DNA of 64,000 nt from Pseudomonadota bacterium (GTDB lineage Bacteria; Chloroflexota; UBA5177), in assembly GCA_021324655.1 (NCBI GenBank), contig JAJPIP010000009.1, positions 1 through 64,000 on the forward strand, written 5' to 3'. The notes beneath the pieces are model-generated. The model was not told the origin of the DNA. It did not search any database and saw only the letters and a list, made by a program, of their open reading frames with translations. The position numbers were made by a program, and so were the translations under genes. Numbering within the stretch: position 1 is the first letter of the stretch; each line of letters opens with the position of its first letter. Below, piece after piece: positions 1 through 64,000 of this stretch.

Positions 1-573
1 CAGCCGCGCTTTCTCGCCGGCGTTCTAGACATCAACTCGTCGAGCAAGGCCGCGCGCTTCGTCCGGTTCTGCGATGCCTTCAACATCCCGCTTGTGACGT
101 TCGTCGATGTGCCCGGGTTTTTGCCGGGAACAGACCAGGAGTACGGAGGCATCATCCGTCACGGCGCCAAGTTGTTATTTGCTTTCGCGGAAGCGACGGT
201 GCCAAAACTCACCGTGATCACCCGAAAGGCGTACGGAGGCGCCTACGACGTCATGTCCTCGAAGCATATCGGTGCGGACGTTAACCTGGCCTGGCCGACG
301 GCGGAAATTGCGGTCATGGGTCCGGAGGCAGCCGTGAAGATCATGCACCGGCGGGAGATCTCACAAACTGGTGATCCGCGGCGTCTTATCCAGGAATTGA
401 CTCGCGAGTACACGGACCGTTTCGCCAATCCGTTCACGGCGGCCTCGCGCGGATACATCGACGAGATCATCGCGCCGGAGCGGACGCGCTCTGCCCTCAT
501 TCGGGCCCTGCGCATGACGCTCACGAAAAGGGAGTCCCTTCCGCCGAAAAAACATGGAAACATTCCGCTGTGA
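1..573 (+). CDS. Acyl-CoA carboxylase, carboxyltransferase beta subunit (C-terminal part)
   Basis: The reading frame is open from base 1, so the gene begins outside the window; about 190 C-terminal residues are present. The sequence has the conserved crotonase-fold carboxyltransferase landmarks of propionyl/acetyl-CoA carboxylase beta chains: [13 protein letters not shown] followed by [11 protein letters not shown], then [11 protein letters not shown] and [11 protein letters not shown]. This subunit moves CO2 from carboxybiotin to an acyl-CoA in the cytoplasm. Its stop overlaps the next start by 4 bases (GTGA), and the biotin-carrying subunit follows, so the three genes form one operon. The acyl-CoA substrate (propionyl versus acetyl or longer) cannot be read from this fragment. 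Confidence 0.93.
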
Positions 574-770
574 GCGACCCCAACGCATCTTTTACGGGGA
601 GCGCGACGGCGGAGGAGGCGGCGGCAGTCCTCACGGCCATCAGACTGTATTTGCAGGAGCAAAGCGAGACGCTGGAGGCCGGGCCCACTGACCGATGGCT
701 CCGGGCGGCGCGGCTCGAGGCAGTGGGCCGTTCGGCCGAGATCACCTTCGGCCGGGGGTGGGAGGGGTAG
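570..770 (+). CDS. Acyl-CoA carboxylase epsilon-like small subunit
   Basis: A 66-residue protein lies between the beta and alpha carboxylase genes, with a GTG start inside the beta stop (GTGA) and its own TAG sharing a base with the alpha start. It has the layout of the actinobacterial ACC epsilon family: a helical segment ([17 protein letters not shown]) and a C-terminal W-x-x-A-x-R stretch ([12 protein letters not shown]). In that family the epsilon chain stabilises the alpha-beta assembly. The identification rests on size, position and this short motif, so function is inferred from context. Confidence 0.7.
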
Positions 771-2518
771 TGTTTCGGAGGGTTTTGGTCGCGAATCGTG
801 GCGAGATCGCGCTGCGCATCGTGCGCACCCTTCGGGAGATGGACATCTGCTCCGTCGCGGCGTTTTCCGACGCCGACCGCGATGCTCTCTTCGTTCTGGA
901 AGCGGATGAGGCGTTCCGCCTTGGTCCCGCTCCGCCGCTCGAGAGCTACCTCAACGTCGACGCGATCCTGAGCGTGGCTCGCGAGGCATGCGTTGACGGC
1001 ATCCACCCCGGCTATGGATTCCTCTCGGAAAATGCGGAGTTTGCGCAAGCCGTTGCCGATGCGGGATTCACGTTCATCGGCCCGACGCCCCGGGCGATTC
1101 GGCTCATGGGAGACAAGGTTGAGGCGCGGCGAATCGCTCGCGATCTCGGCGTGCCGGTCGTGCCCGGCACCCCGGGCCCCGTGTCTCCCGAGGAGGCCGT
1201 GCAGGCGGCGGCAGAGATCGGATATCCGGTCGCGGTTAAAGCGGCCGGTGGAGGCGGCGGACGCGGCATCCGGGTGGTTCCCGGTGCCGACCAGATGACT
1301 GAGGCGGTTGCGGCGGCGCGGCGGGAGGCCGATGCCTACTTCAAGAATCCCACCGTCTACCTGGAGCGCTACTTTCCCGAGCCGCGGCACGTCGAGATCC
1401 AGGTACTGGGCGATAAGCTCGGGCACCTGGTCCACCTGGGAGAGCGTGATTGCTCCGTGCAGCGGCGCCATCAGAAGCTGATCGAAGAGGCTCCCAGCCC
1501 GGTCGTGGATCGGGACCTGAGGGCACGCATGGGGGAGATGGCGCTGCGCGTGGCGCGGAGTGTCAACTACTCGAGCGCGGGCACCGTCGAGTTTCTGGTG
1601 ACACGAGACGGCGACTTTTTCTTCCTGGAGATGAACACGCGAATCCAGGTGGAGCACGGGGTCACGGAGCGCATAACAGGGACCGACCTCATACGGGAGA
1701 TGATTCTGGCCGCGGCCGGCGAGCCCATCACCATTCGAAGCGACATCCTCGATCCGGATGGCCATGCGATTGAGATCCGCGTCAATGCCGAAGATCCGCT
1801 CCGAGGCTTCGCCCCGACGCCGACTCGCATTACGCGGTATCTGGCGCCGGGAGGGCCAGGAGTGCGCACCGACGCCGGAGTCTACGCCGGTTTCACTATT
1901 CCCTCCGCCTATGATTCGCTCGTATCCAAGGTCATCGGCTGGGCGCCGACCCGGGATCTTGCGCGGCGGCGCACGTTGCGCGCTCTCGGCGAATACGTGA
2001 TCGACGGCCCGGCCACGACCATCGACTTTGCCCGCGCGGTTCTCCGGCACCCAAAATTTGTGAATGGCGACGTTGGGACCACTTTTGTTGACGAACATCT
2101 GCCGGAGCTTGAGCAGATGATCTGCGAGTTGGGCCCGTCACCGGCCCCCGCTCTGCCTCCGCTGGAGCCGGTTGCCCACACCGAGGGTCGAGTCTTTGAC
2201 GTCGACGTCAACCGCAAGGCATTTCGAGTTCGGATTGCCGAGCGCGACGTTGAACGCCCGGCAACCCCGTTGCGTCAGCGGCAGCGCTCGGCCGCCGGCC
2301 GCGCCGCCGCTGACGTGACCAGTCCCATGCACGGAACGGTGGTCTCGGTCCGTAAAGAAGTGGGAGAGCAGGTGGAGCAGGGCGAGACGCTGGTCGTCAT
2401 CGAGGCAATGAAGATGGAGAATGAAGTTGTCGCCCACCGCTCGGGCACCTTGACCGCCGTCTCTGCCTCGGTCGGCGAGACCGTTGAGAGCGGCCAGACT
2501 CTCGCGCGCATCGAATAA
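770..2518 (+). CDS. Acyl-CoA carboxylase alpha subunit (biotin carboxylase fused to biotin carrier)
   Basis: A 582-residue protein. An in-frame start exists at 695, but the GTG at 770 gives the canonical N-terminus (FRRVLVANRGEIALRI), follows a GGAGGGG ribosome site and overlaps the upstream TAG by one base. The biotin carboxylase ATP-grasp domain covers roughly residues 1-445, with the glycine-rich loop AAGGGGGRGI and the catalytic stretch EMNTRIQVEHGVTE. A biotinyl domain at the C-terminus has EAMKMENEV, whose central Lys is biotinylated. It carboxylates its own biotin with ATP and bicarbonate and hands the group to the beta subunit just upstream. Confidence 0.95.
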   Translation: MFRRVLVANRGEIALRIVRTLREMDICSVAAFSDADRDALFVLEADEAFRLGPAPPLESYLNVDAILSVAREACVDGIHPGYGFLSENAEFAQAVADAGFTFIGPTPRAIRLMGDKVEARRIARDLGVPVVPGTPGPVSPEEAVQAAAEIGYPVAVKAAGGGGGRGIRVVPGADQMTEAVAAARREADAYFKNPTVYLERYFPEPRHVEIQVLGDKLGHLVHLGERDCSVQRRHQKLIEEAPSPVVDRDLRARMGEMALRVARSVNYSSAGTVEFLVTRDGDFFFLEMNTRIQVEHGVTERITGTDLIREMILAAAGEPITIRSDILDPDGHAIEIRVNAEDPLRGFAPTPTRITRYLAPGGPGVRTDAGVYAGFTIPSAYDSLVSKVIGWAPTRDLARRRTLRALGEYVIDGPATTIDFARAVLRHPKFVNGDVGTTFVDEHLPELEQMICELGPSPAPALPPLEPVAHTEGRVFDVDVNRKAFRVRIAERDVERPATPLRQRQRSAAGRAAADVTSPMHGTVVSVRKEVGEQVEQGETLVVIEAMKMENEVVAHRSGTLTAVSASVGETVESGQTLARIE

Positions 2519-2612
2519 GGGCGCACGAAATGACATGGTATTCTGCAGAAGATAGTAGGCGGGCTGCGGACACGCGCCCCGCGCGGTTCCGAGGAGGCGA
2601 CGTCCCGACCCC

Positions 2613-3092
2613 ATGATCGAGCAGCAGCTACACCCCGGTGTAGGATCCTTTCGTGTCCAGCACGAAACGCTGGCCTACGACACCGACCAGGCTCCCCAAT
2701 TCATTGACATAACGGACGACGTAGCGAGCGCTCTCAGCCGGTCTGGTATCGAGAACGGGATCGCGGTCATCTTTTCCAACCATACGACAGCGGCCATCAA
2801 GATCAACGAGTGCGAGCCCGAGTTGCTCAAGGATATGGCCCGCTTCTTATCTGAGGTGGCGCCGCTCGACCGCGATTACTGCCACAACAACTTCGATGTC
2901 CGCACCGTCAACATGGAAGAAGATGAGTGCCCGAACGCGCACTCACACTGCCAGCACCTGATGCTGAGTACCTCGGAAACGGTGCCGGTCCTCGGGGGAC
3001 GCCTGCAGCTTGGGAGATGGCAGCGGGTCTTTCTTATCGAGCTCGACCGGCCCAAAGCACGCCGCGTCAGCCTGCAGTTCGTCGGCATCTAG
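2613..3092 (+). CDS. yjbQ: YjbQ/UPF0047 family protein
   Basis: A 159-residue protein of the YjbQ family. Visible family marks are IDITDDVASAL, the NHTTAAIKINE stretch and the late histidine-containing segment NAHSHCQHLML, which together line the presumed metal or phosphate site. Some members show secondary thiamin-phosphate synthase activity in vitro, but the physiological role is not settled. An AGGAGG-like sequence near 2592 is rather far from the ATG, so the start is moderately certain. It sits 94 bases downstream of the carboxylase operon and may be transcribed with it. Confidence 0.88.
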   Translation: MIEQQLHPGVGSFRVQHETLAYDTDQAPQFIDITDDVASALSRSGIENGIAVIFSNHTTAAIKINECEPELLKDMARFLSEVAPLDRDYCHNNFDVRTVNMEEDECPNAHSHCQHLMLSTSETVPVLGGRLQLGRWQRVFLIELDRPKARRVSLQFVGI

Positions 3093-3131
3093 GGGCACCT
3101 GGCGCGTCATCGCCCGACTAGCCGGCAGCGC

Positions 3132-3137
3132 TACAAT
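3132..3137 (+). promoter_or_regulatory. TACAAT -10 box immediately before the thioesterase start
   Basis: TACAAT ends six bases before the ATG at 3144, which would place transcription initiation at or next to the start codon, a leaderless arrangement. No TTGACA-like -35 is seen at the usual distance. No Shine-Dalgarno sequence precedes the ATG, which fits leaderless translation. Confidence 0.55.
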
Positions 3138-3143
3138 CCCGGT

Positions 3144-3575
3144 ATGGCCCAGAACTCGGTCCGGCGCCGCGTTGAGTTCGGGGAGGCTGATCCGGCAGGG
3201 ATCCTTTTCTACCCCAACTACTATCGCTGGTTTGATCAGGCGACCCACGACTTGTTCCGCTCATTGGGGTGGACGATCGCGCTCCATCTCGAGGAAGGCT
3301 ATGCGATTCCACTGGTCGAGACCGGCGCGACATTCCGGGGCCCGGTGCGGTACGACGACTGTGTCGAAATCACCTCGGCGGTGACAGAAGTGCGCTCGCG
3401 GAGTTTTCGCGTTCAACACACAGTACGACACGAAGGCCACGAAGTCTGCATTGGGTTTGAGGTCCGGGTCTGGGCTCGCCTCGACGAGCGGGGACGAGCG
3501 ATTCAGACCGAGATGCTGCCACGCGATCTGCGCGAGCGGCTTGTGGCCGGCATGCGAGAGGAGGGAGCGCCGTGA
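3144..3575 (+). CDS. Acyl-CoA thioesterase, 4-hydroxybenzoyl-CoA thioesterase/YbgC-like hotdog fold
   Basis: A 143-residue single hotdog domain. The N-terminus carries the family signature VEFGEADPAGILFYPNYY, in which the Asp of E-A-D-x-A-G-I is the usual catalytic residue. It hydrolyses a small acyl- or aroyl-CoA to the acid and CoA in the cytoplasm; the substrate is not determined by sequence. The end overlaps the acyl-CoA synthetase start by 4 bases (GTGA), so the two are translationally coupled and probably act on related acids. The ATG is chosen because translation begins right after a -10 box and the homologous domain starts within ten residues. Confidence 0.88.
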   Translation: MAQNSVRRRVEFGEADPAGILFYPNYYRWFDQATHDLFRSLGWTIALHLEEGYAIPLVETGATFRGPVRYDDCVEITSAVTEVRSRSFRVQHTVRHEGHEVCIGFEVRVWARLDERGRAIQTEMLPRDLRERLVAGMREEGAP

Positions 3576-5224
3576 CCCAGGGATTGACAGCGTACGACCG
3601 CGTCCAGCGAGAACTTCAGCTGGACGTGCCGGAGGACTTTAACTTCGCCGTTGATGTGGTGGGATCCTGGGCTCAGGATCCCAGTCATCGGGCCATGATG
3701 TGGACCGATGAACGTGGCGAGGAGCGCGACCTTAGCTTTGAGCACTTCGCTTCTCGGTCGTCCCGCCTCGCCTCAGGTCTGCAACGCGCCGGCGTCAAGC
3801 GCGGTGATCGCGTTCTCGTCATCATCCCGCCGCGGCCCGAGTGGTGGGAGACATTCATGGCGCTCCTGAAACTGGGAGCGGTGGTCGTGCCCGGTACCTC
3901 GCAGTTGACGGCACGTGACATCTCTTACCGTGTGGACCTGGCGGAAGTGCGGGCGATCATTGTCGACGAGACCATCGTGGATCGGGCGGAGGAAGCGCTG
4001 GGAGGACGCGAAGCGGTGCGGGTGGTCGTCGGTGGCCGCGATGGATGGGTCAGCTACGACGAGGTGGTGAGCGAAGGCTCCGCGGCTTTTGAGCCGGTCC
4101 GAACGCGGAGCGACGAGCCGGCGATCTTGTACTTCACCTCCGGCACTACCGGCTATCCCAAGATGGTGCTACACACGCATGCCTCATACGGCATCGGCCA
4201 TTTCATAACCGGCAAGTTCTGGCTGGCGCTCGGCCCGAATGATCTGCACTGGAATTTCTCGGACACGGGATGGGCCAAGGCCGCATGGAGTTCCCTGTTC
4301 GGTCCTTGGAGTGTGGGCGCTGGGGTCTTTGTGCATCGGCAGTACGGCAAGCCTGATCCTGCTGGTCTCCTCTCCCAATTCGGCCGTTATCCGATCACGA
4401 GCTTCTGCGGCGCGCCAACCGTCTATCGGTTGCTCGTTCAGCAGCCGCTCCGAGACTACACGTATCCGGCGCTGCAAAGCTGCGTCGCCGCCGGTGAGCC
4501 GTTGAATCCGGAAGTGATCGGCGCCTGGCGTGAGGCGACGGGCATCACGATACGCGATGGATACGGCCAGACCGAGACGGTTGTGGTCTGTGCCAACTTT
4601 CCCGGCATGGAGATCCGGCCTGGGTCGATGGGGAAGCCGTCTCCCGGATTTACTCTGGATGTCGTTGGAGACGACGCGCGGCCACTACCACCCGGGCGGG
4701 AAGGTGACATCGGAATACGGGTCCATCCCCGCCGGCCGGTCGGGCTGTTCAAAGAATACTGGCACGCACCGCTGGAGACGGCCAGGGCGTTTCGGGGCGA
4801 TTACTACATCACGGGCGACCGAGCGTACCGCGACGAAGATGGCTACTTCTGGTTTGTGGGGCGGGCGGATGATGTCATCTTGAGCGCCGCCTATCGGATC
4901 GGACCGTTCGAGGTGGAGAGCGCCCTCATCGAGCACCCCGCGGTGGCAGAAGCGGCGGTGGTCGGGAAGCCCGACCCCGAGCGAGGACAGATCGTGAAGG
5001 CATTTGTCACGCTTGCCCCCGGCTACGTCGGTGGCCCGGAGTTGACCCAGGAGCTGCAGGATCACGTCAAACGGGTGACGGCTCCGTACAAGTACCCGCG
5101 CGAGATCGAGTACGTGGACGATTTACCCAAGACAGTCAGCGGCAAGATCCGCCGTGTGGAGCTGCGAGAAATGGAGCAGACCCGCGCCGGCTCTACTCCA
5201 GATCGGCCTCCGACAGAGGAGTAA
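3572..5224 (+). CDS. AMP-forming acyl-CoA synthetase
   Basis: A 550-residue ANL-superfamily ligase that activates a carboxylic acid through an acyl-adenylate and transfers it to CoA. Motifs in order: the phosphate loop YFTSGTTGYPKMV, the adenine-site DGYGQTE, the hinge Asp region YITGDRAYRDEDGYFWF followed by GRADDVI, and the C-terminal catalytic Lys in KTVSGKIRR. The overall pattern resembles medium-chain/aromatic acyl-CoA ligases (ACSM-like). It starts with GTG within the stop of the thioesterase, preceded by a GAGGAGGGAG ribosome site. Together with the thioesterase and the upstream carboxylase it points to acyl-CoA turnover. Confidence 0.93.
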   Translation: MTQGLTAYDRVQRELQLDVPEDFNFAVDVVGSWAQDPSHRAMMWTDERGEERDLSFEHFASRSSRLASGLQRAGVKRGDRVLVIIPPRPEWWETFMALLKLGAVVVPGTSQLTARDISYRVDLAEVRAIIVDETIVDRAEEALGGREAVRVVVGGRDGWVSYDEVVSEGSAAFEPVRTRSDEPAILYFTSGTTGYPKMVLHTHASYGIGHFITGKFWLALGPNDLHWNFSDTGWAKAAWSSLFGPWSVGAGVFVHRQYGKPDPAGLLSQFGRYPITSFCGAPTVYRLLVQQPLRDYTYPALQSCVAAGEPLNPEVIGAWREATGITIRDGYGQTETVVVCANFPGMEIRPGSMGKPSPGFTLDVVGDDARPLPPGREGDIGIRVHPRRPVGLFKEYWHAPLETARAFRGDYYITGDRAYRDEDGYFWFVGRADDVILSAAYRIGPFEVESALIEHPAVAEAAVVGKPDPERGQIVKAFVTLAPGYVGGPELTQELQDHVKRVTAPYKYPREIEYVDDLPKTVSGKIRRVELREMEQTRAGSTPDRPPTEE

Positions 5225-5513
5225 CAGAGTCGAGAAACGTCTGCGCCAGGTCCTCGATTTGGTCGATCATCTCGACGATGGGCTCGCCCTCGGTCGCCGG
5301 GATGCGCTCTTCCTCCAGCGTTCGGAACACGTCGGCCAGGGCATTGCGCACGTCACGCAAGCGGTTGTAGGCGTCGATGTACGGGCCGTCGAGACCGGGC
5401 ACTTCCGCGATGCTCTCCATCTCGCACCGGCTGCAGATAGGAGGAAAGCCCCGCCAGCGCTGTTGACCGAGCGGTCCCCCGCAGATGTCGCACGTGGCAA
5501 TGTTGTCACTCAC
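5193..5513 (-). CDS. Small zinc-binding protein of unknown function
   Basis: A 106-residue acidic protein. A CDICGG motif near the N-terminus and a later CSRC form a probable four-cysteine zinc site, followed by a helical, leucine- and acid-rich C-terminal half. A TTG start at 5531 is possible, but the GTG at 5513 has GGAGG eight bases upstream and is preferred. The gene overlaps the end of the converging acyl-CoA synthetase by 32 bases and lies 23 bases after the PaaI-type thioesterase, with which it is probably co-transcribed. No named family is recognised. Confidence 0.75.
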   Translation of the reverse strand: MSDNIATCDICGGPLGQQRWRGFPPICSRCEMESIAEVPGLDGPYIDAYNRLRDVRNALADVFRTLEEERIPATEGEPIVEMIDQIEDLAQTFLDSVTPLSEADLE

Positions 5514-5536
5514 CTCGCCGCCCTCCGACAACTAGC

Positions 5537-6013
5537 CTACACGTTTCCGACCCCAGCCGCATCCTGGATCAAATCTTCCGGTACCAGGGGTCCAAGAACC
5601 ATGAAACGGGCCTCAGCTTCGGCCACGACCGTGTCTGTTCGGCACAGTCGCGCCGACACGTCGACGACGTTGCGCACCTCTCGTGTCGTCTCCGCCTCGA
5701 CCGTAAGGCGATCTCCGACGGCAACCGGCCGCCGGAACCGAACGTCCAACCGCCCCGTCATGGCGCGGACGCCACGGAAGTACAGAACGTACGCCATGGC
5801 TTCATCCAGCGCCGTCGTCAGTATTCCGCCATGGACGACTCCGGACCAACCCGCATGGTCCATCCGGGGCGTGAATGCGGCGCGAACCATGCCGCCCTGC
5901 TTGCTGAACTCGAGATGAAGGCCGCAGGGATTACCCGGACCGCAGGCGAAACAGACGTTGCGTGGCGAGCGCGCCAGATTGAGCAAGGACGTCATATCGA
6001 GTTCCTGATCCAT
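5537..6013 (-). CDS. PaaI-type hotdog thioesterase
   Basis: A 158-residue hotdog-fold protein. The family marks are NVCFACGPGNPCGLHLEF at the N-terminus and GWSGVVHGGILTTALDEAM, where HGG and the following Asp-Glu lie in the active site of PaaI-like acyl-CoA thioesterases. The N-terminal cysteines (CFACG) are typical of this subgroup. A second ATG at 5995 with AGGAA upstream is an alternative start. It is divergent from the DUF3048 lipoprotein gene and precedes the small zinc protein. The acyl substrate is unknown. Confidence 0.88.
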   Translation of the reverse strand: MDQELDMTSLLNLARSPRNVCFACGPGNPCGLHLEFSKQGGMVRAAFTPRMDHAGWSGVVHGGILTTALDEAMAYVLYFRGVRAMTGRLDVRFRRPVAVGDRLTVEAETTREVRNVVDVSARLCRTDTVVAEAEARFMVLGPLVPEDLIQDAAGVGNV

Positions 6014-6114
6014 ACGGCCCGAGTCTACGGCTTGCCCGCGGATGCGGCCAAAGCATTGGTCCGTCCGCGATGGGTATGGTATCTTCTCGCGTCCCAGAAA
6101 CCCAGGAGTATTGC

Positions 6115-7194
6115 ATGCTGCGTTCTCTCCTCGCCGTTGCCGGATGCGCGCTCGTCCTTCTTACCGCCGGCTGCGGTGGATCCACCCAGACGGTGTCCAC
6201 GACAGTCGGCGCCAAATCAATCCCCTCGGTCAAACTTCCCCCGTACGTGCCGGGGCCTCTCGACGGCCAGTCGACGCCACGATCACGCGCCATGCGGCGC
6301 CCCCTCGCCGTGATGGTGGAGAACTACTATCCGGACTCGCGACCTCAGACCGGGCTCGGCGCCGCGAGTACCGTTATCGAGACGCTGGCCGAGGGCGGAA
6401 TCACGCGCTTCATGGCGATATACCTGGAACACGATGCGCCAAAGATCGGGCCGGTGCGCAGTACGCGCATTTACTTCGATCACTGGGCGGCATCCTTCCA
6501 CGCGATCCTCGACCACGTCGGCGGCAACGACGACGCGCAGGCGCACCTCCGCGCCCTGAGCGATGTCTTCAATGTCGATGAGAACTATTGGGAGGTCAGC
6601 CTCACCAACACCGGCACTCCCCTTTTCTGGCGGTCAGCCGACCGTGTCCCTCCGCACAACATGTACACGAGCACGTACAAGGTCCGTGCGTACGCGGCGA
6701 AGCATCACCAGGATTGGGCGTACACCAATGCGTATTTGCCCCATAAGCATCCCGCGGCGAAACACGGACATCACGGAACAATCACCATCAACTTTCAGGA
6801 CCCTCTGAATCCCGCGCCACAGCCCCCGTATGATGTGCAGTATCGCTACGACTTGCGCACCAATACCTATCTGCGGTTCATAGGCGGCGCGCCGCACATC
6901 GATGCCGCCACGGGTAAACAGCTGGCGCCGTCGAACGTTGTCGTGATGGAGATCGGCAACGGTGTCGCGGACCCGGCGGCCGGTCCCACCATCGGCAGCA
7001 TAACGTTGCCTGTCGTCGGCAGCGGTCCTGCCTTCTTCTTCCTGGACGGGAGAGTTCTCATGGGCAGGTGGAGCTTGCCCAACGAAAACGCGCCGCTCCG
7101 CTTCTATGACCGCCATGGCCGGTTGGTGGCCTTTAATCCCGGGCAGACCTGGATCGAGGCGGTGCCGCCAAGCTCGCCCTGGTCCTACAAATAG
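6115..7194 (+). CDS. DUF3048 (YerB-like) lipoprotein
   Basis: A 359-residue exported lipoprotein. The ATG at 6115 has AGGAG upstream and gives a compact lipoprotein signal (MLRSLLAVAGCALVLLTAGC) with lipobox LTAGC; an in-frame start 45 bases earlier would add an unlikely extension. The mature part matches the DUF3048 family: the N-terminal domain includes VMVENYYPDSRPQTGL and GPVRSTRIYFDHWAASF, and the C-terminal domain follows after residue 200. The family is surface-attached and its biochemical role is unknown. It stands alone, divergent from the PaaI-type gene. Confidence 0.9.
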   Translation: MLRSLLAVAGCALVLLTAGCGGSTQTVSTTVGAKSIPSVKLPPYVPGPLDGQSTPRSRAMRRPLAVMVENYYPDSRPQTGLGAASTVIETLAEGGITRFMAIYLEHDAPKIGPVRSTRIYFDHWAASFHAILDHVGGNDDAQAHLRALSDVFNVDENYWEVSLTNTGTPLFWRSADRVPPHNMYTSTYKVRAYAAKHHQDWAYTNAYLPHKHPAAKHGHHGTITINFQDPLNPAPQPPYDVQYRYDLRTNTYLRFIGGAPHIDAATGKQLAPSNVVVMEIGNGVADPAAGPTIGSITLPVVGSGPAFFFLDGRVLMGRWSLPNENAPLRFYDRHGRLVAFNPGQTWIEAVPPSSPWSYK

Positions 7195-7349
7195 GGACGC
7201 AGGGAGCAAAGTCGGACATGGCGCCGAGCGCAAAACTACACGCGAATGTCGGCGCGCGCTCGGGCCTGGTCCGCTCTCGGCCCGGAGACCTTGTGCTCCG
7301 CAGTGCGGTGTCACAGAAGCCCATGCGCCGGGCAGCCTGACGTCTCTAG

Positions 7350-7589
7350 ATGGCGGGGAGGAAAGCGCGGCGCCGCGCCGAGAGACAGCGGCAGAAGCGC
7401 CACGAGCGTCGAGCGCCCTCCTCTCCCGTGCGGCGGGTTGTCGTCATTGCCTTCGGACTGGTGGCGATTGTCGCGGGGGTCGCGCTCATCACGCACGGAA
7501 CGTCGGCCCAGCGGTTGGCACGCCTCGCCGGCATCCTGATCGTCGTTGGCGCGGCGGCGATTCTGGCCGGAGCGCTCGGCTGGGTCTAG
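7350..7589 (+). CDS. Small two-helix membrane protein
   Basis: A 79-residue protein with a strongly basic first 28 residues (lysine/arginine-rich, RKARRRAERQRQKRH) followed by two hydrophobic helices (VVVIAFGLVAIVAGVALI and the C-terminal GILIVVGAAAILAGALGWV). The basic head would stay in the cytoplasm. There is no clear ribosome site, and no family is recognised. Its stop overlaps that of converging argS by 4 bases (CTAG). Composition and hydrophobic pattern support a real gene; function is unknown. Confidence 0.6.
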   Translation: MAGRKARRRAERQRQKRHERRAPSSPVRRVVVIAFGLVAIVAGVALITHGTSAQRLARLAGILIVVGAAAILAGALGWV

Positions 7590-9553
7590 AGACGCTCGAT
7601 GACCGGGACGCCGAGGATAGAGCAGGCGTTGGCCAGAACGTCACGTACAGTTGCGACAAGTTGCAGGCGGGCCGCGCGGAGTTCTGGAGCGGCATCGAGG
7701 ACGCTGCAATCGCGGTAAAACTGGCTGAAGATTGTGGCAAGATCGAAGGCGTACTCGGCGATCAGATTCACCGAGAGGGTGCGGGCGGCGTCCGCGACGG
7801 CCGACGGATAGAGCGCCAGGTGGTAGATGAGGCGCCTCTCCTGCTCATGCTGTAGCAGACAGAGGTTAGCCGCCGCGATCTCCTCCTGCGGAATACCGCG
7901 CTCGCCGGTGGCCCGGCGGAGGATGGCATGCATCCGCACCAGCGCGTACTGGATATAGAGGGCCGTGTTGCCGTCATAACTGACGACGTCGGCGACATTG
8001 AAGGTGATCTCGCGCTGCGGGTTGTACTGCACCATGAAGTAACGGACCGCGCCGACGCCGACCGCTTCGGCAATGGCACGCATCTCGACGTCGGCCATTT
8101 CCCCGCTCTGGCGCTCTCGAACTCGGTCGTAAGCGACGCGCACCGCTTCGTCAATCACGCTGTCTGCCGATACCGCCGTCCCGGCTCGTCCACTGAAATG
8201 GCCGAATTCTCCCTTCACCAGGCCGTATGCCAGGTGGACAAGGTCGCCGGCGGCCTCCGCGAACCCGGCAGCTCTCAACGCATCCTTCACCGTCGCCTGC
8301 GCCTGGCTTTGGTGAGCCGCGATGATGTTGATGATCAGCTGAGGAGCGAGAGACGGCCGCGGTTCTCCGTGGACTGACGTCGACCACAACGTCTCCCCGT
8401 TCGGCTCCTCGGCGTAGGGCACATACCCCAGGCGGTTCGGCACGAGGTGGAACTTCCACATGTGATACGCGATGTCTTTGCCGACGTAGGTGGGAAGTCC
8501 GTTGGAGCGGATCAGCACTTCAGCCCTCGGTTCTCCCTCCTCTGACTGCTGGCCGGTCCAGATCACTAGCGCTCCCGCGTACCGCCCTTCCGCCGGACGA
8601 GTGACGGAGGGGGACTGCTCGAGGCGCTGGATCGCATCGCCGAATAGGTGTGATTCAACAAGATCGCTCTCCCACGCCAGGAGGTTGTAAAACACGCCGA
8701 GGCGGTAAGCAGTGAGTAACTGGGCGTCGAGGATCTGGCGGACGAGATGTTGGTACTCTCCGGATTCCAGCCCGTGCATAACCTGGACGGCTCGTTTTTG
8801 CAGCCGTGCGATGTTTTCCAGCCGCGCCCGGAGGCTGTCCGCCTCGTTCACGGGCTCGGACGAGGAAAGCGCAGGCGCGTGTTCGAGTTCGGCGAGACGC
8901 TCCTTCAGCGTCTTCTCCGAGCCCAACTCACCGGCGATCTTGACGTAGAGCCTGCCCGCATAGTGGTCGAATTTCTCGTCAGGTTGCTCCGGCTCGGGGA
9001 AATCCACCAGTCCGACGATGGACATGGCCGCCTGCAGTCCGGTGTCGTCGATGTAGTTCTGCACCTCCACCTCATCTCCGGCTAGCCGGAGCGTCCTGAC
9101 GAGCACGTCGCCCAGGACCGCGTTCCGGGCGTGCCCGATGTGCCATTCCTTGTTGGGATTGACCGAGGTGTGCTCGATGACCACCCTTCGCGCCACGGCG
9201 TCCGGACGGCGGCCGTAATGAGCGCCGGCGGCCTGCACGCCCCCGATGACGTCCTGAGTAAACGCGGCGTCGTTGAGGAATGCGTTCAGGAAGCCGGCAC
9301 CGGCGGGTTCGATGCGCCCCAGCAGCCGATACTCGTCGGGATGAAAGGTCTCCGCCAACTCCTGAGCGATAGCGCGAGGCGACGTACGCCGCTCGCGCGC
9401 CAATGCGAAAGCGACGTTGCTCGAGCGCGCGCCGAACTCTCTCTGAGGAGGCGTCGAGAGCTGCGCGGATTCGAGGGCCGACTCCGGGACTCCTGCGCGA
9501 CGCAGGAAGGTCAGAAACTCCGCATCGAGGTCGGCAAGGGGATCGGCGGACAT
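7586..9553 (-). CDS. argS: Arginyl-tRNA synthetase
   Basis: A 655-residue class I aminoacyl-tRNA synthetase that charges tRNA-Arg. The HIGH motif appears as KEWHIGHARN at residues 136-145, preceded by the ArgRS-typical HTSVNPN. The C-terminal DALR anticodon-binding domain includes the ALVRMHAILRRA stretch and the end of the protein. The ATG at 9553 is chosen over an upstream in-frame start because it gives the normal N-terminal Add-1 domain. Where many ArgRS have GKMSxRxG, this protein reads GHFSGRAG, so the KMSKS-type lysine is absent, a variation known in ArgRS. It is divergent from dcd. Confidence 0.96.
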   Translation of the reverse strand: MSADPLADLDAEFLTFLRRAGVPESALESAQLSTPPQREFGARSSNVAFALARERRTSPRAIAQELAETFHPDEYRLLGRIEPAGAGFLNAFLNDAAFTQDVIGGVQAAGAHYGRRPDAVARRVVIEHTSVNPNKEWHIGHARNAVLGDVLVRTLRLAGDEVEVQNYIDDTGLQAAMSIVGLVDFPEPEQPDEKFDHYAGRLYVKIAGELGSEKTLKERLAELEHAPALSSSEPVNEADSLRARLENIARLQKRAVQVMHGLESGEYQHLVRQILDAQLLTAYRLGVFYNLLAWESDLVESHLFGDAIQRLEQSPSVTRPAEGRYAGALVIWTGQQSEEGEPRAEVLIRSNGLPTYVGKDIAYHMWKFHLVPNRLGYVPYAEEPNGETLWSTSVHGEPRPSLAPQLIINIIAAHQSQAQATVKDALRAAGFAEAAGDLVHLAYGLVKGEFGHFSGRAGTAVSADSVIDEAVRVAYDRVRERQSGEMADVEMRAIAEAVGVGAVRYFMVQYNPQREITFNVADVVSYDGNTALYIQYALVRMHAILRRATGERGIPQEEIAAANLCLLQHEQERRLIYHLALYPSAVADAARTLSVNLIAEYAFDLATIFSQFYRDCSVLDAAPELRAARLQLVATVRDVLANACSILGVPVIERL

Positions 9554-9588
9554 GGTTCTCCGAGTGACGTCTGGGGTTGGGGCACTCG

Positions 9589-9630
9589 AGTATAGAAGGG
9601 CACACCAGGGGCAGCGGGTCGCGTTACAAT
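9589..9630. promoter_or_regulatory. Divergent -10 boxes between argS and dcd
   Basis: On the minus strand TATACT (9589-9594) lies about 36 bases before the argS ATG. On the plus strand TACAAT (9625-9630) lies 25 bases before the dcd GTG. Neither has a recognisable TTGACA at the standard spacing. The close packing suggests a shared divergent promoter region. Confidence 0.5.
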
Positions 9631-9654
9631 CGCACGACATTTCGGGAGGATGCG

Positions 9655-10239
9655 GTGCTGCTGTCTGATAAGAGGATCACGGAGGAACGGGAGCGGGGAA
9701 ACGTCGTTATCGAGCCGTTCGACTTGCGGCAGCTAGGAACCAACTCGTACGACTGCCGGCTTGGGGAGTGGTACTTCGAGCCTCGCCTCTATGCCGATGT
9801 CGTCGACTTTACCGACGAAGAGCAGGCGCGGGCTTTCTGGGGCGAGCCCATCCGAGCCGGCGGCGAGATCCGAATCAAGCCGGGTACGACCATCCTGGCG
9901 CACACCCAGGAAGTTATCGGAGCCCGCAACGGCATTACGACTCAGATGCACGCGCGGAGCAGCATCGGACGCTCGGGCCTATCGGTGTGCAAATGTGCCG
10001 GCGTCGGCGATGTCGGCTATATTGCGCGCTGGACGATGGAAATCAGCAATCACACGACATGCACGGTTGTCCTGCCGGTCGGACTCCGCGTTTGTCAGAT
10101 CAAGTTCGACTTCGTCGGTGAGACGCTGCGCGAGTACCACGGCAAGTACGGACAGGAAGACGAGTGGAACCCGTACGACATGCTGCCGCGACTGTACCGG
10201 GACTGGGATCTGGACGAGATCAAAGCCGTCCCGTCGTGA
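9655..10239 (+). CDS. dcd: dCTP deaminase
   Basis: A 194-residue trimeric dCTP deaminase or deaminase-dUTPase family protein that feeds dUMP/dTTP synthesis. Visible marks: LLSDKRITEERERG at the N-terminus, LGTNSYDCRLG, the substrate-binding HARSSIGRSGL and the catalytic-Glu region WTMEISNHT. Longer in-frame starts exist, but the GTG at 9655 follows GGGAGGA and begins exactly where homologues begin. The next gene starts inside its stop codon (GTGA). Mono- versus bifunctional activity cannot be settled from these motifs. Confidence 0.93.
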   Translation: MLLSDKRITEERERGNVVIEPFDLRQLGTNSYDCRLGEWYFEPRLYADVVDFTDEEQARAFWGEPIRAGGEIRIKPGTTILAHTQEVIGARNGITTQMHARSSIGRSGLSVCKCAGVGDVGYIARWTMEISNHTTCTVVLPVGLRVCQIKFDFVGETLREYHGKYGQEDEWNPYDMLPRLYRDWDLDEIKAVPS

Positions 10240-10733
10240 GCGAAGCCGCCTGCGCTCGGCACCCGAAGCGCCTGACCGCGCTCCGCTGTAGCCGATGTGA
10301 GCAGCCGATTTGCTCCGCTTGCGCGATTGAGACACCCGTCGGGTACCGCTGCAGTTCCTGCGCGCAGCTTCGGCGCCTCCCGCAGTTCGAGGTCAGCCCG
10401 GTGCTTCTGCTGCGCGCGGTGCCGGCCGGTCTGGCAGTCAGTGTCGTCGCATGGGCCGTCGTCTCTGTCGCGCCGTATCTGCGCTACGTGCTTGCCATTC
10501 TCGTCGGGATCGCGGTCGGCGACACGATCAGCCGCCTGTCAAGGCGTCGCACCAATCGTGTGCTGGACGTGGCAGCCGTGGTAGTCCTGGCGTGCGGCTT
10601 GATTGCCGTCGAGACTTTCCGGCTCGGCGGCCCGGCGTTTCTGGTCGCCCTCGGTGCTGATCCCGCAGTCGGCATTTCGCTCATCGTGCCTCTCGTCATC
10701 GCATCCATCGCGGCGATCGCGCGCATGCGCTGA
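10236..10733 (+). CDS. Membrane protein with N-terminal B-box-like zinc finger
   Basis: A 165-residue protein. The first 45 residues carry cysteine/histidine pairs in B-box-like order (CARHP, CSRCEQPICSAC, YRCSSCAQ), so a zinc-binding domain is likely. The rest is hydrophobic, with about four membrane helices (from VSPVLLLRAVPAGLAVSVV to the C-terminal IVPLVIASIAAIA). In related genomes this zinc domain precedes rhomboid-like membrane domains, but no Ser-His protease motif is seen here. The GTG start overlaps the dcd stop (GTGA). Function is unknown. Confidence 0.75.
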   Translation: MSEAACARHPKRLTALRCSRCEQPICSACAIETPVGYRCSSCAQLRRLPQFEVSPVLLLRAVPAGLAVSVVAWAVVSVAPYLRYVLAILVGIAVGDTISRLSRRRTNRVLDVAAVVVLACGLIAVETFRLGGPAFLVALGADPAVGISLIVPLVIASIAAIARMR

Positions 10734-10762
10734 CGGTCTACTTCTCGCTTCGAGTGCTGTTC

Positions 10763-11503
10763 ATGGCTCCCATCCGCGCCGTCCTATTTGATTACGGCCA
10801 CACGCTCATCGACTTCACCCCGTCCCAGGACCGGATTCGTCGGGAATATGAGCTGATCCGCGCCGAGCTGGAAGCGCAAGGCAGAGCCGCTTTACCCGCG
10901 GAGATCGATCTGGTCGCTTCCATTTCGGCGCGGGTCGAAGAGGCGGTTGCCGCCTCCTACGCTCGAAACAGTCTCGACGAGGTGGATGTCGTGGAACTAT
11001 TTGCCGATGCATATCGGTCGCTCGGCATCGACCTCGAACCGGATGATGTACGGCGCCTGGCGGAGCGCGAGCACCGAGCGTACGTGTCGGAGATGCGAGT
11101 TCGCGAGGAGACTCTCGAGGTCTTGCGGGAGCTCGGGAATCGTAACTACCGACTCGGGCTCGTCAGCAATGCCCACTTCTTGCCCAATCTGATGCGCCAG
11201 GACATCGAGCGATTCGACATCGCGCCGTACATCGACGCCGCGGTCTTCTCCTCGGAGATCGGTGTGCGCAAGCCGCATCGGCGGATCTTTGAGCATGTCC
11301 TCGTCCGATTGGGCGTTCCGTCCAGCGAGGCGGTCTTTGTCGGCGACCGACTGCGAGACGATATTGGAGGCGCTCACGCCATCGGGATGCGGGCCGTTCT
11401 CACGCACGAGTTCCGGCATGAGCAGCCGTCCGTCACCCTCGTGCCGGATCAAGTCATCGGGCGCCTGTCGGATCTCCTCACGTACCTCGACGAATCGCGT
11501 TAG
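10763..11503 (+). CDS. HAD-superfamily hydrolase
   Basis: A 246-residue haloacid dehalogenase-like phosphatase. Motif I is FDYGHTL, in which the usual second Asp is Gly, a variant found in some active sugar-phosphate phosphatases. Motif II is in LVSNAH, motif III is the Lys in RKPHRRIF, and motif IV is VFVGDRLRDDIGG. A cap domain fills residues 20-100. A GTG nine bases upstream (10754) is an alternative start. The gene ends tail-to-tail with the phosphotransferase with a 4-base overlap (TTAG). The substrate is unknown. Confidence 0.88.
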   Translation: MAPIRAVLFDYGHTLIDFTPSQDRIRREYELIRAELEAQGRAALPAEIDLVASISARVEEAVAASYARNSLDEVDVVELFADAYRSLGIDLEPDDVRRLAEREHRAYVSEMRVREETLEVLRELGNRNYRLGLVSNAHFLPNLMRQDIERFDIAPYIDAAVFSSEIGVRKPHRRIFEHVLVRLGVPSSEAVFVGDRLRDDIGGAHAIGMRAVLTHEFRHEQPSVTLVPDQVIGRLSDLLTYLDESR

Positions 11504-12591
11504 CGGCCCGTGGAATCGGAGTTGAGGAAGTTGAGGGCGTCGCCGCCGCGGTCAAGAAACCAGGGCATCGCGACCCGGAAGTGCTCGATGATCTCGGGAA
11601 GCGGACGGTGATAGAAAGCCTCGAGGGAGTCTTTGGCTCCGGCAGGCGCTGACAGCAGGTCCGCGAGCCACGCGCCCCACACCACGCCGAACCGCATCGC
11701 CGCCGAGGTGTCGAAGGCCCGGTTGACGCTGTCGAATTCCCCTCGCCACCTACCGTCGAAGAGTCCCTCGCGGTAGGCATCCAGACAGGTTCTCGACAGA
11801 TCCTCGATATCGGTCGCATCGACCGCGAACATGGCCACGCTCCCCCCGATCAGCGGCCCTAGATCTTCGCCCAATGCGCCCGGACCCGCAAACTCCCAGT
11901 CGAGCGCGATAGTTTTGCCGCTCGCGTGGCGGACGAGATTCCCACCGAAGGCGTCGTGATGACAGAAAGTGCGGGCGAGGCGATCGAGCGCCGCGGTGAG
12001 GTGCTCCCGGTGCTTCCAGAGTTCGAGTAAGCGCTGGGCGTTCTGCGCGGGCAGGAAGGCACCGACCGCAGGGTGGGTCATGAGCACCGGAAAGCGGTCC
12101 AGAAGCGTCGCCCACTCATCCAACCAGCCGTGAAGCATGTGGCGGTTCAGCCAGGGATAGCCGGGTACGCGTCCCTCACCTGTGTACCCTGCGCCGAATA
12201 GACCGAGGTGGTATGCGAAGCGCGCGTAATCGGAGATCGTGTGGCGAGCCGGAACCAATCCAACGTCCTCGAGCCACAGCCACGTCAAATCCGCACCGGG
12301 CTCCTGCGCACCGTAGCATCTTGGCGCGATGATGCCGGGAGAGAGGTTCGTGAGCAGGCCCTCACGGTACGCGAGAAACTCGCGCTTCCAGTAATTCACG
12401 CTGTCGTGGTCGTCGAACGCGGCCTGCTTCGTGACGACTTTCAAGATCAGCGTCCAGGACGATTCGTTTCCGTTTGACCTCGCTCGCCCGGATACGCGAT
12501 AGACCCCGCCCTCCAGTGCGCTCGCTCCAGATAACGCCGTCGCCGTGCAGTCGAGCACCTCGTCCGGAGCGAATCCCAGAATCTGGCGCAA
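11500..12591 (-). CDS. APH/choline-kinase-like phosphotransferase
   Basis: A 363-residue protein with the aminoglycoside phosphotransferase/choline kinase fold. The catalytic loop is HHDAFGGNLV (H-x-D-x4-N) and the Mg-binding stretch is LDWEFAGPG. The substrate is a small hydroxyl compound that I cannot name, and resistance should not be assumed. The only usable start is TTG at 12591. The frame stays open for another 96 bases upstream without ATG or GTG, and that stretch looks coding-like, so the true 5' end is uncertain. A strong promoter lies at 12663-12691. Confidence 0.8.
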   Translation of the reverse strand: MRQILGFAPDEVLDCTATALSGASALEGGVYRVSGRARSNGNESSWTLILKVVTKQAAFDDHDSVNYWKREFLAYREGLLTNLSPGIIAPRCYGAQEPGADLTWLWLEDVGLVPARHTISDYARFAYHLGLFGAGYTGEGRVPGYPWLNRHMLHGWLDEWATLLDRFPVLMTHPAVGAFLPAQNAQRLLELWKHREHLTAALDRLARTFCHHDAFGGNLVRHASGKTIALDWEFAGPGALGEDLGPLIGGSVAMFAVDATDIEDLSRTCLDAYREGLFDGRWRGEFDSVNRAFDTSAAMRFGVVWGAWLADLLSAPAGAKDSLEAFYHRPLPEIIEHFRVAMPWFLDRGGDALNFLNSDSTGR

Positions 12592-12662
12592 CGGAGCGCG
12601 AAGGTGACGCTCGGCGAGGTGGGGAAGAGCAGCGCTGTCCGTGTGGGATACTCCTGAGCGAA

Positions 12663-12691
12663 ATCGTACCCGCGTCGTTATGCACTGTCAA
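12663..12691 (-). promoter_or_regulatory. Near-consensus sigma-70-type promoter for the phosphotransferase
   Basis: On the minus strand, TTGACA (12686-12691) is followed after exactly 17 bases by TACGAT (12663-12668). The predicted start near 12656 gives a leader of about 65 bases to the TTG at 12591. No other gene lies in the 12592-12877 gap that I can support. Confidence 0.7.
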
Positions 12692-12877
12692 CGGACACTG
12701 CCACGGAGCTCAGGGCTCGTGCCTTATCGGCATCGCCGGGTGGTAGTGGCCGGCCCGAGTGCCGGCCAGCCTGTCGCCGGCGTAGACCACACCGGGCTCG
12801 TCGCCCCGCGGAGCGACCACGACGGGATAATGCACGAGCCCTACCATGGAGCTCGCGCCGGCACGGTCACGCCAGGC

Positions 12878-13096
12878 CTAAACTCCGTGAACGACGAGTA
12901 CCGTTACGACCGCCACAATGACGATGACAACCAGAGCTGCCACGAGCACACGGGTCCAGGCGATTGCCGTCGCTGTGTGCCGAGAGCGCTGCTCGGCGAC
13001 CGCCGCCTGAGTGGTCTCATCGAGTTTTCGGGCGCACTGGGAGCAGAATGCGGCCCCGGCCGGATTCTCCGTCCCGCATGCCTGACATCGGATCAC
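12878..13096 (-). CDS. Zinc-ribbon single-pass membrane protein
   Basis: A 72-residue protein. The N-terminal zinc ribbon has two CxxC knuckles (CQACG and CSQC) about 15 residues apart, followed by a charged linker and a C-terminal membrane helix (VLVAALVVIVIVAVVTVLVV). The GTG start has AGGAG seven bases upstream. Such zinc_ribbon_2 membrane proteins are common small proteins without assigned function. It is divergent from the acetyltransferase gene. Confidence 0.8.
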   Translation of the reverse strand: MIRCQACGTENPAGAAFCSQCARKLDETTQAAVAEQRSRHTATAIAWTRVLVAALVVIVIVAVVTVLVVHGV

Positions 13097-13144
13097 TGCC
13101 TATCTCCTTCTCTCCATGTGGCACGGACCGTGCCCGTGCTCCCC

Positions 13145-13150
13145 TACAAT
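13145..13150 (+). promoter_or_regulatory. TACAAT -10 box for the acetyltransferase
   Basis: TACAAT lies 19 bases before the ATG at 13170. Because an upstream in-frame ATG (13149) falls inside this box, the later ATG is the better start. No -35 consensus is seen. Confidence 0.45.
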
Positions 13151-13169
13151 GGTCGCAACACTACCTGCC

Positions 13170-13769
13170 ATGAACGCCGCTTACCGGGAAGTCCTTGGCG
13201 ACTCAACTCGTCTCCGCCCCGCATCGTGGGGTTTCACGGAGGACGAGCTACGGCGGCGCTACCGCTGGAGTCAGGACGATCTCCTTCAATACTGGAGTGG
13301 GTCGATTCCCGGCGGCCGGGACTTCGAGCACTTCAAAGATAGTGTGCGCGAGCGCGACTGGCCCGCCGACGGACACCGCATCAGTTACGCCATTCGTGAG
13401 AAAGCGTCGAACCGGCTGATCGGGATGGTGAGCGTATACGGGATTGACCGCGCGACCGGATCCGGGGAGATCGGCATCTATGTCGGGGAGAAGGATCTCT
13501 GGGGCCATGGTTACGGTACCGACGCTCTTGTTGCATTTCTTCGTCACCTGTTCAGCGATCTGGATTTCCGATCTGTGTACCTGCACACGTACCAGAGCAA
13601 CATTCGCGCGCAGCGCAGTTACGTCCGCGTCGGTTTTCGAACCGTGGAAACCAAGCGGCGCTATGCGCCGCGCATCGGCTACCACGATGAAGTGAAAATG
13701 GAGATCTCGCGGGAAAGGTTTACGCAGCTGCACGGACCTGCTCGCCGCCCCGTCGCCGCGTCCTCCTGA
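13170..13769 (+). CDS. GNAT-family N-acetyltransferase
   Basis: A 199-residue protein of the RimJ/RimL-like branch of GNAT acetyltransferases. The acetyl-CoA binding region is visible as [19 protein letters not shown], with the G-H-G-Y-G-T loop contacting the pyrophosphate. The following helix and [10 protein letters not shown] match the C-terminal part of the fold. It would transfer an acetyl group from acetyl-CoA to an amine; the acceptor is unknown. It appears to be transcribed alone from the TACAAT at 13145. Confidence 0.87.
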
Positions 13770-13783
13770 GTCGACGGCGCCCG

Positions 13784-13789
13784 TATACT
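13784..13789 (+). promoter_or_regulatory. TATACT -10 box for the LLM flavin gene
   Basis: TATACT lies 26 bases before the ATG at 13816, which itself has a strong GGCAAGGAGG ribosome site. The -35 region is not recognisable. Confidence 0.45.
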
Positions 13790-13815
13790 GCGGGAGCAAG
13801 GGCAAGGAGGACGGC

Positions 13816-14820
13816 ATGGCCGGTAAGCCGCAACGGGTCGCTCTGTACCTGCAAGACAAGCATCCCATTCGCGAGGGCATGACCTTCGTGCGCGAGGCCG
13901 AGGCACGTGGTTTCGAGGCGGTGTGGCAGGCCGAGTCGCGCCTGGTAAGAGATGCCATCGTCCCCATGGCTGCCTTCGCCGCAGTAACGGACCGCATTAA
14001 AGTGGGCAGCGGCGTCATCAACAACTGGACGCGGAACCCGGCCATTATTGCCGCGACGTTTTCCACGCTCGACGACCTGGCTCCCGGCCGTGTGTTGTGT
14101 GGCATCGGCGCGTGGTGGGAACCTCTCGCGTCGAAGGTCGGAGTGGACCGGCGCCGGCCGCTGCTGGCGATGCGAGAGGTTGTGGAGGCGGTGCGGCGGC
14201 TGCTCGCCATGGAAACCGTGACGTTCCACGGCGAGTTTGTCCAGCTCACCGATGTCCAGATTGACATCGTCCACGGGGACCGAAGCCCAAAGAACGTGCC
14301 CATATACATCGGCGCGACCGGTGATCAGATGCTTGAACTGGCGGGCGAGATCGGCGACGGAGTCCTTATGAATTACCTCGTCTCACCGCAGTACAACGCG
14401 CGTGCCCTTGAATGCATCGCGCGAGGTGCTCGCAAGGCGGGCAAGTCGCTTGACGATATCGACCGTCCCCAGTTGGTCGTTGTCTCGATGGACCGCGATC
14501 GGGACCGCGCCCTCGACAACGCGCGTGAACTGGTGACCCAGTATCTTGGTCAGCAGCCGCACATTATGAAAGCCAGTGGAGTCGGCGACGATGTGCTGGA
14601 GCGCATTCATCAGGTGCTCACCTGGCCGGCCACTGAGGAGCAAATTCGGGAGGCAATGAAGCTGGTGCCGGACGATGTGGTGCAGCTCATCACAGCGTCG
14701 GGCACCCCTGAAGAGTGCATTGCGAAAGTACAGGATTACGTGGATACCGGCTGCACGTGTCCGGTTCTCTATCCTCTGGGCGATGACGTCCGTCTCATGA
14801 TCGATGTCTTCGGGTCCTGA
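13816..14820 (+). CDS. LLM-class (F420-type) flavin-dependent oxidoreductase
   Basis: A 334-residue bacterial luciferase-like TIM-barrel protein. Sequence marks include [16 protein letters not shown], the [14 protein letters not shown] strand and the [13 protein letters not shown] stretch seen in F420-dependent members such as methylene-tetrahydromethanopterin reductase-like proteins. Hydride transfer through F420 or FMN is expected in the cytoplasm; the substrate is unknown. The next gene encodes an NADPH:F420 reductase and overlaps its end by 17 bases, which strongly favours F420 as the cofactor. Confidence 0.88.
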
Positions 14821-15475
14821 GACCACGATCGCCCTCATTGGGGGGACGGGTCCCGAGGGTCGTGGGCTCGCTTTACGCTTCGCGTCCGCCGGCATTCCTG
14901 TCGTCATCGGTTCCCGATCGGAGCAACGCGCGAGCCAGACAGCCGGCGAGCTGGCTGAAGCGCTGGGTGGGCGGCCCATCGTGGGGGCGGACAACCGGGA
15001 GGCGGCCGCTCGCGCTGGTCTCGTCGTTCTCACCGTGCCGTACGCGGGCGTGCCCGGAACGGTTCCGTTTCTGAAGGATGTGGTCGCGGGCAAGATCGTG
15101 GTCAGCGCGGTGGCGCCTTTCGAATGGATGGACGGGAAGTTTGTGCCCATTGCGGTGCCGGAGGGTTCGGCAGCGCAGGTGGTGCAGGCGATGCTGCCCG
15201 CAAGCCGCGTCGTCAGTGCCTTCCAGACCATCGATGCGTTTAGACTGCACGAACTCGATTCATCACTCGACACCGACGTGATAGTGTGCTCGGACGATGC
15301 CGACGCACGGCATGAGGTCATGGACCTGGCTGCCCGGCTCCCCGGTGTGCGCGCGCTAAGCGGCGGACGTCTCGCGGCCTCGCGCTACGTCGAATCGGTC
15401 ACCGGTCTATTGATCACCATCAACCGCATCTACAAGGCGCACAGTGGAATCCATATCACCGGCGTGAATCGGTGA
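14804..15475 (+). CDS. npdG: NADPH-dependent F420 reductase
   Basis: A 223-residue Rossmann protein of the Fno/NpdG family, which exchanges hydride between NADP(H) and coenzyme F420. The dinucleotide loop [19 protein letters not shown] and the NADP-specific IGSRSEQRA follow the family pattern, as does the late [16 protein letters not shown] segment. It begins within the end of the LLM gene and ends inside the start of the FAD oxidoreductase (GTGA), so the three are translationally coupled. It probably regenerates reduced F420 for the upstream enzyme. No F420 biosynthesis gene is in the window. Confidence 0.9.
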
Positions 15476-16638
15476 ATCCGCTCTGGGTGGATGTCGCCGC
15501 ACAGACGTTTCCGGCACTGCAGCAGACGATCGAGGTTGACGTCGCGGTGATCGGCGGCGGATTCTCCGGCCTGGGCGCGGCCCACCGTCTCGGCCAGGCA
15601 GGGGCGAACACGGCCCTCGTGGAGGCGCGCACCATCGCGTCCGGGGCATCGGGACGTAATGCGGGCTTTCTGGTGTCAGGCGCCGCGCTTGGCTTCCGCG
15701 CGACCGTTCGATCGCTTGGGGACGCGCCGGCGAGGGAGATCCGCTGTCTGACGGAGCGAAACCAGCAAACGATTCTCGGGCTGATCGAGCAGCACGACAT
15801 CGACTGTGGCTTTCTGCGGCGGGGGAGCATGAGTTTGGCGGCAGATGATGCGGAGTGGGAGGATCTACTGCTTGATCTCGAGGCGATGACGGCGGCCGGC
15901 GTCAACGCTTGCCGCGTGGACCGCGGAGATCTCCCGCGTCCTTTCGGACGCCTGTATCTCGGAGGCGTCTACGTTCCCGGCAACGCCGAGATCAATCCGG
16001 GGAGCTTCCTCCGCTCCGTCGCCATGAATCTCCCCGGTGCCGTCCGTGTCTTCGAAATGACACGGGTCGAAGCCGTGCATCACTCAGGACGCTGGCACGT
16101 GCGCGCGGGCCGTGGCGAGATCAGGGCGCGAGCGGTGATCCTCGCCGCGAACGCGTACACCCAGACCGTCTGGCCGGCGGCGCCGATCGTTCCGACTCGA
16201 GGACAGGTTCTCGCGACCGATCCTCTCCCACGCGTTGTCGTGCCGTTCCCCATGGGCGCCAATCGGGGATTCCAGTACTGGCGGCAAACGGCGGAGGGAC
16301 GTCTGGTCATCGGCGGGTGGCGGGATCTGGCCCCGGACGAGGAGGTTGGCACGGTTGAGGCACTGAATCACGACATCCAGAGGGCGCTCGACGCATTTCG
16401 CGCCCAGTTGACCTCTCAAGCGGCGGCCACGCGCTGGGCCGGGATCATGGGCTTCACGTCGGATCACTTTCCGCTGGTCGGCGCCGTTCCTGGTTCTCCG
16501 GACCTGTATGTCGCGGCCGGCTACTCGGGACACGGCGTGAGCATGGCCTTTACCTGCGGCGCTCTGGTCGCTGCTCGAGCCATCGGCGAACAGAGCCGGA
16601 TACCGCTCGCCTTCGATCCCGGACGTCTGCTCGCGTGA
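15472..16638 (+). CDS. FAD-dependent oxidoreductase, DAO family
   Basis: A 388-residue protein of the D-amino-acid oxidase/glycine oxidase-like superfamily. The FAD-binding loop is VAVIGGGFSGLGAAHRLG, followed by GASGRNAGFLVSG, typical of the gamma-glutamylputrescine oxidase/OrdL branch. The C-terminal nucleotide-contacting segment is DLYVAAGYSGHGVSMAF. It is expected to oxidise an amine or imino acid; the substrate is unknown. The GTG start lies within the stop of npdG. Coupling to two F420 enzymes suggests a shared pathway. Confidence 0.88.
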   Translation: MNPLWVDVAAQTFPALQQTIEVDVAVIGGGFSGLGAAHRLGQAGANTALVEARTIASGASGRNAGFLVSGAALGFRATVRSLGDAPAREIRCLTERNQQTILGLIEQHDIDCGFLRRGSMSLAADDAEWEDLLLDLEAMTAAGVNACRVDRGDLPRPFGRLYLGGVYVPGNAEINPGSFLRSVAMNLPGAVRVFEMTRVEAVHHSGRWHVRAGRGEIRARAVILAANAYTQTVWPAAPIVPTRGQVLATDPLPRVVVPFPMGANRGFQYWRQTAEGRLVIGGWRDLAPDEEVGTVEALNHDIQRALDAFRAQLTSQAAATRWAGIMGFTSDHFPLVGAVPGSPDLYVAAGYSGHGVSMAFTCGALVAARAIGEQSRIPLAFDPGRLLA

Positions 16639-16670
16639 GGCGGGGCCCGAGTTCGAATTGCTGCCGGCAG

Positions 16671-17678
16671 CTACGATACCCGTTGCATCGTTTCCGGCAG
16701 TTGAGCGATGCGCCGCAGGGCACGCTCCACGAGGATGCGTGCCATCCGTTTGCGGTGGAATATCGTGCCTGCCGTGTTATCCATCGGTTTCGCCTGGCGG
16801 AAGACGGCGTTGCCGGCGGCGAGGATGGACTCTTCGGTCAGCGGCGCCCCCACCAGTAGTCGTTCCGCCGGCTCAGCCCGCTCCGGGTACGACGCAACCG
16901 CGGTCATCACGATCCGCGCCTCCGCCACAATGCCTGAGATGTCGCTTCGAATCGAGACCGCGATGCCGACCAGCGGGAAGTCGAATGACTGGCGCAAGCG
17001 GAACTTCTGGTAGACAGTGACGTAGCCGTGCGGCGGCGGGATCTTGATGCCTTGGACGATCTCCCCGAACGTGAGCGTCGTCGGTTCAAGCCCGTCATCC
17101 TGATAGATGGCCTCGAGCGGAAGAACCCGCTCCTGATGCCCTGAAACCACCTCCACGTCGGCGCGCAGGGCAATCAGCACGGGCACGGTGTCCGCGGAAG
17201 CCACGGCCCAACACCGGTCACCCCCCGGCGCCACGCGGCAAATCGGGCTGTCTCTCTTCATGCAGAAACCGATGGCCTGCCGCCACTCGTAGGACTGGTT
17301 GTAGTAGTTGCATCGAGTGTCGAGACAGATATTCCCTCCGAGCGTGCCGACGGCACGCACCTGAGGAACTGAGATCAGTGAGGCGCTCTCCGCGAGGGCC
17401 GGATAGACCCTCCTGATCTGCGGGTCATGCTCGAGCCTGCTGAGGCGCGTGCCGGCCCCCAGCGTCGCGCCGTGTTCGGACACCTCGAACCCTTGGAGTT
17501 CCGGCAGGTCTCGGATTGACACCACGTGTTCCGGGGTCGCCACCCGGTGTTTGATGTTGGGGAGCAGGTCGGTTCCCCCCGCCATTAACATGGCATCCGT
17601 CCCGTGCTCGGCGAGTAGAGCCATCGCCTCCCGAACCGAGGCCGGCCGATGATAGGTGAAGCGGTTGAGGCGTAGCAG
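16671..17678 (-). CDS. hcrB: 4-hydroxybenzoyl-CoA reductase-type FAD/[4Fe-4S] subunit
   Basis: A 335-residue FAD-binding subunit of the xanthine dehydrogenase family. FAD loops are MAGGTDLLPNIKHR and GTLGGNICLDTRC. After the second loop come cysteines spaced 16, 8 and 9 residues apart (DTRC, GFC, PIC, DRC). As I recall, this is the spacing that holds the extra [4Fe-4S] cluster in HcrB and is absent from ordinary xanthine dehydrogenases. The first ATG (17624) would remove the first 18 residues (LLRLNRFTYHRPASVREA), which are conserved in the family, so a CTG start at 17678, one base after the preceding stop, is proposed. It would pass electrons between the molybdenum subunit and a low-potential donor. 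Confidence 0.82.
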   Translation of the reverse strand: MLRLNRFTYHRPASVREAMALLAEHGTDAMLMAGGTDLLPNIKHRVATPEHVVSIRDLPELQGFEVSEHGATLGAGTRLSRLEHDPQIRRVYPALAESASLISVPQVRAVGTLGGNICLDTRCNYYNQSYEWRQAIGFCMKRDSPICRVAPGGDRCWAVASADTVPVLIALRADVEVVSGHQERVLPLEAIYQDDGLEPTTLTFGEIVQGIKIPPPHGYVTVYQKFRLRQSFDFPLVGIAVSIRSDISGIVAEARIVMTAVASYPERAEPAERLLVGAPLTEESILAAGNAVFRQAKPMDNTAGTIFHRKRMARILVERALRRIAQLPETMQRVS

Positions 17679-17679
17679 G

Positions 17680-20034
17680 CTACACCGCCGCTGAGGCGCG
17701 CTTGCGCCGGGCTTCCAGGACGTGGAGTATCTTGTCCGGCGTGATCGGCGTGCTGGTGAGGCGGATGCCTATCGCGTCATACACGGCATTCGTCACAGCG
17801 GGGATGACGGGGGCGAGCGGGCCCTGACCCACCTCCTTGGCCCCAAAGGGACCTTCCGGGTCATCACTCTCGATCATCACAGTGTCGATGTCGGGCGTAT
17901 CTTGCGCGGCCGGAATCTTGTATTCGAGGAGAGAGGGCTGCTTGTGCAGTCCTTTGCGAAAAACCTGTTCTTCGATCGTTGCTTCGGCCCACCCCATGTA
18001 CACGCCGCCCTCGATCTGGCCCTCGCAGACCGTCGGATTGAGCGCGCGGCCAAGGTCGTGCGCGACCCAGATCTTGCGAACCCGCAGCTCGCCGGTCTCA
18101 GTATCCACCTCGACCTCCGCCGCCGCGCAGGTGAAGCTGTAGGCCGGTGACGGACCGACTCCAGACCCCTTGTAGGGGCCGGCTAACCTGGGCGGCGTGT
18201 ATGAACCAACCGCGCCCAACGTGCCGAACCTGGCCTCCGCCAGCCGAGCCGCCTCGTCGAAGGGCAATTGACGTGCCGTGTCTTGCCGGTCGAATATGAT
18301 CCCGCCGGCCGCGGCCAGTCGGTCTGTCGGAACCTCCAGTGTCTCGGCCGCCACGTCCATCAACCGCGCCCGCAGCTGTGCTGCCGCTTGACGGGCGGCA
18401 TTGCCGGCCATGAATGTGACGCGGCTGGAGTAGGAGCCGAGATCGACGGGGGCCAGGGAGGTATCGCCGGTGACCAAATGAATCGCATCGAGATCGACAC
18501 CCAACTCCTCCGCTACGACGCAGGCGAGCATGGAGTCGGAGTCCTGGCCGATATCGGACGTCCCGCAATAGACGGTGACACCGCCTCCACGATCGATCTT
18601 GATCTGCGCACCGGAGTGCGGCATCGGATTCCAGTAAATGGGGAGGCCCGCTCCCGACAGGTAGACGCTGCAGGCGAGACCTATTCCCTGTCCGTGCCGC
18701 ATCCGGCCATGTTTACGGGTCCAATCGCTGCGCTCGATCACCGCCTCAATGGCGTCCCCAAGACCGCAGCTCGTGACGCGGAGATGGTTGATCGTCCACG
18801 TGTTGGGCTTCACCAGGATGTGACCTCGCATGGCCGCCGGGTCGAGTCCAAGATTCTCCGCCACGCGGTCCAGGTGCGCCTCTATGGCAAATCGCGGCTG
18901 AACCGTTCCGTGCCCTCGCTTTGGTCCACAGGGCGGTTTGTTTGTGAAAACTCTCCGTCCCCGGAAGCGATAACGCGGGACCTCGTACGGCAGAGTGTTG
19001 AGGGCGCCCGTGTAATACGTGGTGGCGATGCCGTAGGAACCGTACGCTCCGCCGTCCAGGGTGGACGAGAAGTCCATGGCCGTGATGGTTCCGTCTCCCT
19101 TGACGCCGGTTCGGATCCACATCTTGACGGGGTGTCGGCCGCGGTGGCAGTAGAAGACCTCTTCGCGGGACAGGCATATTTTGACGGGATGCCCGGACAG
19201 TCGGGACAGCACGGGCGCCACGATTTCGTGTGAGAATGCTTCGCTCTTGCCTCCGAACCCGCCACCGACGGGGGGCACAATGACGCGAATCCGGCTGGGA
19301 GGGAGCTCCAGCACCTTGGCCAGCTCTCGATGCAGGTAGTGGGGCGTCTGTGTCGAACTCCAGACCGTGACGTGCCCGTTCGCCGCCCAATCCGCGACCA
19401 CGGCATGGTTTTCCATGGGTACGTGCGTGTTGCCCTCGAAGAAATACTCGTCCTCGAAGATGTAGTCTGCCTCGGCGAACCCCGCCTCCAGGTCGCCGAA
19501 CTCCAGAAGCACTTCCTTCTGGATGTTCCGGTCGCGGGTCCAATCATGGATCTTCGGGGTCTCGTCCGCGAGTGCCTCGTCGATGGACATGACCGGCGGG
19601 AGCGGTTCGTAGAGTACCTCGATCGCGCGGCAAGCTTCCTCCGCCGTCCACTCATCGATCGCCGCAACCGCCGCCACGGGCTCGCCCATATAACGCACGC
19701 GTTCAATTGCCAGCGCGTTTTCGTCCTGACTGGATGGGAGGATGCCGTACTTCGTCGGAAGATCCTGGCCGGTCAGAATTGCGAAAACGCCCGGTAGGGC
19801 GCCGGCTTTCCTCGTGTCGATTCGGAGCAGGCGGGCGTGAGGATGCGGACTACGCAGCAACCGACCGTAAATCATCCGCGGGAGAGATAGATCGTCGGCA
19901 TACTTTGCCTGGCCGGTGAGCTTGGCGTGCCAGTCGTACTTCCGAGAGCGCTTTCCGACGACGGAGAAAGACCGGCGACCGGGCGGCCGGTCTCCAGCTT
20001 GACCGGTTGGTTCCTCGGTGATATCAGTGCTCAC
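17680..20034 (-). CDS. hcrA: Molybdopterin-binding subunit of a 4-hydroxybenzoyl-CoA reductase-like hydroxylase
   Basis: A 784-residue large subunit of the xanthine dehydrogenase family. Molybdopterin-contact regions are visible: VPPVGGGFGGKSEAFSHE, NKPPCGPKRGHGTVQPRFA, GTSDIGQDSD and, near the C-terminus, GPFGAKEVGQGPL. In most relatives the last motif reads VGE and that Glu is the catalytic base; here it is Gln (codon at 17824-17826). The GTG at 20034 is preferred to one at 20046 because GGAGAGG precedes it; it overlaps the [2Fe-2S] gene by 11 bases. The substrate is inferred only from the partner subunit's extra cluster; other aromatic or heterocyclic substrates are possible. Confidence 0.8.
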   Translation of the reverse strand: MSTDITEEPTGQAGDRPPGRRSFSVVGKRSRKYDWHAKLTGQAKYADDLSLPRMIYGRLLRSPHPHARLLRIDTRKAGALPGVFAILTGQDLPTKYGILPSSQDENALAIERVRYMGEPVAAVAAIDEWTAEEACRAIEVLYEPLPPVMSIDEALADETPKIHDWTRDRNIQKEVLLEFGDLEAGFAEADYIFEDEYFFEGNTHVPMENHAVVADWAANGHVTVWSSTQTPHYLHRELAKVLELPPSRIRVIVPPVGGGFGGKSEAFSHEIVAPVLSRLSGHPVKICLSREEVFYCHRGRHPVKMWIRTGVKGDGTITAMDFSSTLDGGAYGSYGIATTYYTGALNTLPYEVPRYRFRGRRVFTNKPPCGPKRGHGTVQPRFAIEAHLDRVAENLGLDPAAMRGHILVKPNTWTINHLRVTSCGLGDAIEAVIERSDWTRKHGRMRHGQGIGLACSVYLSGAGLPIYWNPMPHSGAQIKIDRGGGVTVYCGTSDIGQDSDSMLACVVAEELGVDLDAIHLVTGDTSLAPVDLGSYSSRVTFMAGNAARQAAAQLRARLMDVAAETLEVPTDRLAAAGGIIFDRQDTARQLPFDEAARLAEARFGTLGAVGSYTPPRLAGPYKGSGVGPSPAYSFTCAAAEVEVDTETGELRVRKIWVAHDLGRALNPTVCEGQIEGGVYMGWAEATIEEQVFRKGLHKQPSLLEYKIPAAQDTPDIDTVMIESDDPEGPFGAKEVGQGPLAPVIPAVTNAVYDAIGIRLTSTPITPDKILHVLEARRKRASAAV

Positions 20035-20503
20035 GGCCCTCTCCACGGCGCGCCGCCAATTCGACGGCGTCGAATATTTTGATATAGCCGGTACACCGGC
20101 ATAGATTTCCCGACAATGCCTGCTTGATCTCGTCTCGACTCGGCTCGGGGTTTCGCCGCAAGAGCGCCGTCGCGCTCATCAAGAACCCCGGCGTACAGTA
20201 CCCGCACTGTGCTCCGCCGGTTTCCGCAAACGCGTGCTGCAGAAGCGAGGGCTCGCCCCGATCGGCGAGCCCTTCCACCGTCTCGATGTCCCGTCCTTCT
20301 GCTTCCACGCCCAGATACAGGCACGACATCACCGGTTCACCGTCTATGAGCACCGTGCACGCGCCGCACTCCCCCAGCTCGCACCCATGCTTCGTGCCGG
20401 TTAGGTTGAGATCCTCTCGTAGAACTTCCAGGAGCGTCTTGTAGGGCTCGAACGCCACTTGAACCGTCTCGCCGTTGACGCGCAAGTCATGGAGAGCCTT
20501 CAT
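20024..20503 (-). CDS. hcrC: [2Fe-2S] subunit of the molybdenum hydroxylase
   Basis: A 159-residue protein with two [2Fe-2S] domains. The plant-type ferredoxin domain has GCELGECGACTVLIDG with a further Cys in VMSCLYL; the helical domain has CGYCTPGF and CRCTGY. This is the standard small subunit of xanthine dehydrogenase-family enzymes, carrying electrons between molybdenum and FAD. Its ATG overlaps the stop of the IclR gene (TGATG), and the large subunit begins before its end, so the cluster is IclR-[2Fe-2S]-Mo-FAD in one transcript. Confidence 0.92.
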   Translation of the reverse strand: MKALHDLRVNGETVQVAFEPYKTLLEVLREDLNLTGTKHGCELGECGACTVLIDGEPVMSCLYLGVEAEGRDIETVEGLADRGEPSLLQHAFAETGGAQCGYCTPGFLMSATALLRRNPEPSRDEIKQALSGNLCRCTGYIKIFDAVELAARRGEGREH

Positions 20504-21261
20504 CAGCCCCGCCCCGCTGCAGCCGCCTCCTCAATGGCACGGGCGGCTTCGCGAATCGCGGCTCCCACCTCGTCGAGGTCAACGCCGCTCGCTTCGATGG
20601 CGACCATCCACAGTAGATAGGTCCGGCGACCAAGCGAGAAAGCGGCGGCGGCGGCGGCCACTCCAGCAAGGTATTCTCCACGGTCGGTGGCGTATCCCGC
20701 CTGCCGCACGCGCTCGACCTCGGCGGAGAATCGGTCCACGTCAGTGATGGATCGCTCCGTGTACCGCCTGAGCAGGACCGGGACAGTGTGCGCGTCTGTA
20801 TGTGCAGCGTAGGCCCTGCCGAGTGCGCCGGCGGCCAACGGCAGCGAAGAACCGACAGGCGCCGACAGCGAGACCGGCTGCGCGCTCTCTTCGGTGGCAA
20901 TCACGTCGACCCGTGTGCCATCAACTCGCCCGAGCATGATGGACTCACCGATCTCTTCCGAGAGGGTGTGCATGATCGGGCCGGCTGCTGTCAGCAAGCG
21001 GTGGTCCGCCGCCGCGTGTCCGAGCCGAAGGAGGCGCGGGCCCAGCGTCAGCCCACTTCCGCCGGCCGTCAGCAAGTCCTCATCGGCAAGTGCGGAGACA
21101 AGCCCGTGCACGCTGCTCTTGCTCAGCCCGGTACGCCTCGATAGCGCGGAAATGCCGAGCGCGCCCGGCTCTCGCGCCACTGCCTCAAGGAGGCGAACCG
21201 CGCGCCCGATCGAGGGAACCGCCGGCCGCTTGTTCCGCATTTCGAACGATTGGTTCTCCAT
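20503..21261 (-). CDS. IclR-family transcriptional regulator
   Basis: A 252-residue IclR regulator. The winged helix-turn-helix is in residues 10-70 (VPSIGRAVRLLEAVAREPG, then ALSRRTGLSKSSVHGLVSAL), and an effector-binding IclR domain follows (LGRAYAAHT, then TDRGEYLAGVAAAAAAF). It is the first gene of the molybdenum hydroxylase operon and very likely controls it in response to an aromatic acid or its CoA ester, and also itself. The ATG at 21261 is chosen because the -10 box ends seven bases before it; an ATG at 21270 overlaps that box. Confidence 0.88.
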   Translation of the reverse strand: MENQSFEMRNKRPAVPSIGRAVRLLEAVAREPGALGISALSRRTGLSKSSVHGLVSALADEDLLTAGGSGLTLGPRLLRLGHAAADHRLLTAAGPIMHTLSEEIGESIMLGRVDGTRVDVIATEESAQPVSLSAPVGSSLPLAAGALGRAYAAHTDAHTVPVLLRRYTERSITDVDRFSAEVERVRQAGYATDRGEYLAGVAAAAAAFSLGRRTYLLWMVAIEASGVDLDEVGAAIREAARAIEEAAAAGRG

Positions 21262-21268
21262 ACAGAAC
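21253..21268. promoter_or_regulatory. Candidate IclR operator (inverted repeat)
   Basis: GTTCT-N6-AGAAC is a perfect 5-base inverted repeat covering the IclR start codon and reaching the edge of its -10 box. Its position would let the bound regulator block its own transcription. The half-sites are short, so this is a candidate only. Confidence 0.4.
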
Positions 21269-21297
21269 ATTATGCGCCCCTAGCTCGCCGCCGGCAA
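21269..21297 (-). promoter_or_regulatory. Promoter of the IclR-molybdenum hydroxylase operon
   Basis: On the minus strand TTGCCG (21292-21297), a 17-base spacer and CATAAT (21269-21274) form a fair promoter. Initiation would fall at about 21262, next to the ATG at 21261, so the mRNA would be leaderless or nearly so. Confidence 0.55.
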
Positions 21298-21357
21298 CTG
21301 GAGTCAGAGCGGTACGGAGACCCGGTGGTCCTGTTCTTGCGACCGGAACGTCCCTGC

Positions 21358-22407
21358 ATGGATAGACGACCTGTACGCCGGGTTCGGGTGGTCGTACGGC
21401 CGACGGCGCGGCGACGATGCCACTTGCGCACCTCACGGCTTCTCCTGTCGCTCTCCGTCCTCGTGGTCAGCGGCGTTGGGCTGTTCGGCTTTTCGCCGGC
21501 TCCGAACTTCGCCTCGTCCACGCGCGCCGCGGCGTGGGAGCCGGTGTCCTGGGTCCGTTGCTGCACGCTCCTGACACTGTACGGCCGGGGCTTCGCCACG
21601 GCGCCGGGACTGGGCAGCCTGGGCCAGGTCAAAACGCCGGAAGGCGTGCAGCAACGCCTGGCCGGGTCCGAGATGGCGATCTCACGGCTGACGCGGCGGC
21701 CGGTCCGGGTGGCCATCCACGTCATTTACGGGTTGGCCGCCCCGTGTGCCGCGGCGCGCCACTGCTTGCTGTACCTGGACGATACGGGAGTCAACATCGT
21801 GTCCCGCTACATCCTCCCCGCCCGGCGGCACGGATGGTTGGTGATTCTCGATGACCAGCTCGGGTCCTCGACACCTGAGCGCGAGATGCGGCGGCTCATT
21901 CGGCGCGGCTACCTGCGCTACGACAACGTCGAGGTCGCGTTCGATCCGGAGTTTCGCTCGACCCCGGGCCAGCGTGAACCAGGACAACCGGTCGGTTTCG
22001 TGACAGGCGGACAGATCAATCGCGCGGCAGAGCTTCTCGACGCGTATGCGCGTCAGCAGAGACTCAGGCATCAGAAGCTGCTTCTGGTGCATCGCTACAC
22101 GCCCGAAATGGTTCGCGACATCTCACAGCTCCGCACGCGCCTTCAGGGGGTCAAGATCGCTCTCATCATGGATGGGATCGGTCCTGCCGCAGCGAAGGCC
22201 GGCATGTACAGGTCGCTTATGCACGCGGCCACGCTTCGTGGCCTTTTACCCGGCATCAAGCTATTTCCCGCCAGTCCTTACGACCCGCCGGCAACCTGGG
22301 ACCGGCCACTTCTCAGCTGGGAGCAGATTTTTGGAGGCCGCTCGTTGCTGGGCCGGTTCGTCGATCCCCTGCTCCGGCCCATCCCCCGTGTCATTGTCAT
22401 GACGTAG
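21358..22407 (+). CDS. Exported protein of unknown family
   Basis: A protein of about 349 residues if the ATG at 21358 is used. An arginine-rich head is followed by a hydrophobic signal segment (SRLLLSLSVLVVSGVGLFGF). The mature part looks like a globular alpha/beta domain, possibly a barrel: IHVIYGLAAPC, LDDTGVNIVSRYILPARRHG, WLVILDDQLG, DNVEVAFDPEF, PVGFVTGGQIN, KLLLVHRYTPEMV and VKIALIMDGIG look like successive strands with acidic ends. I cannot assign it to a named family. The start is uncertain, since no good ribosome site is seen, and the gene diverges from the IclR operon. Confidence 0.65.
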   Translation: MDRRPVRRVRVVVRPTARRRCHLRTSRLLLSLSVLVVSGVGLFGFSPAPNFASSTRAAAWEPVSWVRCCTLLTLYGRGFATAPGLGSLGQVKTPEGVQQRLAGSEMAISRLTRRPVRVAIHVIYGLAAPCAAARHCLLYLDDTGVNIVSRYILPARRHGWLVILDDQLGSSTPEREMRRLIRRGYLRYDNVEVAFDPEFRSTPGQREPGQPVGFVTGGQINRAAELLDAYARQQRLRHQKLLLVHRYTPEMVRDISQLRTRLQGVKIALIMDGIGPAAAKAGMYRSLMHAATLRGLLPGIKLFPASPYDPPATWDRPLLSWEQIFGGRSLLGRFVDPLLRPIPRVIVMT

Positions 22408-22439
22408 CTCGCCTCCGTACCCGCGGGTTAGGATCGAGC

Positions 22440-23030
22440 ATGTCCGAGCATGCCTTCCCGCTTCCCGAGAATCTGCCGGTGCCGATAGACGACGGCGCGG
22501 CTCGCCACCTTCCCGGCCGCCCAGTGCCCGCGGTGGCCCTTCCCTCCACGCACGGCGGCACGGTGAATCTGAGAGACCTTGACGGGACTGTCGTCCTGTA
22601 CTGTTATCCACGAACTGGGGTGCCGGGTGAACCGCTGCCGCAAGGGTGGAACGACATTCCGGGAGCGCGGGGGTGCACGCCCCAGTCGTGCGCCTACCGG
22701 GATCACGCAGCTGAACTCGCGGCACTCGGGGCTCGCGTGTTCGGCATAAGCACCCAGTCGACTGACTTCCAGCGCGAGGCGGCGGACCGTCTCCATCTGC
22801 CGTTTGCACTGTTGAGCGACGAGCGGCTCCAGCTGGCCACGGCGCTGCAGCTTCCGACTATGGAAGTACAGGGATGGACTCTTCTGCGCCGGCTCACGCT
22901 GATCGTTCAGGATGGCGTGGTCCGCCACGTCTTCTATCCCGTGTTTCCGCCGGATCGCGACGCCGAAAATGTGATCGAGTGGTTACGCACGAGTGCGCGT
23001 GGCCCGGGACCGGCCCCGGGCGCGGGTTAG
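22440..23030 (+). CDS. Peroxiredoxin (AhpC/TSA, BCP-like)
   Basis: A 196-residue thioredoxin-fold peroxidase. After a domain start at RPVPAVALPSTHGGTVNLRD, the active-site region reads GARGCTPQSCAYRD, with two cysteines in a C-x4-C arrangement as in BCP-type peroxiredoxins. The first Cys is expected to be peroxidatic and the second resolving. An 11-residue loop (GVPGEPLPQGW) between the strand and the Cys motif is longer than usual. It reduces peroxides using thiols. The gene ends tail-to-tail with the next one (TTAG overlap). Confidence 0.86.
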   Translation: MSEHAFPLPENLPVPIDDGAARHLPGRPVPAVALPSTHGGTVNLRDLDGTVVLYCYPRTGVPGEPLPQGWNDIPGARGCTPQSCAYRDHAAELAALGARVFGISTQSTDFQREAADRLHLPFALLSDERLQLATALQLPTMEVQGWTLLRRLTLIVQDGVVRHVFYPVFPPDRDAENVIEWLRTSARGPGPAPGAG

Positions 23031-23317
23031 TCTCGCCCCCGGGCAAACTGCTCGCGCAACTCGTCATCACCAATCTCGGTGATGGGCACGTTCAGCGTAC
23101 GTACCGTCTCCGTTTGCCTTTCCTGGTGCTGACCCTTTCTCAGGCGCTGCACATCGGGATGGTCGGGGTGCATGAAGGTGTAGCGCCCGCAGCTCTCACA
23201 GAAGAGCTGCGCCAGCGGCATCGGATCGAGCCATTGATTCAGATGTTCGTCGGCGGGGCGGACGCCAACGATGGTGTACTCCCAATACTCTTCGCCGCAG
23301 TAAGGACAGTTTGCCAT
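23027..23317 (-). CDS. Small zinc-ribbon protein
   Basis: A 96-residue protein with CPYCGEEY at the N-terminus and CESCGRYTF about 40 residues later, a probable four-cysteine zinc site, then a charged C-terminal half. The ATG at 23317 has a long GGAGGGAGAG ribosome site; a second ATG at 23332 overlaps the stop of the upstream microprotein (TAATG) and could be used by coupling. The family is not recognised. It overlaps the peroxiredoxin stop by 4 bases. Confidence 0.72.
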   Translation of the reverse strand: MANCPYCGEEYWEYTIVGVRPADEHLNQWLDPMPLAQLFCESCGRYTFMHPDHPDVQRLRKGQHQERQTETVRTLNVPITEIGDDELREQFARGRD

Positions 23318-23331
23318 TGTCTCTCCCTCCA

Positions 23332-23445
23332 TTAGCGATCCCGCCGTCCCGCGTGGCGCTGCGCCTCGAGCAGGCGGATGACGATGTGACCGGCCGCAAA
23401 CAGGGCGCCGAGCGCCAGGACGAGTTCTACGATCGAGGCGACCAC
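23332..23445 (-). CDS. 37-residue single-helix membrane microprotein
   Basis: The GTG at 23445 has GGGAGG five bases upstream. The product is a short helix (VASIVELVLALGALFAAGHIV) followed by a basic tail (RLLEAQRHAGRRDR), so it would be a single-pass membrane protein with an inside-positive C-terminus. Its TAA overlaps an ATG of the zinc-ribbon gene, which suggests co-translation. There is no similarity I can name; short length limits certainty. Confidence 0.5.
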   Translation of the reverse strand: MVASIVELVLALGALFAAGHIVIRLLEAQRHAGRRDR

Positions 23446-23481
23446 GGGTTCCTCCCGTCAGCTTTGCCCTATGGTAGCCCG

Positions 23482-24576
23482 CTATAGCGCCTCGCGCAGG
23501 ACCGACAGAATCTCGGGGCGATTGCCTGCCAGTGTGGGTAAATCAGCCTCTGTGATGCCGAGATCGCGAAGACGGTCAGGACGGCCCAAAGCGCGCATCA
23601 ATTCATAGACGGCCGGAGGCGCCTCGAGCGCAGGCGCGTTCTCGCCCCGGCCGTCGCCGGCCGCGGCCAGTGCGGACGCGACACGTGCCTGGCGAGACGG
23701 AGTCCCCGGCAGCAACATCGCCATGACCTTCGGCAGTATGACCGCGGCGACGTCACCGGGGTGGCGGTTATATCGAGCGCCGATCTCCCGGCTCAGTGCA
23801 TCGGAGAGACCCAGCGTAATGTTGGCCATCCCGAACGCTGCGAGCCACCCGGCGAGCAGACATTGTTGCCGGGCAGCCTCCCGGCTCGCGCCGGCACCAA
23901 CCGAATCGGCGGCCTGCATCGCCAGCAGACGAAGCGCCTCCAACGCCGTTGCATCCGTCGCCGGCTGGTGGTTCGGCGCGGACACCGTCTCGACTGCCTG
24001 CTGGATGGAGAGGGCCGCGCCGGCCAGCCAAGTATCATCATCAGTGTTCTCGCTGAGGCGCGCGTCCAGTATCACGAGGCTCGGGGTCACGAAAGGATTG
24101 GACGTTCCGGTCCAACTGCCGGACGCCGTGTCCCGCATCGACACGACCGGAGAGAAGGGCTGGCCGGTCACGTCGGTGGGGAGCACCACGTGCGCGGGAA
24201 AGTGGCCGGTATCCCGTGCCAGGGCGAGAATTGCCCCCTTTGCGGTTGCAATGGCGCCCTCACCGCCCACCGTCACGACCACATCGACATCGGCAGCCTT
24301 CAACGCATCGACGACGCGCGCGACGCCGTGTGCGTCCGGCCACGGAGCGGTTCCCAGTTCGACTTTCCCGGAGGGTGCGAAGCCGGCGTCATCGATCAGC
24401 CGCGTGCCCGCCGGGCCGGACGTTATGAAGAACGGCAGCGAGCAATTCAGCCGGCCGATCTCGTCGGACAGGTCCTTGGACGTGCCGGGACCGAAGGTCA
24501 CCTTGTCGAGTTGCAAGAAGTCATAGGAGCCGACAGGGACCATCTCGAAATCCGGGTGACTCGGCTGATTTGTCAT
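23482..24576 (-). CDS. Degenerate iron-containing alcohol dehydrogenase-like protein
   Basis: A 364-residue protein of the iron-ADH/maleylacetate reductase fold. The NAD-binding half is recognisable (FGPGTSKDLSDEIGRL, VVTVGGEGAIATAKGAI and a PTDVTGQPFSPVV stretch). In the metal-binding half the usual four ligands (one Asp, three His) are mostly missing: LDARLS keeps the Asp, while ALSIQQAVE, LGLSDALSREIG and NRHPGD replace the standard HAIE, H and HG patterns except for one His. It may bind nucleotide without Fe/Zn chemistry. It is the last of three co-oriented genes after an ornithine cyclodeaminase-like protein and an FAD oxidoreductase. Confidence 0.75.
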   Translation of the reverse strand: MTNQPSHPDFEMVPVGSYDFLQLDKVTFGPGTSKDLSDEIGRLNCSLPFFITSGPAGTRLIDDAGFAPSGKVELGTAPWPDAHGVARVVDALKAADVDVVVTVGGEGAIATAKGAILALARDTGHFPAHVVLPTDVTGQPFSPVVSMRDTASGSWTGTSNPFVTPSLVILDARLSENTDDDTWLAGAALSIQQAVETVSAPNHQPATDATALEALRLLAMQAADSVGAGASREAARQQCLLAGWLAAFGMANITLGLSDALSREIGARYNRHPGDVAAVILPKVMAMLLPGTPSRQARVASALAAAGDGRGENAPALEAPPAVYELMRALGRPDRLRDLGITEADLPTLAGNRPEILSVLREAL

Positions 24577-24642
24577 CGCAGAGTCCTGGATGTGGTGTCG
24601 TCCATCATTGGCTTCCCGTTGCGGCGCAATTTCTTTGCCAGG

Positions 24643-25890
24643 CTATTCTTCCAGCTTCTCCTGCGCGTCCACCGGCCCGAGCAAGTCGAACAGTGCTCGC
24701 CGGTCTTCCACGGGCTCGCGCGATCGGATGATCTCCTCAATCTTGCGCCGACCTTTCAGAACCCCAATGATGACGGCGCCGACGAGCCGTCCTTGGTAAA
24801 AGAACAGCGCTCGGTACTTCCTGGTGTCGAAGTTGTACTGGACCTCCCGCTGCAACTCGGGGTGCTGCTCTGGCGTGAGGCCAAGGACGCTGAGCCGCGA
24901 CCCGAACATCGTGGTGACGTACGTCGGGACTTCCGTGTACGTGAGGTTCGCCCCCAGCATGTTCTGGGCGACCAAACGCCCGTGGGAGACTGCGTTGTCC
25001 CACGTGCCCATCTGATTGTGGCGATCGATCACCGTATCGTAGAACTCGGCGACATCACCGGCGGCGTAGATGTCCGGGTTGGCGGTGCGAAGGTGCTGGT
25101 CGGTCAGGATCGCCTTGTTCACCTCCAGCCCGGCTTGTCGGGCGAGCTCCGTGTAATAACACAGCCCTATTCCGTACCCGACCATGTCGGCATCCACCTC
25201 TCGCCCGTTTGTGGTGCGGACGCTTGAGGGCACGCCGTTGTTGGAGACGATCTCGTCGGCCCAGTCGTTGTAAATCACCTCGACCCCTCGGTCGCGCGCC
25301 AGCAGGTCCACGACGTGCCCGCCTTCCACATCCAGCAGTCGCCGTAGAAAGCGGTCGCCCCGCATAATCCAGGTCGTGTGCAGGCCGCGGTGCGAAAAGG
25401 CCTCGGCGAGCTCGTACCCGATGTAGCTTCCCCCGAGGGCGACCGCGGTTCTTGACTCCAGAATGCGCTCGATGAGAGCCTTGGTGTCGTCCAGGGTCTG
25501 AAACTGGTAGACGCCATGCAGGTGATCCCCGGGAACACCGAGAGGCCGCGGCGTTCCTCCGGTCGCGATTAGCAGTCGATCGTACGGTAGGATCTCGCCG
25601 TCACCGGTGCGAACCACGCGCTCTGACGAGCAGAGTGCCTCGACCCACGTGTCGAGGCGCATGTCGACGCCCCGCTTCTCCTCGACCTCCCGAGTTCGCA
25701 TCATGACGTTCTTTTCCTGGACGCGCCCGCGCAAGAAGATCGGCAGGGCAACTCGGTTGTAGAGTGGGTATGGCTCGCCGGCGATCAAGGTGACGGTCGC
25801 TCCGGGAGCATTCTTCTTGATATGCTCGGCGGCCGTCGTGCCGGCTGCGCCATTGCCCACGATGACAAATCGTCCGGAGTCGAGGCTCAT
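24643..25890 (-). CDS. FAD-dependent pyridine nucleotide oxidoreductase
   Basis: A 415-residue protein with two dinucleotide-binding folds: FAD at the N-terminus (FVIVGNGAAGTTAAEHI) and NAD(P) in the middle (AVALGGSYIGYELAEAF). The second FAD contact is NPDIYAAGDVAEFYD. There is no CxxxxC redox pair, so it belongs with rubredoxin/ferredoxin reductases and NirB-like NADH oxidoreductases rather than disulfide reductases. It would pass electrons from NAD(P)H to a protein partner not present here. The ATG overlaps the stop of the upstream gene (ATGA). Confidence 0.86.
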   Translation of the reverse strand: MSLDSGRFVIVGNGAAGTTAAEHIKKNAPGATVTLIAGEPYPLYNRVALPIFLRGRVQEKNVMMRTREVEEKRGVDMRLDTWVEALCSSERVVRTGDGEILPYDRLLIATGGTPRPLGVPGDHLHGVYQFQTLDDTKALIERILESRTAVALGGSYIGYELAEAFSHRGLHTTWIMRGDRFLRRLLDVEGGHVVDLLARDRGVEVIYNDWADEIVSNNGVPSSVRTTNGREVDADMVGYGIGLCYYTELARQAGLEVNKAILTDQHLRTANPDIYAAGDVAEFYDTVIDRHNQMGTWDNAVSHGRLVAQNMLGANLTYTEVPTYVTTMFGSRLSVLGLTPEQHPELQREVQYNFDTRKYRALFFYQGRLVGAVIIGVLKGRRKIEEIIRSREPVEDRRALFDLLGPVDAQEKLEE

Positions 25891-26852
25891 TCCGCGTCGC
25901 CGAACTCTATGGGCCGCCCTCGACCCGCCGCGACCGCCTGGTCGTACACGTAGCGAGCGACTGCCATGTCCTCGAGCGCGATGCCCTGCGATTCGAACAA
26001 GGTAATGTCGTCCATATGCCCGCGGCCCGGTGCGCGGCCCGCCACGATAGACCCCAGTTCCACGACCCGGGTCCAGTCGAGATCTCCCTGTGCCGATGCA
26101 TTGAGAAGATCCTGTGATTCGCGCCGAGCCTGAGCCAGATCATCGACGGCGATGACCGTCGATTGCCGCACCGACGAGGGATCGACTTCGGTATGTCCAA
26201 GTCGGTTCGCGCCGGCCGCGTTGATATGAACGCCAGGCTTCAGCCAGCTCGAGCGGATGACGGGCTCGCGGGCAGTGGTGATGGCGGCGACGACGTCACT
26301 CTCACGCACCGCCTCTTCTGCCGACTCAACGGCTTCGATTCGTGCCTCCATTCGTCCGCGCAGCCGCCGCACGAGACCGAGGCGGCGCTCTCGGGTCGGA
26401 CTGAACACCTTGATGAGTTCGAGCCGGCGGACCGAGGCGATCGCTTCAATTTGCGTCTCCGATTGGCCGCCGGCCCCGATCACCCCAGCCACCCGAGCGT
26501 CGGCGTTGGCGAGGTACCGAGTGGCGAGTCCGCTCGCTGCTCCAGTCCGAATGCGACCGAGCCAATCGGCCTGCATCATCGCCAGCAGCTCGCCCGATTC
26601 CGAGTCGAACAGGAGAACTGCGAAGGTGGCGCCCGAGGCAGTCGCCGGATAGGCCTTCAATCCGACGACCCGCGCCTGCGGGATCGCCGCCGCCATGTAA
26701 TTCAGGACGCCGTGCGGGTAGCTGAGGCGCTGCCGCGGATCGTTCTCCGCCTTGCCCTCTCCCTGGAGACGAAACGCTTCGCCGAGCAAGTCGATTGCCT
26801 TGGAGACGGTAAGGAGAGCACGGACGTCGGTCTCGCTCAAAAGCAGGGGCAC
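25887..26852 (-). CDS. Ornithine cyclodeaminase/mu-crystallin family protein
   Basis: A 321-residue protein of the OCD/alanine dehydrogenase-like family. Conserved parts are VGLKAYPATASGATFAVL, the RTGAASGLATRYLA helix, the NAD(P) loop AGVIGAGGQSETQIEAI and the substrate region INAAGANRLGHTEVD. Members deaminate or reduce imino/amino acids or act as ketimine reductases; the substrate is not predictable. The GTG at 26852 is preferred over a TTG at 26870 because it gives the usual family start. It is followed by the FAD oxidoreductase with a 4-base overlap. Confidence 0.85.
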   Translation of the reverse strand: MPLLLSETDVRALLTVSKAIDLLGEAFRLQGEGKAENDPRQRLSYPHGVLNYMAAAIPQARVVGLKAYPATASGATFAVLLFDSESGELLAMMQADWLGRIRTGAASGLATRYLANADARVAGVIGAGGQSETQIEAIASVRRLELIKVFSPTRERRLGLVRRLRGRMEARIEAVESAEEAVRESDVVAAITTAREPVIRSSWLKPGVHINAAGANRLGHTEVDPSSVRQSTVIAVDDLAQARRESQDLLNASAQGDLDWTRVVELGSIVAGRAPGRGHMDDITLFESQGIALEDMAVARYVYDQAVAAGRGRPIEFGDAE

Positions 26853-26954
26853 AATTCCACCAGGAGACAAAAAATAGGTGGCCGACGTACTATCGGGCCA
26901 CTCTGAATGATATAGGGGTGCCCGCGGCGCCTCAAAAACCGCCGGAAAACCCTG

Positions 26955-26960
26955 TACAAT
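26955..26960 (+). promoter_or_regulatory. TACAAT -10 box for ispH
   Basis: TACAAT lies 29 bases upstream of the ispH ATG (26990), with AGAGGAAAC serving as the ribosome site. No -35 consensus is seen. Confidence 0.45.
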
Positions 26961-26989
26961 ACGATGATCTGCGGGACATTAGAGGAAAC

Positions 26990-27859
26990 ATGGAAATAAT
27001 CCGAGCCGAGGCGATGGGCTTTTGCTTTGGGGTTCGCGATGCCATCGAAGAGATGCGCGAGCTCGGAAGTGAAGGGACAACCGTTTATACTCTCGGCGCT
27101 ATCGTGCACAACCCTCAAGTCGCCGAAGAACTCGAGCGGATAAACGTGCACGTGATCGACGAACTGGGGGACGCGCCCGACGGTTCGCTCGTGGCCATCA
27201 CCGCGCACGGGGCCCCTCCCACTTTGAAGGACGAGGCGGCGCGGCGGGGACTGCGAGTGGTAGACACCACCTGCCCGCTCGTGACGCGCATTCATAAGAC
27301 GGCCGCCGACCTGGTAGAGCAGCGCTATTCCGTCCTGATCTACGGCGACGCCAAACACAAGGAAGTAAAGGGAATCGTGGGCTGGACGGGTGGGAAGGCG
27401 CGTGTCATCACGTCCATGAATGATCTGGACGGGTGGCAGCCGACCCGGCGCGTCGCGCTGATCTCCCAGAGCACCTCGAACATGGAGAAGTTCATCGCGC
27501 TGGCGCGCGAGCTCGTCGGCGAGATGGTGGCGCGCGGCGTCGAAGTGCGAGTCATCAACACGATCTGTAAGCCGACAAAGGACCGGCAGCGGGCTGTTCG
27601 TGAACTTGCTCGCGATGTTGACATGGTCGTCGCGATCGGAGGGCAGGCCAGCGCCAACACGCGTAAGCTGGTACAGGCAGCGAAGGAAGAGGGCGTCCCG
27701 GCGTATCAGGTCGAGAGGCCCGGCGACCTGCGGCCCGAGTGGTTTATGGGAATCGAGCGCGTGGGTCTGACCGCCGGCGCTTCAACACCGGACACCGTGA
27801 TCGACGCCGTCGAGGCCCGGATCCTGTCATTCGACGGCGCCCACCCCGTCAGCGCCTGA
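26990..27859 (+). CDS. ispH: 4-hydroxy-3-methylbut-2-enyl diphosphate reductase
   Basis: A 289-residue IspH (LytB), the last enzyme of the MEP isoprenoid pathway, which makes IPP and DMAPP with a [4Fe-4S] cluster. The three cluster cysteines are in MGFCFGVRDAI, DTTCPLVTR and NTICKPTKDRQ, and the substrate-binding TAHGAPP and TAGASTPD are present. A longer in-frame start exists at 26918, but the ATG at 26990 follows AGAGGAAAC and begins at the normal position. It is followed after 4 bases by the M23 peptidase. Confidence 0.95.
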   Translation: MEIIRAEAMGFCFGVRDAIEEMRELGSEGTTVYTLGAIVHNPQVAEELERINVHVIDELGDAPDGSLVAITAHGAPPTLKDEAARRGLRVVDTTCPLVTRIHKTAADLVEQRYSVLIYGDAKHKEVKGIVGWTGGKARVITSMNDLDGWQPTRRVALISQSTSNMEKFIALARELVGEMVARGVEVRVINTICKPTKDRQRAVRELARDVDMVVAIGGQASANTRKLVQAAKEEGVPAYQVERPGDLRPEWFMGIERVGLTAGASTPDTVIDAVEARILSFDGAHPVSA

Positions 27860-27863
27860 ACTC

Positions 27864-29663
27864 ATGCCTCAACGCGGCATCGCTGCCTGCCTCGCGGCGG
27901 GAATCGCTTTACTGGCAAGCTCGTCAGCTCAAGCCGCCGACGCTACGCCCACTCCGGACGCAACGTCGTCCCCGGTCTCGACTGCTCCACCCGCGACAGT
28001 GACCGCGACGCGGACTCCCGTGCCGCGCGCCACCCGTACTCCTCGTCCGCGTCCGACGGCCACGTCGGCAGCGGGGCCCCGTCCGACCGGGGTCACAGCG
28101 GAAGCGACGCCTCGCCCGGCGCCGGAGACGCGCCGGCACCGGCCCCATCCGAAAACGCACCACGCCCGAACGCACAGGACGCGTCACTCGGGGCACGGGC
28201 ATCGACATCGGAACGCCACCCCGACGCCGCGGCCGACGTCGACCCGGGTGCCCGGGACAACACTATCCGCGGAGAATTCGATCGCCCCGGTGACCTGCCA
28301 TGGCCGAGCGCAGCCGGCCGCCAGGCCGTTCTTGACTCCGCCGTACCGAGGCTGGATCGCCATCGTGTCGTACTTCGATCACGATCTTCCCGACTTCTCG
28401 GTAGACGGCAACGTGACAATTGCGGACGGCCTGTCGGCCGCTCCGAGCTCGGTGAACCAGGCCCCCGATTTCCCCGCGTACTGGAACTCCACGATTCGGC
28501 AATATCTGTACTACGACGGACACAACGGCTATGATTACGACCTGTGGTATCAGCCGGTGTACGCGGCCGCCCCTGGCAGAGTGATCTTCGCGGCGTTCGA
28601 ATATCCAGATGCTCCGGATCACGGCTACGGACAGATGGTGATGATTAACCACGGGCACGGGTACGTGACACTGTACGGGCACTTTAGCCGCCTGCTCGTG
28701 CATAAAGGCGAACGGGTACGCCGCGGGCAGGAAATCGGCATTAGCGGGAACACAGGACATTCCAGCGGCCCACACCTTCACTTCACCGTCTTCCACAACT
28801 GCACGCCGACCGATCCCTATGGGTGGACGGGATCAGGCACCGATCCCCTCACGCAATACCAGGGTGAGGCGTCGGTGTGGCTCTGGCGAGACCAACCGCT
28901 CGTCGCCAACCCGCTTCCCGGCTGGCCGGGCATGAACTTGCTGCCGGCGGGCGACGTCACTCGTATCGTCCTGTTGCGGCTGCCTGGCACGTCGCTCGGT
29001 CCTGACGCTTTTACGCGCGGCCTGACACGGGAGGAGGACCGGACGGCGGCTGAACTGCGTCGCGCTGGCCTCTCGGTGACCGTGGACCCGCTGAAGGCGG
29101 CGCTCGTCGTGCGCGGCTCGATTTCCGCCGCGCATCTTCTGAGTCTCCGCTCCGTGGTTTCCATCACGACCCCGGATACCGAGGAAGGCGAGCGGTCGGA
29201 GGTGATGGCGGCGCTGGCCCAATCCACCCTGCACGCGTCGGAGAAGCCCGTGCGCGTGGCCCGTTCACCTCGCTGGAGCGCCCTCATTGTGCGGTGGCGG
29301 GGACATGCCGTGCTGGTCGGACGAGGCGTTCCGGGACAACAGGTCGTACTCGACCTGGAGCACGGCGGGAACGAACTGTCGGTCAAGCTGCAGGCGGACC
29401 CGAAGAACGGAGCGTATGCGGCCGACCTCGGAGTCCTCTCAGCGCGTTCTGTTCGCCGTCTCCGGGACGACCTGGCAGGGAGAGGATCCGGCGGAAGCAG
29501 CGTGAAGATGCGCACCGTGACGCCCGCTAGAAGCCGAGTGCGGGCAACTCGACCCAGAGGCGCCGAACCTGTCTTCCCGGCCGCGATACCCGTCCTGCTT
29601 CTAGGGTGTCTTGCTGCCGGCGCGGCGTTCGCCCTCCGCCGGCGCCTGGGAGCCGATGCCTGA
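27864..29663 (+). CDS. Secreted, membrane-anchored M23 (LytM) metallopeptidase
   Basis: A 599-residue exported protein. The signal peptide covers residues 1-24 (ACLAAGIALLASSSAQA). Residues 25-135 are a Thr/Pro/Arg linker with a His/Arg-rich block (PHPKTHHARTHRTRHSGHGH). The LytM domain has its zinc ligands at His220 and Asp224 (HNGYD) and in HLH (304-306), with HGHGYVTLYGHF between. A long domain of unknown type follows, and the C-terminus is a membrane helix with a basic end. It probably cleaves peptidoglycan cross-links. The next gene starts inside its stop region. Confidence 0.9.
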   Translation: MPQRGIAACLAAGIALLASSSAQAADATPTPDATSSPVSTAPPATVTATRTPVPRATRTPRPRPTATSAAGPRPTGVTAEATPRPAPETRRHRPHPKTHHARTHRTRHSGHGHRHRNATPTPRPTSTRVPGTTLSAENSIAPVTCHGRAQPAARPFLTPPYRGWIAIVSYFDHDLPDFSVDGNVTIADGLSAAPSSVNQAPDFPAYWNSTIRQYLYYDGHNGYDYDLWYQPVYAAAPGRVIFAAFEYPDAPDHGYGQMVMINHGHGYVTLYGHFSRLLVHKGERVRRGQEIGISGNTGHSSGPHLHFTVFHNCTPTDPYGWTGSGTDPLTQYQGEASVWLWRDQPLVANPLPGWPGMNLLPAGDVTRIVLLRLPGTSLGPDAFTRGLTREEDRTAAELRRAGLSVTVDPLKAALVVRGSISAAHLLSLRSVVSITTPDTEEGERSEVMAALAQSTLHASEKPVRVARSPRWSALIVRWRGHAVLVGRGVPGQQVVLDLEHGGNELSVKLQADPKNGAYAADLGVLSARSVRRLRDDLAGRGSGGSSVKMRTVTPARSRVRATRPRGAEPVFPAAIPVLLLGCLAAGAAFALRRRLGADA

Positions 29664-30597
29664 CTCCGCCTTCGTCGCCGTCGACCTGGGCGGAACGCAG
29701 CTTCGGGCCGGCCTCGGGACGGAGTCCAGGGGGATCGTGCATCGCGTCACGGCGCGGACTGACCACTCGGAGGGACCGGATAGCGTGCTGCGGCAGGTCG
29801 CGGCCATGGCCGAGGCGGTCCTGTCCGATACGGACACCCGGCACGCCGACATCAGGCGGCTCGCGATCGCGGCGCCTGGGCCGTTGCGGCCCGACAGAGG
29901 TGTCGTGTACGACGCACCCAACATGCCCGGCTGGCATGAAGTGGCGATCGTCCGAGAACTCGAGCGGCTGACGGGCATACCGGTCGTGGCCGTCAACGAC
30001 GCCAACGCGGCGGCCCTGGGCGAGCATACGTTTGGCGCGGGGCGAGGGTATCGGCACGTCGTGTACCTCACCGTGAGCACGGGCATCGGGGGCGGCGTGA
30101 TCGTCAACGACCAATTGCTCGAAGGCTGGCATGGAACGGCCGGTGAGCTGGGGCACATGACGATCGATCGAAATGGTCCTGAATGTGTGTGCGGGAATGT
30201 CGGCTGCCTGGAAGCGCTTGCCTCCGGGACCTCCATCGCTCGCCGCTTCCGTGAGCGCAGGATGGCCGGTGAACCGAGCCTCTTGCCTCCCGGCGCCGGC
30301 GCAGCCGAGATCAGCGCGGCGGCAAGCGCGGGGGATCCATTGGCCGCTGATGTATTTCAGGGGGCAGCCGAGGATCTGGGGCACGGGGTCGTCAATGCCA
30401 TCCACATCTTCAGCCCGGAGATCGTCATTATCGGCGGCGGAGTGTCGCAGGCGGGCATAGCTCTCTTCGAGCCGGTTCGCGCCGTCGTAGCGGCCCGGGC
30501 CATGGCTATCCCCCGTCAAGACGTGAGAATCGAGCCGGCGGCCCTCGGGGACAACGCCGGGCTTTTTGGTGCGCTCGCCAGGGCGATGAACGAGTAA
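29656..30597 (+). CDS. ROK-family sugar kinase (glucokinase-like)
   Basis: A 313-residue ROK protein. The ATP phosphate motif is VAVDLGGTQLRAG, the catalytic-Asp region is VVAVNDANAAALGE, then STGIGGGVIVN, and the ROK zinc motif is CVCGNVGCLEA. It would phosphorylate glucose, N-acetyl-sugars or similar with ATP. There is no DNA-binding domain, so it is a kinase rather than a NagC-type regulator. The ATG at 29656 lies within the end of the M23 peptidase, hinting at linked peptidoglycan turnover or sugar recycling. Confidence 0.9.
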   Translation: MPDSAFVAVDLGGTQLRAGLGTESRGIVHRVTARTDHSEGPDSVLRQVAAMAEAVLSDTDTRHADIRRLAIAAPGPLRPDRGVVYDAPNMPGWHEVAIVRELERLTGIPVVAVNDANAAALGEHTFGAGRGYRHVVYLTVSTGIGGGVIVNDQLLEGWHGTAGELGHMTIDRNGPECVCGNVGCLEALASGTSIARRFRERRMAGEPSLLPPGAGAAEISAAASAGDPLAADVFQGAAEDLGHGVVNAIHIFSPEIVIIGGGVSQAGIALFEPVRAVVAARAMAIPRQDVRIEPAALGDNAGLFGALARAMNE

Positions 30598-30662
30598 CTC
30601 GCGGTTGGGGAGTGCATCGGTTGCCCGCCGCGTGGCGACAAGGCTCTCCGGTTTATGACTGG

Positions 30663-31442
30663 TTAGTCTCGATCCAGCAGCACCTGCAGACGGCCGTTCT
30701 CCGGATGGGCGAGTGTCACGAGCGGAGCGTCGAACACGCGGAGCGCGCCCGATCTCAGGACCGCGTCAGGCGGGCCTGCCTCCAACAACCGGCCGCCGCC
30801 GAGCACGGCAATGTGATCAAAGTACAGTGCCGCCAGGTTGAGATCATGCATCACCGCCAGGACGCCGAGGTCACGTTCCTGGCGCAGGCGTGAGAGAAGC
30901 TCGAGCAAACGGTGCTGATGATGCAGATCGAGATGCACGGTTGGCTCGTCGAGCAATAGAAACGGGGTCGCCTGAGCGAGCGCCGTGGCGAGAGCGGCGC
31001 GCTGCTGCTCTCCTCCACTCAGGTCCGCGAATCGTTTCCCCGCCAGGTGCTCGATCTCCGTGGCTCGCAGCGCTGCCGCGACGGCTCGGCGGTCCTCTGC
31101 CGTGAGACTCCCCAGGAGAGACACGTAGGGCGAGCGGCCCATCGCGACCAGGTCTGCGACCGAGAAGAGCAACGACGGGTCGGTATGCTGCGGCACGACG
31201 GCGATCGTCCGGGCGACGTGGCGACGGCCTAAATGTGTGAGGGCAGTGCCGCCGGCAGTTACGTCACCGGCGTCGGGACGGAGGGATCCGCTAAGAATCC
31301 GAAGCAGCGTTGTCTTCCCGGATCCATTCGGACCAACGAGAGCCAGCATCTCCCCGCGCCTCAGAGACAGTGAGACGTCGTCCAGTACTTGAGCATCGTC
31401 GAAGGCATGACTGACGTGGCGGGCGTGCAGTGACTCAGACAC
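30663..31442 (-). CDS. ABC transporter ATP-binding protein (FecE/BtuD type)
   Basis: A 259-residue ATPase. Walker A is VGPNGSGKTTLLR, the signature is DLSGGEQQRAALA, Walker B is FLLLDEPTVHLD, and the switch His is in AVMHDLNLAALY. These features match iron-siderophore/cobalamin importers. The GTG at 31442 overlaps the permease stop by 8 bases; the frame is open further upstream, but that part lies inside the permease gene. It pairs with the FecCD permease directly upstream. Confidence 0.9.
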   Translation of the reverse strand: MSESLHARHVSHAFDDAQVLDDVSLSLRRGEMLALVGPNGSGKTTLLRILSGSLRPDAGDVTAGGTALTHLGRRHVARTIAVVPQHTDPSLLFSVADLVAMGRSPYVSLLGSLTAEDRRAVAAALRATEIEHLAGKRFADLSGGEQQRAALATALAQATPFLLLDEPTVHLDLHHQHRLLELLSRLRQERDLGVLAVMHDLNLAALYFDHIAVLGGGRLLEAGPPDAVLRSGALRVFDAPLVTLAHPENGRLQVLLDRD

Positions 31443-32493
31443 TGTACGTCCGCTTGCTGCGGCGCAGCAGGTGGAGGAAGAGCGGAGCCCCGATGACCGC
31501 GGTGACGATACTGAGCGGGATGGGAACAGGCGCCAGGGCGACGCGTGAGATAAGGTCGGCACCGACGACAAATGTCGCGCCGACCAGCGCCGACGACGGC
31601 AGCAGGAGGCGGTGCCCGGGGCCGTAAATGAGCCGAATAGCGTGAGGAGCGACGAGACCGACAAAGGCGACGATCCCCGCCAGGGTCACGGCCAGCGCGG
31701 TGAGGAGAGTCGCGACCACAACCGCCACCAGTTTGAGCCGCTCAACATGGATGCCGAGGTGACCGGCCTGCTCCTCGCCGAGCATCATCACATCCAGAGG
31801 CCGCGCCAGCAGGACCGAGCCGGCGACGAGGAAGAGGATGACCGGGCCGACGACTGTCAGTTGCGTCATTTCGCTGACGTCCAGGCTGCCCATTGTCCAC
31901 TGCATCGCCTGCTCGATGCGGTTGCTGATCATCATCAGGAACGTCGACGCCGATATCAAAAAAGAGCTGAGCACGAATCCCGCTAGAAGGAGCGTGACGA
32001 TCGGAGTGCGCCCGCCGGTACGAGCCAGCCCATACACGACGAGCACGGTCAGCGACGCCGTTATAAAGGCGAATACTTGAAGCGTGCCGAAACCCAGAAG
32101 CGCCACCTGCACCGGCAGCAGCAGGGCCGCGATCATGCCCAGTTGGGCGCCGGCTGCCGTGCCTATGACATAGGGATCGGCGAGCGGGTTGCGCAGCACG
32201 GCTTGATACAGGGCCCCGGCGACCGCAAGCGCGCCCCCGACCAGGGCCGCGGCGGCAACACGGGGCACCCGTAACTGCCAGATGATCAGCGCATCCGCCG
32301 CCGGCCAGGTACGATGTCCCGTGTACAAACCTACTCCGGCCAGCAAGATACGGAGCGTCTGCGCCGGCGCGATGGCCGTTGAGCTGTACAGGATGCCGGC
32401 AGCCGCGACGGCCAGGAGGGCGGCGAGCAGAGGCGCCAGGCGTAGAACGGCCATCGGGACTACGGACTGCTGGGGGAGTGCTCGGTCTGCCAT
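31435..32493 (-). CDS. FecCD/BtuC-type ABC permease
   Basis: A membrane protein of about 352 residues with roughly ten helices of the FecCD family. Family marks are IWQLRVPRVAAAALVGGALAV, the YQAVLRNPLADPYVIG loop and the ATPase-contacting LGIHVERLKL, with GIVAFVGLVAPHAIRLI later. It would import a metal chelate such as a siderophore, haem or cobalamin. Starts at 32532 or 32454 are also possible. No substrate-binding protein or TonB-dependent receptor is adjacent, so the substrate cannot be inferred. It is divergent from pspA. Confidence 0.9.
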   Translation of the reverse strand: MADRALPQQSVVPMAVLRLAPLLAALLAVAAAGILYSSTAIAPAQTLRILLAGVGLYTGHRTWPAADALIIWQLRVPRVAAAALVGGALAVAGALYQAVLRNPLADPYVIGTAAGAQLGMIAALLLPVQVALLGFGTLQVFAFITASLTVLVVYGLARTGGRTPIVTLLLAGFVLSSFLISASTFLMMISNRIEQAMQWTMGSLDVSEMTQLTVVGPVILFLVAGSVLLARPLDVMMLGEEQAGHLGIHVERLKLVAVVVATLLTALAVTLAGIVAFVGLVAPHAIRLIYGPGHRLLLPSSALVGATFVVGADLISRVALAPVPIPLSIVTAVIGAPLFLHLLRRSKRTYSV

Positions 32494-32512
32494 ACGTCCA
32501 AAGGCTAGCACC

Positions 32513-32541
32513 TTGACACGCGCACCGGACACGGCTAGGCT
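32513..32541 (+). promoter_or_regulatory. Promoter of pspA
   Basis: TTGACA (32513-32518), exactly 17 bases, then TAGGCT (32536-32541). Initiation near 32548 leaves a leader of about 12 bases that includes the AGAGGGAA ribosome site before the ATG at 32560. Confidence 0.65.
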
Positions 32542-32559
32542 GTCGCCAGAGGGAATAAC

Positions 32560-33282
32560 ATGAGCTTATTTGGACGCACGCGTACGATCGTCGAATCAAA
32601 GATGAGCAAGGTGCTCGATAAGGCGGAGGACCCGAACGAGACCCTGGACTACGCCTACGAGAAACAGATCCAGCTTCTACAAAATGTGAAGCGCGGGCTG
32701 GCGGAACTGGTCACGTCGCGCCGCCGCCTGCAGCTCGAGCACGATCGGCTCCAGCAGCAGTCCGACAAACTGGACCAGCAGGCGCAGCAAGCAGTCGCGG
32801 CCGGACGGGATGATCTGGCGCGTACCGCTTTGCAGCGCAAAGCCGCTCTCCACGCGCAGCTCGACACGCTCGATCACCAGATCGAGCAATTGGAAACGCA
32901 GCAGCAGAAGCTTACGCAGTCCGAGCAGACCCTGGAGACGAAGATTGAAGCCTTCCGGTCCACGAAGGAAGCCATGAAGGCTCAGTACAGCGCCTCGCAA
33001 GCCCAGGTCAAAATCAGCGAAGCGGCAACCGGTATTTCAGAAGAGATGGGGGATGTCGGGCTGGCGATTCAGCGTGCGCAGGATCGAACCGAGCAGATGC
33101 AGGCGCGAGCGGCGGCTCTCGACGAGTTGACGGCCGAAGGCGCGTTGCCGGACCTCTCGGGGAACGATGATCTGGATCGGCAACTCGCCGACCTTTCGGC
33201 CGGTAACGAGATCGATCAACAGTTGGCGGCGATGAAGGCGCAGCTGGCACCGCCGCAGAAGCAGCTGGAGAGCGGCTCATGA
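32560..33282 (+). CDS. pspA: PspA/IM30 (Vipp1-like) membrane-stress protein
   Basis: A 240-residue, almost wholly coiled-coil protein. The N-terminus (MSLFGRTRTIVESKMSKVLD) and the EDPNETLDYAYEKQ segment are diagnostic of PspA/IM30, which assembles into ESCRT-III-like rods and rings on damaged inner membranes. Long Gln/Leu heptads fill residues 45-150. It overlaps the next gene by 4 bases (ATGA). No PspF or PspBC homologue is present, so regulation differs from E. coli. Confidence 0.93.
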   Translation: MSLFGRTRTIVESKMSKVLDKAEDPNETLDYAYEKQIQLLQNVKRGLAELVTSRRRLQLEHDRLQQQSDKLDQQAQQAVAAGRDDLARTALQRKAALHAQLDTLDHQIEQLETQQQKLTQSEQTLETKIEAFRSTKEAMKAQYSASQAQVKISEAATGISEEMGDVGLAIQRAQDRTEQMQARAAALDELTAEGALPDLSGNDDLDRQLADLSAGNEIDQQLAAMKAQLAPPQKQLESGS

Positions 33283-33569
33283 TTGTTCGTATCAGTGGAA
33301 GTGGACAGTACGATCTGGATGACACCGCCGCCCATCGGCTTCACGACTTCGACCTGCATCTGACCGAGGCGCTGCACGCCGGGCAGGAAGCGGAATTTCA
33401 CCGCCTGCTGCACGAGACGATCACCTACATCAGGGAGCACGGTCAACCGGTCCCGGCGTCTGAGGTGGTGCCGTCTGAGGTGATCGTGCCGCCGGAGGAT
33501 GTCACCCTCGCCGAGGCCCGCAGCTTCTTCGACGAAGACTCCGGACTTATGGACCCGCTTCCCGCTTAG
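33279..33569 (+). CDS. PspA-associated protein PspAA
   Basis: A 96-residue protein with the PspAA-type layout: MIVRISGSGQYDLDD at the N-terminus, a helical middle (LHLTEALHAGQEAEFHRLLHETITYI) and an acidic end (DVTLAEARSFFDED). These small proteins are encoded next to pspA in actinobacteria, Chloroflexota and archaea and are thought to be partners of PspA. Its ATG overlaps the pspA stop, and its end overlaps that of pspAB (TTAG). Confidence 0.82.
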   Translation: MIVRISGSGQYDLDDTAAHRLHDFDLHLTEALHAGQEAEFHRLLHETITYIREHGQPVPASEVVPSEVIVPPEDVTLAEARSFFDEDSGLMDPLPA

Positions 33570-34135
33570 ATCGGTATCCCCCACAGCGGATACCACAGCG
33601 AGAGATCTTTTTCCACGGCGAGCTCGCGTCCCAGAATCGAGCTGAGGCGCATCTCGGCGGCATTGTCACGGGATTGCCGCCCGGCGGGGACGAAGGGGTA
33701 CAGCGTCCCGCGCTTGTAGTTATACATCCAGTACACCGAATGTCCCTTGTCGTCGCGAAACTGGAAGACCGAGGCCAGGAGCCGATCTCCGTATCCGTTG
33801 TCTTCCAGCTCTCGGCTGATCATGTGAACGGTCGTCACAACGTTCTCGAAATCAGCAGCCTTGATCAGCATCCACTCGTAGCCGAACTCGTCGGAACGCG
33901 TGGACCACTGCAAGGGCGCGTCCTTTGCCGATGTTTGGAGCAACTGCTGAATGTCGCTTTCCAACTGCGCGAAGTCACCGCTACTGACCGGGCGAAAGCA
34001 AATGGCCGCCGCGCCCGTGGGACGGAGCCCGAACTCCGTCTCGAGAGTGAGGGTGGCGGTGGTGAGGCCGAAGAGATTGTCGAGTCTGGCTGCAACCGGC
34101 CTGGAACGGCCCAGAAGGGCGTCCAGCCAGCTCAC
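33566..34135 (-). CDS. PspA-associated protein PspAB
   Basis: A 189-residue protein matching the PspAB family: MSWLDALLGRSRP at the N-terminus, LDNLFGLTTATLTLETEF, then DEFGYEWMLIK and a tail including EKDLSLWYPLWGIPI. Its biochemical role is unknown, but it co-occurs with pspA and pspAA in several phyla. The GTG start lies inside the htpX stop (GTGA), so the two are coupled. It converges on pspAA with a 4-base overlap. Confidence 0.82.
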   Translation of the reverse strand: MSWLDALLGRSRPVAARLDNLFGLTTATLTLETEFGLRPTGAAAICFRPVSSGDFAQLESDIQQLLQTSAKDAPLQWSTRSDEFGYEWMLIKAADFENVVTTVHMISRELEDNGYGDRLLASVFQFRDDKGHSVYWMYNYKRGTLYPFVPAGRQSRDNAAEMRLSSILGRELAVEKDLSLWYPLWGIPI

Positions 34136-35037
34136 GAACGAGCCATCTCCTGGGACAGACGCTGCAACCGCGCGATGCGGTGTTCTAGCGTCGGGTGATC
34201 GGAGAAGAACTCGAACACGATCTGGCGCTTAGGAGCAGCGATGAAGAGCGCGGAGAGTGGCTCGGCCTGGCGAAGATCACGCTCCGGGATGCGGCTCATG
34301 GTGCCGGAAATGCGCATGAGCGCGGACTCGAGTTGTTCCGGCTGTCCCGTCAGCAGGGCACCGCCGCGATCCGCCGCGTATTCCCGGTAGCGGGAGAGGG
34401 CCAGCACCAGCATGTGGCTAATGATCGCGACCAGGACGGTTGCCAGCATGACGAGCGCGGCGCCGTTGTTGTTATCGCGGCGGCCGCCGTAGCCCCCGCC
34501 CAGTCCCGGACCAAACCAGAACATCCACTGGGTGAGCCACGCGGCGACGGCGGCGAATGAACCGGCCATCGTCATCACGACCATGTCTCGGTTGCGAATG
34601 TGCGTCATCTCATGTCCCAGGACTGCGGCCAGCTCCGGCTCCGAGAGCTGCTGCAAGAGCCCCGTCGTCACGACGATGACGGCGTGCTTCGGGCTGCGTC
34701 CCGTGGCGAACGCATTCGGCATCGGCGTCTGGCTGATTGCGACCCGGGGCATTGGTACGTCCGCCTGCTGCGCCAACCGCTGCACGATCCCCACGAGCCG
34801 CGGGGCCTCGCGATCCGTCACGATGCGCGCCCCCACGCTGGAGAGCACGATTTTGTCGGAGAAGTAGTACTGGAAGAATAGTCCGCCGAGCGGAATGACG
34901 ACCAGGAGTATGCCGGCGTGCGTGACACGAAAGAGGATGAATGAGAAGACAAGATAGACGAAGGTCAACAGAAGCATGGTGAAAACCATGCGCACCTGTA
35001 GGCCCAGGTCTCGTCCGAGGTTTTTGGTTCGTTGCAT
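34132..35037 (-). CDS. htpX: Membrane zinc metalloprotease HtpX
   Basis: A 301-residue M48 protease. The zinc motif HEMTHIRNRD puts His142, Glu143 and His146 in the active site, with the third ligand in the later YAADRGGALLTG. Two N-terminal and two internal hydrophobic helices anchor it in the inner membrane, where it degrades misfolded membrane proteins. The ATG at 35037 has GGGAGGTGG just upstream and is preferred to a start at 35067. It is coupled to pspAB, tying it to the envelope-stress module. Confidence 0.93.
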   Translation of the reverse strand: MQRTKNLGRDLGLQVRMVFTMLLLTFVYLVFSFILFRVTHAGILLVVIPLGGLFFQYYFSDKIVLSSVGARIVTDREAPRLVGIVQRLAQQADVPMPRVAISQTPMPNAFATGRSPKHAVIVVTTGLLQQLSEPELAAVLGHEMTHIRNRDMVVMTMAGSFAAVAAWLTQWMFWFGPGLGGGYGGRRDNNNGAALVMLATVLVAIISHMLVLALSRYREYAADRGGALLTGQPEQLESALMRISGTMSRIPERDLRQAEPLSALFIAAPKRQIVFEFFSDHPTLEHRIARLQRLSQEMARS

Positions 35038-35071
35038 GCGCCCACCTCCCGCGGGCATGGTTGACACCTAG

Positions 35072-35077
35072 ATTGTA
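35072..35077 (-). promoter_or_regulatory. TACAAT -10 box for htpX-pspAB
   Basis: On the minus strand TACAAT lies about 34 bases before the htpX ATG at 35037. No -35 consensus is seen. It drives pspAB through translational coupling. Confidence 0.45.
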
Positions 35078-35105
35078 AGGTGTTTTGGCAGTATCTGGGT
35101 ACCCC

Positions 35106-35420
35106 CTAAGCCCGCCGCGCGAGATAGTCGCGGACGGCGCTCTGGAGGTAGACGCCGGCGATCACCAGATAGATGACGAGGAAGAGCACGCGGCTGCCGG
35201 TGCTTGACGTGTGTGAGTTCCAGAAGAAGAAAAACAGGCCGGCGGCGAGCATGAAGACGGCCATAATGAGCTTCATGGACGTGGGCATGGTCCGGCGCCG
35301 GGTGGGACGTGCCGCGGTTTTCGGGGCGCTCGCAGCGTGGTCCGGACTCTCCGTCAAGGCGGCAGACGGCCCGCCACGGCTTCTGACTTTACGCCTCTTC
35401 TTACCCTTCTGGACCGGCAT
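35106..35420 (-). CDS. Small basic membrane protein
   Basis: A 104-residue protein with a lysine/arginine-rich N-terminal 48 residues (VQKGKKRRKVRSRGG and ARPTRRRTMPTSMK) followed by two helices (LIMAVFMLAAGLFFFFW and VLFLVIYLVIAGVYL). The pattern is a cytoplasmic basic tail plus a helical hairpin. I do not recognise the family. It precedes htpX in the same direction but with its own gap of about 70 bases. Confidence 0.65.
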   Translation of the reverse strand: MPVQKGKKRRKVRSRGGPSAALTESPDHAASAPKTAARPTRRRTMPTSMKLIMAVFMLAAGLFFFFWNSHTSSTGSRVLFLVIYLVIAGVYLQSAVRDYLARRA

Positions 35421-35456
35421 GGCTCCCTCGCACCAGCAGCATAGCAGGTTGCCTTT

Positions 35457-36998
35457 TCACAGCCGTGCGGCGGGTTCAACCGGGATCGGCTCGTCCTCGG
35501 CCGGGAGGGGCGCGGCCGGCAGACTGCCGCCAAGAACGAAATAGTTATACGCCTCGCGGATCAACAGGTGAACGATGCCCATGATCGGAATCGCGAGAAA
35601 GGCGCCGATAAGTCCGCCGAGAGGATAGCCGACGAGGACGGCCAGAAGCGCCTCGAGTGGGTGGATCCCCACGGCGGTACCCAGGATGCGTGGCCCGACC
35701 ACATTGGTAACGATCTGCTGAAACACCAGGAACCATACGAGCAGTCCGAGCGTGACCAGGGGTGGATTGAAGAACAGCGAGATGGCGACCGCGGGTATGA
35801 CGGCGAGCATGGGACCCACCACGGGAACTGACTCGAGGACGAAGGTCATCAGACCGATGAGCAGGGGATACGGGACGCCGAGAACAGCAGCGCCGCCGCC
35901 GCCGAGGACTCCGGCCAGGAAAGACAAGAATAGCTGGCCGCGAATGTAGCCGCCGACCACCCGGTCAACGCTTTCCATGAAGAACCAACCCTGCTCCCGG
36001 AAGTTGCGTGGCAGCAGGTTGATGCTGTTCCGAATCAGGCGCGGGCCGTCGCTCACGAAATAGACGGAAATGATGAGCGCCAGGAACAAGTTCAGCAGGA
36101 GACTCGCCGTCTCGGAGAGGATCGTGATGGCATTGTTGAGGATGTAGGTGCCCTGGTTACTGAGTTGCGCCGCGGCCTGACCGAATTTGTCGTGGAGGTC
36201 TACCTTCAGCCCATGCGAGTCAACCCAGTCCTGCACGTGGATGAGCAGGATGGGAGTCGATGCCATGATGGAGTAAATCGTGCGCGCCCGGGAACCCGTC
36301 GCCTGCGCGTCACCGGCGGCGCGTTTAAAGAGGCGCGGGTCGTTGCCGACCGAAACGGCGCTGGCATAGTCGGCGGAAAGCCGCAGAGCCGCCGCAAGGA
36401 TCGCGTTGACATAACTCGGCGGAACGTGCGTCTGCGGCGGCGGGGTCGCCGATGACCGGGAAGTGCGCGTACCCAGGCGTGGTCCGGTCACCTTGGCGGC
36501 GACCTGCCCGCTACTTAGCCCGCGGGTGTCATGGATCAATGTACGAATCGACGTCCGGGCGCTGGAAACCTGGGCCGAGGATAGGGAGAGCGCGGCCGTT
36601 ACCTCGGCCTGTTGCGTGGCCAGGATTGCCTGGGCAGCAGCGGCGTCGCGCTCGACGCGCTCGATCCCTTTCAGGGTGGAAGCGCTCGGATTGCGAAGGT
36701 TGTCGACTAGCGATTGGCTTTGCTGAACGAAGGGAGTGAACAGCAGGATGCCGATGCTGAAGAGGAGAACCGCCACCAGAAGATACGACAGCAAAATGGC
36801 GAGTCCGCGCACGCGTACGACCGCCGCCAGCGCGTTCACCAACGGACTGAGGACGTAGGCTGCAATCGCCCCGAGAACGAACAGCAAAATAGCCTGGGTG
36901 AAGCGCGAGAGGATGGTGCCCGTGACGTAGAGGAGGGCGTACGTTGCCAGGATGACCCCGAGAATGGTCAGGATCCGGGTCCAATTGGGGTGCTTCAT
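35457..36998 (-). CDS. AI-2E family transporter with a long extramembrane insertion
   Basis: A 513-residue protein of the AI-2E/UPF0118 family; ordinary members, including the one at 44187-45365, have 350-390 residues. Three N-terminal helices end near residue 90, then about 180 residues of Ala/Ser/Thr-rich, partly coiled sequence (QSQSLVDNLRNPSAST onwards) precede the next helix near residue 275. The second half is normal (YFVSDGPRLIR, GYIRGQLFLSFLAG, ESVPVVGPMLAVIPA). Substrates vary in this family and autoinducer-2 export should not be assumed. The ATG at 36998 lies 7 bases after the hydrolase stop. Confidence 0.85.
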   Translation of the reverse strand: MKHPNWTRILTILGVILATYALLYVTGTILSRFTQAILLFVLGAIAAYVLSPLVNALAAVVRVRGLAILLSYLLVAVLLFSIGILLFTPFVQQSQSLVDNLRNPSASTLKGIERVERDAAAAQAILATQQAEVTAALSLSSAQVSSARTSIRTLIHDTRGLSSGQVAAKVTGPRLGTRTSRSSATPPPQTHVPPSYVNAILAAALRLSADYASAVSVGNDPRLFKRAAGDAQATGSRARTIYSIMASTPILLIHVQDWVDSHGLKVDLHDKFGQAAAQLSNQGTYILNNAITILSETASLLLNLFLALIISVYFVSDGPRLIRNSINLLPRNFREQGWFFMESVDRVVGGYIRGQLFLSFLAGVLGGGGAAVLGVPYPLLIGLMTFVLESVPVVGPMLAVIPAVAISLFFNPPLVTLGLLVWFLVFQQIVTNVVGPRILGTAVGIHPLEALLAVLVGYPLGGLIGAFLAIPIMGIVHLLIREAYNYFVLGGSLPAAPLPAEDEPIPVEPAARL

Positions 36999-37005
36999 CC
37001 AGGTA

Positions 37006-37851
37006 TTATGCGCTACGCTCCGCCCCGGCGGTAGTGGAATCTGCGCCCGTGAACCGATAGACCTGCGAGGCGAACTCGACGGGATTGGTGGCGTGAACGG
37101 CATGACCGGAACCGGGAATGAAGACGACCGACGAACCGGCCGGAAGGAGCCGGAGGGCCCGCTCGGCATCCGCCGCGGAGAGCGCGCCGCCCTTGTCCGG
37201 CTCGGCCCTCATCAAGAGGGTTGGAGATTCGACCTGGCGAAGCGCGGGCGCGATGTCGAAGTAGTGGTCGGCATCCGAGAGCGGTTCAGTGAGAACTCCA
37301 TCGGCAGATTCACGCCACATCTCCGCCATCGCCTCGGCGAGAAAGCGTCCCGCTTCGGGATTGCGCCGTGCCAGGTAGTCGGCGAGAGCCGGCGGCCGGC
37401 CGTGCTTGAGAACGAGAATGTCCCGGAACATGTCCTTGTCCCGGAGCGGCCCGCCCGTGAGCGGCGGATCAACCAGGATGCGGCGGCTGACGACATCCGG
37501 AGGAATCTCGACCGCCCCGCCGATCACTCCCCCCAGCGAGCTTCCCACGACCACCGCATCCGTCAGGCCCAGCGAGTCGATCAGGTCTTCGATGTCCGCC
37601 GCGTAGTGCGCGATCGAGTAGCCTCGCTCCGGCTTGTCGCTTTGCCCGTGGCCACGCAAATCGACGGCATAGAGATGAAAGGCCGGCGCAAACCGGCGCG
37701 CCATGGCCTGCCACACCCGCCAGTCCATCCCGATGCCGTGCAAGAGCACCATCGGACGCGGACCCGCCGGTAGCTCGGCGACGTGAAGCCGCACATCGGG
37801 AAGAGTCACGTAGCGATGCTCAAACGGCGGCAACGCGGAGGGTTGAGGCAT
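37006..37851 (-). CDS. Alpha/beta-fold hydrolase
   Basis: A 281-residue hydrolase. The oxyanion motif is VLLHGIGMDWRVW, the nucleophile elbow is VVGSSLGGV (Ser in G-x-S-x-G), the acid is probably the Asp in RAEPDKGG, and the His is in GSGHAVHAT. The cap between the strands is about 60 residues. Substrates of such enzymes are diverse (esters, lactones, epoxides), and nothing specific is visible. It is followed in the same direction by the AI-2E family gene and diverges from the M55 peptidase. Confidence 0.88.
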   Translation of the reverse strand: MPQPSALPPFEHRYVTLPDVRLHVAELPAGPRPMVLLHGIGMDWRVWQAMARRFAPAFHLYAVDLRGHGQSDKPERGYSIAHYAADIEDLIDSLGLTDAVVVGSSLGGVIGGAVEIPPDVVSRRILVDPPLTGGPLRDKDMFRDILVLKHGRPPALADYLARRNPEAGRFLAEAMAEMWRESADGVLTEPLSDADHYFDIAPALRQVESPTLLMRAEPDKGGALSAADAERALRLLPAGSSVVFIPGSGHAVHATNPVEFASQVYRFTGADSTTAGAERSA

Positions 37852-37913
37852 GGCTCATTATCTCCTCGCCGCCCGACACAATAGATGAGCATGCGACGAG
37901 AGGAGTGAATGAA

Positions 37914-38726
37914 ATGCGCGTCATGATCTGGGGCGATATGGAAGGCGTTGCCGGCATCGAAGTGTGGGAACAGGTGAATGGCGGAACGAAAATGTATGAC
38001 GAGTGCCGCGTCCTCTTCACGAACGAAATGAACGCGGCCGTGCGCGGAGCGCGTCGGGCGGGCGCGGATGAGGTCATAGCGGTGGATTGCCACGGGGCCG
38101 GCGGCCCGTGGTCATTCAAGTCGGTGGTACCGTCCCTGCTCGACGACGGCGCCGAGTGGGTCCTGGGTTATCCATGGGCTCGCTACGTCGAGCCGCTGCG
38201 CCAGGGCTGCGACGCGGTTCTCTTTGTCGGCGCCCACGCGCGAGCCGGGACACCCGACGGCGTGCTCTCACACACTGTTTCCAGCGAAGCGTGGTACGAG
38301 GCGACCATCAACGGCGTGCCCGTGGGAGAGACCGGCATCCTGGCGGCGATTTGCGGCGTGTGGGACACTCCCGGCGTGTTTGTGGCCGGCGACTCGGCGA
38401 CCTGCGCCGAGGTCACCGAGCTCCTCGGAGATCAGGTCGTGACGGCGCCGGTCAAGGAAGGGCTAGGACGGTTCGCCGCCCGTAGCATGACTCCCCGGGC
38501 CGCATGCCGCTTGATCGAAGAGCGCGTGTACAGCGCTCTCACGGATCGGCGATTTCCGGCGCCGTACCGCCCGGGCTCACCCGTCACCTTTCGGGTGGAA
38601 TTGGCGAGTGTGGACCAGGCCAGCGCCTATCGAGGCCGTGAGGGAGTCGAGATCGTTGGACCGCGGACGGTGCAGGCGACGGGACCGGATTTCTGGCAGG
38701 TCTGGGATCACTTCTGGTACCGTTAG
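37914..38726 (+). CDS. M55-family D-aminopeptidase (DppA-like)
   Basis: A 270-residue zinc peptidase. The metal ligands are in the N-terminal IWGDMEGVAGIE (Asp-x-Glu) and in VDCHGAGGPW and VGAHARAGT, as in DppA. The family removes N-terminal D-amino acids or Gly from peptides such as cell-wall fragments. The ATG at 37914 has GAGGAG eight bases upstream; a GTG at 37905 overlaps that site. It is monocistronic and divergent from the hydrolase. Confidence 0.88.
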   Translation: MRVMIWGDMEGVAGIEVWEQVNGGTKMYDECRVLFTNEMNAAVRGARRAGADEVIAVDCHGAGGPWSFKSVVPSLLDDGAEWVLGYPWARYVEPLRQGCDAVLFVGAHARAGTPDGVLSHTVSSEAWYEATINGVPVGETGILAAICGVWDTPGVFVAGDSATCAEVTELLGDQVVTAPVKEGLGRFAARSMTPRAACRLIEERVYSALTDRRFPAPYRPGSPVTFRVELASVDQASAYRGREGVEIVGPRTVQATGPDFWQVWDHFWYR

Positions 38727-38732
38727 TGCCGG

Positions 38733-39353
38733 TCAGGCCGGCCGAACCCACCCGGGTGGGTACTCATAGTCAGGGGCGCCGAGGTGCGACGCAAGGTCCG
38801 AGAGTATTCGGGCCGTGGCTCCCCAGATCTTGAGTCCCGCGATGTCGTAATACGTCACGATGGAATGCCCCTGCCGGGTGCCGCGCTCTTCCTCGTGAAC
38901 ATTTCCGGGATCGAGTAGTGCCCGGAGTGGAATCTGGGCCACGAGCGCGACCTCGGCCGGATCAGGCTGTGGAGGCGCCAGGCGCTCGATCCACCCCGCG
39001 AATGGATAGATGACGAAGCGGCTCACCGTTACCGGGATGGGCTCCAGCCTCCCAATCGGCTGGATACCGTCGGTCGCAACGCCGAGCTCTTCCCGGGTTT
39101 CTCTCAGGGCGGTCGCCCACAGTTCGGAATCGGCCGCTTCCCACGCTCCACCCGGCAGAGCGACCTGCCCGGGATGACGGGTCAGAGTCGCCGGCCTCTC
39201 GATGACCGGAAACACCACGTCAGTCCCCATGAGATGGAGGAGAACCAGGACGGCACCCTCCCTGAGACCCCGCCACAGATGCACCTCCCTGTGGAATGGC
39301 GACACGGGTTGGAGGCGAGATTCAAGCCGAACCACAGCGGGCGGGAGAGACAT
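38733..39353 (-). CDS. Nudix hydrolase, CoA pyrophosphatase-like
   Basis: A 206-residue protein. The Nudix box reads GGAWEAADSELWATALRETR followed by EELG, matching G-x5-E-x7-R-E-x-x-E-E-x-G. The preceding LTRHPGQVALPGG is the UPF0035 motif that marks coenzyme A or acyl-CoA pyrophosphatases (NudL). It would cleave CoA to 3',5'-ADP and phosphopantetheine. Its start overlaps the queA stop (TGATG), so it is co-translated with queA. Confidence 0.88.
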   Translation of the reverse strand: MSLPPAVVRLESRLQPVSPFHREVHLWRGLREGAVLVLLHLMGTDVVFPVIERPATLTRHPGQVALPGGAWEAADSELWATALRETREELGVATDGIQPIGRLEPIPVTVSRFVIYPFAGWIERLAPPQPDPAEVALVAQIPLRALLDPGNVHEEERGTRQGHSIVTYYDIAGLKIWGATARILSDLASHLGAPDYEYPPGWVRPA

Positions 39354-40372
39354 CAGAGAATGAGCATCGCGTCGCCGAAGCTATAGAACCGATAGCGGCA
39401 ACGGACGGCCTCGTCGTAGGCATGCCGGATCAAGTCGCGGCCCGCCAGCGCGCTCACGAGCATGAGCAAGGTTGAGCGCGGCAGATGAAAGTTTGTCACA
39501 AGCCCGTCGACAACGCCGAATCTGTAGCCGGGGTAGATGAAGCGGTCCGTGTCGCCCTGAAACTGGACGGCCCGCGCGCCGTCCCGGGCGGTCTCCAGGA
39601 GGCGGGTGGACGTCGTCCCCACGGCGATGGTACGTCCGCCGCCCTCTCGCGTGCGGTTCACCGCATCTGCGACCTCCGCCGGAACGTCACCCCATTCGGC
39701 GTGCATTCGGTGCTCCTCGACTCTTTCGGCCGTCACAGGTTTGAACGTGCCGGGTCCGACATGAAGCGTAACGAACTCGACGCCTATCCCCCGCGCTCGA
39801 AGCGAATCCAGCAGCTCGGGGGTGAAATGGAGCCCGGCCGTCGGGGCGGCGACAGACCCGTCCCGATCGGCGTACACGGTCTGGTAGCGGTCGACCGGAG
39901 CGTTCGGGTTCGTGATGTACGGAGGAAGCGGCAGGGCTCCCGCCTGCCGCAGGGCCGACCCAATGTCGCCGTCGCCCGAGAAGCACACGAGCCACTGTCC
40001 TTCCCCGAGAGACGCGACAAGCTGAGCCTGGACCGGCGCTCCGGCGATTGATAGCGTCTGTCCCGTCGACAGCTTGCGTGAGGGCCGCGCCATGGCCTCC
40101 CAGACGTGGGACCCGCGGTCTTTGAGGAGAAGCAGCTCGACGTGTCCTCCCGTTTCGCGTCTGGCGGCGAGACGGGCCGGAATGACGCGAGTGCGGTTCG
40201 CCACCAGGAGATCGCCGGGACGAAGGTAGTCGCCGATGCGGTCGAACCGATCGTGCGAAATCGTCCTCTCGGCTCGGTTGACGACCATGAGTCGGGAGTG
40301 CGATCTCTCAGCCGCCGGTTCCTGGGCTATCAGGTCCGGCGGCAATTGATAGTCAAAATCGTCCGTCCGCAT
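39353..40372 (-). CDS. queA: S-adenosylmethionine:tRNA ribosyltransferase-isomerase
   Basis: A 339-residue QueA, which adds the epoxycyclopentane ring to preQ1 at the wobble base of tRNAs on the way to queuosine. Diagnostic parts are DFDYQLPPDLIAQEPA at the N-terminus, DRDGSVAAPTAGLHFT in the middle, and LHVGPGTFKPV and the C-terminal NFHLPRSTLLMLVSA. No other queuosine gene is in the window. It is divergent from the TrkA-type pair. Confidence 0.95.
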   Translation of the reverse strand: MRTDDFDYQLPPDLIAQEPAAERSHSRLMVVNRAERTISHDRFDRIGDYLRPGDLLVANRTRVIPARLAARRETGGHVELLLLKDRGSHVWEAMARPSRKLSTGQTLSIAGAPVQAQLVASLGEGQWLVCFSGDGDIGSALRQAGALPLPPYITNPNAPVDRYQTVYADRDGSVAAPTAGLHFTPELLDSLRARGIGVEFVTLHVGPGTFKPVTAERVEEHRMHAEWGDVPAEVADAVNRTREGGGRTIAVGTTSTRLLETARDGARAVQFQGDTDRFIYPGYRFGVVDGLVTNFHLPRSTLLMLVSALAGRDLIRHAYDEAVRCRYRFYSFGDAMLIL

Positions 40373-40407
40373 GCGCGTTTCCGCATTCTAGTTGATGGTT
40401 CCATCCG

Positions 40408-40413
40408 TATAAT
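40408..40413 (+). promoter_or_regulatory. TATAAT -10 box for the TrkA-type operon
   Basis: A perfect TATAAT lies 17 bases before the ATG at 40430, with GGTGGAGA as ribosome site between. The -35 is not recognisable. Confidence 0.5.
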
Positions 40414-40429
40414 CCGGTGGAGATTCGGG

Positions 40430-40837
40430 ATGAAGGTTGTCATCGTGGGGTGTGGCCGGATAGGCGCCGCCGTGGCCGGCGTGCTCAGTCCTCGGCATGA
40501 CGTCGCGGTGGTCGACTGGAACCCGGGATCCTTCGGCCGCCTGCGCCCGAACTTCGAAGGCGAAACCGTGATCGGGAACGGTATCGACTCCGACACCCTG
40601 CACGAGGCTGGGGTGGCACACGCCGACATCGTACTGGCGCTGACGGACGGGGACAACAGAAACCTGATGACGGCTCAAGTGGCCCGGCAAATGGGCGCAA
40701 AGGACGTGCTGGCGCGGGTCTACGACCCTGAGCGCGCCCAGATTTTCGCCGATCTCGGCGTGACGACTTTCTCGCCAACCGTGATCGGAGCCCAGCGTCT
40801 GTTCGACTTGACGCTGGGCGACAGGGAAGGAGCGTAA
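40430..40837 (+). CDS. RCK N-domain (TrkA-N) protein
   Basis: A 135-residue protein consisting only of the Rossmann-type RCK/TrkA N domain: KVVIVGCGRIGAAVAGVL binds the nucleotide phosphate, VAVVDWNPGS ends the second strand and GNGIDSDTLHEAGVAHADI follows the family. The TrkA-C part is absent. Such proteins gate K+ channels or transporters by binding NAD(H) or ATP/ADP. It ends directly before a second, full-length TrkA, so the two may form a hetero-oligomer. Longer in-frame starts upstream lie in the queA antisense region and are not credible. Confidence 0.88.
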   Translation: MKVVIVGCGRIGAAVAGVLSPRHDVAVVDWNPGSFGRLRPNFEGETVIGNGIDSDTLHEAGVAHADIVLALTDGDNRNLMTAQVARQMGAKDVLARVYDPERAQIFADLGVTTFSPTVIGAQRLFDLTLGDREGA

Positions 40838-41506
40838 GTGTATATCGTCATCGTCGGCGGCGGAAAAGTAGGATTCCACCTGGCTCGCGCCCTTATCAAC
40901 GAGGCCCAGGAAGTTCTCGTCATCGAAAAGGATGCTCGCAAGGCCGAGCGCATCATGACAGTCCTCGGGGGCACCGCGATCCAGGGTGACGGCGCCGAGG
41001 TCGCCACGCTCCAGGAAGCGGGCGTGGAACGCGCCGATGTCGTCGCCGCCGTCACCGGGCACGACGAAGACAATCTCATCATTGCGCAGGTAGCCAAGAC
41101 TCGATTCAACGTCCCCCGCACGGTGGTACGCGTCAATAATCCGCGCAACGAGTACGTGTTCAGCGGACTGGGCATTGACACGACGGTGAGTGCGACGGCG
41201 CTCATCCTGTCCGTGGTGCAACAGGAGATTCCGCAGCACCCCTTTGTCCACCTCCTCACGCTGCAGGAAGGGCATATAGAGTTCGTGGAGGCGCAGGTAG
41301 GTCAGGGCAGCGCGGCGATCGGCCAGCCGCTGCGCAACATCCATCTGCCGGCAGATACGGCCATTCCACTCGTCATCCGGAATGGCGCGCCCACCGTTGT
41401 GCACGGCGACACGGTCCTGGAAGCCGGCGACAAGGTCATCGCCGTGACCACAAACGACCAGGAAGCGGCTCTCCGCAGCTACCTGGTCGCCGACCCGACA
41501 TCCTGA
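40838..41506 (+). CDS. trkA: TrkA-type potassium uptake regulator
   Basis: A 222-residue protein with one RCK N domain (YIVIVGGGKVGFHLARALI, VIEKDARKAE) and a C-terminal TrkA-C domain (IGQPLRNIHLPADTAIPLVI, then LEAGDKVIAVTT). It would control a Trk/Ktr-type K+ transporter in response to nucleotides. The GTG start follows the previous gene's TAA immediately. No membrane K+ subunit is nearby. The gene converges on moaB with a gap of 7 bases. Confidence 0.88.
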   Translation: MYIVIVGGGKVGFHLARALINEAQEVLVIEKDARKAERIMTVLGGTAIQGDGAEVATLQEAGVERADVVAAVTGHDEDNLIIAQVAKTRFNVPRTVVRVNNPRNEYVFSGLGIDTTVSATALILSVVQQEIPQHPFVHLLTLQEGHIEFVEAQVGQGSAAIGQPLRNIHLPADTAIPLVIRNGAPTVVHGDTVLEAGDKVIAVTTNDQEAALRSYLVADPTS

Positions 41507-41513
41507 GGCGCCG

Positions 41514-42008
41514 TCACTGGCTGGTTGTGTTTGCCCCGGCGTGGGAGGAACCCTGCATTGTCGCAATGGCGTGTGGCAGCACAGGGCGTAGCAGTTCCAC
41601 CCCCTGCGCCGCGCCGCGTGGACTGCCCGGCAAGGTCACAATGAGGGTATGCCCACGTATCGCGGCCACACCGCGCGAGAGCATGGCCTGCGGGGTTTGC
41701 TCGAGGCCGGCGGCCCGGAGCGCTTCGGCGATACCCGGTACGGGGCGATCTGCCACGGACAGGACGGCTTCCGGCGTGACGTCTCGTGGTCCAAGACCCG
41801 TCCCGCCCGTGGTGAGGATGACGTCGACGGCTTGGGTGTCGGTCCATTGGCGCAGGCGCTCGGCGATGCTCGCCGCATCGTCCGGGACGATCTCCGCGCG
41901 CGCCACCTCCCAGGACGGGTCAAGTGACTCTCTGATGGCGGGCCCGCCGCGATCTTCCATGACCCCGGCCGACGCCCGATCGCTGACGGTGAGGATACCA
42001 ATACGCAT
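41514..42008 (-). CDS. moaB: Molybdenum cofactor biosynthesis protein (MoaB/Mog family)
   Basis: A 164-residue MogA/MoaB-fold protein that adenylylates molybdopterin. Family marks: IGILTVSDRASAG, ILTTGGTGLGPRDVTPEA and TLIVTLPGSPRGA. Adjacent metabolism includes a molybdenum hydroxylase 20 kb away that needs this cofactor. There is no ribosome site, and a strong GC hairpin (42025-42048) ends only 16 bases before the ATG, so expression may depend on read-through or a hidden promoter. Confidence 0.88.
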   Translation of the reverse strand: MRIGILTVSDRASAGVMEDRGGPAIRESLDPSWEVARAEIVPDDAASIAERLRQWTDTQAVDVILTTGGTGLGPRDVTPEAVLSVADRPVPGIAEALRAAGLEQTPQAMLSRGVAAIRGHTLIVTLPGSPRGAAQGVELLRPVLPHAIATMQGSSHAGANTTSQ

Positions 42009-42024
42009 GTCGAGAAAAGAGAAT

Positions 42025-42048
42025 GGCGCCTGCCCCGCGGCAGGCGCC
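42025..42048 (-). terminator. Hairpin with T-rich tail after the LPXTG gene
   Basis: A perfect 10-base stem (GGCGCCTGCC, loop of 4, then its complement) follows the LPXTG gene stop by 14 bases and is followed on the minus strand by ATTCTCTTTTCTC. This fits an intrinsic terminator, though the T tract is interrupted. It lies just ahead of moaB. Confidence 0.65.
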
Positions 42049-42062
42049 CTTTCGTCCAGTGG

Positions 42063-42572
42063 CTAGCGCTTGATCAGGCGCGGAAGCGTGCGTCCGGCAG
42101 CGATGGCAGCTGCCGCCAGGAGCGACAGGGGAGCCAGCGGGCTGGACGGGTTGCCGCCGGCGCCACCGCCGGTCGTCGGCAATTGCGTGGGCGCACCACC
42201 CGCAATCGTGTGGCCGGACGTGCCGCCGTGACTGGTCGTCGACACGAACGTGCCGCCACCACCCGGATGCTGTGAGGATTTCACCGTCGGAATCGGCGTC
42301 GCCGTTGCGCTCTTAGACGGCTTCGGCGTCGACGTCGGCGCCGGCGGAGTAGCCGTCGGCGGGACCGCGGTGGCGGTCGGACTCGGAGCTACCGTCGCAG
42401 TTGGAGACGGCGGTCCCGGCGGTGTCCCGACCGGAGTTGGGATGAAGGTCGGCGGCGGTGGAGGGGGCGTGCCGGTCGATGCGTACGAGTGAGATGAATG
42501 CATTACCCCGCTGACGGCGATCGCGCCGATCGCCACCGGTAATGCCAGACCTATTGAAATACTTCTCTTCAT
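42063..42572 (-). CDS. Secreted LPXTG-type surface protein with Pro/Thr-rich spacer
   Basis: A 169-residue protein. The ATG at 42572 has AAGGAG upstream and opens a signal peptide (KRSISIGLALPVAIGAIAV). The mature part is low-complexity Pro/Thr/Ser/Val (PTPVGTPPGPPSPTAT and similar), with no folded domain visible. At residues 131-135 LPTTG is followed by a Gly-rich stretch, a hydrophobic segment (LAPLSLLAAAAIAAG) and a basic tail (RLIKR), the standard sortase sorting signal. No sortase gene is in the window. It has its own promoter and a long structured leader. Confidence 0.72.
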   Translation of the reverse strand: MKRSISIGLALPVAIGAIAVSGVMHSSHSYASTGTPPPPPPTFIPTPVGTPPGPPSPTATVAPSPTATAVPPTATPPAPTSTPKPSKSATATPIPTVKSSQHPGGGGTFVSTTSHGGTSGHTIAGGAPTQLPTTGGGAGGNPSSPLAPLSLLAAAAIAAGRTLPRLIKR

Positions 42573-42604
42573 GCAGGACTCCTTGCGCGTGAATGTGCGT
42601 TCGG

Positions 42605-42760
42605 GTCGCCTGAATGCCGCCGTGACCGGCGACATCATTATCGCTGCGCGTTACGTCGATTCCTTCGGAATCGTCCGACCGGGCCTCACTCCGATCGGGG
42701 CCATAGCGGAAAGCCACCCCGCCTCAGGCTCTCTACATCACCCCTTTCGTACACGCAGCG
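42605..42760 (-). promoter_or_regulatory. Highly structured 5' leader of the LPXTG gene (candidate cis-regulatory RNA)
   Basis: The transcript from about 42785 to the ATG has 213 untranslated bases. A long-range stem pairs 42748-42760 with 42642-42655 (about 13 pairs with one bulge). Inside it are a hairpin at 42709-42733 (7 pairs), a stem pairing 42675-42680 with 42693-42698, and a perfect GATTCC-GAA-GGAATC hairpin (42658-42672). A further stem pairs 42605-42610 with 42628-42633 just before the ribosome site. Bases 42752-42757 could instead pair with 42586-42591, next to the AAGGAG. It matches no riboswitch class that I recognise. Confidence 0.55.
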
Positions 42761-42791
42761 CGGTAGTCATCGTTGTCGCCTCAGCACCCTC

Positions 42792-42820
42792 ATCTTACCT
42801 ACGGCCCAGAAGCCTGTCAA
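42792..42820 (-). promoter_or_regulatory. Near-consensus promoter of the LPXTG gene
   Basis: On the minus strand TTGACA (42815-42820), exactly 17 bases, then TAAGAT (42792-42797). Initiation is expected near 42785, about 213 bases before the start codon. Confidence 0.75.
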
Positions 42821-42850
42821 CGAAGTTTTCACGTATTCTTCACACTGCAT

Positions 42851-43729
42851 TCATTCTATCTTCATTCTAAACGGCCCGCAGATCTGTCGGAAGGCCGGCG
42901 AGCACCACAGACGGGCGTGCCGCACCGTCCGCGCCAACCATTCGCTGAAGGCCCGCGCAATCAGAAGATGCCGGGCCATGGCCCCATAAGTATGGGTTCC
43001 GTGTCCGAGAACCCGAATGATGATGACAGATGTGCCGCGCCGAAATGGACCGACGAAGTCACCGCGCGCTGCGGACAGAACCGAGGGCCGGATCGTTGGG
43101 CCAAGTCGGAACGCCGGAAGCCACTCGGTGAGGACGGCAGTGCCTGACGGCGGAGAAGAGCCGCCGGAGGTTCTGGTGATCTCCTGAAAGACGTTCCTCC
43201 GCTCGGTGCCCGCCGGCCACGGGAGAATAAACTCCTCGATATGCAATTCCTGACCGGCCGGGCGAATCGAGGCTATGGCACGTTCGACCTTCTCAATCAG
43301 ACGCTGCGTCTCCAGAACGCGCCGCAACTGGGCTCGCCGGAGACCGTGCGCAAACTGAGTACCAGGTGAATGGGGCGCGGTGAGCGAACTTAACGCATCA
43401 TTCACCGCCGCCTCATCCGCTGAATCGAGCACGATGTGATGGGTGCGCGCGTAACTCAGGACGAGGCGCTGTTCGATGAGGCGAAAAAGTGCCTGGCGGC
43501 GGAGAACGCCACACGCCGCGCGGCTCCCGGCGCGGCACCGCGCGCTGTCGCCCGCCGGATATGAGACAGCATTGACGGACTCGGCGAATGCGATGGATCG
43601 GTTGACGTCCGCCGCGGAAATGGCGCTCCCGTTCACCCTTGCAATGGGACCAGGCGGGACGACCGGGGTAGGGCCGCCGCAGGAGGAGACGAGAACAGCG
43701 AGGCAAATCAGAATCAAAAGTCGAGTCAG
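42851..43729 (-). CDS. SurA/PpiC-like lipoprotein, peptidyl-prolyl isomerase family
   Basis: A protein of about 292 residues. With the proposed CTG start at 43729 (GGAGAG five bases upstream) the N-terminus is TRLLILICLAVLVSSCGG, a lipoprotein signal with a basic residue and a lipobox (VSSC); the TTG at 43717 would remove the only positive charge. The next part matches the SurA N-terminal chaperone domain (IARVNGSAISAADVNRSI, ALFRLIEQRLVLSYA). The C-terminal third resembles a rotamase domain (ELHIEEFILPWPAG, GDFVGPFRRGTSVIIIRVL). It probably helps fold exported proteins outside the membrane. Confidence 0.75.
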   Translation of the reverse strand: MTRLLILICLAVLVSSCGGPTPVVPPGPIARVNGSAISAADVNRSIAFAESVNAVSYPAGDSARCRAGSRAACGVLRRQALFRLIEQRLVLSYARTHHIVLDSADEAAVNDALSSLTAPHSPGTQFAHGLRRAQLRRVLETQRLIEKVERAIASIRPAGQELHIEEFILPWPAGTERRNVFQEITRTSGGSSPPSGTAVLTEWLPAFRLGPTIRPSVLSAARGDFVGPFRRGTSVIIIRVLGHGTHTYGAMARHLLIARAFSEWLARTVRHARLWCSPAFRQICGPFRMKIE

Positions 43730-43756
43730 TACGGCTCTCCGGCGAGAAACTAGCGG

Positions 43757-43762
43757 ATTGTA
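43757..43762 (-). promoter_or_regulatory. TACAAT -10 box for the SurA-like lipoprotein
   Basis: On the minus strand TACAAT lies about 27 bases before the proposed CTG start at 43729, in the short gap after the adenylyltransferase stop. No -35 consensus is seen. Confidence 0.45.
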
Positions 43763-43768
43763 GTCGGT

Positions 43769-44254
43769 CTATGCGCGCAAGCGGCGGAGGAGCTCGGACG
43801 TGGACCGTCCGGGAATGTACGGCACGATGCGCACTTCTGCGCCGTACTCAAGCGCAGTGCGCGCCTCTACGGGGAAGTCAGGACTTGTCGGGTCGGCGGA
43901 GTAATCGCCTCCCTTGACGTAAATATCCGGGCGCACCTGGGCGACGACGTTGGTCGCCCGTTCGTCGTCGAAGATCGTGACGAAATCCACCGCGCATAGG
44001 GCCGCCAGGACTTCGGCTCGCTCGCCCTCGGGCGTGACAGGACGTCCGGGCCCCTTCAGCAGGCGCACCGATGCATCACTGTTGAGGGCGACGGCCAGCG
44101 CGTCGCCCATCGCGCGGGCCGCCTGCAGGTAGCGAACGTGGCCCACATGCAGGAGATCGAAGCATCCATTGGTGAGAACCAGTCTCTTACCCTCCCGACG
44201 CATCTGCGCGCTGCGACGGGCTAACTCCTGGTTGCTCACTCTCTTCGTCTGCAT
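43769..44254 (-). CDS. rfaE2: RfaE2/HldE C-terminal-like nucleotidyltransferase
   Basis: A 161-residue cytidylyltransferase-fold protein. The T/H-x-G-H motif is LTNGCFDLLHVGHVRYLQ, and LLKGPGRPVTPEGERAEVLAAL and the IYVKGGDYS segment are typical of the adenylyltransferase half of HldE, which makes ADP-heptose from heptose 1-phosphate and ATP. No heptose kinase or epimerase is nearby, so it may act on another sugar phosphate. The ATG at 44254 overlaps the upstream AI-2E family gene by 68 bases; a GTG at 44239 or an ATG at 44203 would shorten the overlap. Confidence 0.85.
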   Translation of the reverse strand: MQTKRVSNQELARRSAQMRREGKRLVLTNGCFDLLHVGHVRYLQAARAMGDALAVALNSDASVRLLKGPGRPVTPEGERAEVLAALCAVDFVTIFDDERATNVVAQVRPDIYVKGGDYSADPTSPDFPVEARTALEYGAEVRIVPYIPGRSTSELLRRLRA

Positions 44255-45365
44255 GTATCGGTATCTCAATGACTCCGCCGCCAAGGGTTCGTACCGGCTC
44301 GAATTCTACCGGAAGGTCAAACAATTTAGCGTACAGGTAGGAAAGGATAGCCTTGAGACTCGCCGCAATCGGCACCGCGACGATCAATCCCAGCACGCCG
44401 CCAATAATGCCGCCCGACGCCACGGCGAAGAGGACGACGACGGGATGCAGCCGGACGGCGCGTCCCAGTACGTTGGGAATGACGAGATAATCCTCAAGTT
44501 GCCGGAGAACCAGGTACATGAGGGCGATACAGCCCGCGTACCACACCTGACTCCAGCCAAACGGATTCGTCCCGTTGAAGTAGGCAACCGACACGGCGAG
44601 GGCGCCTGCGGTGATCGGTCCGACCCACGGCAGTAGCTCGAGCGCGCCGCTCAGCAGGCCAAGAAAGACGGAGCCGGGAACGCCCAGGATCGTCAGACCC
44701 GTCGTGGTCACGGTGGCGACCAGGAGAAAAAGGACGAGCTCGCCCCGAATGTATTGTTTCCAGGTGAGATTTATCTGGCGCCCGAGCGCGACCAATTCCG
44801 GACGGTAGGCGGGAGGAATGGCGCCTCGCATGCCCTGGGTCAAGCGAGGTCCGTCCATAAGGAGGTAAAAGGTGGCCACCAAGAACAGGAAGATCTTGAT
44901 GACCGTCTCGAATGCGCCGACGATGAGGTGGCTGGCGTTATGGGCATTGGACGCGTAGCCGCCCAGCGCCCCGAGAATCTGGGCGACGACGGCCGTGATG
45001 TCGATGCCGAGCGGCCGGGGCCCGACCGAAGCGATCAGGGCGTTTTCCAGCCGGGGGATGTCTTCGACGAAGAGCGTGCCCTGGAGGACAACCTGCGGGT
45101 AGAGGTAGCGCGACACGGCGAGAACGGCGATGGCGACCAGACCGTAGATGAGAGCCACTGACCAGAGCCGTGGGAGCTTGCCGTCGACGTTGAGATAGTT
45201 GACGACGGGCAGCAGCAGGTACGCAGCCAACAGGGCCCAGAGAAAGGGTGTGAGAATCTGCTGGACGTGAGCCAGGAATATGAGGCCAAGAATGACAAGC
45301 CCGACGACGATCGCGAGCTTGGCGCGACCGGACAGGTCGCCGTCGTCTGCATCGGCGGCCGGCAC
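44187..45365 (-). CDS. AI-2E family transporter
   Basis: A 392-residue membrane protein of the AI-2E/UPF0118 family with about seven to eight helices. Marks are the N-terminal TPFLWALLAAYLLLPVVNYL, FYLLMDGPRLTQGMRG, QYIRGELVLFLLVA, GALELLPWVGPITAGALAV and VLRQLEDYLVIPNVLGRAVR. Size is normal, unlike the paralogue at 35457-36998. The C-terminal tail of about 30 residues is hydrophilic. The GTG start has GAGGAAGGCG upstream and lies 11 bases after yebC. Transported substrate unknown; some relatives are Na+/H+ antiporters. Confidence 0.88.
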   Translation of the reverse strand: MPAADADDGDLSGRAKLAIVVGLVILGLIFLAHVQQILTPFLWALLAAYLLLPVVNYLNVDGKLPRLWSVALIYGLVAIAVLAVSRYLYPQVVLQGTLFVEDIPRLENALIASVGPRPLGIDITAVVAQILGALGGYASNAHNASHLIVGAFETVIKIFLFLVATFYLLMDGPRLTQGMRGAIPPAYRPELVALGRQINLTWKQYIRGELVLFLLVATVTTTGLTILGVPGSVFLGLLSGALELLPWVGPITAGALAVSVAYFNGTNPFGWSQVWYAGCIALMYLVLRQLEDYLVIPNVLGRAVRLHPVVVLFAVASGGIIGGVLGLIVAVPIAASLKAILSYLYAKLFDLPVEFEPVRTLGGGVIEIPIHADEESEQPGVSPSQRADASGG

Positions 45366-45376
45366 CGCCTTCCTCC

Positions 45377-46123
45377 TCAGGTCGCGATAGCGGTCGCGAC
45401 TTCGTCCGTTATCTCGGAGTTGGAATAGACGCTCTGCACATCGTCCAGCTCCTCGAGCCGTTCGATGAGCCGCATCGTCTGCTCCGCCGACGCTTCGTCC
45501 AGCGGGACCGACGTGGATGGGATCATCTCCGTCCCGCTTGCCAGGACATGGAGTCCGGCCGTCTCCAGCGCGTCGCGCACTGCCTCAACGTGGGCCGGAT
45601 CGGTGTACACCGCCAATTCGTCCTCGGCGACCTGCACATCATCCGCGCCGGCGTCGATCGCCAGCAGTGCGATCTCATCGGGGTCGCGGCCATCGAGGGC
45701 CACGGCTACTTCACCTTTTGGCTCGAAGATCCAGCGAACGGAGCCGGATTCTCCGAGGTTCCCCCCTCCGCGGTGGAAAACGCTGCGCACCTCGGCGGCC
45801 GTCCGATTGCGGTTGTCGGTCAGGGCCTGCACCAGAATGGCGACACCGTTCGGCCCATACCCTTCGTACGCAATCTCTTCATAGTTGACGCCCTCGCCCG
45901 CGCCTGCCCCCCGCTTGATGGCGCGGTCGATCGTATCCATCGGCATGTTCGCGTCACGCGCTCGTTGAATGGCGATGCGCAGCCGCGCGTTGGCCGCGGG
46001 ATCTGCCCCCTCACGGGCGGCCACGGCGATCTCCCTGCCCAGTTTGGTGAAGAGTTGACCGCGCTTGGCGTCGGCGGCGCCCTTCTGGCGCTTGATCTGT
46101 GCCCACTTGGAGTGGCCCGACAT
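45377..46123 (-). CDS. yebC: YebC/PmpR-family regulator (translation or transcription factor)
   Basis: A 248-residue YebC protein. The N-terminus MSGHSKWAQIKRQKGAADA is diagnostic, followed by ANMPMDTIDRAIKRG and the YEGYGPNGVAILVQALTDN domain. The family was described as transcription regulators, and recent work links members to ribosome rescue at proline stretches. The latter would suit this genome's many Pro-rich exported proteins, but that link is inference. The ATG at 46123 is preferred over 46135 because it begins the conserved sequence. Confidence 0.93.
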   Translation of the reverse strand: MSGHSKWAQIKRQKGAADAKRGQLFTKLGREIAVAAREGADPAANARLRIAIQRARDANMPMDTIDRAIKRGAGAGEGVNYEEIAYEGYGPNGVAILVQALTDNRNRTAAEVRSVFHRGGGNLGESGSVRWIFEPKGEVAVALDGRDPDEIALLAIDAGADDVQVAEDELAVYTDPAHVEAVRDALETAGLHVLASGTEMIPSTSVPLDEASAEQTMRLIERLEELDDVQSVYSNSEITDEVATAIAT

Positions 46124-46181
46124 CCTCAGCCTCACTCCCTTCTCTAATTGTTGACAGATTGACGGGCTATTCTATCACCCG

Positions 46182-47744
46182 TTATCCCACGGGAGTCGCC
46201 GTTGCCGCCGCCGTTGGCGTCGACGTGGGAGTTGGAGTGGGCGTCGTCGTTGGATGCGGGGAGGGCACCTTGATGACCACCGTGAGCACGTCCCCGGTGA
46301 GACGGCCGGCGGGGTCCCGCAGACGCCACCCGCTACGGTACGTCCCCGGCCTGGCCGGCGCGCGGAGAGTCGCCGTGATGAGCGCGGTGCGACAGGTCCT
46401 GGTGGAGGGAACCGGGATAGAGGCTGCGCCGAGCGCAGGGCCGGAGACGTGGTGAAGCGTCCACCCTGCACCCCATGACCTCGGCCCGGAGTTGAAGACA
46501 AGCCAGCTCTTGGTCGTCTCGCGGCCGGCTCTCACGATTGTTCCATCCGGCAGGGAGGTGTCGGCGACATACCGCAACCCGGTGACTGTAGCCGGTGTCG
46601 GTGTTGGCGAGGCGGGCGGGGAACCGACGCTGACGGTCTCGATTCCCGGCATCACCCCCTCGCTACTGAGCCACTGTCCCGAGTCGTCCCGCAGATCCCA
46701 CACGAGATAGTAGTCGCCCGCTGCGTGGGGCGCTCGCAGCGCGACCGTGAGTATCACGTGAGCGCCGGGTTGGACGCCGGAGGTAATGGGAGTCATGCCA
46801 TGCCCGAACGCGACCGTTGCAGAAGAGCCCTCGGGGATGCCGTTCCATGGCGTCGCCGAGAGCTTCAGCAGGTCGTATCCCAGCTGAAATTTGCCCCCCG
46901 GCCAGGGGGCTGTGCCGGTATTGGTGACGGCGACGCGCACCCTCACCCTGGAACCGGCGCGCCGGATCGCGGGGGGCGTGTCGCGATACACCGCGTCGTA
47001 CGCCGGGGGCAAGTCGTCGTGCGGGTGTTTCAGCTGCGGTAGAGGGCCCGGCGTGCGGCCGACTTCGCGCGGCGGGGGAAGGGAGACGCTGATCGGGCGC
47101 CACAACGGCACCCCGTTGGAGCCGTGCGGCGGGTGCGCGACGAGATAGAGAACACGCTCCTGGTAGGGAAAGCCGGCCGGATTGGTGACGGGCGTGCCGG
47201 CACGGTTGAAGCGGGGATTATTCGGATTGTTCGTCCAGCCCCAGCCGTTGTAGGCCCAGATGGCGTAGTACCAATCTTCGACGACTCCCGGATCGCCGGT
47301 CCCGATGGTCGGAGTGACCGACCACTTGTTCGCCAGGATTGCGGCGCCCTCGGCGATGTTGTAGGCCGCGTCGCTGGCAATCTCACTCTGTACGCTCGGC
47401 GCGACCGAGCCGGTTCTATTGCCGAATGCGCCCGCCATGCCCGATGTGATCTGCATGGCCCCGTACCCGAAGTCGGGGCTCACGAGGGGCCGGCCGTCGG
47501 GCCGAAACTGACGCCAACCGCTCTCGACCCAACCAATCGCCATCAGGATGGTCGCGGGAATGACCGTTACTCCCGTCGATGGCGCGATCTGCGGATATGA
47601 GTGAGGAAGAGCACCGTCCGCGGCAAGCTCGAAGGCAGCGGTGAGAGTCGGGGTGTCAGGTTGAGCGCAGGCCTCGACTCCCGTCGCCGTCGGCGTCAAC
47701 GAAGCGAGCACGAGCAGACCGGCGGCAATCGCGAACCGGGTCAT
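46182..47744 (-). CDS. Secreted lysozyme-like (transglycosylase) protein with NBR1-type Ig domains
   Basis: A 520-residue exported protein. The signal peptide is residues 1-24 (FAIAAGLLVLASLTPTATG). Residues 55-175 resemble a soluble lytic transglycosylase: the catalytic Glu is in AIGWVESGWRQF, followed by GYGAMQITSG and YAIWAYNGWGW. Two beta-sandwich repeats follow. The second (SLPDGTIVRAGRETTKSWLV, then NSGPRSWGAGW) is typical of the NBR1 Ig-like domain with its conserved Trp residues. The protein ends in a TPTPTPTSTPTAAATATP tail. It probably binds and cleaves peptidoglycan. Confidence 0.78.
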   Translation of the reverse strand: MTRFAIAAGLLVLASLTPTATGVEACAQPDTPTLTAAFELAADGALPHSYPQIAPSTGVTVIPATILMAIGWVESGWRQFRPDGRPLVSPDFGYGAMQITSGMAGAFGNRTGSVAPSVQSEIASDAAYNIAEGAAILANKWSVTPTIGTGDPGVVEDWYYAIWAYNGWGWTNNPNNPRFNRAGTPVTNPAGFPYQERVLYLVAHPPHGSNGVPLWRPISVSLPPPREVGRTPGPLPQLKHPHDDLPPAYDAVYRDTPPAIRRAGSRVRVRVAVTNTGTAPWPGGKFQLGYDLLKLSATPWNGIPEGSSATVAFGHGMTPITSGVQPGAHVILTVALRAPHAAGDYYLVWDLRDDSGQWLSSEGVMPGIETVSVGSPPASPTPTPATVTGLRYVADTSLPDGTIVRAGRETTKSWLVFNSGPRSWGAGWTLHHVSGPALGAASIPVPSTRTCRTALITATLRAPARPGTYRSGWRLRDPAGRLTGDVLTVVIKVPSPHPTTTPTPTPTSTPTAAATATPVG

Positions 47745-47750
47745 CAGGCG

Positions 47751-48089
47751 CTAGCGGATTCCGTTGAGGATGCCCGTCCCGACACCGAGTGCAATGACGC
47801 CGGTCCGGAGCCCGGGAGGCGTGCTCGCACCATCTCCTGGCGGCGAGCCCAAGCTGAGTTTCTTCGTCTTCTTTGCGTGCTTGCCCTTGCCGGGCGTCGC
47901 GTGCGGGGTGCTAGCCGGCGTGACGCGCGGTGTGACCGCGGGAGGCGTGGGCGCGCCCGGCGCTTTGGCGGGCGCCGACGTAACAACCGAGACCACGGCG
48001 AGAACGGCGAGGCCGAGGATGACCAGTCCGACGACCGTCGCGACGGCCCGTACGACCCCGCGTCGTCGATTAGGGCGCGGTCTCTGCAT
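47751..48089 (-). CDS. Single-pass membrane protein with Pro/Thr/Lys-rich domain
   Basis: A 112-residue protein: a basic head (RPRPNRRRG), one helix (VVGLVILGLAVLAVVSVV), then a Pro/Thr/Ala segment, a lysine cluster (KGKHAKKTKK) and a glycine-rich end. The topology suggests a membrane anchor with a flexible exterior tail. It lies 7 bases before the lysozyme-like gene in the same direction, so the two are probably co-transcribed. No family is recognised. Confidence 0.65.
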   Translation of the reverse strand: MQRPRPNRRRGVVRAVATVVGLVILGLAVLAVVSVVTSAPAKAPGAPTPPAVTPRVTPASTPHATPGKGKHAKKTKKLSLGSPPGDGASTPPGLRTGVIALGVGTGILNGIR

Positions 48090-48154
48090 CGTTCCCTCCC
48101 CGGCGTGGTCAGACGCGACAGTCTATCAGATGGTTCCTCACCGCTCGCGCCGTC

Positions 48155-48160
48155 TACAAT
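48155..48160 (+). promoter_or_regulatory. TACAAT -10 box for smc
   Basis: TACAAT ends 9 bases before the smc ATG, so initiation would fall within about three bases of the start codon. No ribosome site precedes the ATG, consistent with a leaderless smc mRNA. No -35 consensus is seen. Confidence 0.55.
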
Positions 48161-48169
48161 CGTCCGCTC

Positions 48170-51100
48170 ATGCCTTCCGCCCGCCGATCACTGCGCACTC
48201 TTGACCTGGCTGGGTTCAAGAGTTTTGCTCGCCCGACCCACCTGGAGATTCCTGACGGCATCACCGCGTTCGTGGGCGCCAACGGAAGCGGCAAGAGCAA
48301 CATCGTCGATGCCGTCCGGTGGTGTCTGGGGGAGCAGAGCGCGCGTGATTTGCGGACCGCCCGGGCCGAGGACGTGATCCATGCGGGTCCGCGTCGGGTG
48401 CTGGGCAGCGCCGAGGTTCGGCTGGGATTCGAGGGCAGCAGCGACCTATCGGTCGCTCGGCGTGTCTTCCGTAGCGGGGACAGCGAATATCTGCTTCAGG
48501 GAGAGCGGAGGCGCCTGCGCGACGTACACCAAGCATTGCGCGCCGCCGCCATCGACAATCCCAGATTTGTTGTCGTCAATCAGGGGATGGCGGACTTTCT
48601 CCTGGCCTCGAGTCCTGCCGAGCGCCGGGCGCTTCTCGAGCAGGCGGCCGGGCTCGCGGGTTACCGTCAGTCGCGCGATGAAGCCGTCCAGAAACTCGGA
48701 GCCGCCGAGCAGAACCTGGCCACGATCGAAATCGTGCTCGCCGAGCTGGAGCCGCGTGTTCGACTGCTGCGCCGTCAGGCTCGGGCGCTGGAAGAGAAGG
48801 CGGAGCTGGAGGTGCGGCTTCGACACGCGCTGCTGGGATGGCACGCTCGGCGGTGGAATGAGCTGACGACTCGACGGGAGCGCGTGGCGGTCGAAGTAGA
48901 CGTGGCGGCGACGGCACGTGATCAGGCAGCGCAGCAGCTGCGAGAGCTGGAGGATGCCACCGAGGAGGCGCTCGCTGAGGAAAGGCGCCACCGCGAGCAG
49001 CGGGAAGCGGCTATCGGCCGTCTGCATGCTCTGGAACGCGAGATTGACGTGCTTGGGCATGCGATCGACAGAGAACGGCGGGCCGGCGACGCAGCCGACG
49101 CCGCTCGGGTTCGTGCCAACGACCTTCTTGTCGGTCTGCGCGAACGGCTCGCCGCGAACGAATTGGAGGGCCGAGACGAAGCGCAGCGACTGCGGACCTT
49201 GCAATCAGAGTTGGCTGACGCCGAGGCGGCCGTTCCCGCCGCGGCCTCCCGAGCCCGGGACAGCCGGCTAGCGGTCGATCACGCGCGGCAGAAACTGGCT
49301 GGAATCAGTCTCGATGAGCAGCGGCTGGAGAGCGAGATCGGCGAGGCGCGAAGACGCGAAGCTCATCTACGGTCTGAGCTTAGTGCGCTGGAAAACCGGC
49401 AAGCCCGGGACTCCGCCGCGCGTTCCGCCGCCCGGGCGGAGCACGACGAGATCGCATCCCGACTCGCCACCCTCGAAAAGCAGCGCGCACAGAGGGCCGA
49501 AGCGTTGGACAGCGTCCGCGCGGCGCGTCGCCGGGCAAGTGAGGTCGTTGACCAGGCGGCGCGCTATCTCCAACGGGTTCAGAATCTGGAGCGGGCACTT
49601 CGGCAGAAGCGCGCGGATCTCGACCGCGATCTGTCGCGTGCGCGTTCGGCGGTGGAGCAGTTCCCGGAGCGCGTCCGAGCCGAGATGCTGGCGGCACTCG
49701 ACGTACCGCCCGGCTGGGAACGGGCGGTGGCTGCGGCCCTTGATGCCTGGTCGTCTGAGTTTCCGGACCTTCCCGACGGGTTTCACGCCTGGCGATCTGA
49801 ACTGGATACGCGGGCTGACGCCACGTGGGCGGATGAGATCACGGGTGGACGCCACCCGGCACTGGCCGCGACCCTGGTGGTTGATGACGATGCCGCGGCG
49901 GCAAGGGCATGGCAGGAGTTGGCCACTCGGCCCGCCTACACGGTCGGATCGCCGCCGCTCCAGGTGGTCTCTCGCCAGGGTGTCCGGTTCGGGGCCACCG
50001 GTCGCCACGAACCGGCCACCGTGGATCAGACCGCTCACCACCTGGAGGAGATCAACCGGATGAAGGAATGCCGGCGCCGGCGATCCCTGACCGATCGCCG
50101 GCTCTCACGCATCGCTTCACTTCTCGACTCCTCTGTCGCCTCGCTGGCGACCGCTCAGGCCGCCGCGGAGGACGAAGCGACTCGCGAGCAAGCCGTCCGT
50201 GATGAGGTGTCGGTCCTCGTGGAAGAGTGTGAGGCGGCAATGCGCCGACTGCAACGGCTATCCACTGAGGTCGAGGCGTACGATGCCGGCCTGGCCGAGT
50301 TGCGCACGCGGCATCGCGACGTGAAGGCAGAACTTGTTGCGGCGGATCGCGCGGTGCACGACTTATCCGCCCGTCTCGAGACGTGCCGGGCGCAGATGGC
50401 CGGCGAGACGAGAGCGGCCGCGGACCTGGACGCCCGGGCGGAGGAACACGGCCGGGAGGTGGCGGCATTGGAGCAGCGAATTCGAGGCCTGCGCACGGAG
50501 ATTGCGGCAGAGCATCGGGTCGCGCAGATGCGCGCCGAGGAGGCCCAGCATCTAGCCGATGAGATTGCGCGAACCCTCGCCGCATCACGCGAGGCGGAGG
50601 AACAACGGCGGCGCGCCGATGCGGCGCTGGGTACGGCGATCGACCGGCACGCGCGGCTGCAGGCGGTACTGGCGGAGAGGACGGCGGAAGTGGCCGCGCT
50701 CAACGCGGCGACTCGCTCTGTTCCCTCCCGGGAGCTTTTGGGCGAGGTGCGCGCGGTGTACGACGCCGCCGTCGCTCGCCACGAGACGGCTCGCGCCCGG
50801 TGGGATGAGGCCAGGCGGGCCGTGGAGCGGGCTGCAAAGGAGGTCATCGACGATCTACGGATGGAACCGGAGGATCTTCCGCCGGCGCCGGAAATGGCGG
50901 CCACCGAGCATGACATCCGCCGTCTTCGTGTCCGGCTTGCGCAGGCCGCGGAGGTCGATCCCGCTGCGGCAACCGAGTATGCGGAGCTGGAGCAGCGGCG
51001 TACGCATCTCTGCGGTGAGATCTCCGATCTGCGCGCAACAGCAGACGGACTCCGCGAAATCATGAACCGAGCGGATGCCGAGATGGCGACGCGCTTCGGC

Positions 51101-51544
51101 CGGGCTCTCTCGGATGTCGACGCGGAGTTCCGCCACATTTTTCGCACCATGATGCGCGGCGGTGATGCCCGCCTTGAGCAGGTTGATGAGGCGGGTGGCC
51201 TGGATGTGCGGGCACACCTTCCCGGAAAACGGGCCCGCTCCAGCGCATCATTCTCCGGCGGAGAGAGGGCTCTCGTCGCCACGTCCCTCCTCTTCGCCGT
51301 CCTGCGCACACGCCCAGCTCCCTTTTGCGTGCTCGACGAAGTCGATGCCGCACTCGACGAGACCAACGTCGATCGTTACCTGGACGCGCTTCGCGACGTG
51401 GCGACGCGCACGCAAGCTCTGGTCGTCACGCACAATCGAGCGACGATGTCCGCCGCCAACGTGCTCTATGGACTGACTATGGACGGGGAGGGCGTCTCCA
51501 GCGTCCTCTCCCTACGCCTCGACGAGTACCGAGACGCGGTCTAG
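48170..51544 (+). CDS. smc: Chromosome segregation protein SMC
   Basis: A 1124-residue SMC ATPase. Walker A is in AFVGANGSGKSNIVDAV near residue 38; two long coiled coils flank a hinge around residues 480-630 (YTVGSPPLQVVSRQGVRFG lies in it); the signature SSASFSGGERALVATSLL and Walker B FCVLDEVDAALDETNVDRY form the C-terminal half-site. It condenses and orients chromosomes with ScpA/ScpB, which are not in this window. The hinge is slightly smaller than in B. subtilis, so total length is at the low end. It begins with a TACAAT-driven, possibly leaderless transcript. Confidence 0.96.
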   Translation: MPSARRSLRTLDLAGFKSFARPTHLEIPDGITAFVGANGSGKSNIVDAVRWCLGEQSARDLRTARAEDVIHAGPRRVLGSAEVRLGFEGSSDLSVARRVFRSGDSEYLLQGERRRLRDVHQALRAAAIDNPRFVVVNQGMADFLLASSPAERRALLEQAAGLAGYRQSRDEAVQKLGAAEQNLATIEIVLAELEPRVRLLRRQARALEEKAELEVRLRHALLGWHARRWNELTTRRERVAVEVDVAATARDQAAQQLRELEDATEEALAEERRHREQREAAIGRLHALEREIDVLGHAIDRERRAGDAADAARVRANDLLVGLRERLAANELEGRDEAQRLRTLQSELADAEAAVPAAASRARDSRLAVDHARQKLAGISLDEQRLESEIGEARRREAHLRSELSALENRQARDSAARSAARAEHDEIASRLATLEKQRAQRAEALDSVRAARRRASEVVDQAARYLQRVQNLERALRQKRADLDRDLSRARSAVEQFPERVRAEMLAALDVPPGWERAVAAALDAWSSEFPDLPDGFHAWRSELDTRADATWADEITGGRHPALAATLVVDDDAAAARAWQELATRPAYTVGSPPLQVVSRQGVRFGATGRHEPATVDQTAHHLEEINRMKECRRRRSLTDRRLSRIASLLDSSVASLATAQAAAEDEATREQAVRDEVSVLVEECEAAMRRLQRLSTEVEAYDAGLAELRTRHRDVKAELVAADRAVHDLSARLETCRAQMAGETRAAADLDARAEEHGREVAALEQRIRGLRTEIAAEHRVAQMRAEEAQHLADEIARTLAASREAEEQRRRADAALGTAIDRHARLQAVLAERTAEVAALNAATRSVPSRELLGEVRAVYDAAVARHETARARWDEARRAVERAAKEVIDDLRMEPEDLPPAPEMAATEHDIRRLRVRLAQAAEVDPAAATEYAELEQRRTHLCGEISDLRATADGLREIMNRADAEMATRFGRALSDVDAEFRHIFRTMMRGGDARLEQVDEAGGLDVRAHLPGKRARSSASFSGGERALVATSLLFAVLRTRPAPFCVLDEVDAALDETNVDRYLDALRDVATRTQALVVTHNRATMSAANVLYGLTMDGEGVSSVLSLRLDEYRDAV

Positions 51545-51546
51545 TC

Positions 51547-51765
51547 CTAGCCGACGTGGGCGAGGGCCAGTGAGATGGCGACGAATCCCACGGCGACGGC
51601 AATGCTCACGTTGAACAGCACGCGTTCGGCGCCGCGCCGCGTGTGGAAGACGCTGCCTTCCTGGCCAAACACGCTTCCAAGACTGGTTCCGCGTGACTGC
51701 ATAAGTATCAGAACGATAAGGCTGATCGCCAGAATCAACTGAGCGACACGAAGGGCATCCGCCAT
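51547..51765 (-). CDS. secG: Preprotein translocase subunit SecG
   Basis: A 72-residue protein with two helices (VAQLILAISLIVLILM and FNVSIAVAVGFVAISLALA) separated by QSRGTSLGSVFGQEG, the characteristic SecG loop. It is the small subunit of the SecYEG channel. AGGAG precedes the ATG. The leader contains a perfect 7-base hairpin (51788-51806) of unknown significance. The gene converges on smc with a gap of 2 bases and diverges from the LOG gene. Confidence 0.92.
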   Translation of the reverse strand: MADALRVAQLILAISLIVLILMQSRGTSLGSVFGQEGSVFHTRRGAERVLFNVSIAVAVGFVAISLALAHVG

Positions 51766-51811
51766 AAAGGTCTCCTAACAGCGCTGAGCGCCGCATCCAG
51801 CGGCGCGGGCA

Positions 51812-51843
51812 AGTATATCACTGAAAAGTCCTATCCATACAAT
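51812..51843. promoter_or_regulatory. Divergent -10 boxes between secG and the LOG gene
   Basis: On the minus strand TATACT (51812-51817) precedes secG by about 47 bases. On the plus strand TACAAT (51838-51843) precedes the LOG ATG (51860) by 16 bases, with GGAGGG as ribosome site. No -35 consensus is seen for either. Confidence 0.45.
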
Positions 51844-51859
51844 GGGCCGGAGGGCATCT

Positions 51860-52642
51860 ATGGCGAACGAGGACGCAGGGAAGGTGGGATCCCCCGCCGA
51901 GCGCGAGGTGCGCCGCGGAGCCTTGCCGGAGGGCGCGGCGACCGCGGACGAGTCGCTGCTGCACCGCGAGTTTGAGCGTCCGGCCTTCCTGCAGAGCGAT
52001 CCGTGGCGCGTCTTGCGCATCCAGGCCGAGTTTGTTCACGGAATTGACACCCTCGCCGGTCTTCCTCCGGCAGTCACCATCTTCGGGTCCGCTCGGACAC
52101 CGGAGAGCAGTCCCTATTACCAGCTCGCGCGCGACCTGGGGAGACGTCTCGCTGAGCGAGGGTATGCCGTGATTACCGGAGGCGGGCCGGGGATCATGAT
52201 GGCGGCCAACCAGGGCGCGGCGGAAGCAGGCGGCATTTCCGTGGGGTTGAACATCGAGCTCCCGTTCGAGCAAGCACTCAATCCTTTTGTCAATGTGCCG
52301 ATAAGCTTTCGATACTTCTTCGTGCGGAAGACGATGTTCGTCAAGTACGCCGAAGCCTTCGTCGTCTTCCCGGGCGGGTACGGGACCATGGATGAGCTTT
52401 TTGAGGCCATGACTCTCATACAGACGGGTAAGTTGCGCCACTTTCCCCTGGTTCTCGTGGGATCCACGTACTGGGCGGGCCTTCTGGACTGGTTGCGGGG
52501 GACCATGCTGCCCGCCGCCAATATCGGGAGCGAAGATCTCGCGATCTTGACGGTGACCGACTCGATCGACGATGCGCTGCAAGCGGCTACCAGCGGCCCG
52601 AGTGCAGTGCTGGCCGAGTTCGCCCAGACGGCCAGGCCGTGA
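51860..52642 (+). CDS. LOG-family protein (TIGR00730, nucleotide phosphoribohydrolase-like)
   Basis: A 260-residue Rossmann protein. The active-site motif FPGGYGTMDELFE (PGGxGTxxE) and the Arg/Lys region FFVRKTMFVKYA mark the LOG family, often annotated as lysine decarboxylase but shown to cleave nucleoside 5'-monophosphates such as cytokinin ribotides. ITGGGPGIMMAANQGA is the phosphate loop. The ATG at 51860 has GGAGGG five bases away and is preferred to 51842, which lies within the promoter. A charged N-terminal 40 residues precede the domain. The next gene starts inside its stop. Confidence 0.9.
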   Translation: MANEDAGKVGSPAEREVRRGALPEGAATADESLLHREFERPAFLQSDPWRVLRIQAEFVHGIDTLAGLPPAVTIFGSARTPESSPYYQLARDLGRRLAERGYAVITGGGPGIMMAANQGAAEAGGISVGLNIELPFEQALNPFVNVPISFRYFFVRKTMFVKYAEAFVVFPGGYGTMDELFEAMTLIQTGKLRHFPLVLVGSTYWAGLLDWLRGTMLPAANIGSEDLAILTVTDSIDDALQAATSGPSAVLAEFAQTARP

Positions 52643-53316
52643 AACGGTTGACCTTTCTCCTGGACGTCGACAACACGCTTCTCGACAACGACCGGCTAAA
52701 AAATGACCTGGCCGCCAGGATCAGAGAGAGACTCGGCGATCGCCTGGCGGCTCGCTTCTGGGAGTTGTACGAAGAGGTGCGCCACGAAAGGGACTACGTG
52801 GACTTTCCGGAAACCGTCAGGCGCCTCGCGCTGGAAGCAGGCAATCACGGGATCCAGTCGATCTTGACGGATTTGCTCGACAACTGGCCCTTCAAGTCAT
52901 ATCTGTACCCGGGCGTCCTGCCCACGATCGCCTACTTGCAGACCCTGGGGACCGTCGCCATCCTTTCCGACGGAGATAGTGTGTTCCAGCCACTCAAAAT
53001 CCGCGAAAGCGGGCTGGACACCGCGGTCGAGGGCCGGGTCTTGATCTACATCCACAAGGAGCAGAACCTCCCGGAGGTCTTTGCCCGCTATCCCGCGGAT
53101 CACTACGTCATGGTTGACGACAAGGCCCGGATCGCCGCCGAACTTGAGCGCATGTGTCCAACGACTTTCACCACCGTTCTCGTTCTCCAGGGAAAGTACG
53201 CGCATGATCGCGACGTTTTCCCACGTCCCGACTACACTGTCAAGCACATCGCGGATCTCAGGCACTTTACCGCACAGCAGTTCCTCGAGCCGCCGCGAAG
53301 CCCCGACTCGCCTTGA
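52639..53316 (+). CDS. HAD-superfamily hydrolase
   Basis: A 225-residue HAD hydrolase. Motif I is FLLDVDNTLLDND (D-x-D-N-T), motif II the Ser in AILSDGDS, motif III is likely the Lys in IHKEQNLPEVF, and motif IV is YVMVDDKARIAAELE. A helical cap lies between motifs I and II. It is a probable small-molecule phosphatase with unknown substrate. The GTG start overlaps the LOG stop (GTGA); pairing with a nucleotide-cleaving enzyme might point to nucleotide salvage, but that is speculation. Confidence 0.87.
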   Translation: MKRLTFLLDVDNTLLDNDRLKNDLAARIRERLGDRLAARFWELYEEVRHERDYVDFPETVRRLALEAGNHGIQSILTDLLDNWPFKSYLYPGVLPTIAYLQTLGTVAILSDGDSVFQPLKIRESGLDTAVEGRVLIYIHKEQNLPEVFARYPADHYVMVDDKARIAAELERMCPTTFTTVLVLQGKYAHDRDVFPRPDYTVKHIADLRHFTAQQFLEPPRSPDSP

Positions 53317-53329
53317 GAGCCCTGCCCGG

Positions 53330-54184
53330 CTACTGAGCTGCCACCGCTGTCGCGATTGCCTGGATCGTTCGACGCAACTCGTCATATCCGCGCACCAGCT
53401 CCGCCAGCTCGGCCGCGTGCCGCCCGATATCGAGAAGCACCTCGATGTCTCGCGGGTCTCCCTGTAGACGTTCGAGCAATTGTTCGGCGGTACCCACCGT
53501 TTCCGGCGACACGTCCGTCTCGATGGAACCAAGCGCCGAGCGTACATCGTCGAGAGTCGCTCGGGACGCCTCGAGTTCGTCAGCGGTGGCAGCCCCAGTT
53601 TCGGCGGCAGACTCCTGCTCCAGGAGGGCGCGCGCGAGATCGGCAATCTGTTCGGCCGCCTGCATGATCTGACCGGTGATCGTTTCCGCGGGCGCAGGCG
53701 ACGGCTCACCCGGGTACTCGCGTTCGAGAGAATCGAGTCCACCGTCATCTGACTCCGGCACCATGAGCGTCGTCTCCTCCTCCTGCATCGCGGGCACTTC
53801 CTCCCTCTCCTGGAGCGGCGGTTCCTGCTGCTCGAACAGGAACTCAACGGACCCAACCGTGACCATGTCTCCGGGACGGAGAGGAACATCCCCGGAGATA
53901 CGCCGCCCGTTGACCAGTGTCCCGTTCGTACTGCCCAGATCGCGCACCACATAGCGATCGCCCAATCGGACCACTCGGGCGTGCTCGCGCGAGACGCTCT
54001 TGTCCGGTACCGAAATCTGACACGACTCTAGCCGTCCGATCATCGCCTCCGCCGGCAGGACGAAGGTCTGGCCCTCACCGCGGCGGATCAACATCGCGGT
54101 GGAGGGAGCGGGAAGCGCAGCCCCACACGCTTCGCAGGTCGTGGCGTCGTCACTACTGGCGTGGCCGCATTCCGGGCAAATCAT
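53330..54184 (-). CDS. FHA-domain protein with N-terminal zinc ribbon
   Basis: A 284-residue cytoplasmic protein. Two CxxC knuckles (CPECG, CEACG) form a zinc ribbon in the first 25 residues. The forkhead-associated domain spans about 35-115, with MIGRLESCQISVPDKSVSRE, HARVV and DLGSTNGTLVNG as the phosphothreonine-binding loops. The rest is acidic and helical (residues 120-284). It should bind a phosphorylated partner, but no Ser/Thr kinase is nearby. The ATG at 54184 has GGGGAGGTGG upstream; a longer in-frame start at 54265 is less likely. Confidence 0.88.
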   Translation of the reverse strand: MICPECGHASSDDATTCEACGAALPAPSTAMLIRRGEGQTFVLPAEAMIGRLESCQISVPDKSVSREHARVVRLGDRYVVRDLGSTNGTLVNGRRISGDVPLRPGDMVTVGSVEFLFEQQEPPLQEREEVPAMQEEETTLMVPESDDGGLDSLEREYPGEPSPAPAETITGQIMQAAEQIADLARALLEQESAAETGAATADELEASRATLDDVRSALGSIETDVSPETVGTAEQLLERLQGDPRDIEVLLDIGRHAAELAELVRGYDELRRTIQAIATAVAAQ

Positions 54185-54230
54185 CGCCCACCTCCCCTGG
54201 TCATGCGCCCCGAGTCTAGCAAGGGCGGTA

Positions 54231-54479
54231 TTAGATTCCGAGGAACCACAACAGGAGGACGACAAGCAGAGCCGCGACGAGATCTGGGAGCAATCTCAGA
54301 TCCCCGACTCGAGTGACGGTCCAACCCAGGGACTCACCGAGCGCTTCCGCTCCAAGCATGGCGGCCAGAAGCACGACGGCGTACAGGATGACGCGCCACC
54401 CGAAGCGCCGCGACGCAATCTGGTACACGAGAGCGATCGTCAGCGCGAGGAGTGCGGCCAGGAGCAGCCACGGCGGCAC
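54231..54479 (-). CDS. Small membrane protein
   Basis: An 82-residue protein with three likely helices (PWLLLAALLALTIALVY, VILYAVVLLAAMLGAEAL and LVAALLVVLLLWFLGI). The GTG start overlaps the next upstream stop region, just after the processing protease, so it is probably in that operon. No family is recognised. The next gene downstream, the FHA protein, begins 46 bases later. Confidence 0.65.
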   Translation of the reverse strand: MPPWLLLAALLALTIALVYQIASRRFGWRVILYAVVLLAAMLGAEALGESLGWTVTRVGDLRLLPDLVAALLVVLLLWFLGI

Positions 54480-54480
54480 T

Positions 54481-55635
54481 CTAGGGCTGACTCTCGAGGA
54501 AGTGAATCGCTCTCGCGAGAGCCGGGTCCGTGGTCCCCGTGGCGGGTGCCGCCACCGCTATATTCGGCCGCAGGCCTGTGCCCTGTATCGACTTGCGTCG
54601 CGGCGTGAGCCATAGCCGATCGGTGACACGCACGCTGGCGCCGTCGCCCAACGAATAGACGCTCTGCATCGACCCCTTGCCGTAGGTTCGAGTGCCGATA
54701 AGCGTGGCACGGTCCTCGTCCCGCAGCGCCGCGGCAGTAATCTCGGCGGCGCTGGCCGTTCCGCCATTGACGAGGACAGCCACCCTGGCACGGGTCAGTA
54801 CCTGGCCGGGAAGGACCGGCAACGTTTGCACTGCCCCGTTCTTCGATCGCTCGTACGCGACGACACCCCGGGGTAGAAAGTCACTCACGACGCTCTGGGC
54901 CGCGGTGACGTAGCCGCCGGGATTGTCGCGCAGATCGAGAATTAACTTGCGATCTCCATGTAGGGAGCGCAGTGCGTTGGCGACTTCGGTTGGCGTTGAG
55001 TCGCCGAAACTGAAGATCTGGATGTAGCCGATCCCGTGCCGCAGGGTGCGGGCGTAGGCCGTCACTGGAGGAATCACGGCACGTCTCACCACGATCAGCT
55101 TGTCCTCTGTGCCCCGGCGGACCGTCAGGCGCACCGTCGTGCCCGGCCGGCCGTGAATAGAGTCGATGGGACTCTGTGACGAACTTGTCACGGAGTGGCC
55201 ATCGATCGCTATGACGCGATCACCCGAGCGCAAACCGGCAGCGAGCGCGGGCGAGTGCGGCAGAGGCACGACCACGCGCAAGTACTTTCCTTCCGGCTCG
55301 ACGATGGCTCCGATACCACCGTACTGGGTCCCATTCAACTGGGTCCCCGCCGCGACGTTTTCGGAGGGAGACAGAAAGATGGTGTGCGGGTCACCCGTCG
55401 CGGCCATCATTCCGTCGATCGCCGCATAGATCAGCTGCCGGCGGCTGACGTGCCCGTAATAATTCTTGGTCACGAGCCGGTACGCCGAGAGGAAGTCCTG
55501 CAGGCTGTGGTCGGATGTCGATACCGACTGGGACCGGTCGAAGGTTGTACCGGTCACAAATCCGCCGACGAATAAGGCGGCAGCACTCAGGCCGATGACG
55601 ATCCCGAGGAGCAAGCTCTTAGCCATCTTGCTCAC
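54481..55635 (-). CDS. C-terminal processing peptidase (S41 family, PDZ domain)
   Basis: A 384-residue protease. The N-terminal helix (SLLLGIVIGLSAAALFVGGF) is a signal anchor. A PDZ domain covers about 95-190 (GGIGAIVEPEGKYLRVV, SGDRVIAIDGH). The catalytic domain has the Ser in NGGTASAAEITAAALRD and the general-base Lys in TYGKGSMQSV, with DLRDNPGGYV as the preceding strand. It cleaves the C-termini of exported proteins. The GTG start overlaps the prfB stop (GTGA), so the two are coupled. Confidence 0.93.
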   Translation of the reverse strand: MSKMAKSLLLGIVIGLSAAALFVGGFVTGTTFDRSQSVSTSDHSLQDFLSAYRLVTKNYYGHVSRRQLIYAAIDGMMAATGDPHTIFLSPSENVAAGTQLNGTQYGGIGAIVEPEGKYLRVVVPLPHSPALAAGLRSGDRVIAIDGHSVTSSSQSPIDSIHGRPGTTVRLTVRRGTEDKLIVVRRAVIPPVTAYARTLRHGIGYIQIFSFGDSTPTEVANALRSLHGDRKLILDLRDNPGGYVTAAQSVVSDFLPRGVVAYERSKNGAVQTLPVLPGQVLTRARVAVLVNGGTASAAEITAAALRDEDRATLIGTRTYGKGSMQSVYSLGDGASVRVTDRLWLTPRRKSIQGTGLRPNIAVAAPATGTTDPALARAIHFLESQP

Positions 55636-56754
55636 GCTGCGGGGGGCTGTTCCGAGCCGTAGGGATGAGTGCGCAAATAGCTCTCGATGAACGCGCTGAT
55701 GTCTCCATCAAGCACGGCGGACGTATTACTTGTCTCGAACCCACTGCGATGGTCCTTCACCATGTTGTAGGGATGCAGCACGTAGGATCGGATCTGGTTG
55801 CCCCACCCGGCCGCCACGTGCTCGCCTTTGAGGCGAGCTTGCTCCACCTCCCTCTCTTCCAACCGACGTTCCAGAAGCCGCGCCACGAGAATCCGCATCG
55901 CGACCTCCCGGTTTTGGATCTGCGATCGCTCATTTTGACATGTTACGACGATGCCTGTCGGCAAATGTGTCAGCCGGACGGCGGAATCTGTCTTGTTCAC
56001 GTGCTGGCCGCCGGCGCCCGAGGAACGGAAAGTATCGATGCGCAGATCGTCGGGACTGACGGATACCGCCGCCTCGTCCTCCTCGATCTCGGGCAACACC
56101 TCGACGAGCGCGAAGCTGGTGTGACGCCGGTGAGCGGCGTCGTACGGAGACAATCTGACGAGACGGTGCACTCCCCGCTCGGCCCGCAGGTACCCGTACG
56201 CATACGGCCCCTCGATCTGGAGAGTCGCGCTCTTGATGCCGGCTTCCTCGCCCTCGGACCGATCCAGCACCTCCACGTCGTACCCCTGCTTCTCGGCCCA
56301 CCGGATGTACATGCGCATCAGCATTTCGGCCCAATCCTGCGATTCCGTTCCGCCGGCACCGGCGTGGACGGCAAGAATTGCTCCGTTTTCTGCGTACTCG
56401 CCGGCAAGCAGGGTCTCCATTTCGAGCCGCCCCACGCGCCGGCCAACCTCGTCAGTCTCTGACGCGACCTCCGCCTGGACGTCGCTGTCGCCCTCGAGCG
56501 TTGCCAGCTCTTCGAGTTCGGTGAGGTGCCGAACCTGCGACTCAAGGTCTTCCCAATTTGCGACGCGATCCTTCAACATCGTCAGACGGCGCATGGCACG
56601 GCCTGCCGTCCGCGGATCGTCCCAGAATGTGGCGGCGGAACTCGCTGCCTCGAGGTCCTCTATCTCTTTCGCCGCGCCGGGGAGGTCAAAGATGCACCTT
56701 TAGCGCGTCAAGTTTTTCGTTCAAAGCGACGAGTTCGGCTCGGGTCTCTTCCAT
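55632..56754 (-). CDS. prfB: Peptide chain release factor 2 (programmed +1 frameshift)
   Basis: A 373-residue RF2 encoded in two frames. The first 22 codons (56754-56689) start with MEETRAELVALNEKL and end at CTT TGA; slipping one base at 56688 makes CTT GAC and continues with DLPGAAKEIEDLEAASSAA in the downstream frame to 55632. The GGQ region is SSGAGGQHVNKTDSAVR, which triggers peptide release. The stop-recognition tripeptide, usually SPF, here reads SPY (LVRLSPYDAAHRR). It recognises UGA and UAA. It follows secA by 5 bases and precedes the processing protease. Confidence 0.95.
56686..56691 (-). other. prfB autoregulatory frameshift site (CTTTGA)
   Basis: On the minus strand CTTTGAC is preceded by AAAGGTG three bases away, resembling the E. 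coli arrangement AGGGGG-TAT-CTT-TGA-C. The in-frame UGA is read slowly when RF2 is scarce, allowing the +1 slip that makes full-length RF2. The skipped base is 56688. Confidence 0.93.
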
Positions 56755-56759
56755 CCTGG

Positions 56760-59396
<2,637 letters not shown>

Positions 59397-59453
59397 AGAA
59401 AGAGGGCTCCAGATAGTCAATATCGCCGCCCAACGGACGGCGACGTGCATCAG

Positions 59454-59482
59454 AGTTTACCATAGGAATCGCGAGGGATCAA
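59454..59482 (-). promoter_or_regulatory. Promoter of secA-prfB
   Basis: On the minus strand TTGATC (59477-59482), exactly 17 bases, then TAAACT (59454-59459). Initiation near 59447 leaves a leader of about 50 bases to the secA ATG. Confidence 0.5.
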
Positions 59483-59505
59483 CGGCTTGAGGAGGCCAGG
59501 ACGGC

Positions 59506-60252
59506 GTGGATCGCGACTCGTTGCTCGGCTTGCTGATGCGGGTGCAGGACGGTACTATATCGCCCGACGAAGCCCTGGAGCACCTGGCGGTGCTGCCGTT
59601 CGAGCCGCTGGATGGGGCCCGTGTCGATCTCCATCGCGCGCTGCGCCAGGGGGTGCCCGAAGTCGTCTACGGGGAGGGGAAGACGGCCACCCAGATCGCC
59701 TCGATCATGCGGGTCCTCCTCGAGCGATCCGGCCGCGCCGTCGCCACCAGGGTGGGCCCCGAGAAGGCGGCCGCCGTCCTGGACCAACTTCCTGAAGCGC
59801 TGTATGCCGATGCGGCTCGCATGCTCGTGGCGGATCCTGCTCCTCTCGGGCGGCGGCCGGGAGTCGCAGTACTGGCGGCCGGGACGTCCGATCTGCCCGT
59901 GGCGGCGGAAGCAGCCCTCACTGCCGAGGTGCTGGGAAACGAGGTGCTGAGGATAGACGACGTCGGAGTGGCGGGCTTGCACCGACTGGTTCCCGTGCTG
60001 CCTGAAATTCGGGCGTCGCGCGCGGTCGTCGTGGTGGCAGGGATGGACGGCGCGCTGCCCAGCGTGGTGGGGGGACTCGTCTCGGCGCCGGTGATCGCCG
60101 TCCCGACAAGCGTCGGCTACGGCGCGAGTTTCGGGGGTATGGCCGCGCTGCTGACGATGCTGAACAGCTGTTCGCCGGGAGTTGCGGTGGTGAATATCGA
60201 TAACGGTTTCGGCGCGGGCGTTCTGGCCGCCATGATTAACCGCGAGGATTAG
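59506..60252 (+). CDS. larB: Pyridinium-3,5-biscarboxylic acid mononucleotide synthase LarB
   Basis: A 248-residue LarB, which carboxylates and hydrolyses nicotinic acid adenine dinucleotide, the first step to the nickel-pincer cofactor of lactate racemase. The C-terminal AIR carboxylase-like domain (PGVAVLAAGTSDLPVAAEAA, then MDGALPSVVGGLVSAPVIAV and PTSVGYGASFGG) matches LarB. The GTG start has GAGGAGGCCAGG upstream. The larC start follows its stop without a gap. larA and larE are not in the window. Confidence 0.93.
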   Translation: MDRDSLLGLLMRVQDGTISPDEALEHLAVLPFEPLDGARVDLHRALRQGVPEVVYGEGKTATQIASIMRVLLERSGRAVATRVGPEKAAAVLDQLPEALYADAARMLVADPAPLGRRPGVAVLAAGTSDLPVAAEAALTAEVLGNEVLRIDDVGVAGLHRLVPVLPEIRASRAVVVVAGMDGALPSVVGGLVSAPVIAVPTSVGYGASFGGMAALLTMLNSCSPGVAVVNIDNGFGAGVLAAMINRED

Positions 60253-61443
60253 ATGCGCCTGGGTTACTTCGATATGGTCGGCGGCGCGGCGGGTGACATG
60301 ATTGTCGCCGCCATGCTGGATGCGGGACTGCAGGTGGATGATCTCCGTGATGAGTTGGCCGCCCTGCCGGTAAGCGGATATCGCATCTCGATGCGGCGCG
60401 TCGACAAGCAGCACATCACGGCCACGCAGTTTCTCGTCGACGTCGATGGGCACGATAATCACCATCACGGTGGAGGGCCGGACCACGGCCGGTCGCTCGG
60501 TGAGATCCGCCGGCTGATCTCGTCCAGCCGCCTCGACGCTCCGGTCATTGCTACCGCTCTGCAGATCTTCGAGACGATCGGCCGTGCCGAGGCGGCCGTT
60601 CATGGCGTCGCAGTTGACGACGTTCATTTCCACGAGATAGGAGCGATTGACTCAATTGTCGACGTGGTCAGTGCGGCCATCGGCATTCATCGTCTCGGCC
60701 TCGAAGAGGTCTACTGCTCGGCGTTTCCCCTGGGAAGTGGTTTCATCGAGACACAGCACGGTCCGTATCCGATTCCGGCGCCCGCCACTCTCCGTATACT
60801 TGCCGACGCAGCCGCGCCAATCCGGGACAGCCCTATTGACAAGGAGCAGGTGACCCCGACCGGGGCGGGAATCCTGGCCACGGTGGCGCATTTTCGCCGG
60901 CCGGCCATGCAGCTGCAACGGGTGGGCTACGGAGCGGGCCAGGCAGAGCTGGCAGTGCCCAACGTCATCCGGCTCTGGGTCGGCGAGTCAGGAGACGGCT
61001 ACGAAGAGCTGCACGTTCTGGAGACGACGATCGACGACATGAATCCGGAGCTCTACCCCGACCTGATCCAGCTGGCCCTCGCCGAGGGAGCACTCGATGC
61101 CGTGCTCGTGCCGGTAACGATGAAGCGGGGGCGGCCGGGAACTCGGATCGAGCTCCTCAGCGGGCCGGCCGATGCCGCTCGTCTGACCCGCTTTCTCCTC
61201 GACCAGACATCCACTCTCGGCGTGAGAAGTCACGTCGTGCGTCGACTCGCCGCCCCACGCGCTCCAACCGTCGTGCAGACTCGCTTCGGCCCGGTGCAGG
61301 CAAAAGTTAAGTCGTGGGACGGCCATCGCACGGCTGTGCCGGAGTATGCCTCATGCCGCGCTCTCTCCGAGGAACGCGGAGTGCCAGTGCTCGACGTCTA
61401 CCGCGCGGCAGTGGCCGCCTGTGAGGAACTGGGCGACAGGTGA
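60253..61443 (+). CDS. larC: Nickel insertion protein LarC
   Basis: A 396-residue CTP-dependent nickel insertase that builds the nickel-pincer nucleotide. The N-terminus GYFDMVGGAAGDMIVAAMLD, the His-rich stretch VDGHDNHHHGGGPDHGRSLG and VHFHEIGAIDSIVDVV are characteristic. Unlike the Lactobacillus gene, which needs a frameshift, larC is one continuous frame here. Its stop overlaps the miaA start (GTGA). The lack of larE nearby means sulfur insertion must be encoded elsewhere. Confidence 0.94.
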   Translation: MRLGYFDMVGGAAGDMIVAAMLDAGLQVDDLRDELAALPVSGYRISMRRVDKQHITATQFLVDVDGHDNHHHGGGPDHGRSLGEIRRLISSSRLDAPVIATALQIFETIGRAEAAVHGVAVDDVHFHEIGAIDSIVDVVSAAIGIHRLGLEEVYCSAFPLGSGFIETQHGPYPIPAPATLRILADAAAPIRDSPIDKEQVTPTGAGILATVAHFRRPAMQLQRVGYGAGQAELAVPNVIRLWVGESGDGYEELHVLETTIDDMNPELYPDLIQLALAEGALDAVLVPVTMKRGRPGTRIELLSGPADAARLTRFLLDQTSTLGVRSHVVRRLAAPRAPTVVQTRFGPVQAKVKSWDGHRTAVPEYASCRALSEERGVPVLDVYRAAVAACEELGDR

Positions 61444-62381
61444 CGGACGAGGCGCCGGTCATCGCCATCGTCGGGCCGACGGCGGTGGGGAAGAGCGCCC
61501 TCGCGCTGGAAATCGCGCGCAGAGTCGGCGGGGAAATAATGACCGCCGACTCCCGGCAGGTGTACCGATACATGGACGTCGGTACGGCCAAGCCGACTGC
61601 AGCCGAGCGGGCCATGGCGCCCCACCACATGCTGGATCTGGTCGAGCCTGGCGACACGTATACCGCCGGCCGCTACCGTGAGGAAGGCACGCGGGTGCTG
61701 GCGCGGCTTGCGACGTCAGGCACCCCGGCTCTTGTCGCCGGAGGCACCGGTTTCTACATTCGCTCCCTCCTCGATGGCATGCTCCCTCCCGCGGTCGAGC
61801 CGAATCCTGAACTGCGGAAAGTGCTGAGAGCGCTCGCCGCCGACGCGGGACCGCACGCTCTCCATTCTCGACTCGCCGAGCTGGATCCGACCTCCGCCGC
61901 GCGCATTCACCCGCACAATGTCCCGCGCCTGGTGCGCGCGCTCGAAATCATTGACGCTCTCGGCGGTCCGATTCCCAGCCGGCAGGGGCGAGAGGTACCG
62001 GCGCTCTACATCGGCTTGACGATGGACCGGGTCCGCTTGCGAATGCGGTCAGACCAGCGTGTCCTTGCTCAGATGGAGAGCGGACTCGTCGAAGAAACGG
62101 CGCTGTTGCTCGCCATGGGGTACGATCCGGCGTCGCCGGCGCTGACGGGTTTCGGGTATGCCCAGATGGTCGCCTACTTGACCGGAAGCATGACGCGCGA
62201 CGTAGCGATCATGGCATACCAGCAAGCTACTCGCGCGTACATCCGGCGACAAATGACCTGGTTTCGGGCCAACTCGAGCATCAACTGGATCGATGCCGAG
62301 GGGTGTCCGATTGACGAGGCGATGAGATTGATTACCGCTTGGACTTCCCGCGCCGTCCCACGCGATGCGCCGCCGGCTTGA
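61440..62381 (+). CDS. miaA: tRNA dimethylallyltransferase
   Basis: A 313-residue MiaA, which adds the dimethylallyl group to A37 of tRNAs reading codons starting with U. The P-loop is AIVGPTAVGKSALAL, followed by ADSRQVYRYMDVGTAKPT and PHHMLDLVEPGDTYTAGRY. The substrate DMAPP comes from the MEP pathway (ispH is at 26990). The GTG start lies in the larC stop. The end overlaps the converging NHL-repeat gene by 50 bases. Confidence 0.95.
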   Translation: MTDEAPVIAIVGPTAVGKSALALEIARRVGGEIMTADSRQVYRYMDVGTAKPTAAERAMAPHHMLDLVEPGDTYTAGRYREEGTRVLARLATSGTPALVAGGTGFYIRSLLDGMLPPAVEPNPELRKVLRALAADAGPHALHSRLAELDPTSAARIHPHNVPRLVRALEIIDALGGPIPSRQGREVPALYIGLTMDRVRLRMRSDQRVLAQMESGLVEETALLLAMGYDPASPALTGFGYAQMVAYLTGSMTRDVAIMAYQQATRAYIRRQMTWFRANSSINWIDAEGCPIDEAMRLITAWTSRAVPRDAPPA

Positions 62382-64000
62382 CCGCAACAGAGCGCAGCGA
62401 GCCGAATATTGTCACCCGGTTGGTCTCCGGGTCAGTCACCGCAATTACTCCGTTGCGCTCGGCGGTGACCCCGATCGGCATGCTCAACGACCCGTCGCCG
62501 ATGGTGCCGAGCTCTCTGCCGTCGGCGGTGAAGACCAGAACATTGCCGTCGGAGGGATTGGTGGCGAGCACCGTGCCCGAGCGCGGATCGACCGCGAGGT
62601 AGGGCTCGTCGTATGTTTGCGCTTTCCAACTTGTCACCGGCCACGAGCGAAGGTAGACGCCGGCGGCGGTGAACTCCTGAATCCTTCCGTTCCAGAAGTC
62701 GGAGACATACACATCTCCATCGGGGGCGACGGCAACAGACGAGGGTTCGTCGAACTGGCCGGGCAGACTGCCGGGCGAGCCGAACGACGAGACATACCGA
62801 CCGGAACGGCTGAATATCTGGATGCGTTTGTTGCCCGTATCGGCCACATAGATCCGACCAGCCGGGGAGATCGCGACGGAGCGTGGGCCGTAGAACTGCC
62901 CGGGTCCGGAGCCGATCGGTCCACCGCCGATCTGGCGCACGAAGCGCCCTCCCGGCGTGAAGATTTCGATGCGCTGGTTCCAGGTATCGGCCACGTAGAC
63001 CAGCCCGTCCGGACCTACCGCGACGCCAAAGGGCGACTGATTGGCGCTGAAGTCCCCCGCGCCTGACCCTGCCTTGCCCCAAGCGCGGATCTCCCGTCCT
63101 GTCGTATCGAAGACGGCGATTCGGTGATTGAGCGTGTCGGCAACGTAGAGATGTCCCTGGGGGTCGGCGGCGACGTCGCGCGGTCCGGCGAGGGGAGTCG
63201 GTGATCCTACGAGAGCCCGTACGACGCGGTCGTTGATTTTGTGACCGCTGCCCTTCGGGTTGGACGGGGAAGTGGTGCCGGCCGAGAAGTAGCGCGATCC
63301 CGGGACCAGGTCACGGCGCACGGCGAAGTACATCCAGCGCGTTCCACGCGTCCCGAACGGACGGCGGTACATGAACCAATTCCAGACATGTGACCAATCT
63401 TGCGGGGTACCGACAAGATTCGACAGCGTCTCCTGGCCTCCAAAAAATGCCGCCCAGTGCGCCGGAAACCAGACCTTGTAGTCCTCCGGAAACCACCAGT
63501 TCCAGCGATACCGCTGGACAACGTAGTGTTTCAAGATCTGGGCGCGAGCGGAAGAGTACTCCCCGTAGCTGTCGAGCATGAGCAGAACATCGCACCATTG
63601 CCCGCCGCAGGCGGGACCCACGAAACTGGTGGTGTCGGTGACTGCGTTATCGTCGCGGAGGTACCACTGGAACGGCCAGCCGCCCAGGTCGTTGGTATCG
63701 AGCCCCACCGTGACGTTGGGCCAACCGCGCATGTGCTCTATCTCGCGGGCGGCTGTCGGAACGTCCTGTGACGTCTGCACGTAGATCAGCATCTCCGTTG
63801 GGTTGGCGCCGTCGACATAGTTAAGAGCGAAGGCTGAGTGGACCTGCGCGGCCAGCAGCACCGTCAGGAGGGCGACCGTGGCGGTTCGCCACGTGGGGCG
63901 GAAGGAGACGGCGGCGACGCCGACAAAATAACCCGCGAGGAGGAGCAGCGGCAGCTCAACGTGGATGAGAAGCCACGGCATCTTCTCGCCCGCCCACGAG
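62332..64000 (-). CDS. Membrane glycosyltransferase-like protein with NHL-repeat C-terminus (partial)
   Basis: The gene runs off the right edge; 556 C-terminal residues are visible. At the edge the sequence SWAGEKMPWLLIHVELPLLL matches the motif of the TIGR03663 membrane protein family (Agl23-like, linked to flippase or glycosyltransferase functions), followed by two helices and an exterior Trp-rich domain (residues 80-230 of the visible part). Then come about five NHL repeats, each near LYVADTLNHRIAVFD, VYVADTWNQRIEIFTP or IYVADTGNKRIQIF, predicted to form a beta-propeller outside the cell. Fusion of the two parts is common in Chloroflexota-like genomes, as I recall. Confidence 0.8.
   Translation of the reverse strand, partial: SWAGEKMPWLLIHVELPLLLLAGYFVGVAAVSFRPTWRTATVALLTVLLAAQVHSAFALNYVDGANPTEMLIYVQTSQDVPTAAREIEHMRGWPNVTVGLDTNDLGGWPFQWYLRDDNAVTDTTSFVGPACGGQWCDVLLMLDSYGEYSSARAQILKHYVVQRYRWNWWFPEDYKVWFPAHWAAFFGGQETLSNLVGTPQDWSHVWNWFMYRRPFGTRGTRWMYFAVRRDLVPGSRYFSAGTTSPSNPKGSGHKINDRVVRALVGSPTPLAGPRDVAADPQGHLYVADTLNHRIAVFDTTGREIRAWGKAGSGAGDFSANQSPFGVAVGPDGLVYVADTWNQRIEIFTPGGRFVRQIGGGPIGSGPGQFYGPRSVAISPAGRIYVADTGNKRIQIFSRSGRYVSSFGSPGSLPGQFDEPSSVAVAPDGDVYVSDFWNGRIQEFTAAGVYLRSWPVTSWKAQTYDEPYLAVDPRSGTVLATNPSDGNVLVFTADGRELGTIGDGSLSMPIGVTAERNGVIAVTDPETNRVTIFGSLRSVAVKPAAHRVGRRGKSKR

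Follow-up and report, generated by a model that had tools for sequence, protein, structure and literature searches.

A Conserved Structured Leader RNA with a Probable Translational Role Upstream of a Putative Sortase-Anchored Surface-Protein Gene in One Chloroflexota Family

The LPXTG Gene, Its Locus and Its Promoter

The window analyzed here is a stretch of 64,000 nt from a genome of a Chloroflexota lineage (G000). On its minus strand, a gene (42063..42572) codes for a secreted, Pro/Thr-rich protein of 169 amino acids, which is composed of a signal sequence, a Pro/Thr-rich middle part, the motif LPTTG and a hydrophobic tail. The protein had neither a Pfam match nor an informative NCBIfam match, and its orthologs are 51–59% identical. 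When the sequence was read by eye, the features of a sortase substrate were found, i.e., a signal peptide, an LPxTG motif, a hydrophobic stretch and a basic tail, together with a sortase encoded in the genome. Sortases are present in six of seven genomes of the class. G000 possesses two sortase-family genes (C111:6370-6744 and C36:21957-22367), both located on contigs other than that of the LPXTG gene.

Orthologs of the leader preceding this gene occur in G001, G002 and G004. The gene order is common to all four loci: SurA-like lipoprotein gene, promoter, leader and LPXTG gene. In G000 and G002, moaB follows next. In G005, which belongs to a sister family of the same order, moaB lies directly after the SurA-like gene (L048 C25, around position 7500), and the interval between the two contains neither an LPXTG gene nor the leader. 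From this comparison, the leader and the LPXTG gene have the appearance of an insertion specific to the family.

An earlier reading of the letters without database searches (the sequence-only reading) had placed a near-perfect promoter and a leader of about 213 nt upstream of the start codon ATG at 42572 (minus strand), and both were confirmed. The −35 hexamer TTGACA (42815..42820, minus strand) is separated by 17 bp from the −10 hexamer TAAGAT (42792..42797, minus strand), matching 10 of the 12 consensus positions. A region scan returned this pattern once, with 0.4 occurrences expected. TTGACA-17-TAwGAT lies at the equivalent position in the three other genera; thus, the −35 hexamer is invariant and the −10 hexamer reads TAwGAT throughout. 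Downstream of the promoter, the sole terminator-like site is an intrinsic terminator 3' of the LPXTG gene (42025..42048, minus strand), and the transcript is probably monocistronic. Since the leader itself contains no terminator-like site, transcription attenuation is argued against.

Structure of the Leader RNA

The conserved structured core of the leader (42638..42765, minus strand; about 125 nt) consists of a closing stem and three arms; it was delimited by covariance-model match and is supported by folding z-scores and pair counts. All features described below lie on the minus strand. The closing stem P1 is formed by a 5' strand (CGCTGCGTGTACG; 42748..42760) and a 3' strand (42642..42655) with an invariant CGCAGCG. 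Next to the former lies the invariant block GAAAGGGGkGATG (42736..42748), of which GGGGk forms P2a with a strand of pyrimidines whose end lies at 42697; P2a is paired in all four species, with one change on both sides. The hairpin P2b (GAGAGCC/GGCTTTC with a G-rich loop; 42709..42733) is mostly invariant, and 92.9% of its cells are paired. In the hairpin P3 (GATCGGaGTGAGGCCCGGTC; 42677..42696), two pairs are changed on both sides. The hairpin P4 (CGATTCC-GAA-GGAATCG; 42657..42673) shows three compensatory pairs among G000, G001 and G002, and it is not clear in G004. In G002 (L049 9791-9935), P4 is extended at its tip by an additional hairpin of some 16 nt. Downstream of the core, the hairpin P5 (42614..42635) has a counterpart of unrelated sequence at the same place in the relatives. 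The 13-pair closing stem (42760-42748/42655-42642), the three inner helices and the separate hairpin (42635-42614) of the sequence-only reading were all recovered in the RNAfold minimum free energy structure.

The whole leader was mildly more stable than its shuffled versions (z of −1.85; 9 of 200 shuffles), while none of 200 shuffles reached the core alone (z of −3.78). The stability of the whole leader is only modestly unusual because its 5' end and spacer dilute that of the core. Single-sequence folding of the core against shuffles gave z-scores of −3.10, −3.63 and −2.37 for the three orthologs.

A DNA search of 101 genomes confined the leader to the family of the window, with 71% identity over 198 nt in G001, 68% in G002 and a partial match in G004. 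RNAalifold applied to the four-sequence alignment yielded P1, P2a, P2b and P3. The consensus energy was −74.4, compared with a mean of −49.7 for 300 conservation-preserving column shuffles (z of −5.4; 0 of 300). Counting on the named structure revealed standard pairs in 94.4% of the pair cells and in 37–50% when the structure was slid along the alignment. Five pairs were altered on both sides among the four sequences. The covariation score of 0.312 was reached by one of 500 shuffles, and slid structures scored at most 0.129; with four sequences, the covariation rests on few changes. P1 says little about covariation because it hardly varies. MAFFT misplaced P4 in the four-way alignment; aligned by hand, its strands read CGATTCC/GGAATCG, CGGTCCC/GGGGCCG and CAATTCT/GGAATTG, which accounts for its three compensatory pairs. 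When G004 was held out of the model, it scored 53.6 bits with structure and 41.7 bits without; as the weight given to sequence differs somewhat between the two models, this gain of about 12 bits is supportive rather than exact.

Folding of single sequences reproduced the consensus in part: P2b was absent from the fold of G001, and both P1 and P2b were absent from that of the full G002 leader. P1 formed in all four species when the core was folded alone. Alignment folding of P5 and the ribosome-binding site (RBS) region was not significant. Covariation among homologous leaders, by which the sequence-only reading had proposed to judge its candidate, was present in this set of four. Judged from sequence comparison, we regard the leader as a real conserved and structured RNA with covariation. 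It combines the features by which structured cis-regulatory RNAs are recognized, namely a covarying structure (four sequences) and a constant location, across species, within the 5' UTR of one and the same gene.

A Predicted Ribosome-Binding Site Hairpin

The Shine-Dalgarno sequence (SD) AAGGAG (42579..42584, minus strand) lies inside an invariant GCGCAAGGAGTCCTG. It is embraced by a short predicted hairpin, CCCGAACGC...GCGCAAGGAG (42579..42605, minus strand), whose pairs include the GG of the SD. The hairpin has the form CC-GAA-CGC...GCG-CAA-GG, in which CC would pair with GG and CGC with GCG, leaving GAA/CAA as internal loops. Its pairing strands are invariant in the four genera, and the stretch CCCGAACGC...GCGCAAGGAGTCCTG is nearly so. 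Conservation of the SD region, with GCGCAAGGAGTCCTG and ATGAAGAG invariant, far exceeds that of an ordinary RBS. The predicted pair probability was 0.96 in G000 and 0.98 in G004, and 0.1–0.2 in G001 and G002.

The sequence-only reading had proposed a two-state switch, in which the closing stem would give up its 5' strand to a strand beside AAGGAG. The alternative pairing (42757-42752/42591-42586) does exist on paper, with six pairs including one G-U, but only UGCGY/GCGCA (five pairs) is kept elsewhere. Forcing it costs 12.1 kcal/mol in G000, it brings no extra conservation, and no low-energy alternative fold was found. For control of the ribosome site, the local hairpin around the SD appears to be the more likely candidate. 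What stands of the earlier claim of an undescribed regulatory RNA is a novel, structured, conserved and covarying leader, but not the two-state switch.

The Four-Repeat Operator

Four direct repeats TGAA-N7 with a period of 11 bp (42828..42864, minus strand) matched exactly; shuffling the window gave an expectation of 0 for this pattern. They end 7 bp upstream of the −35 hexamer, and exact repeats are found at the same distance in G001, G002 and G004. The repeats extend into the SurA-like ORF upstream, covering its final codons, and its stop codon lies inside them. All four genomes have just two exact copies each of the four-repeat pattern, one at the LPXTG promoter and one at the promoter of a probable small RNA (sRNA). 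The sequence-only reading had noted neither this operator nor the sRNA.

Direct repeats of 11 bp are typical of OmpR/PhoB-family regulators. All four repeats with this spacing were found at both loci in the four genera, and, judging from the repeat pattern, the site is probably bound by a response regulator of this family. PhoP of Streptomyces binds 11-bp repeats with GTTCACC (PMC9019756), and M. tuberculosis PhoP binds 7-bp repeats with 4-bp spacers (PMC4832192). The operator resembles the PHO box of actinobacterial PhoP in its 11-bp direct repeats and in the core TTCA on the complementary strand. It differs in that only two exact four-repeat sites are present per genome and in that the repeats are oppositely oriented relative to the two transcripts. 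Membership in a phosphate regulon was also considered. No paired TTCA/TGAA 11-bp repeats were found around the PF12849 genes of G001, G003, G004 and G005, and no PF12849 phosphate-binding protein was found at E 1e-5 in G000 and G002, although relatives have one. Since the phosphate-binding-protein genes checked lack such repeats, a role in phosphate control is not supported.

A Probable Small RNA with the Same Operator

The second operator copy of G000 precedes a conserved element of about 90 nt that ends in a terminator hairpin and lies outside the window (G000:C39:59478-59600; L078 4479-4600), with counterparts on G001:C92, G002:C252 and G004:C48. Here, the operator reads in the other direction (TTCA repeats) and is followed by a −10 sequence TAnnnT. 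The conserved stretch of the element, ACAAcyGAATAGCGArGGGCCAGCACGCAA...CCTTTCGC, is followed by a hairpin rich in G+C and by a short run of T residues, and its loop CAGCACGCAA is invariant. Because the flanking genes differ between the genomes, the element is an independent unit. It folds as two hairpins in each species (single-sequence z of −1.9 to −5.0), and in G004, the pairing of the second hairpin is kept with quite different letters. The alignment z of +0.8 is uninformative, as MAFFT misaligned the terminator. A GTG is present in the conserved stretch of G000; the start codon is missing in G002 and G004, and G001 carries a one-base insertion, which makes a peptide unlikely. Taken as a sequence element, it is a probable sRNA.

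At the sRNA promoter, the repeats cover the region from −35 to −10, with TTGC(G/A)T located 17 bp upstream of the −10 sequence. Those of the LPXTG promoter lie just upstream of the −35 hexamer. By ordinary promoter logic, this placement would suit repression of the sRNA and activation of the LPXTG gene.

Distribution and Comparison with Known RNA Families

The leader had no match in Rfam 15 at the gathering threshold, and a lax threshold returned one unrelated chance match (3.8 bits; E 4.5). None of the ortholog leaders matched either; one weak match was located beyond the gene, at the terminator. The sequence-only reading had likewise seen no consensus core of the TPP, cobalamin, c-di-GMP, c-di-AMP or Mn classes.

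Two model scans detected the leader in 4 of 400 genomes of the phylum, the remainder being chance-level matches; the motif is missing from about 395 other Chloroflexota genomes. The LPXTG protein was found in 4 of 151 genomes and the probable sRNA with its box in 4 of 400, and leader, LPXTG gene and sRNA are confined to the same four genomes. G003, a member of the same family with a completeness of 84%, lacks all three. When 84,980 genomes were scanned with a DNA pattern, no genome came up beyond the three known relatives. The best weak match beyond the four (G073) sits inside a trpD-like coding sequence, and the one match of a pattern scan of viral contigs was given no support by the model. 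A short leader peptide was rejected as well, the frame after GGGGkGATG being not conserved and consisting of ATG-TAG in the window.

With orphan riboswitch candidates and structured 5' leaders, the leader shares a stem-closed multi-arm domain, conserved blocks, proximity to the RBS and its placement within the 5' UTR of a single gene; it differs in matching no Rfam 15 family and in being limited to one bacterial family and one gene. Like translation-repressing RBS hairpins, including RNA thermometers, it would hold the SD in a hairpin with internal loops. It differs from these in that a large conserved domain precedes the hairpin and in that pairing of the SD is predicted in two of the four species.

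Interpretation of the Leader

With moderate confidence, the leader is interpreted as a new lineage-specific cis-acting RNA, probably translational, that belongs to a two-component regulon and precedes a putative sortase-anchored surface-protein gene. Transcription would start at the strong sigma-70 promoter, with an OmpR/PhoB-family regulator probably bound to the repeats abutting the −35 hexamer. The transcript would fold into the four-helix domain of about 125 nt supported by comparison, followed by the spacer hairpin and the predicted short hairpin embracing the SD. The folded domain may then meet a metabolite, protein or RNA partner, upon which access to the SD would be altered, most likely at the level of translation. 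The shared operator suggests that the same regulator probably also governs the sRNA. A bolder extension, which we regard as doubtful, is that the leader represents a new RNA family, recognizing a ligand or protein partner of its own, and that it forms a closed circuit for a single surface protein together with one sRNA and a dedicated response regulator, the regulator having opposite effects at the two promoters.

Structured leaders have usually been found via their wide distribution, and such surveys would overlook a leader that occurs in just four genera of an uncultured lineage. With a single gene, leader, probable sRNA and operator, the system is a compact test case, and it would provide an initial insight into how surface proteins are regulated in this Chloroflexota lineage.

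Alternatively, the folded 5' end might merely stabilize the mRNA or keep the RBS free, with neither a switch nor a partner. The very stable closing stem would fit such a passive leader, as would the failure to find a conserved alternative fold, the proposed swap being about 12 kcal/mol worse. However, the invariant blocks GAAAGGGGkGATG, GGnTGGCTTT and CCCGAACGC...GCGCAAGGAGTCCTG exceed the needs of a passive helix, and we consider this explanation rather unlikely.

It is less probable still that the co-regulated sRNA pairs with GAAAGGGG and UGGCUUU of the leader and thereby refolds it. Both loci occur in the same four genomes, they carry the same operator in its only two exact copies per genome, and antiparallel complementarity exists at two places in most species. 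This complementarity is, however, not above chance, since 25–37% of column-shuffled leaders reach it, and RNAduplex was uninformative on the pairing.

The swap of the closing-stem strand is very improbable: in every one of the four species, UGCGY could pair with the GCGCA next to the SD, but outside G000 this amounts to five pairs only, the energetic cost in G000 is as given above, and the RBS hairpin already explains GCGCA. Equally hard to credit is a separate small RNA processed from the leader, to which the gene would be incidental: the compact, stable core would fit this, but it is followed by no terminator-like site of its own, the order of promoter, core, RBS and start codon is kept in the four genera, and core and gene always occur together.
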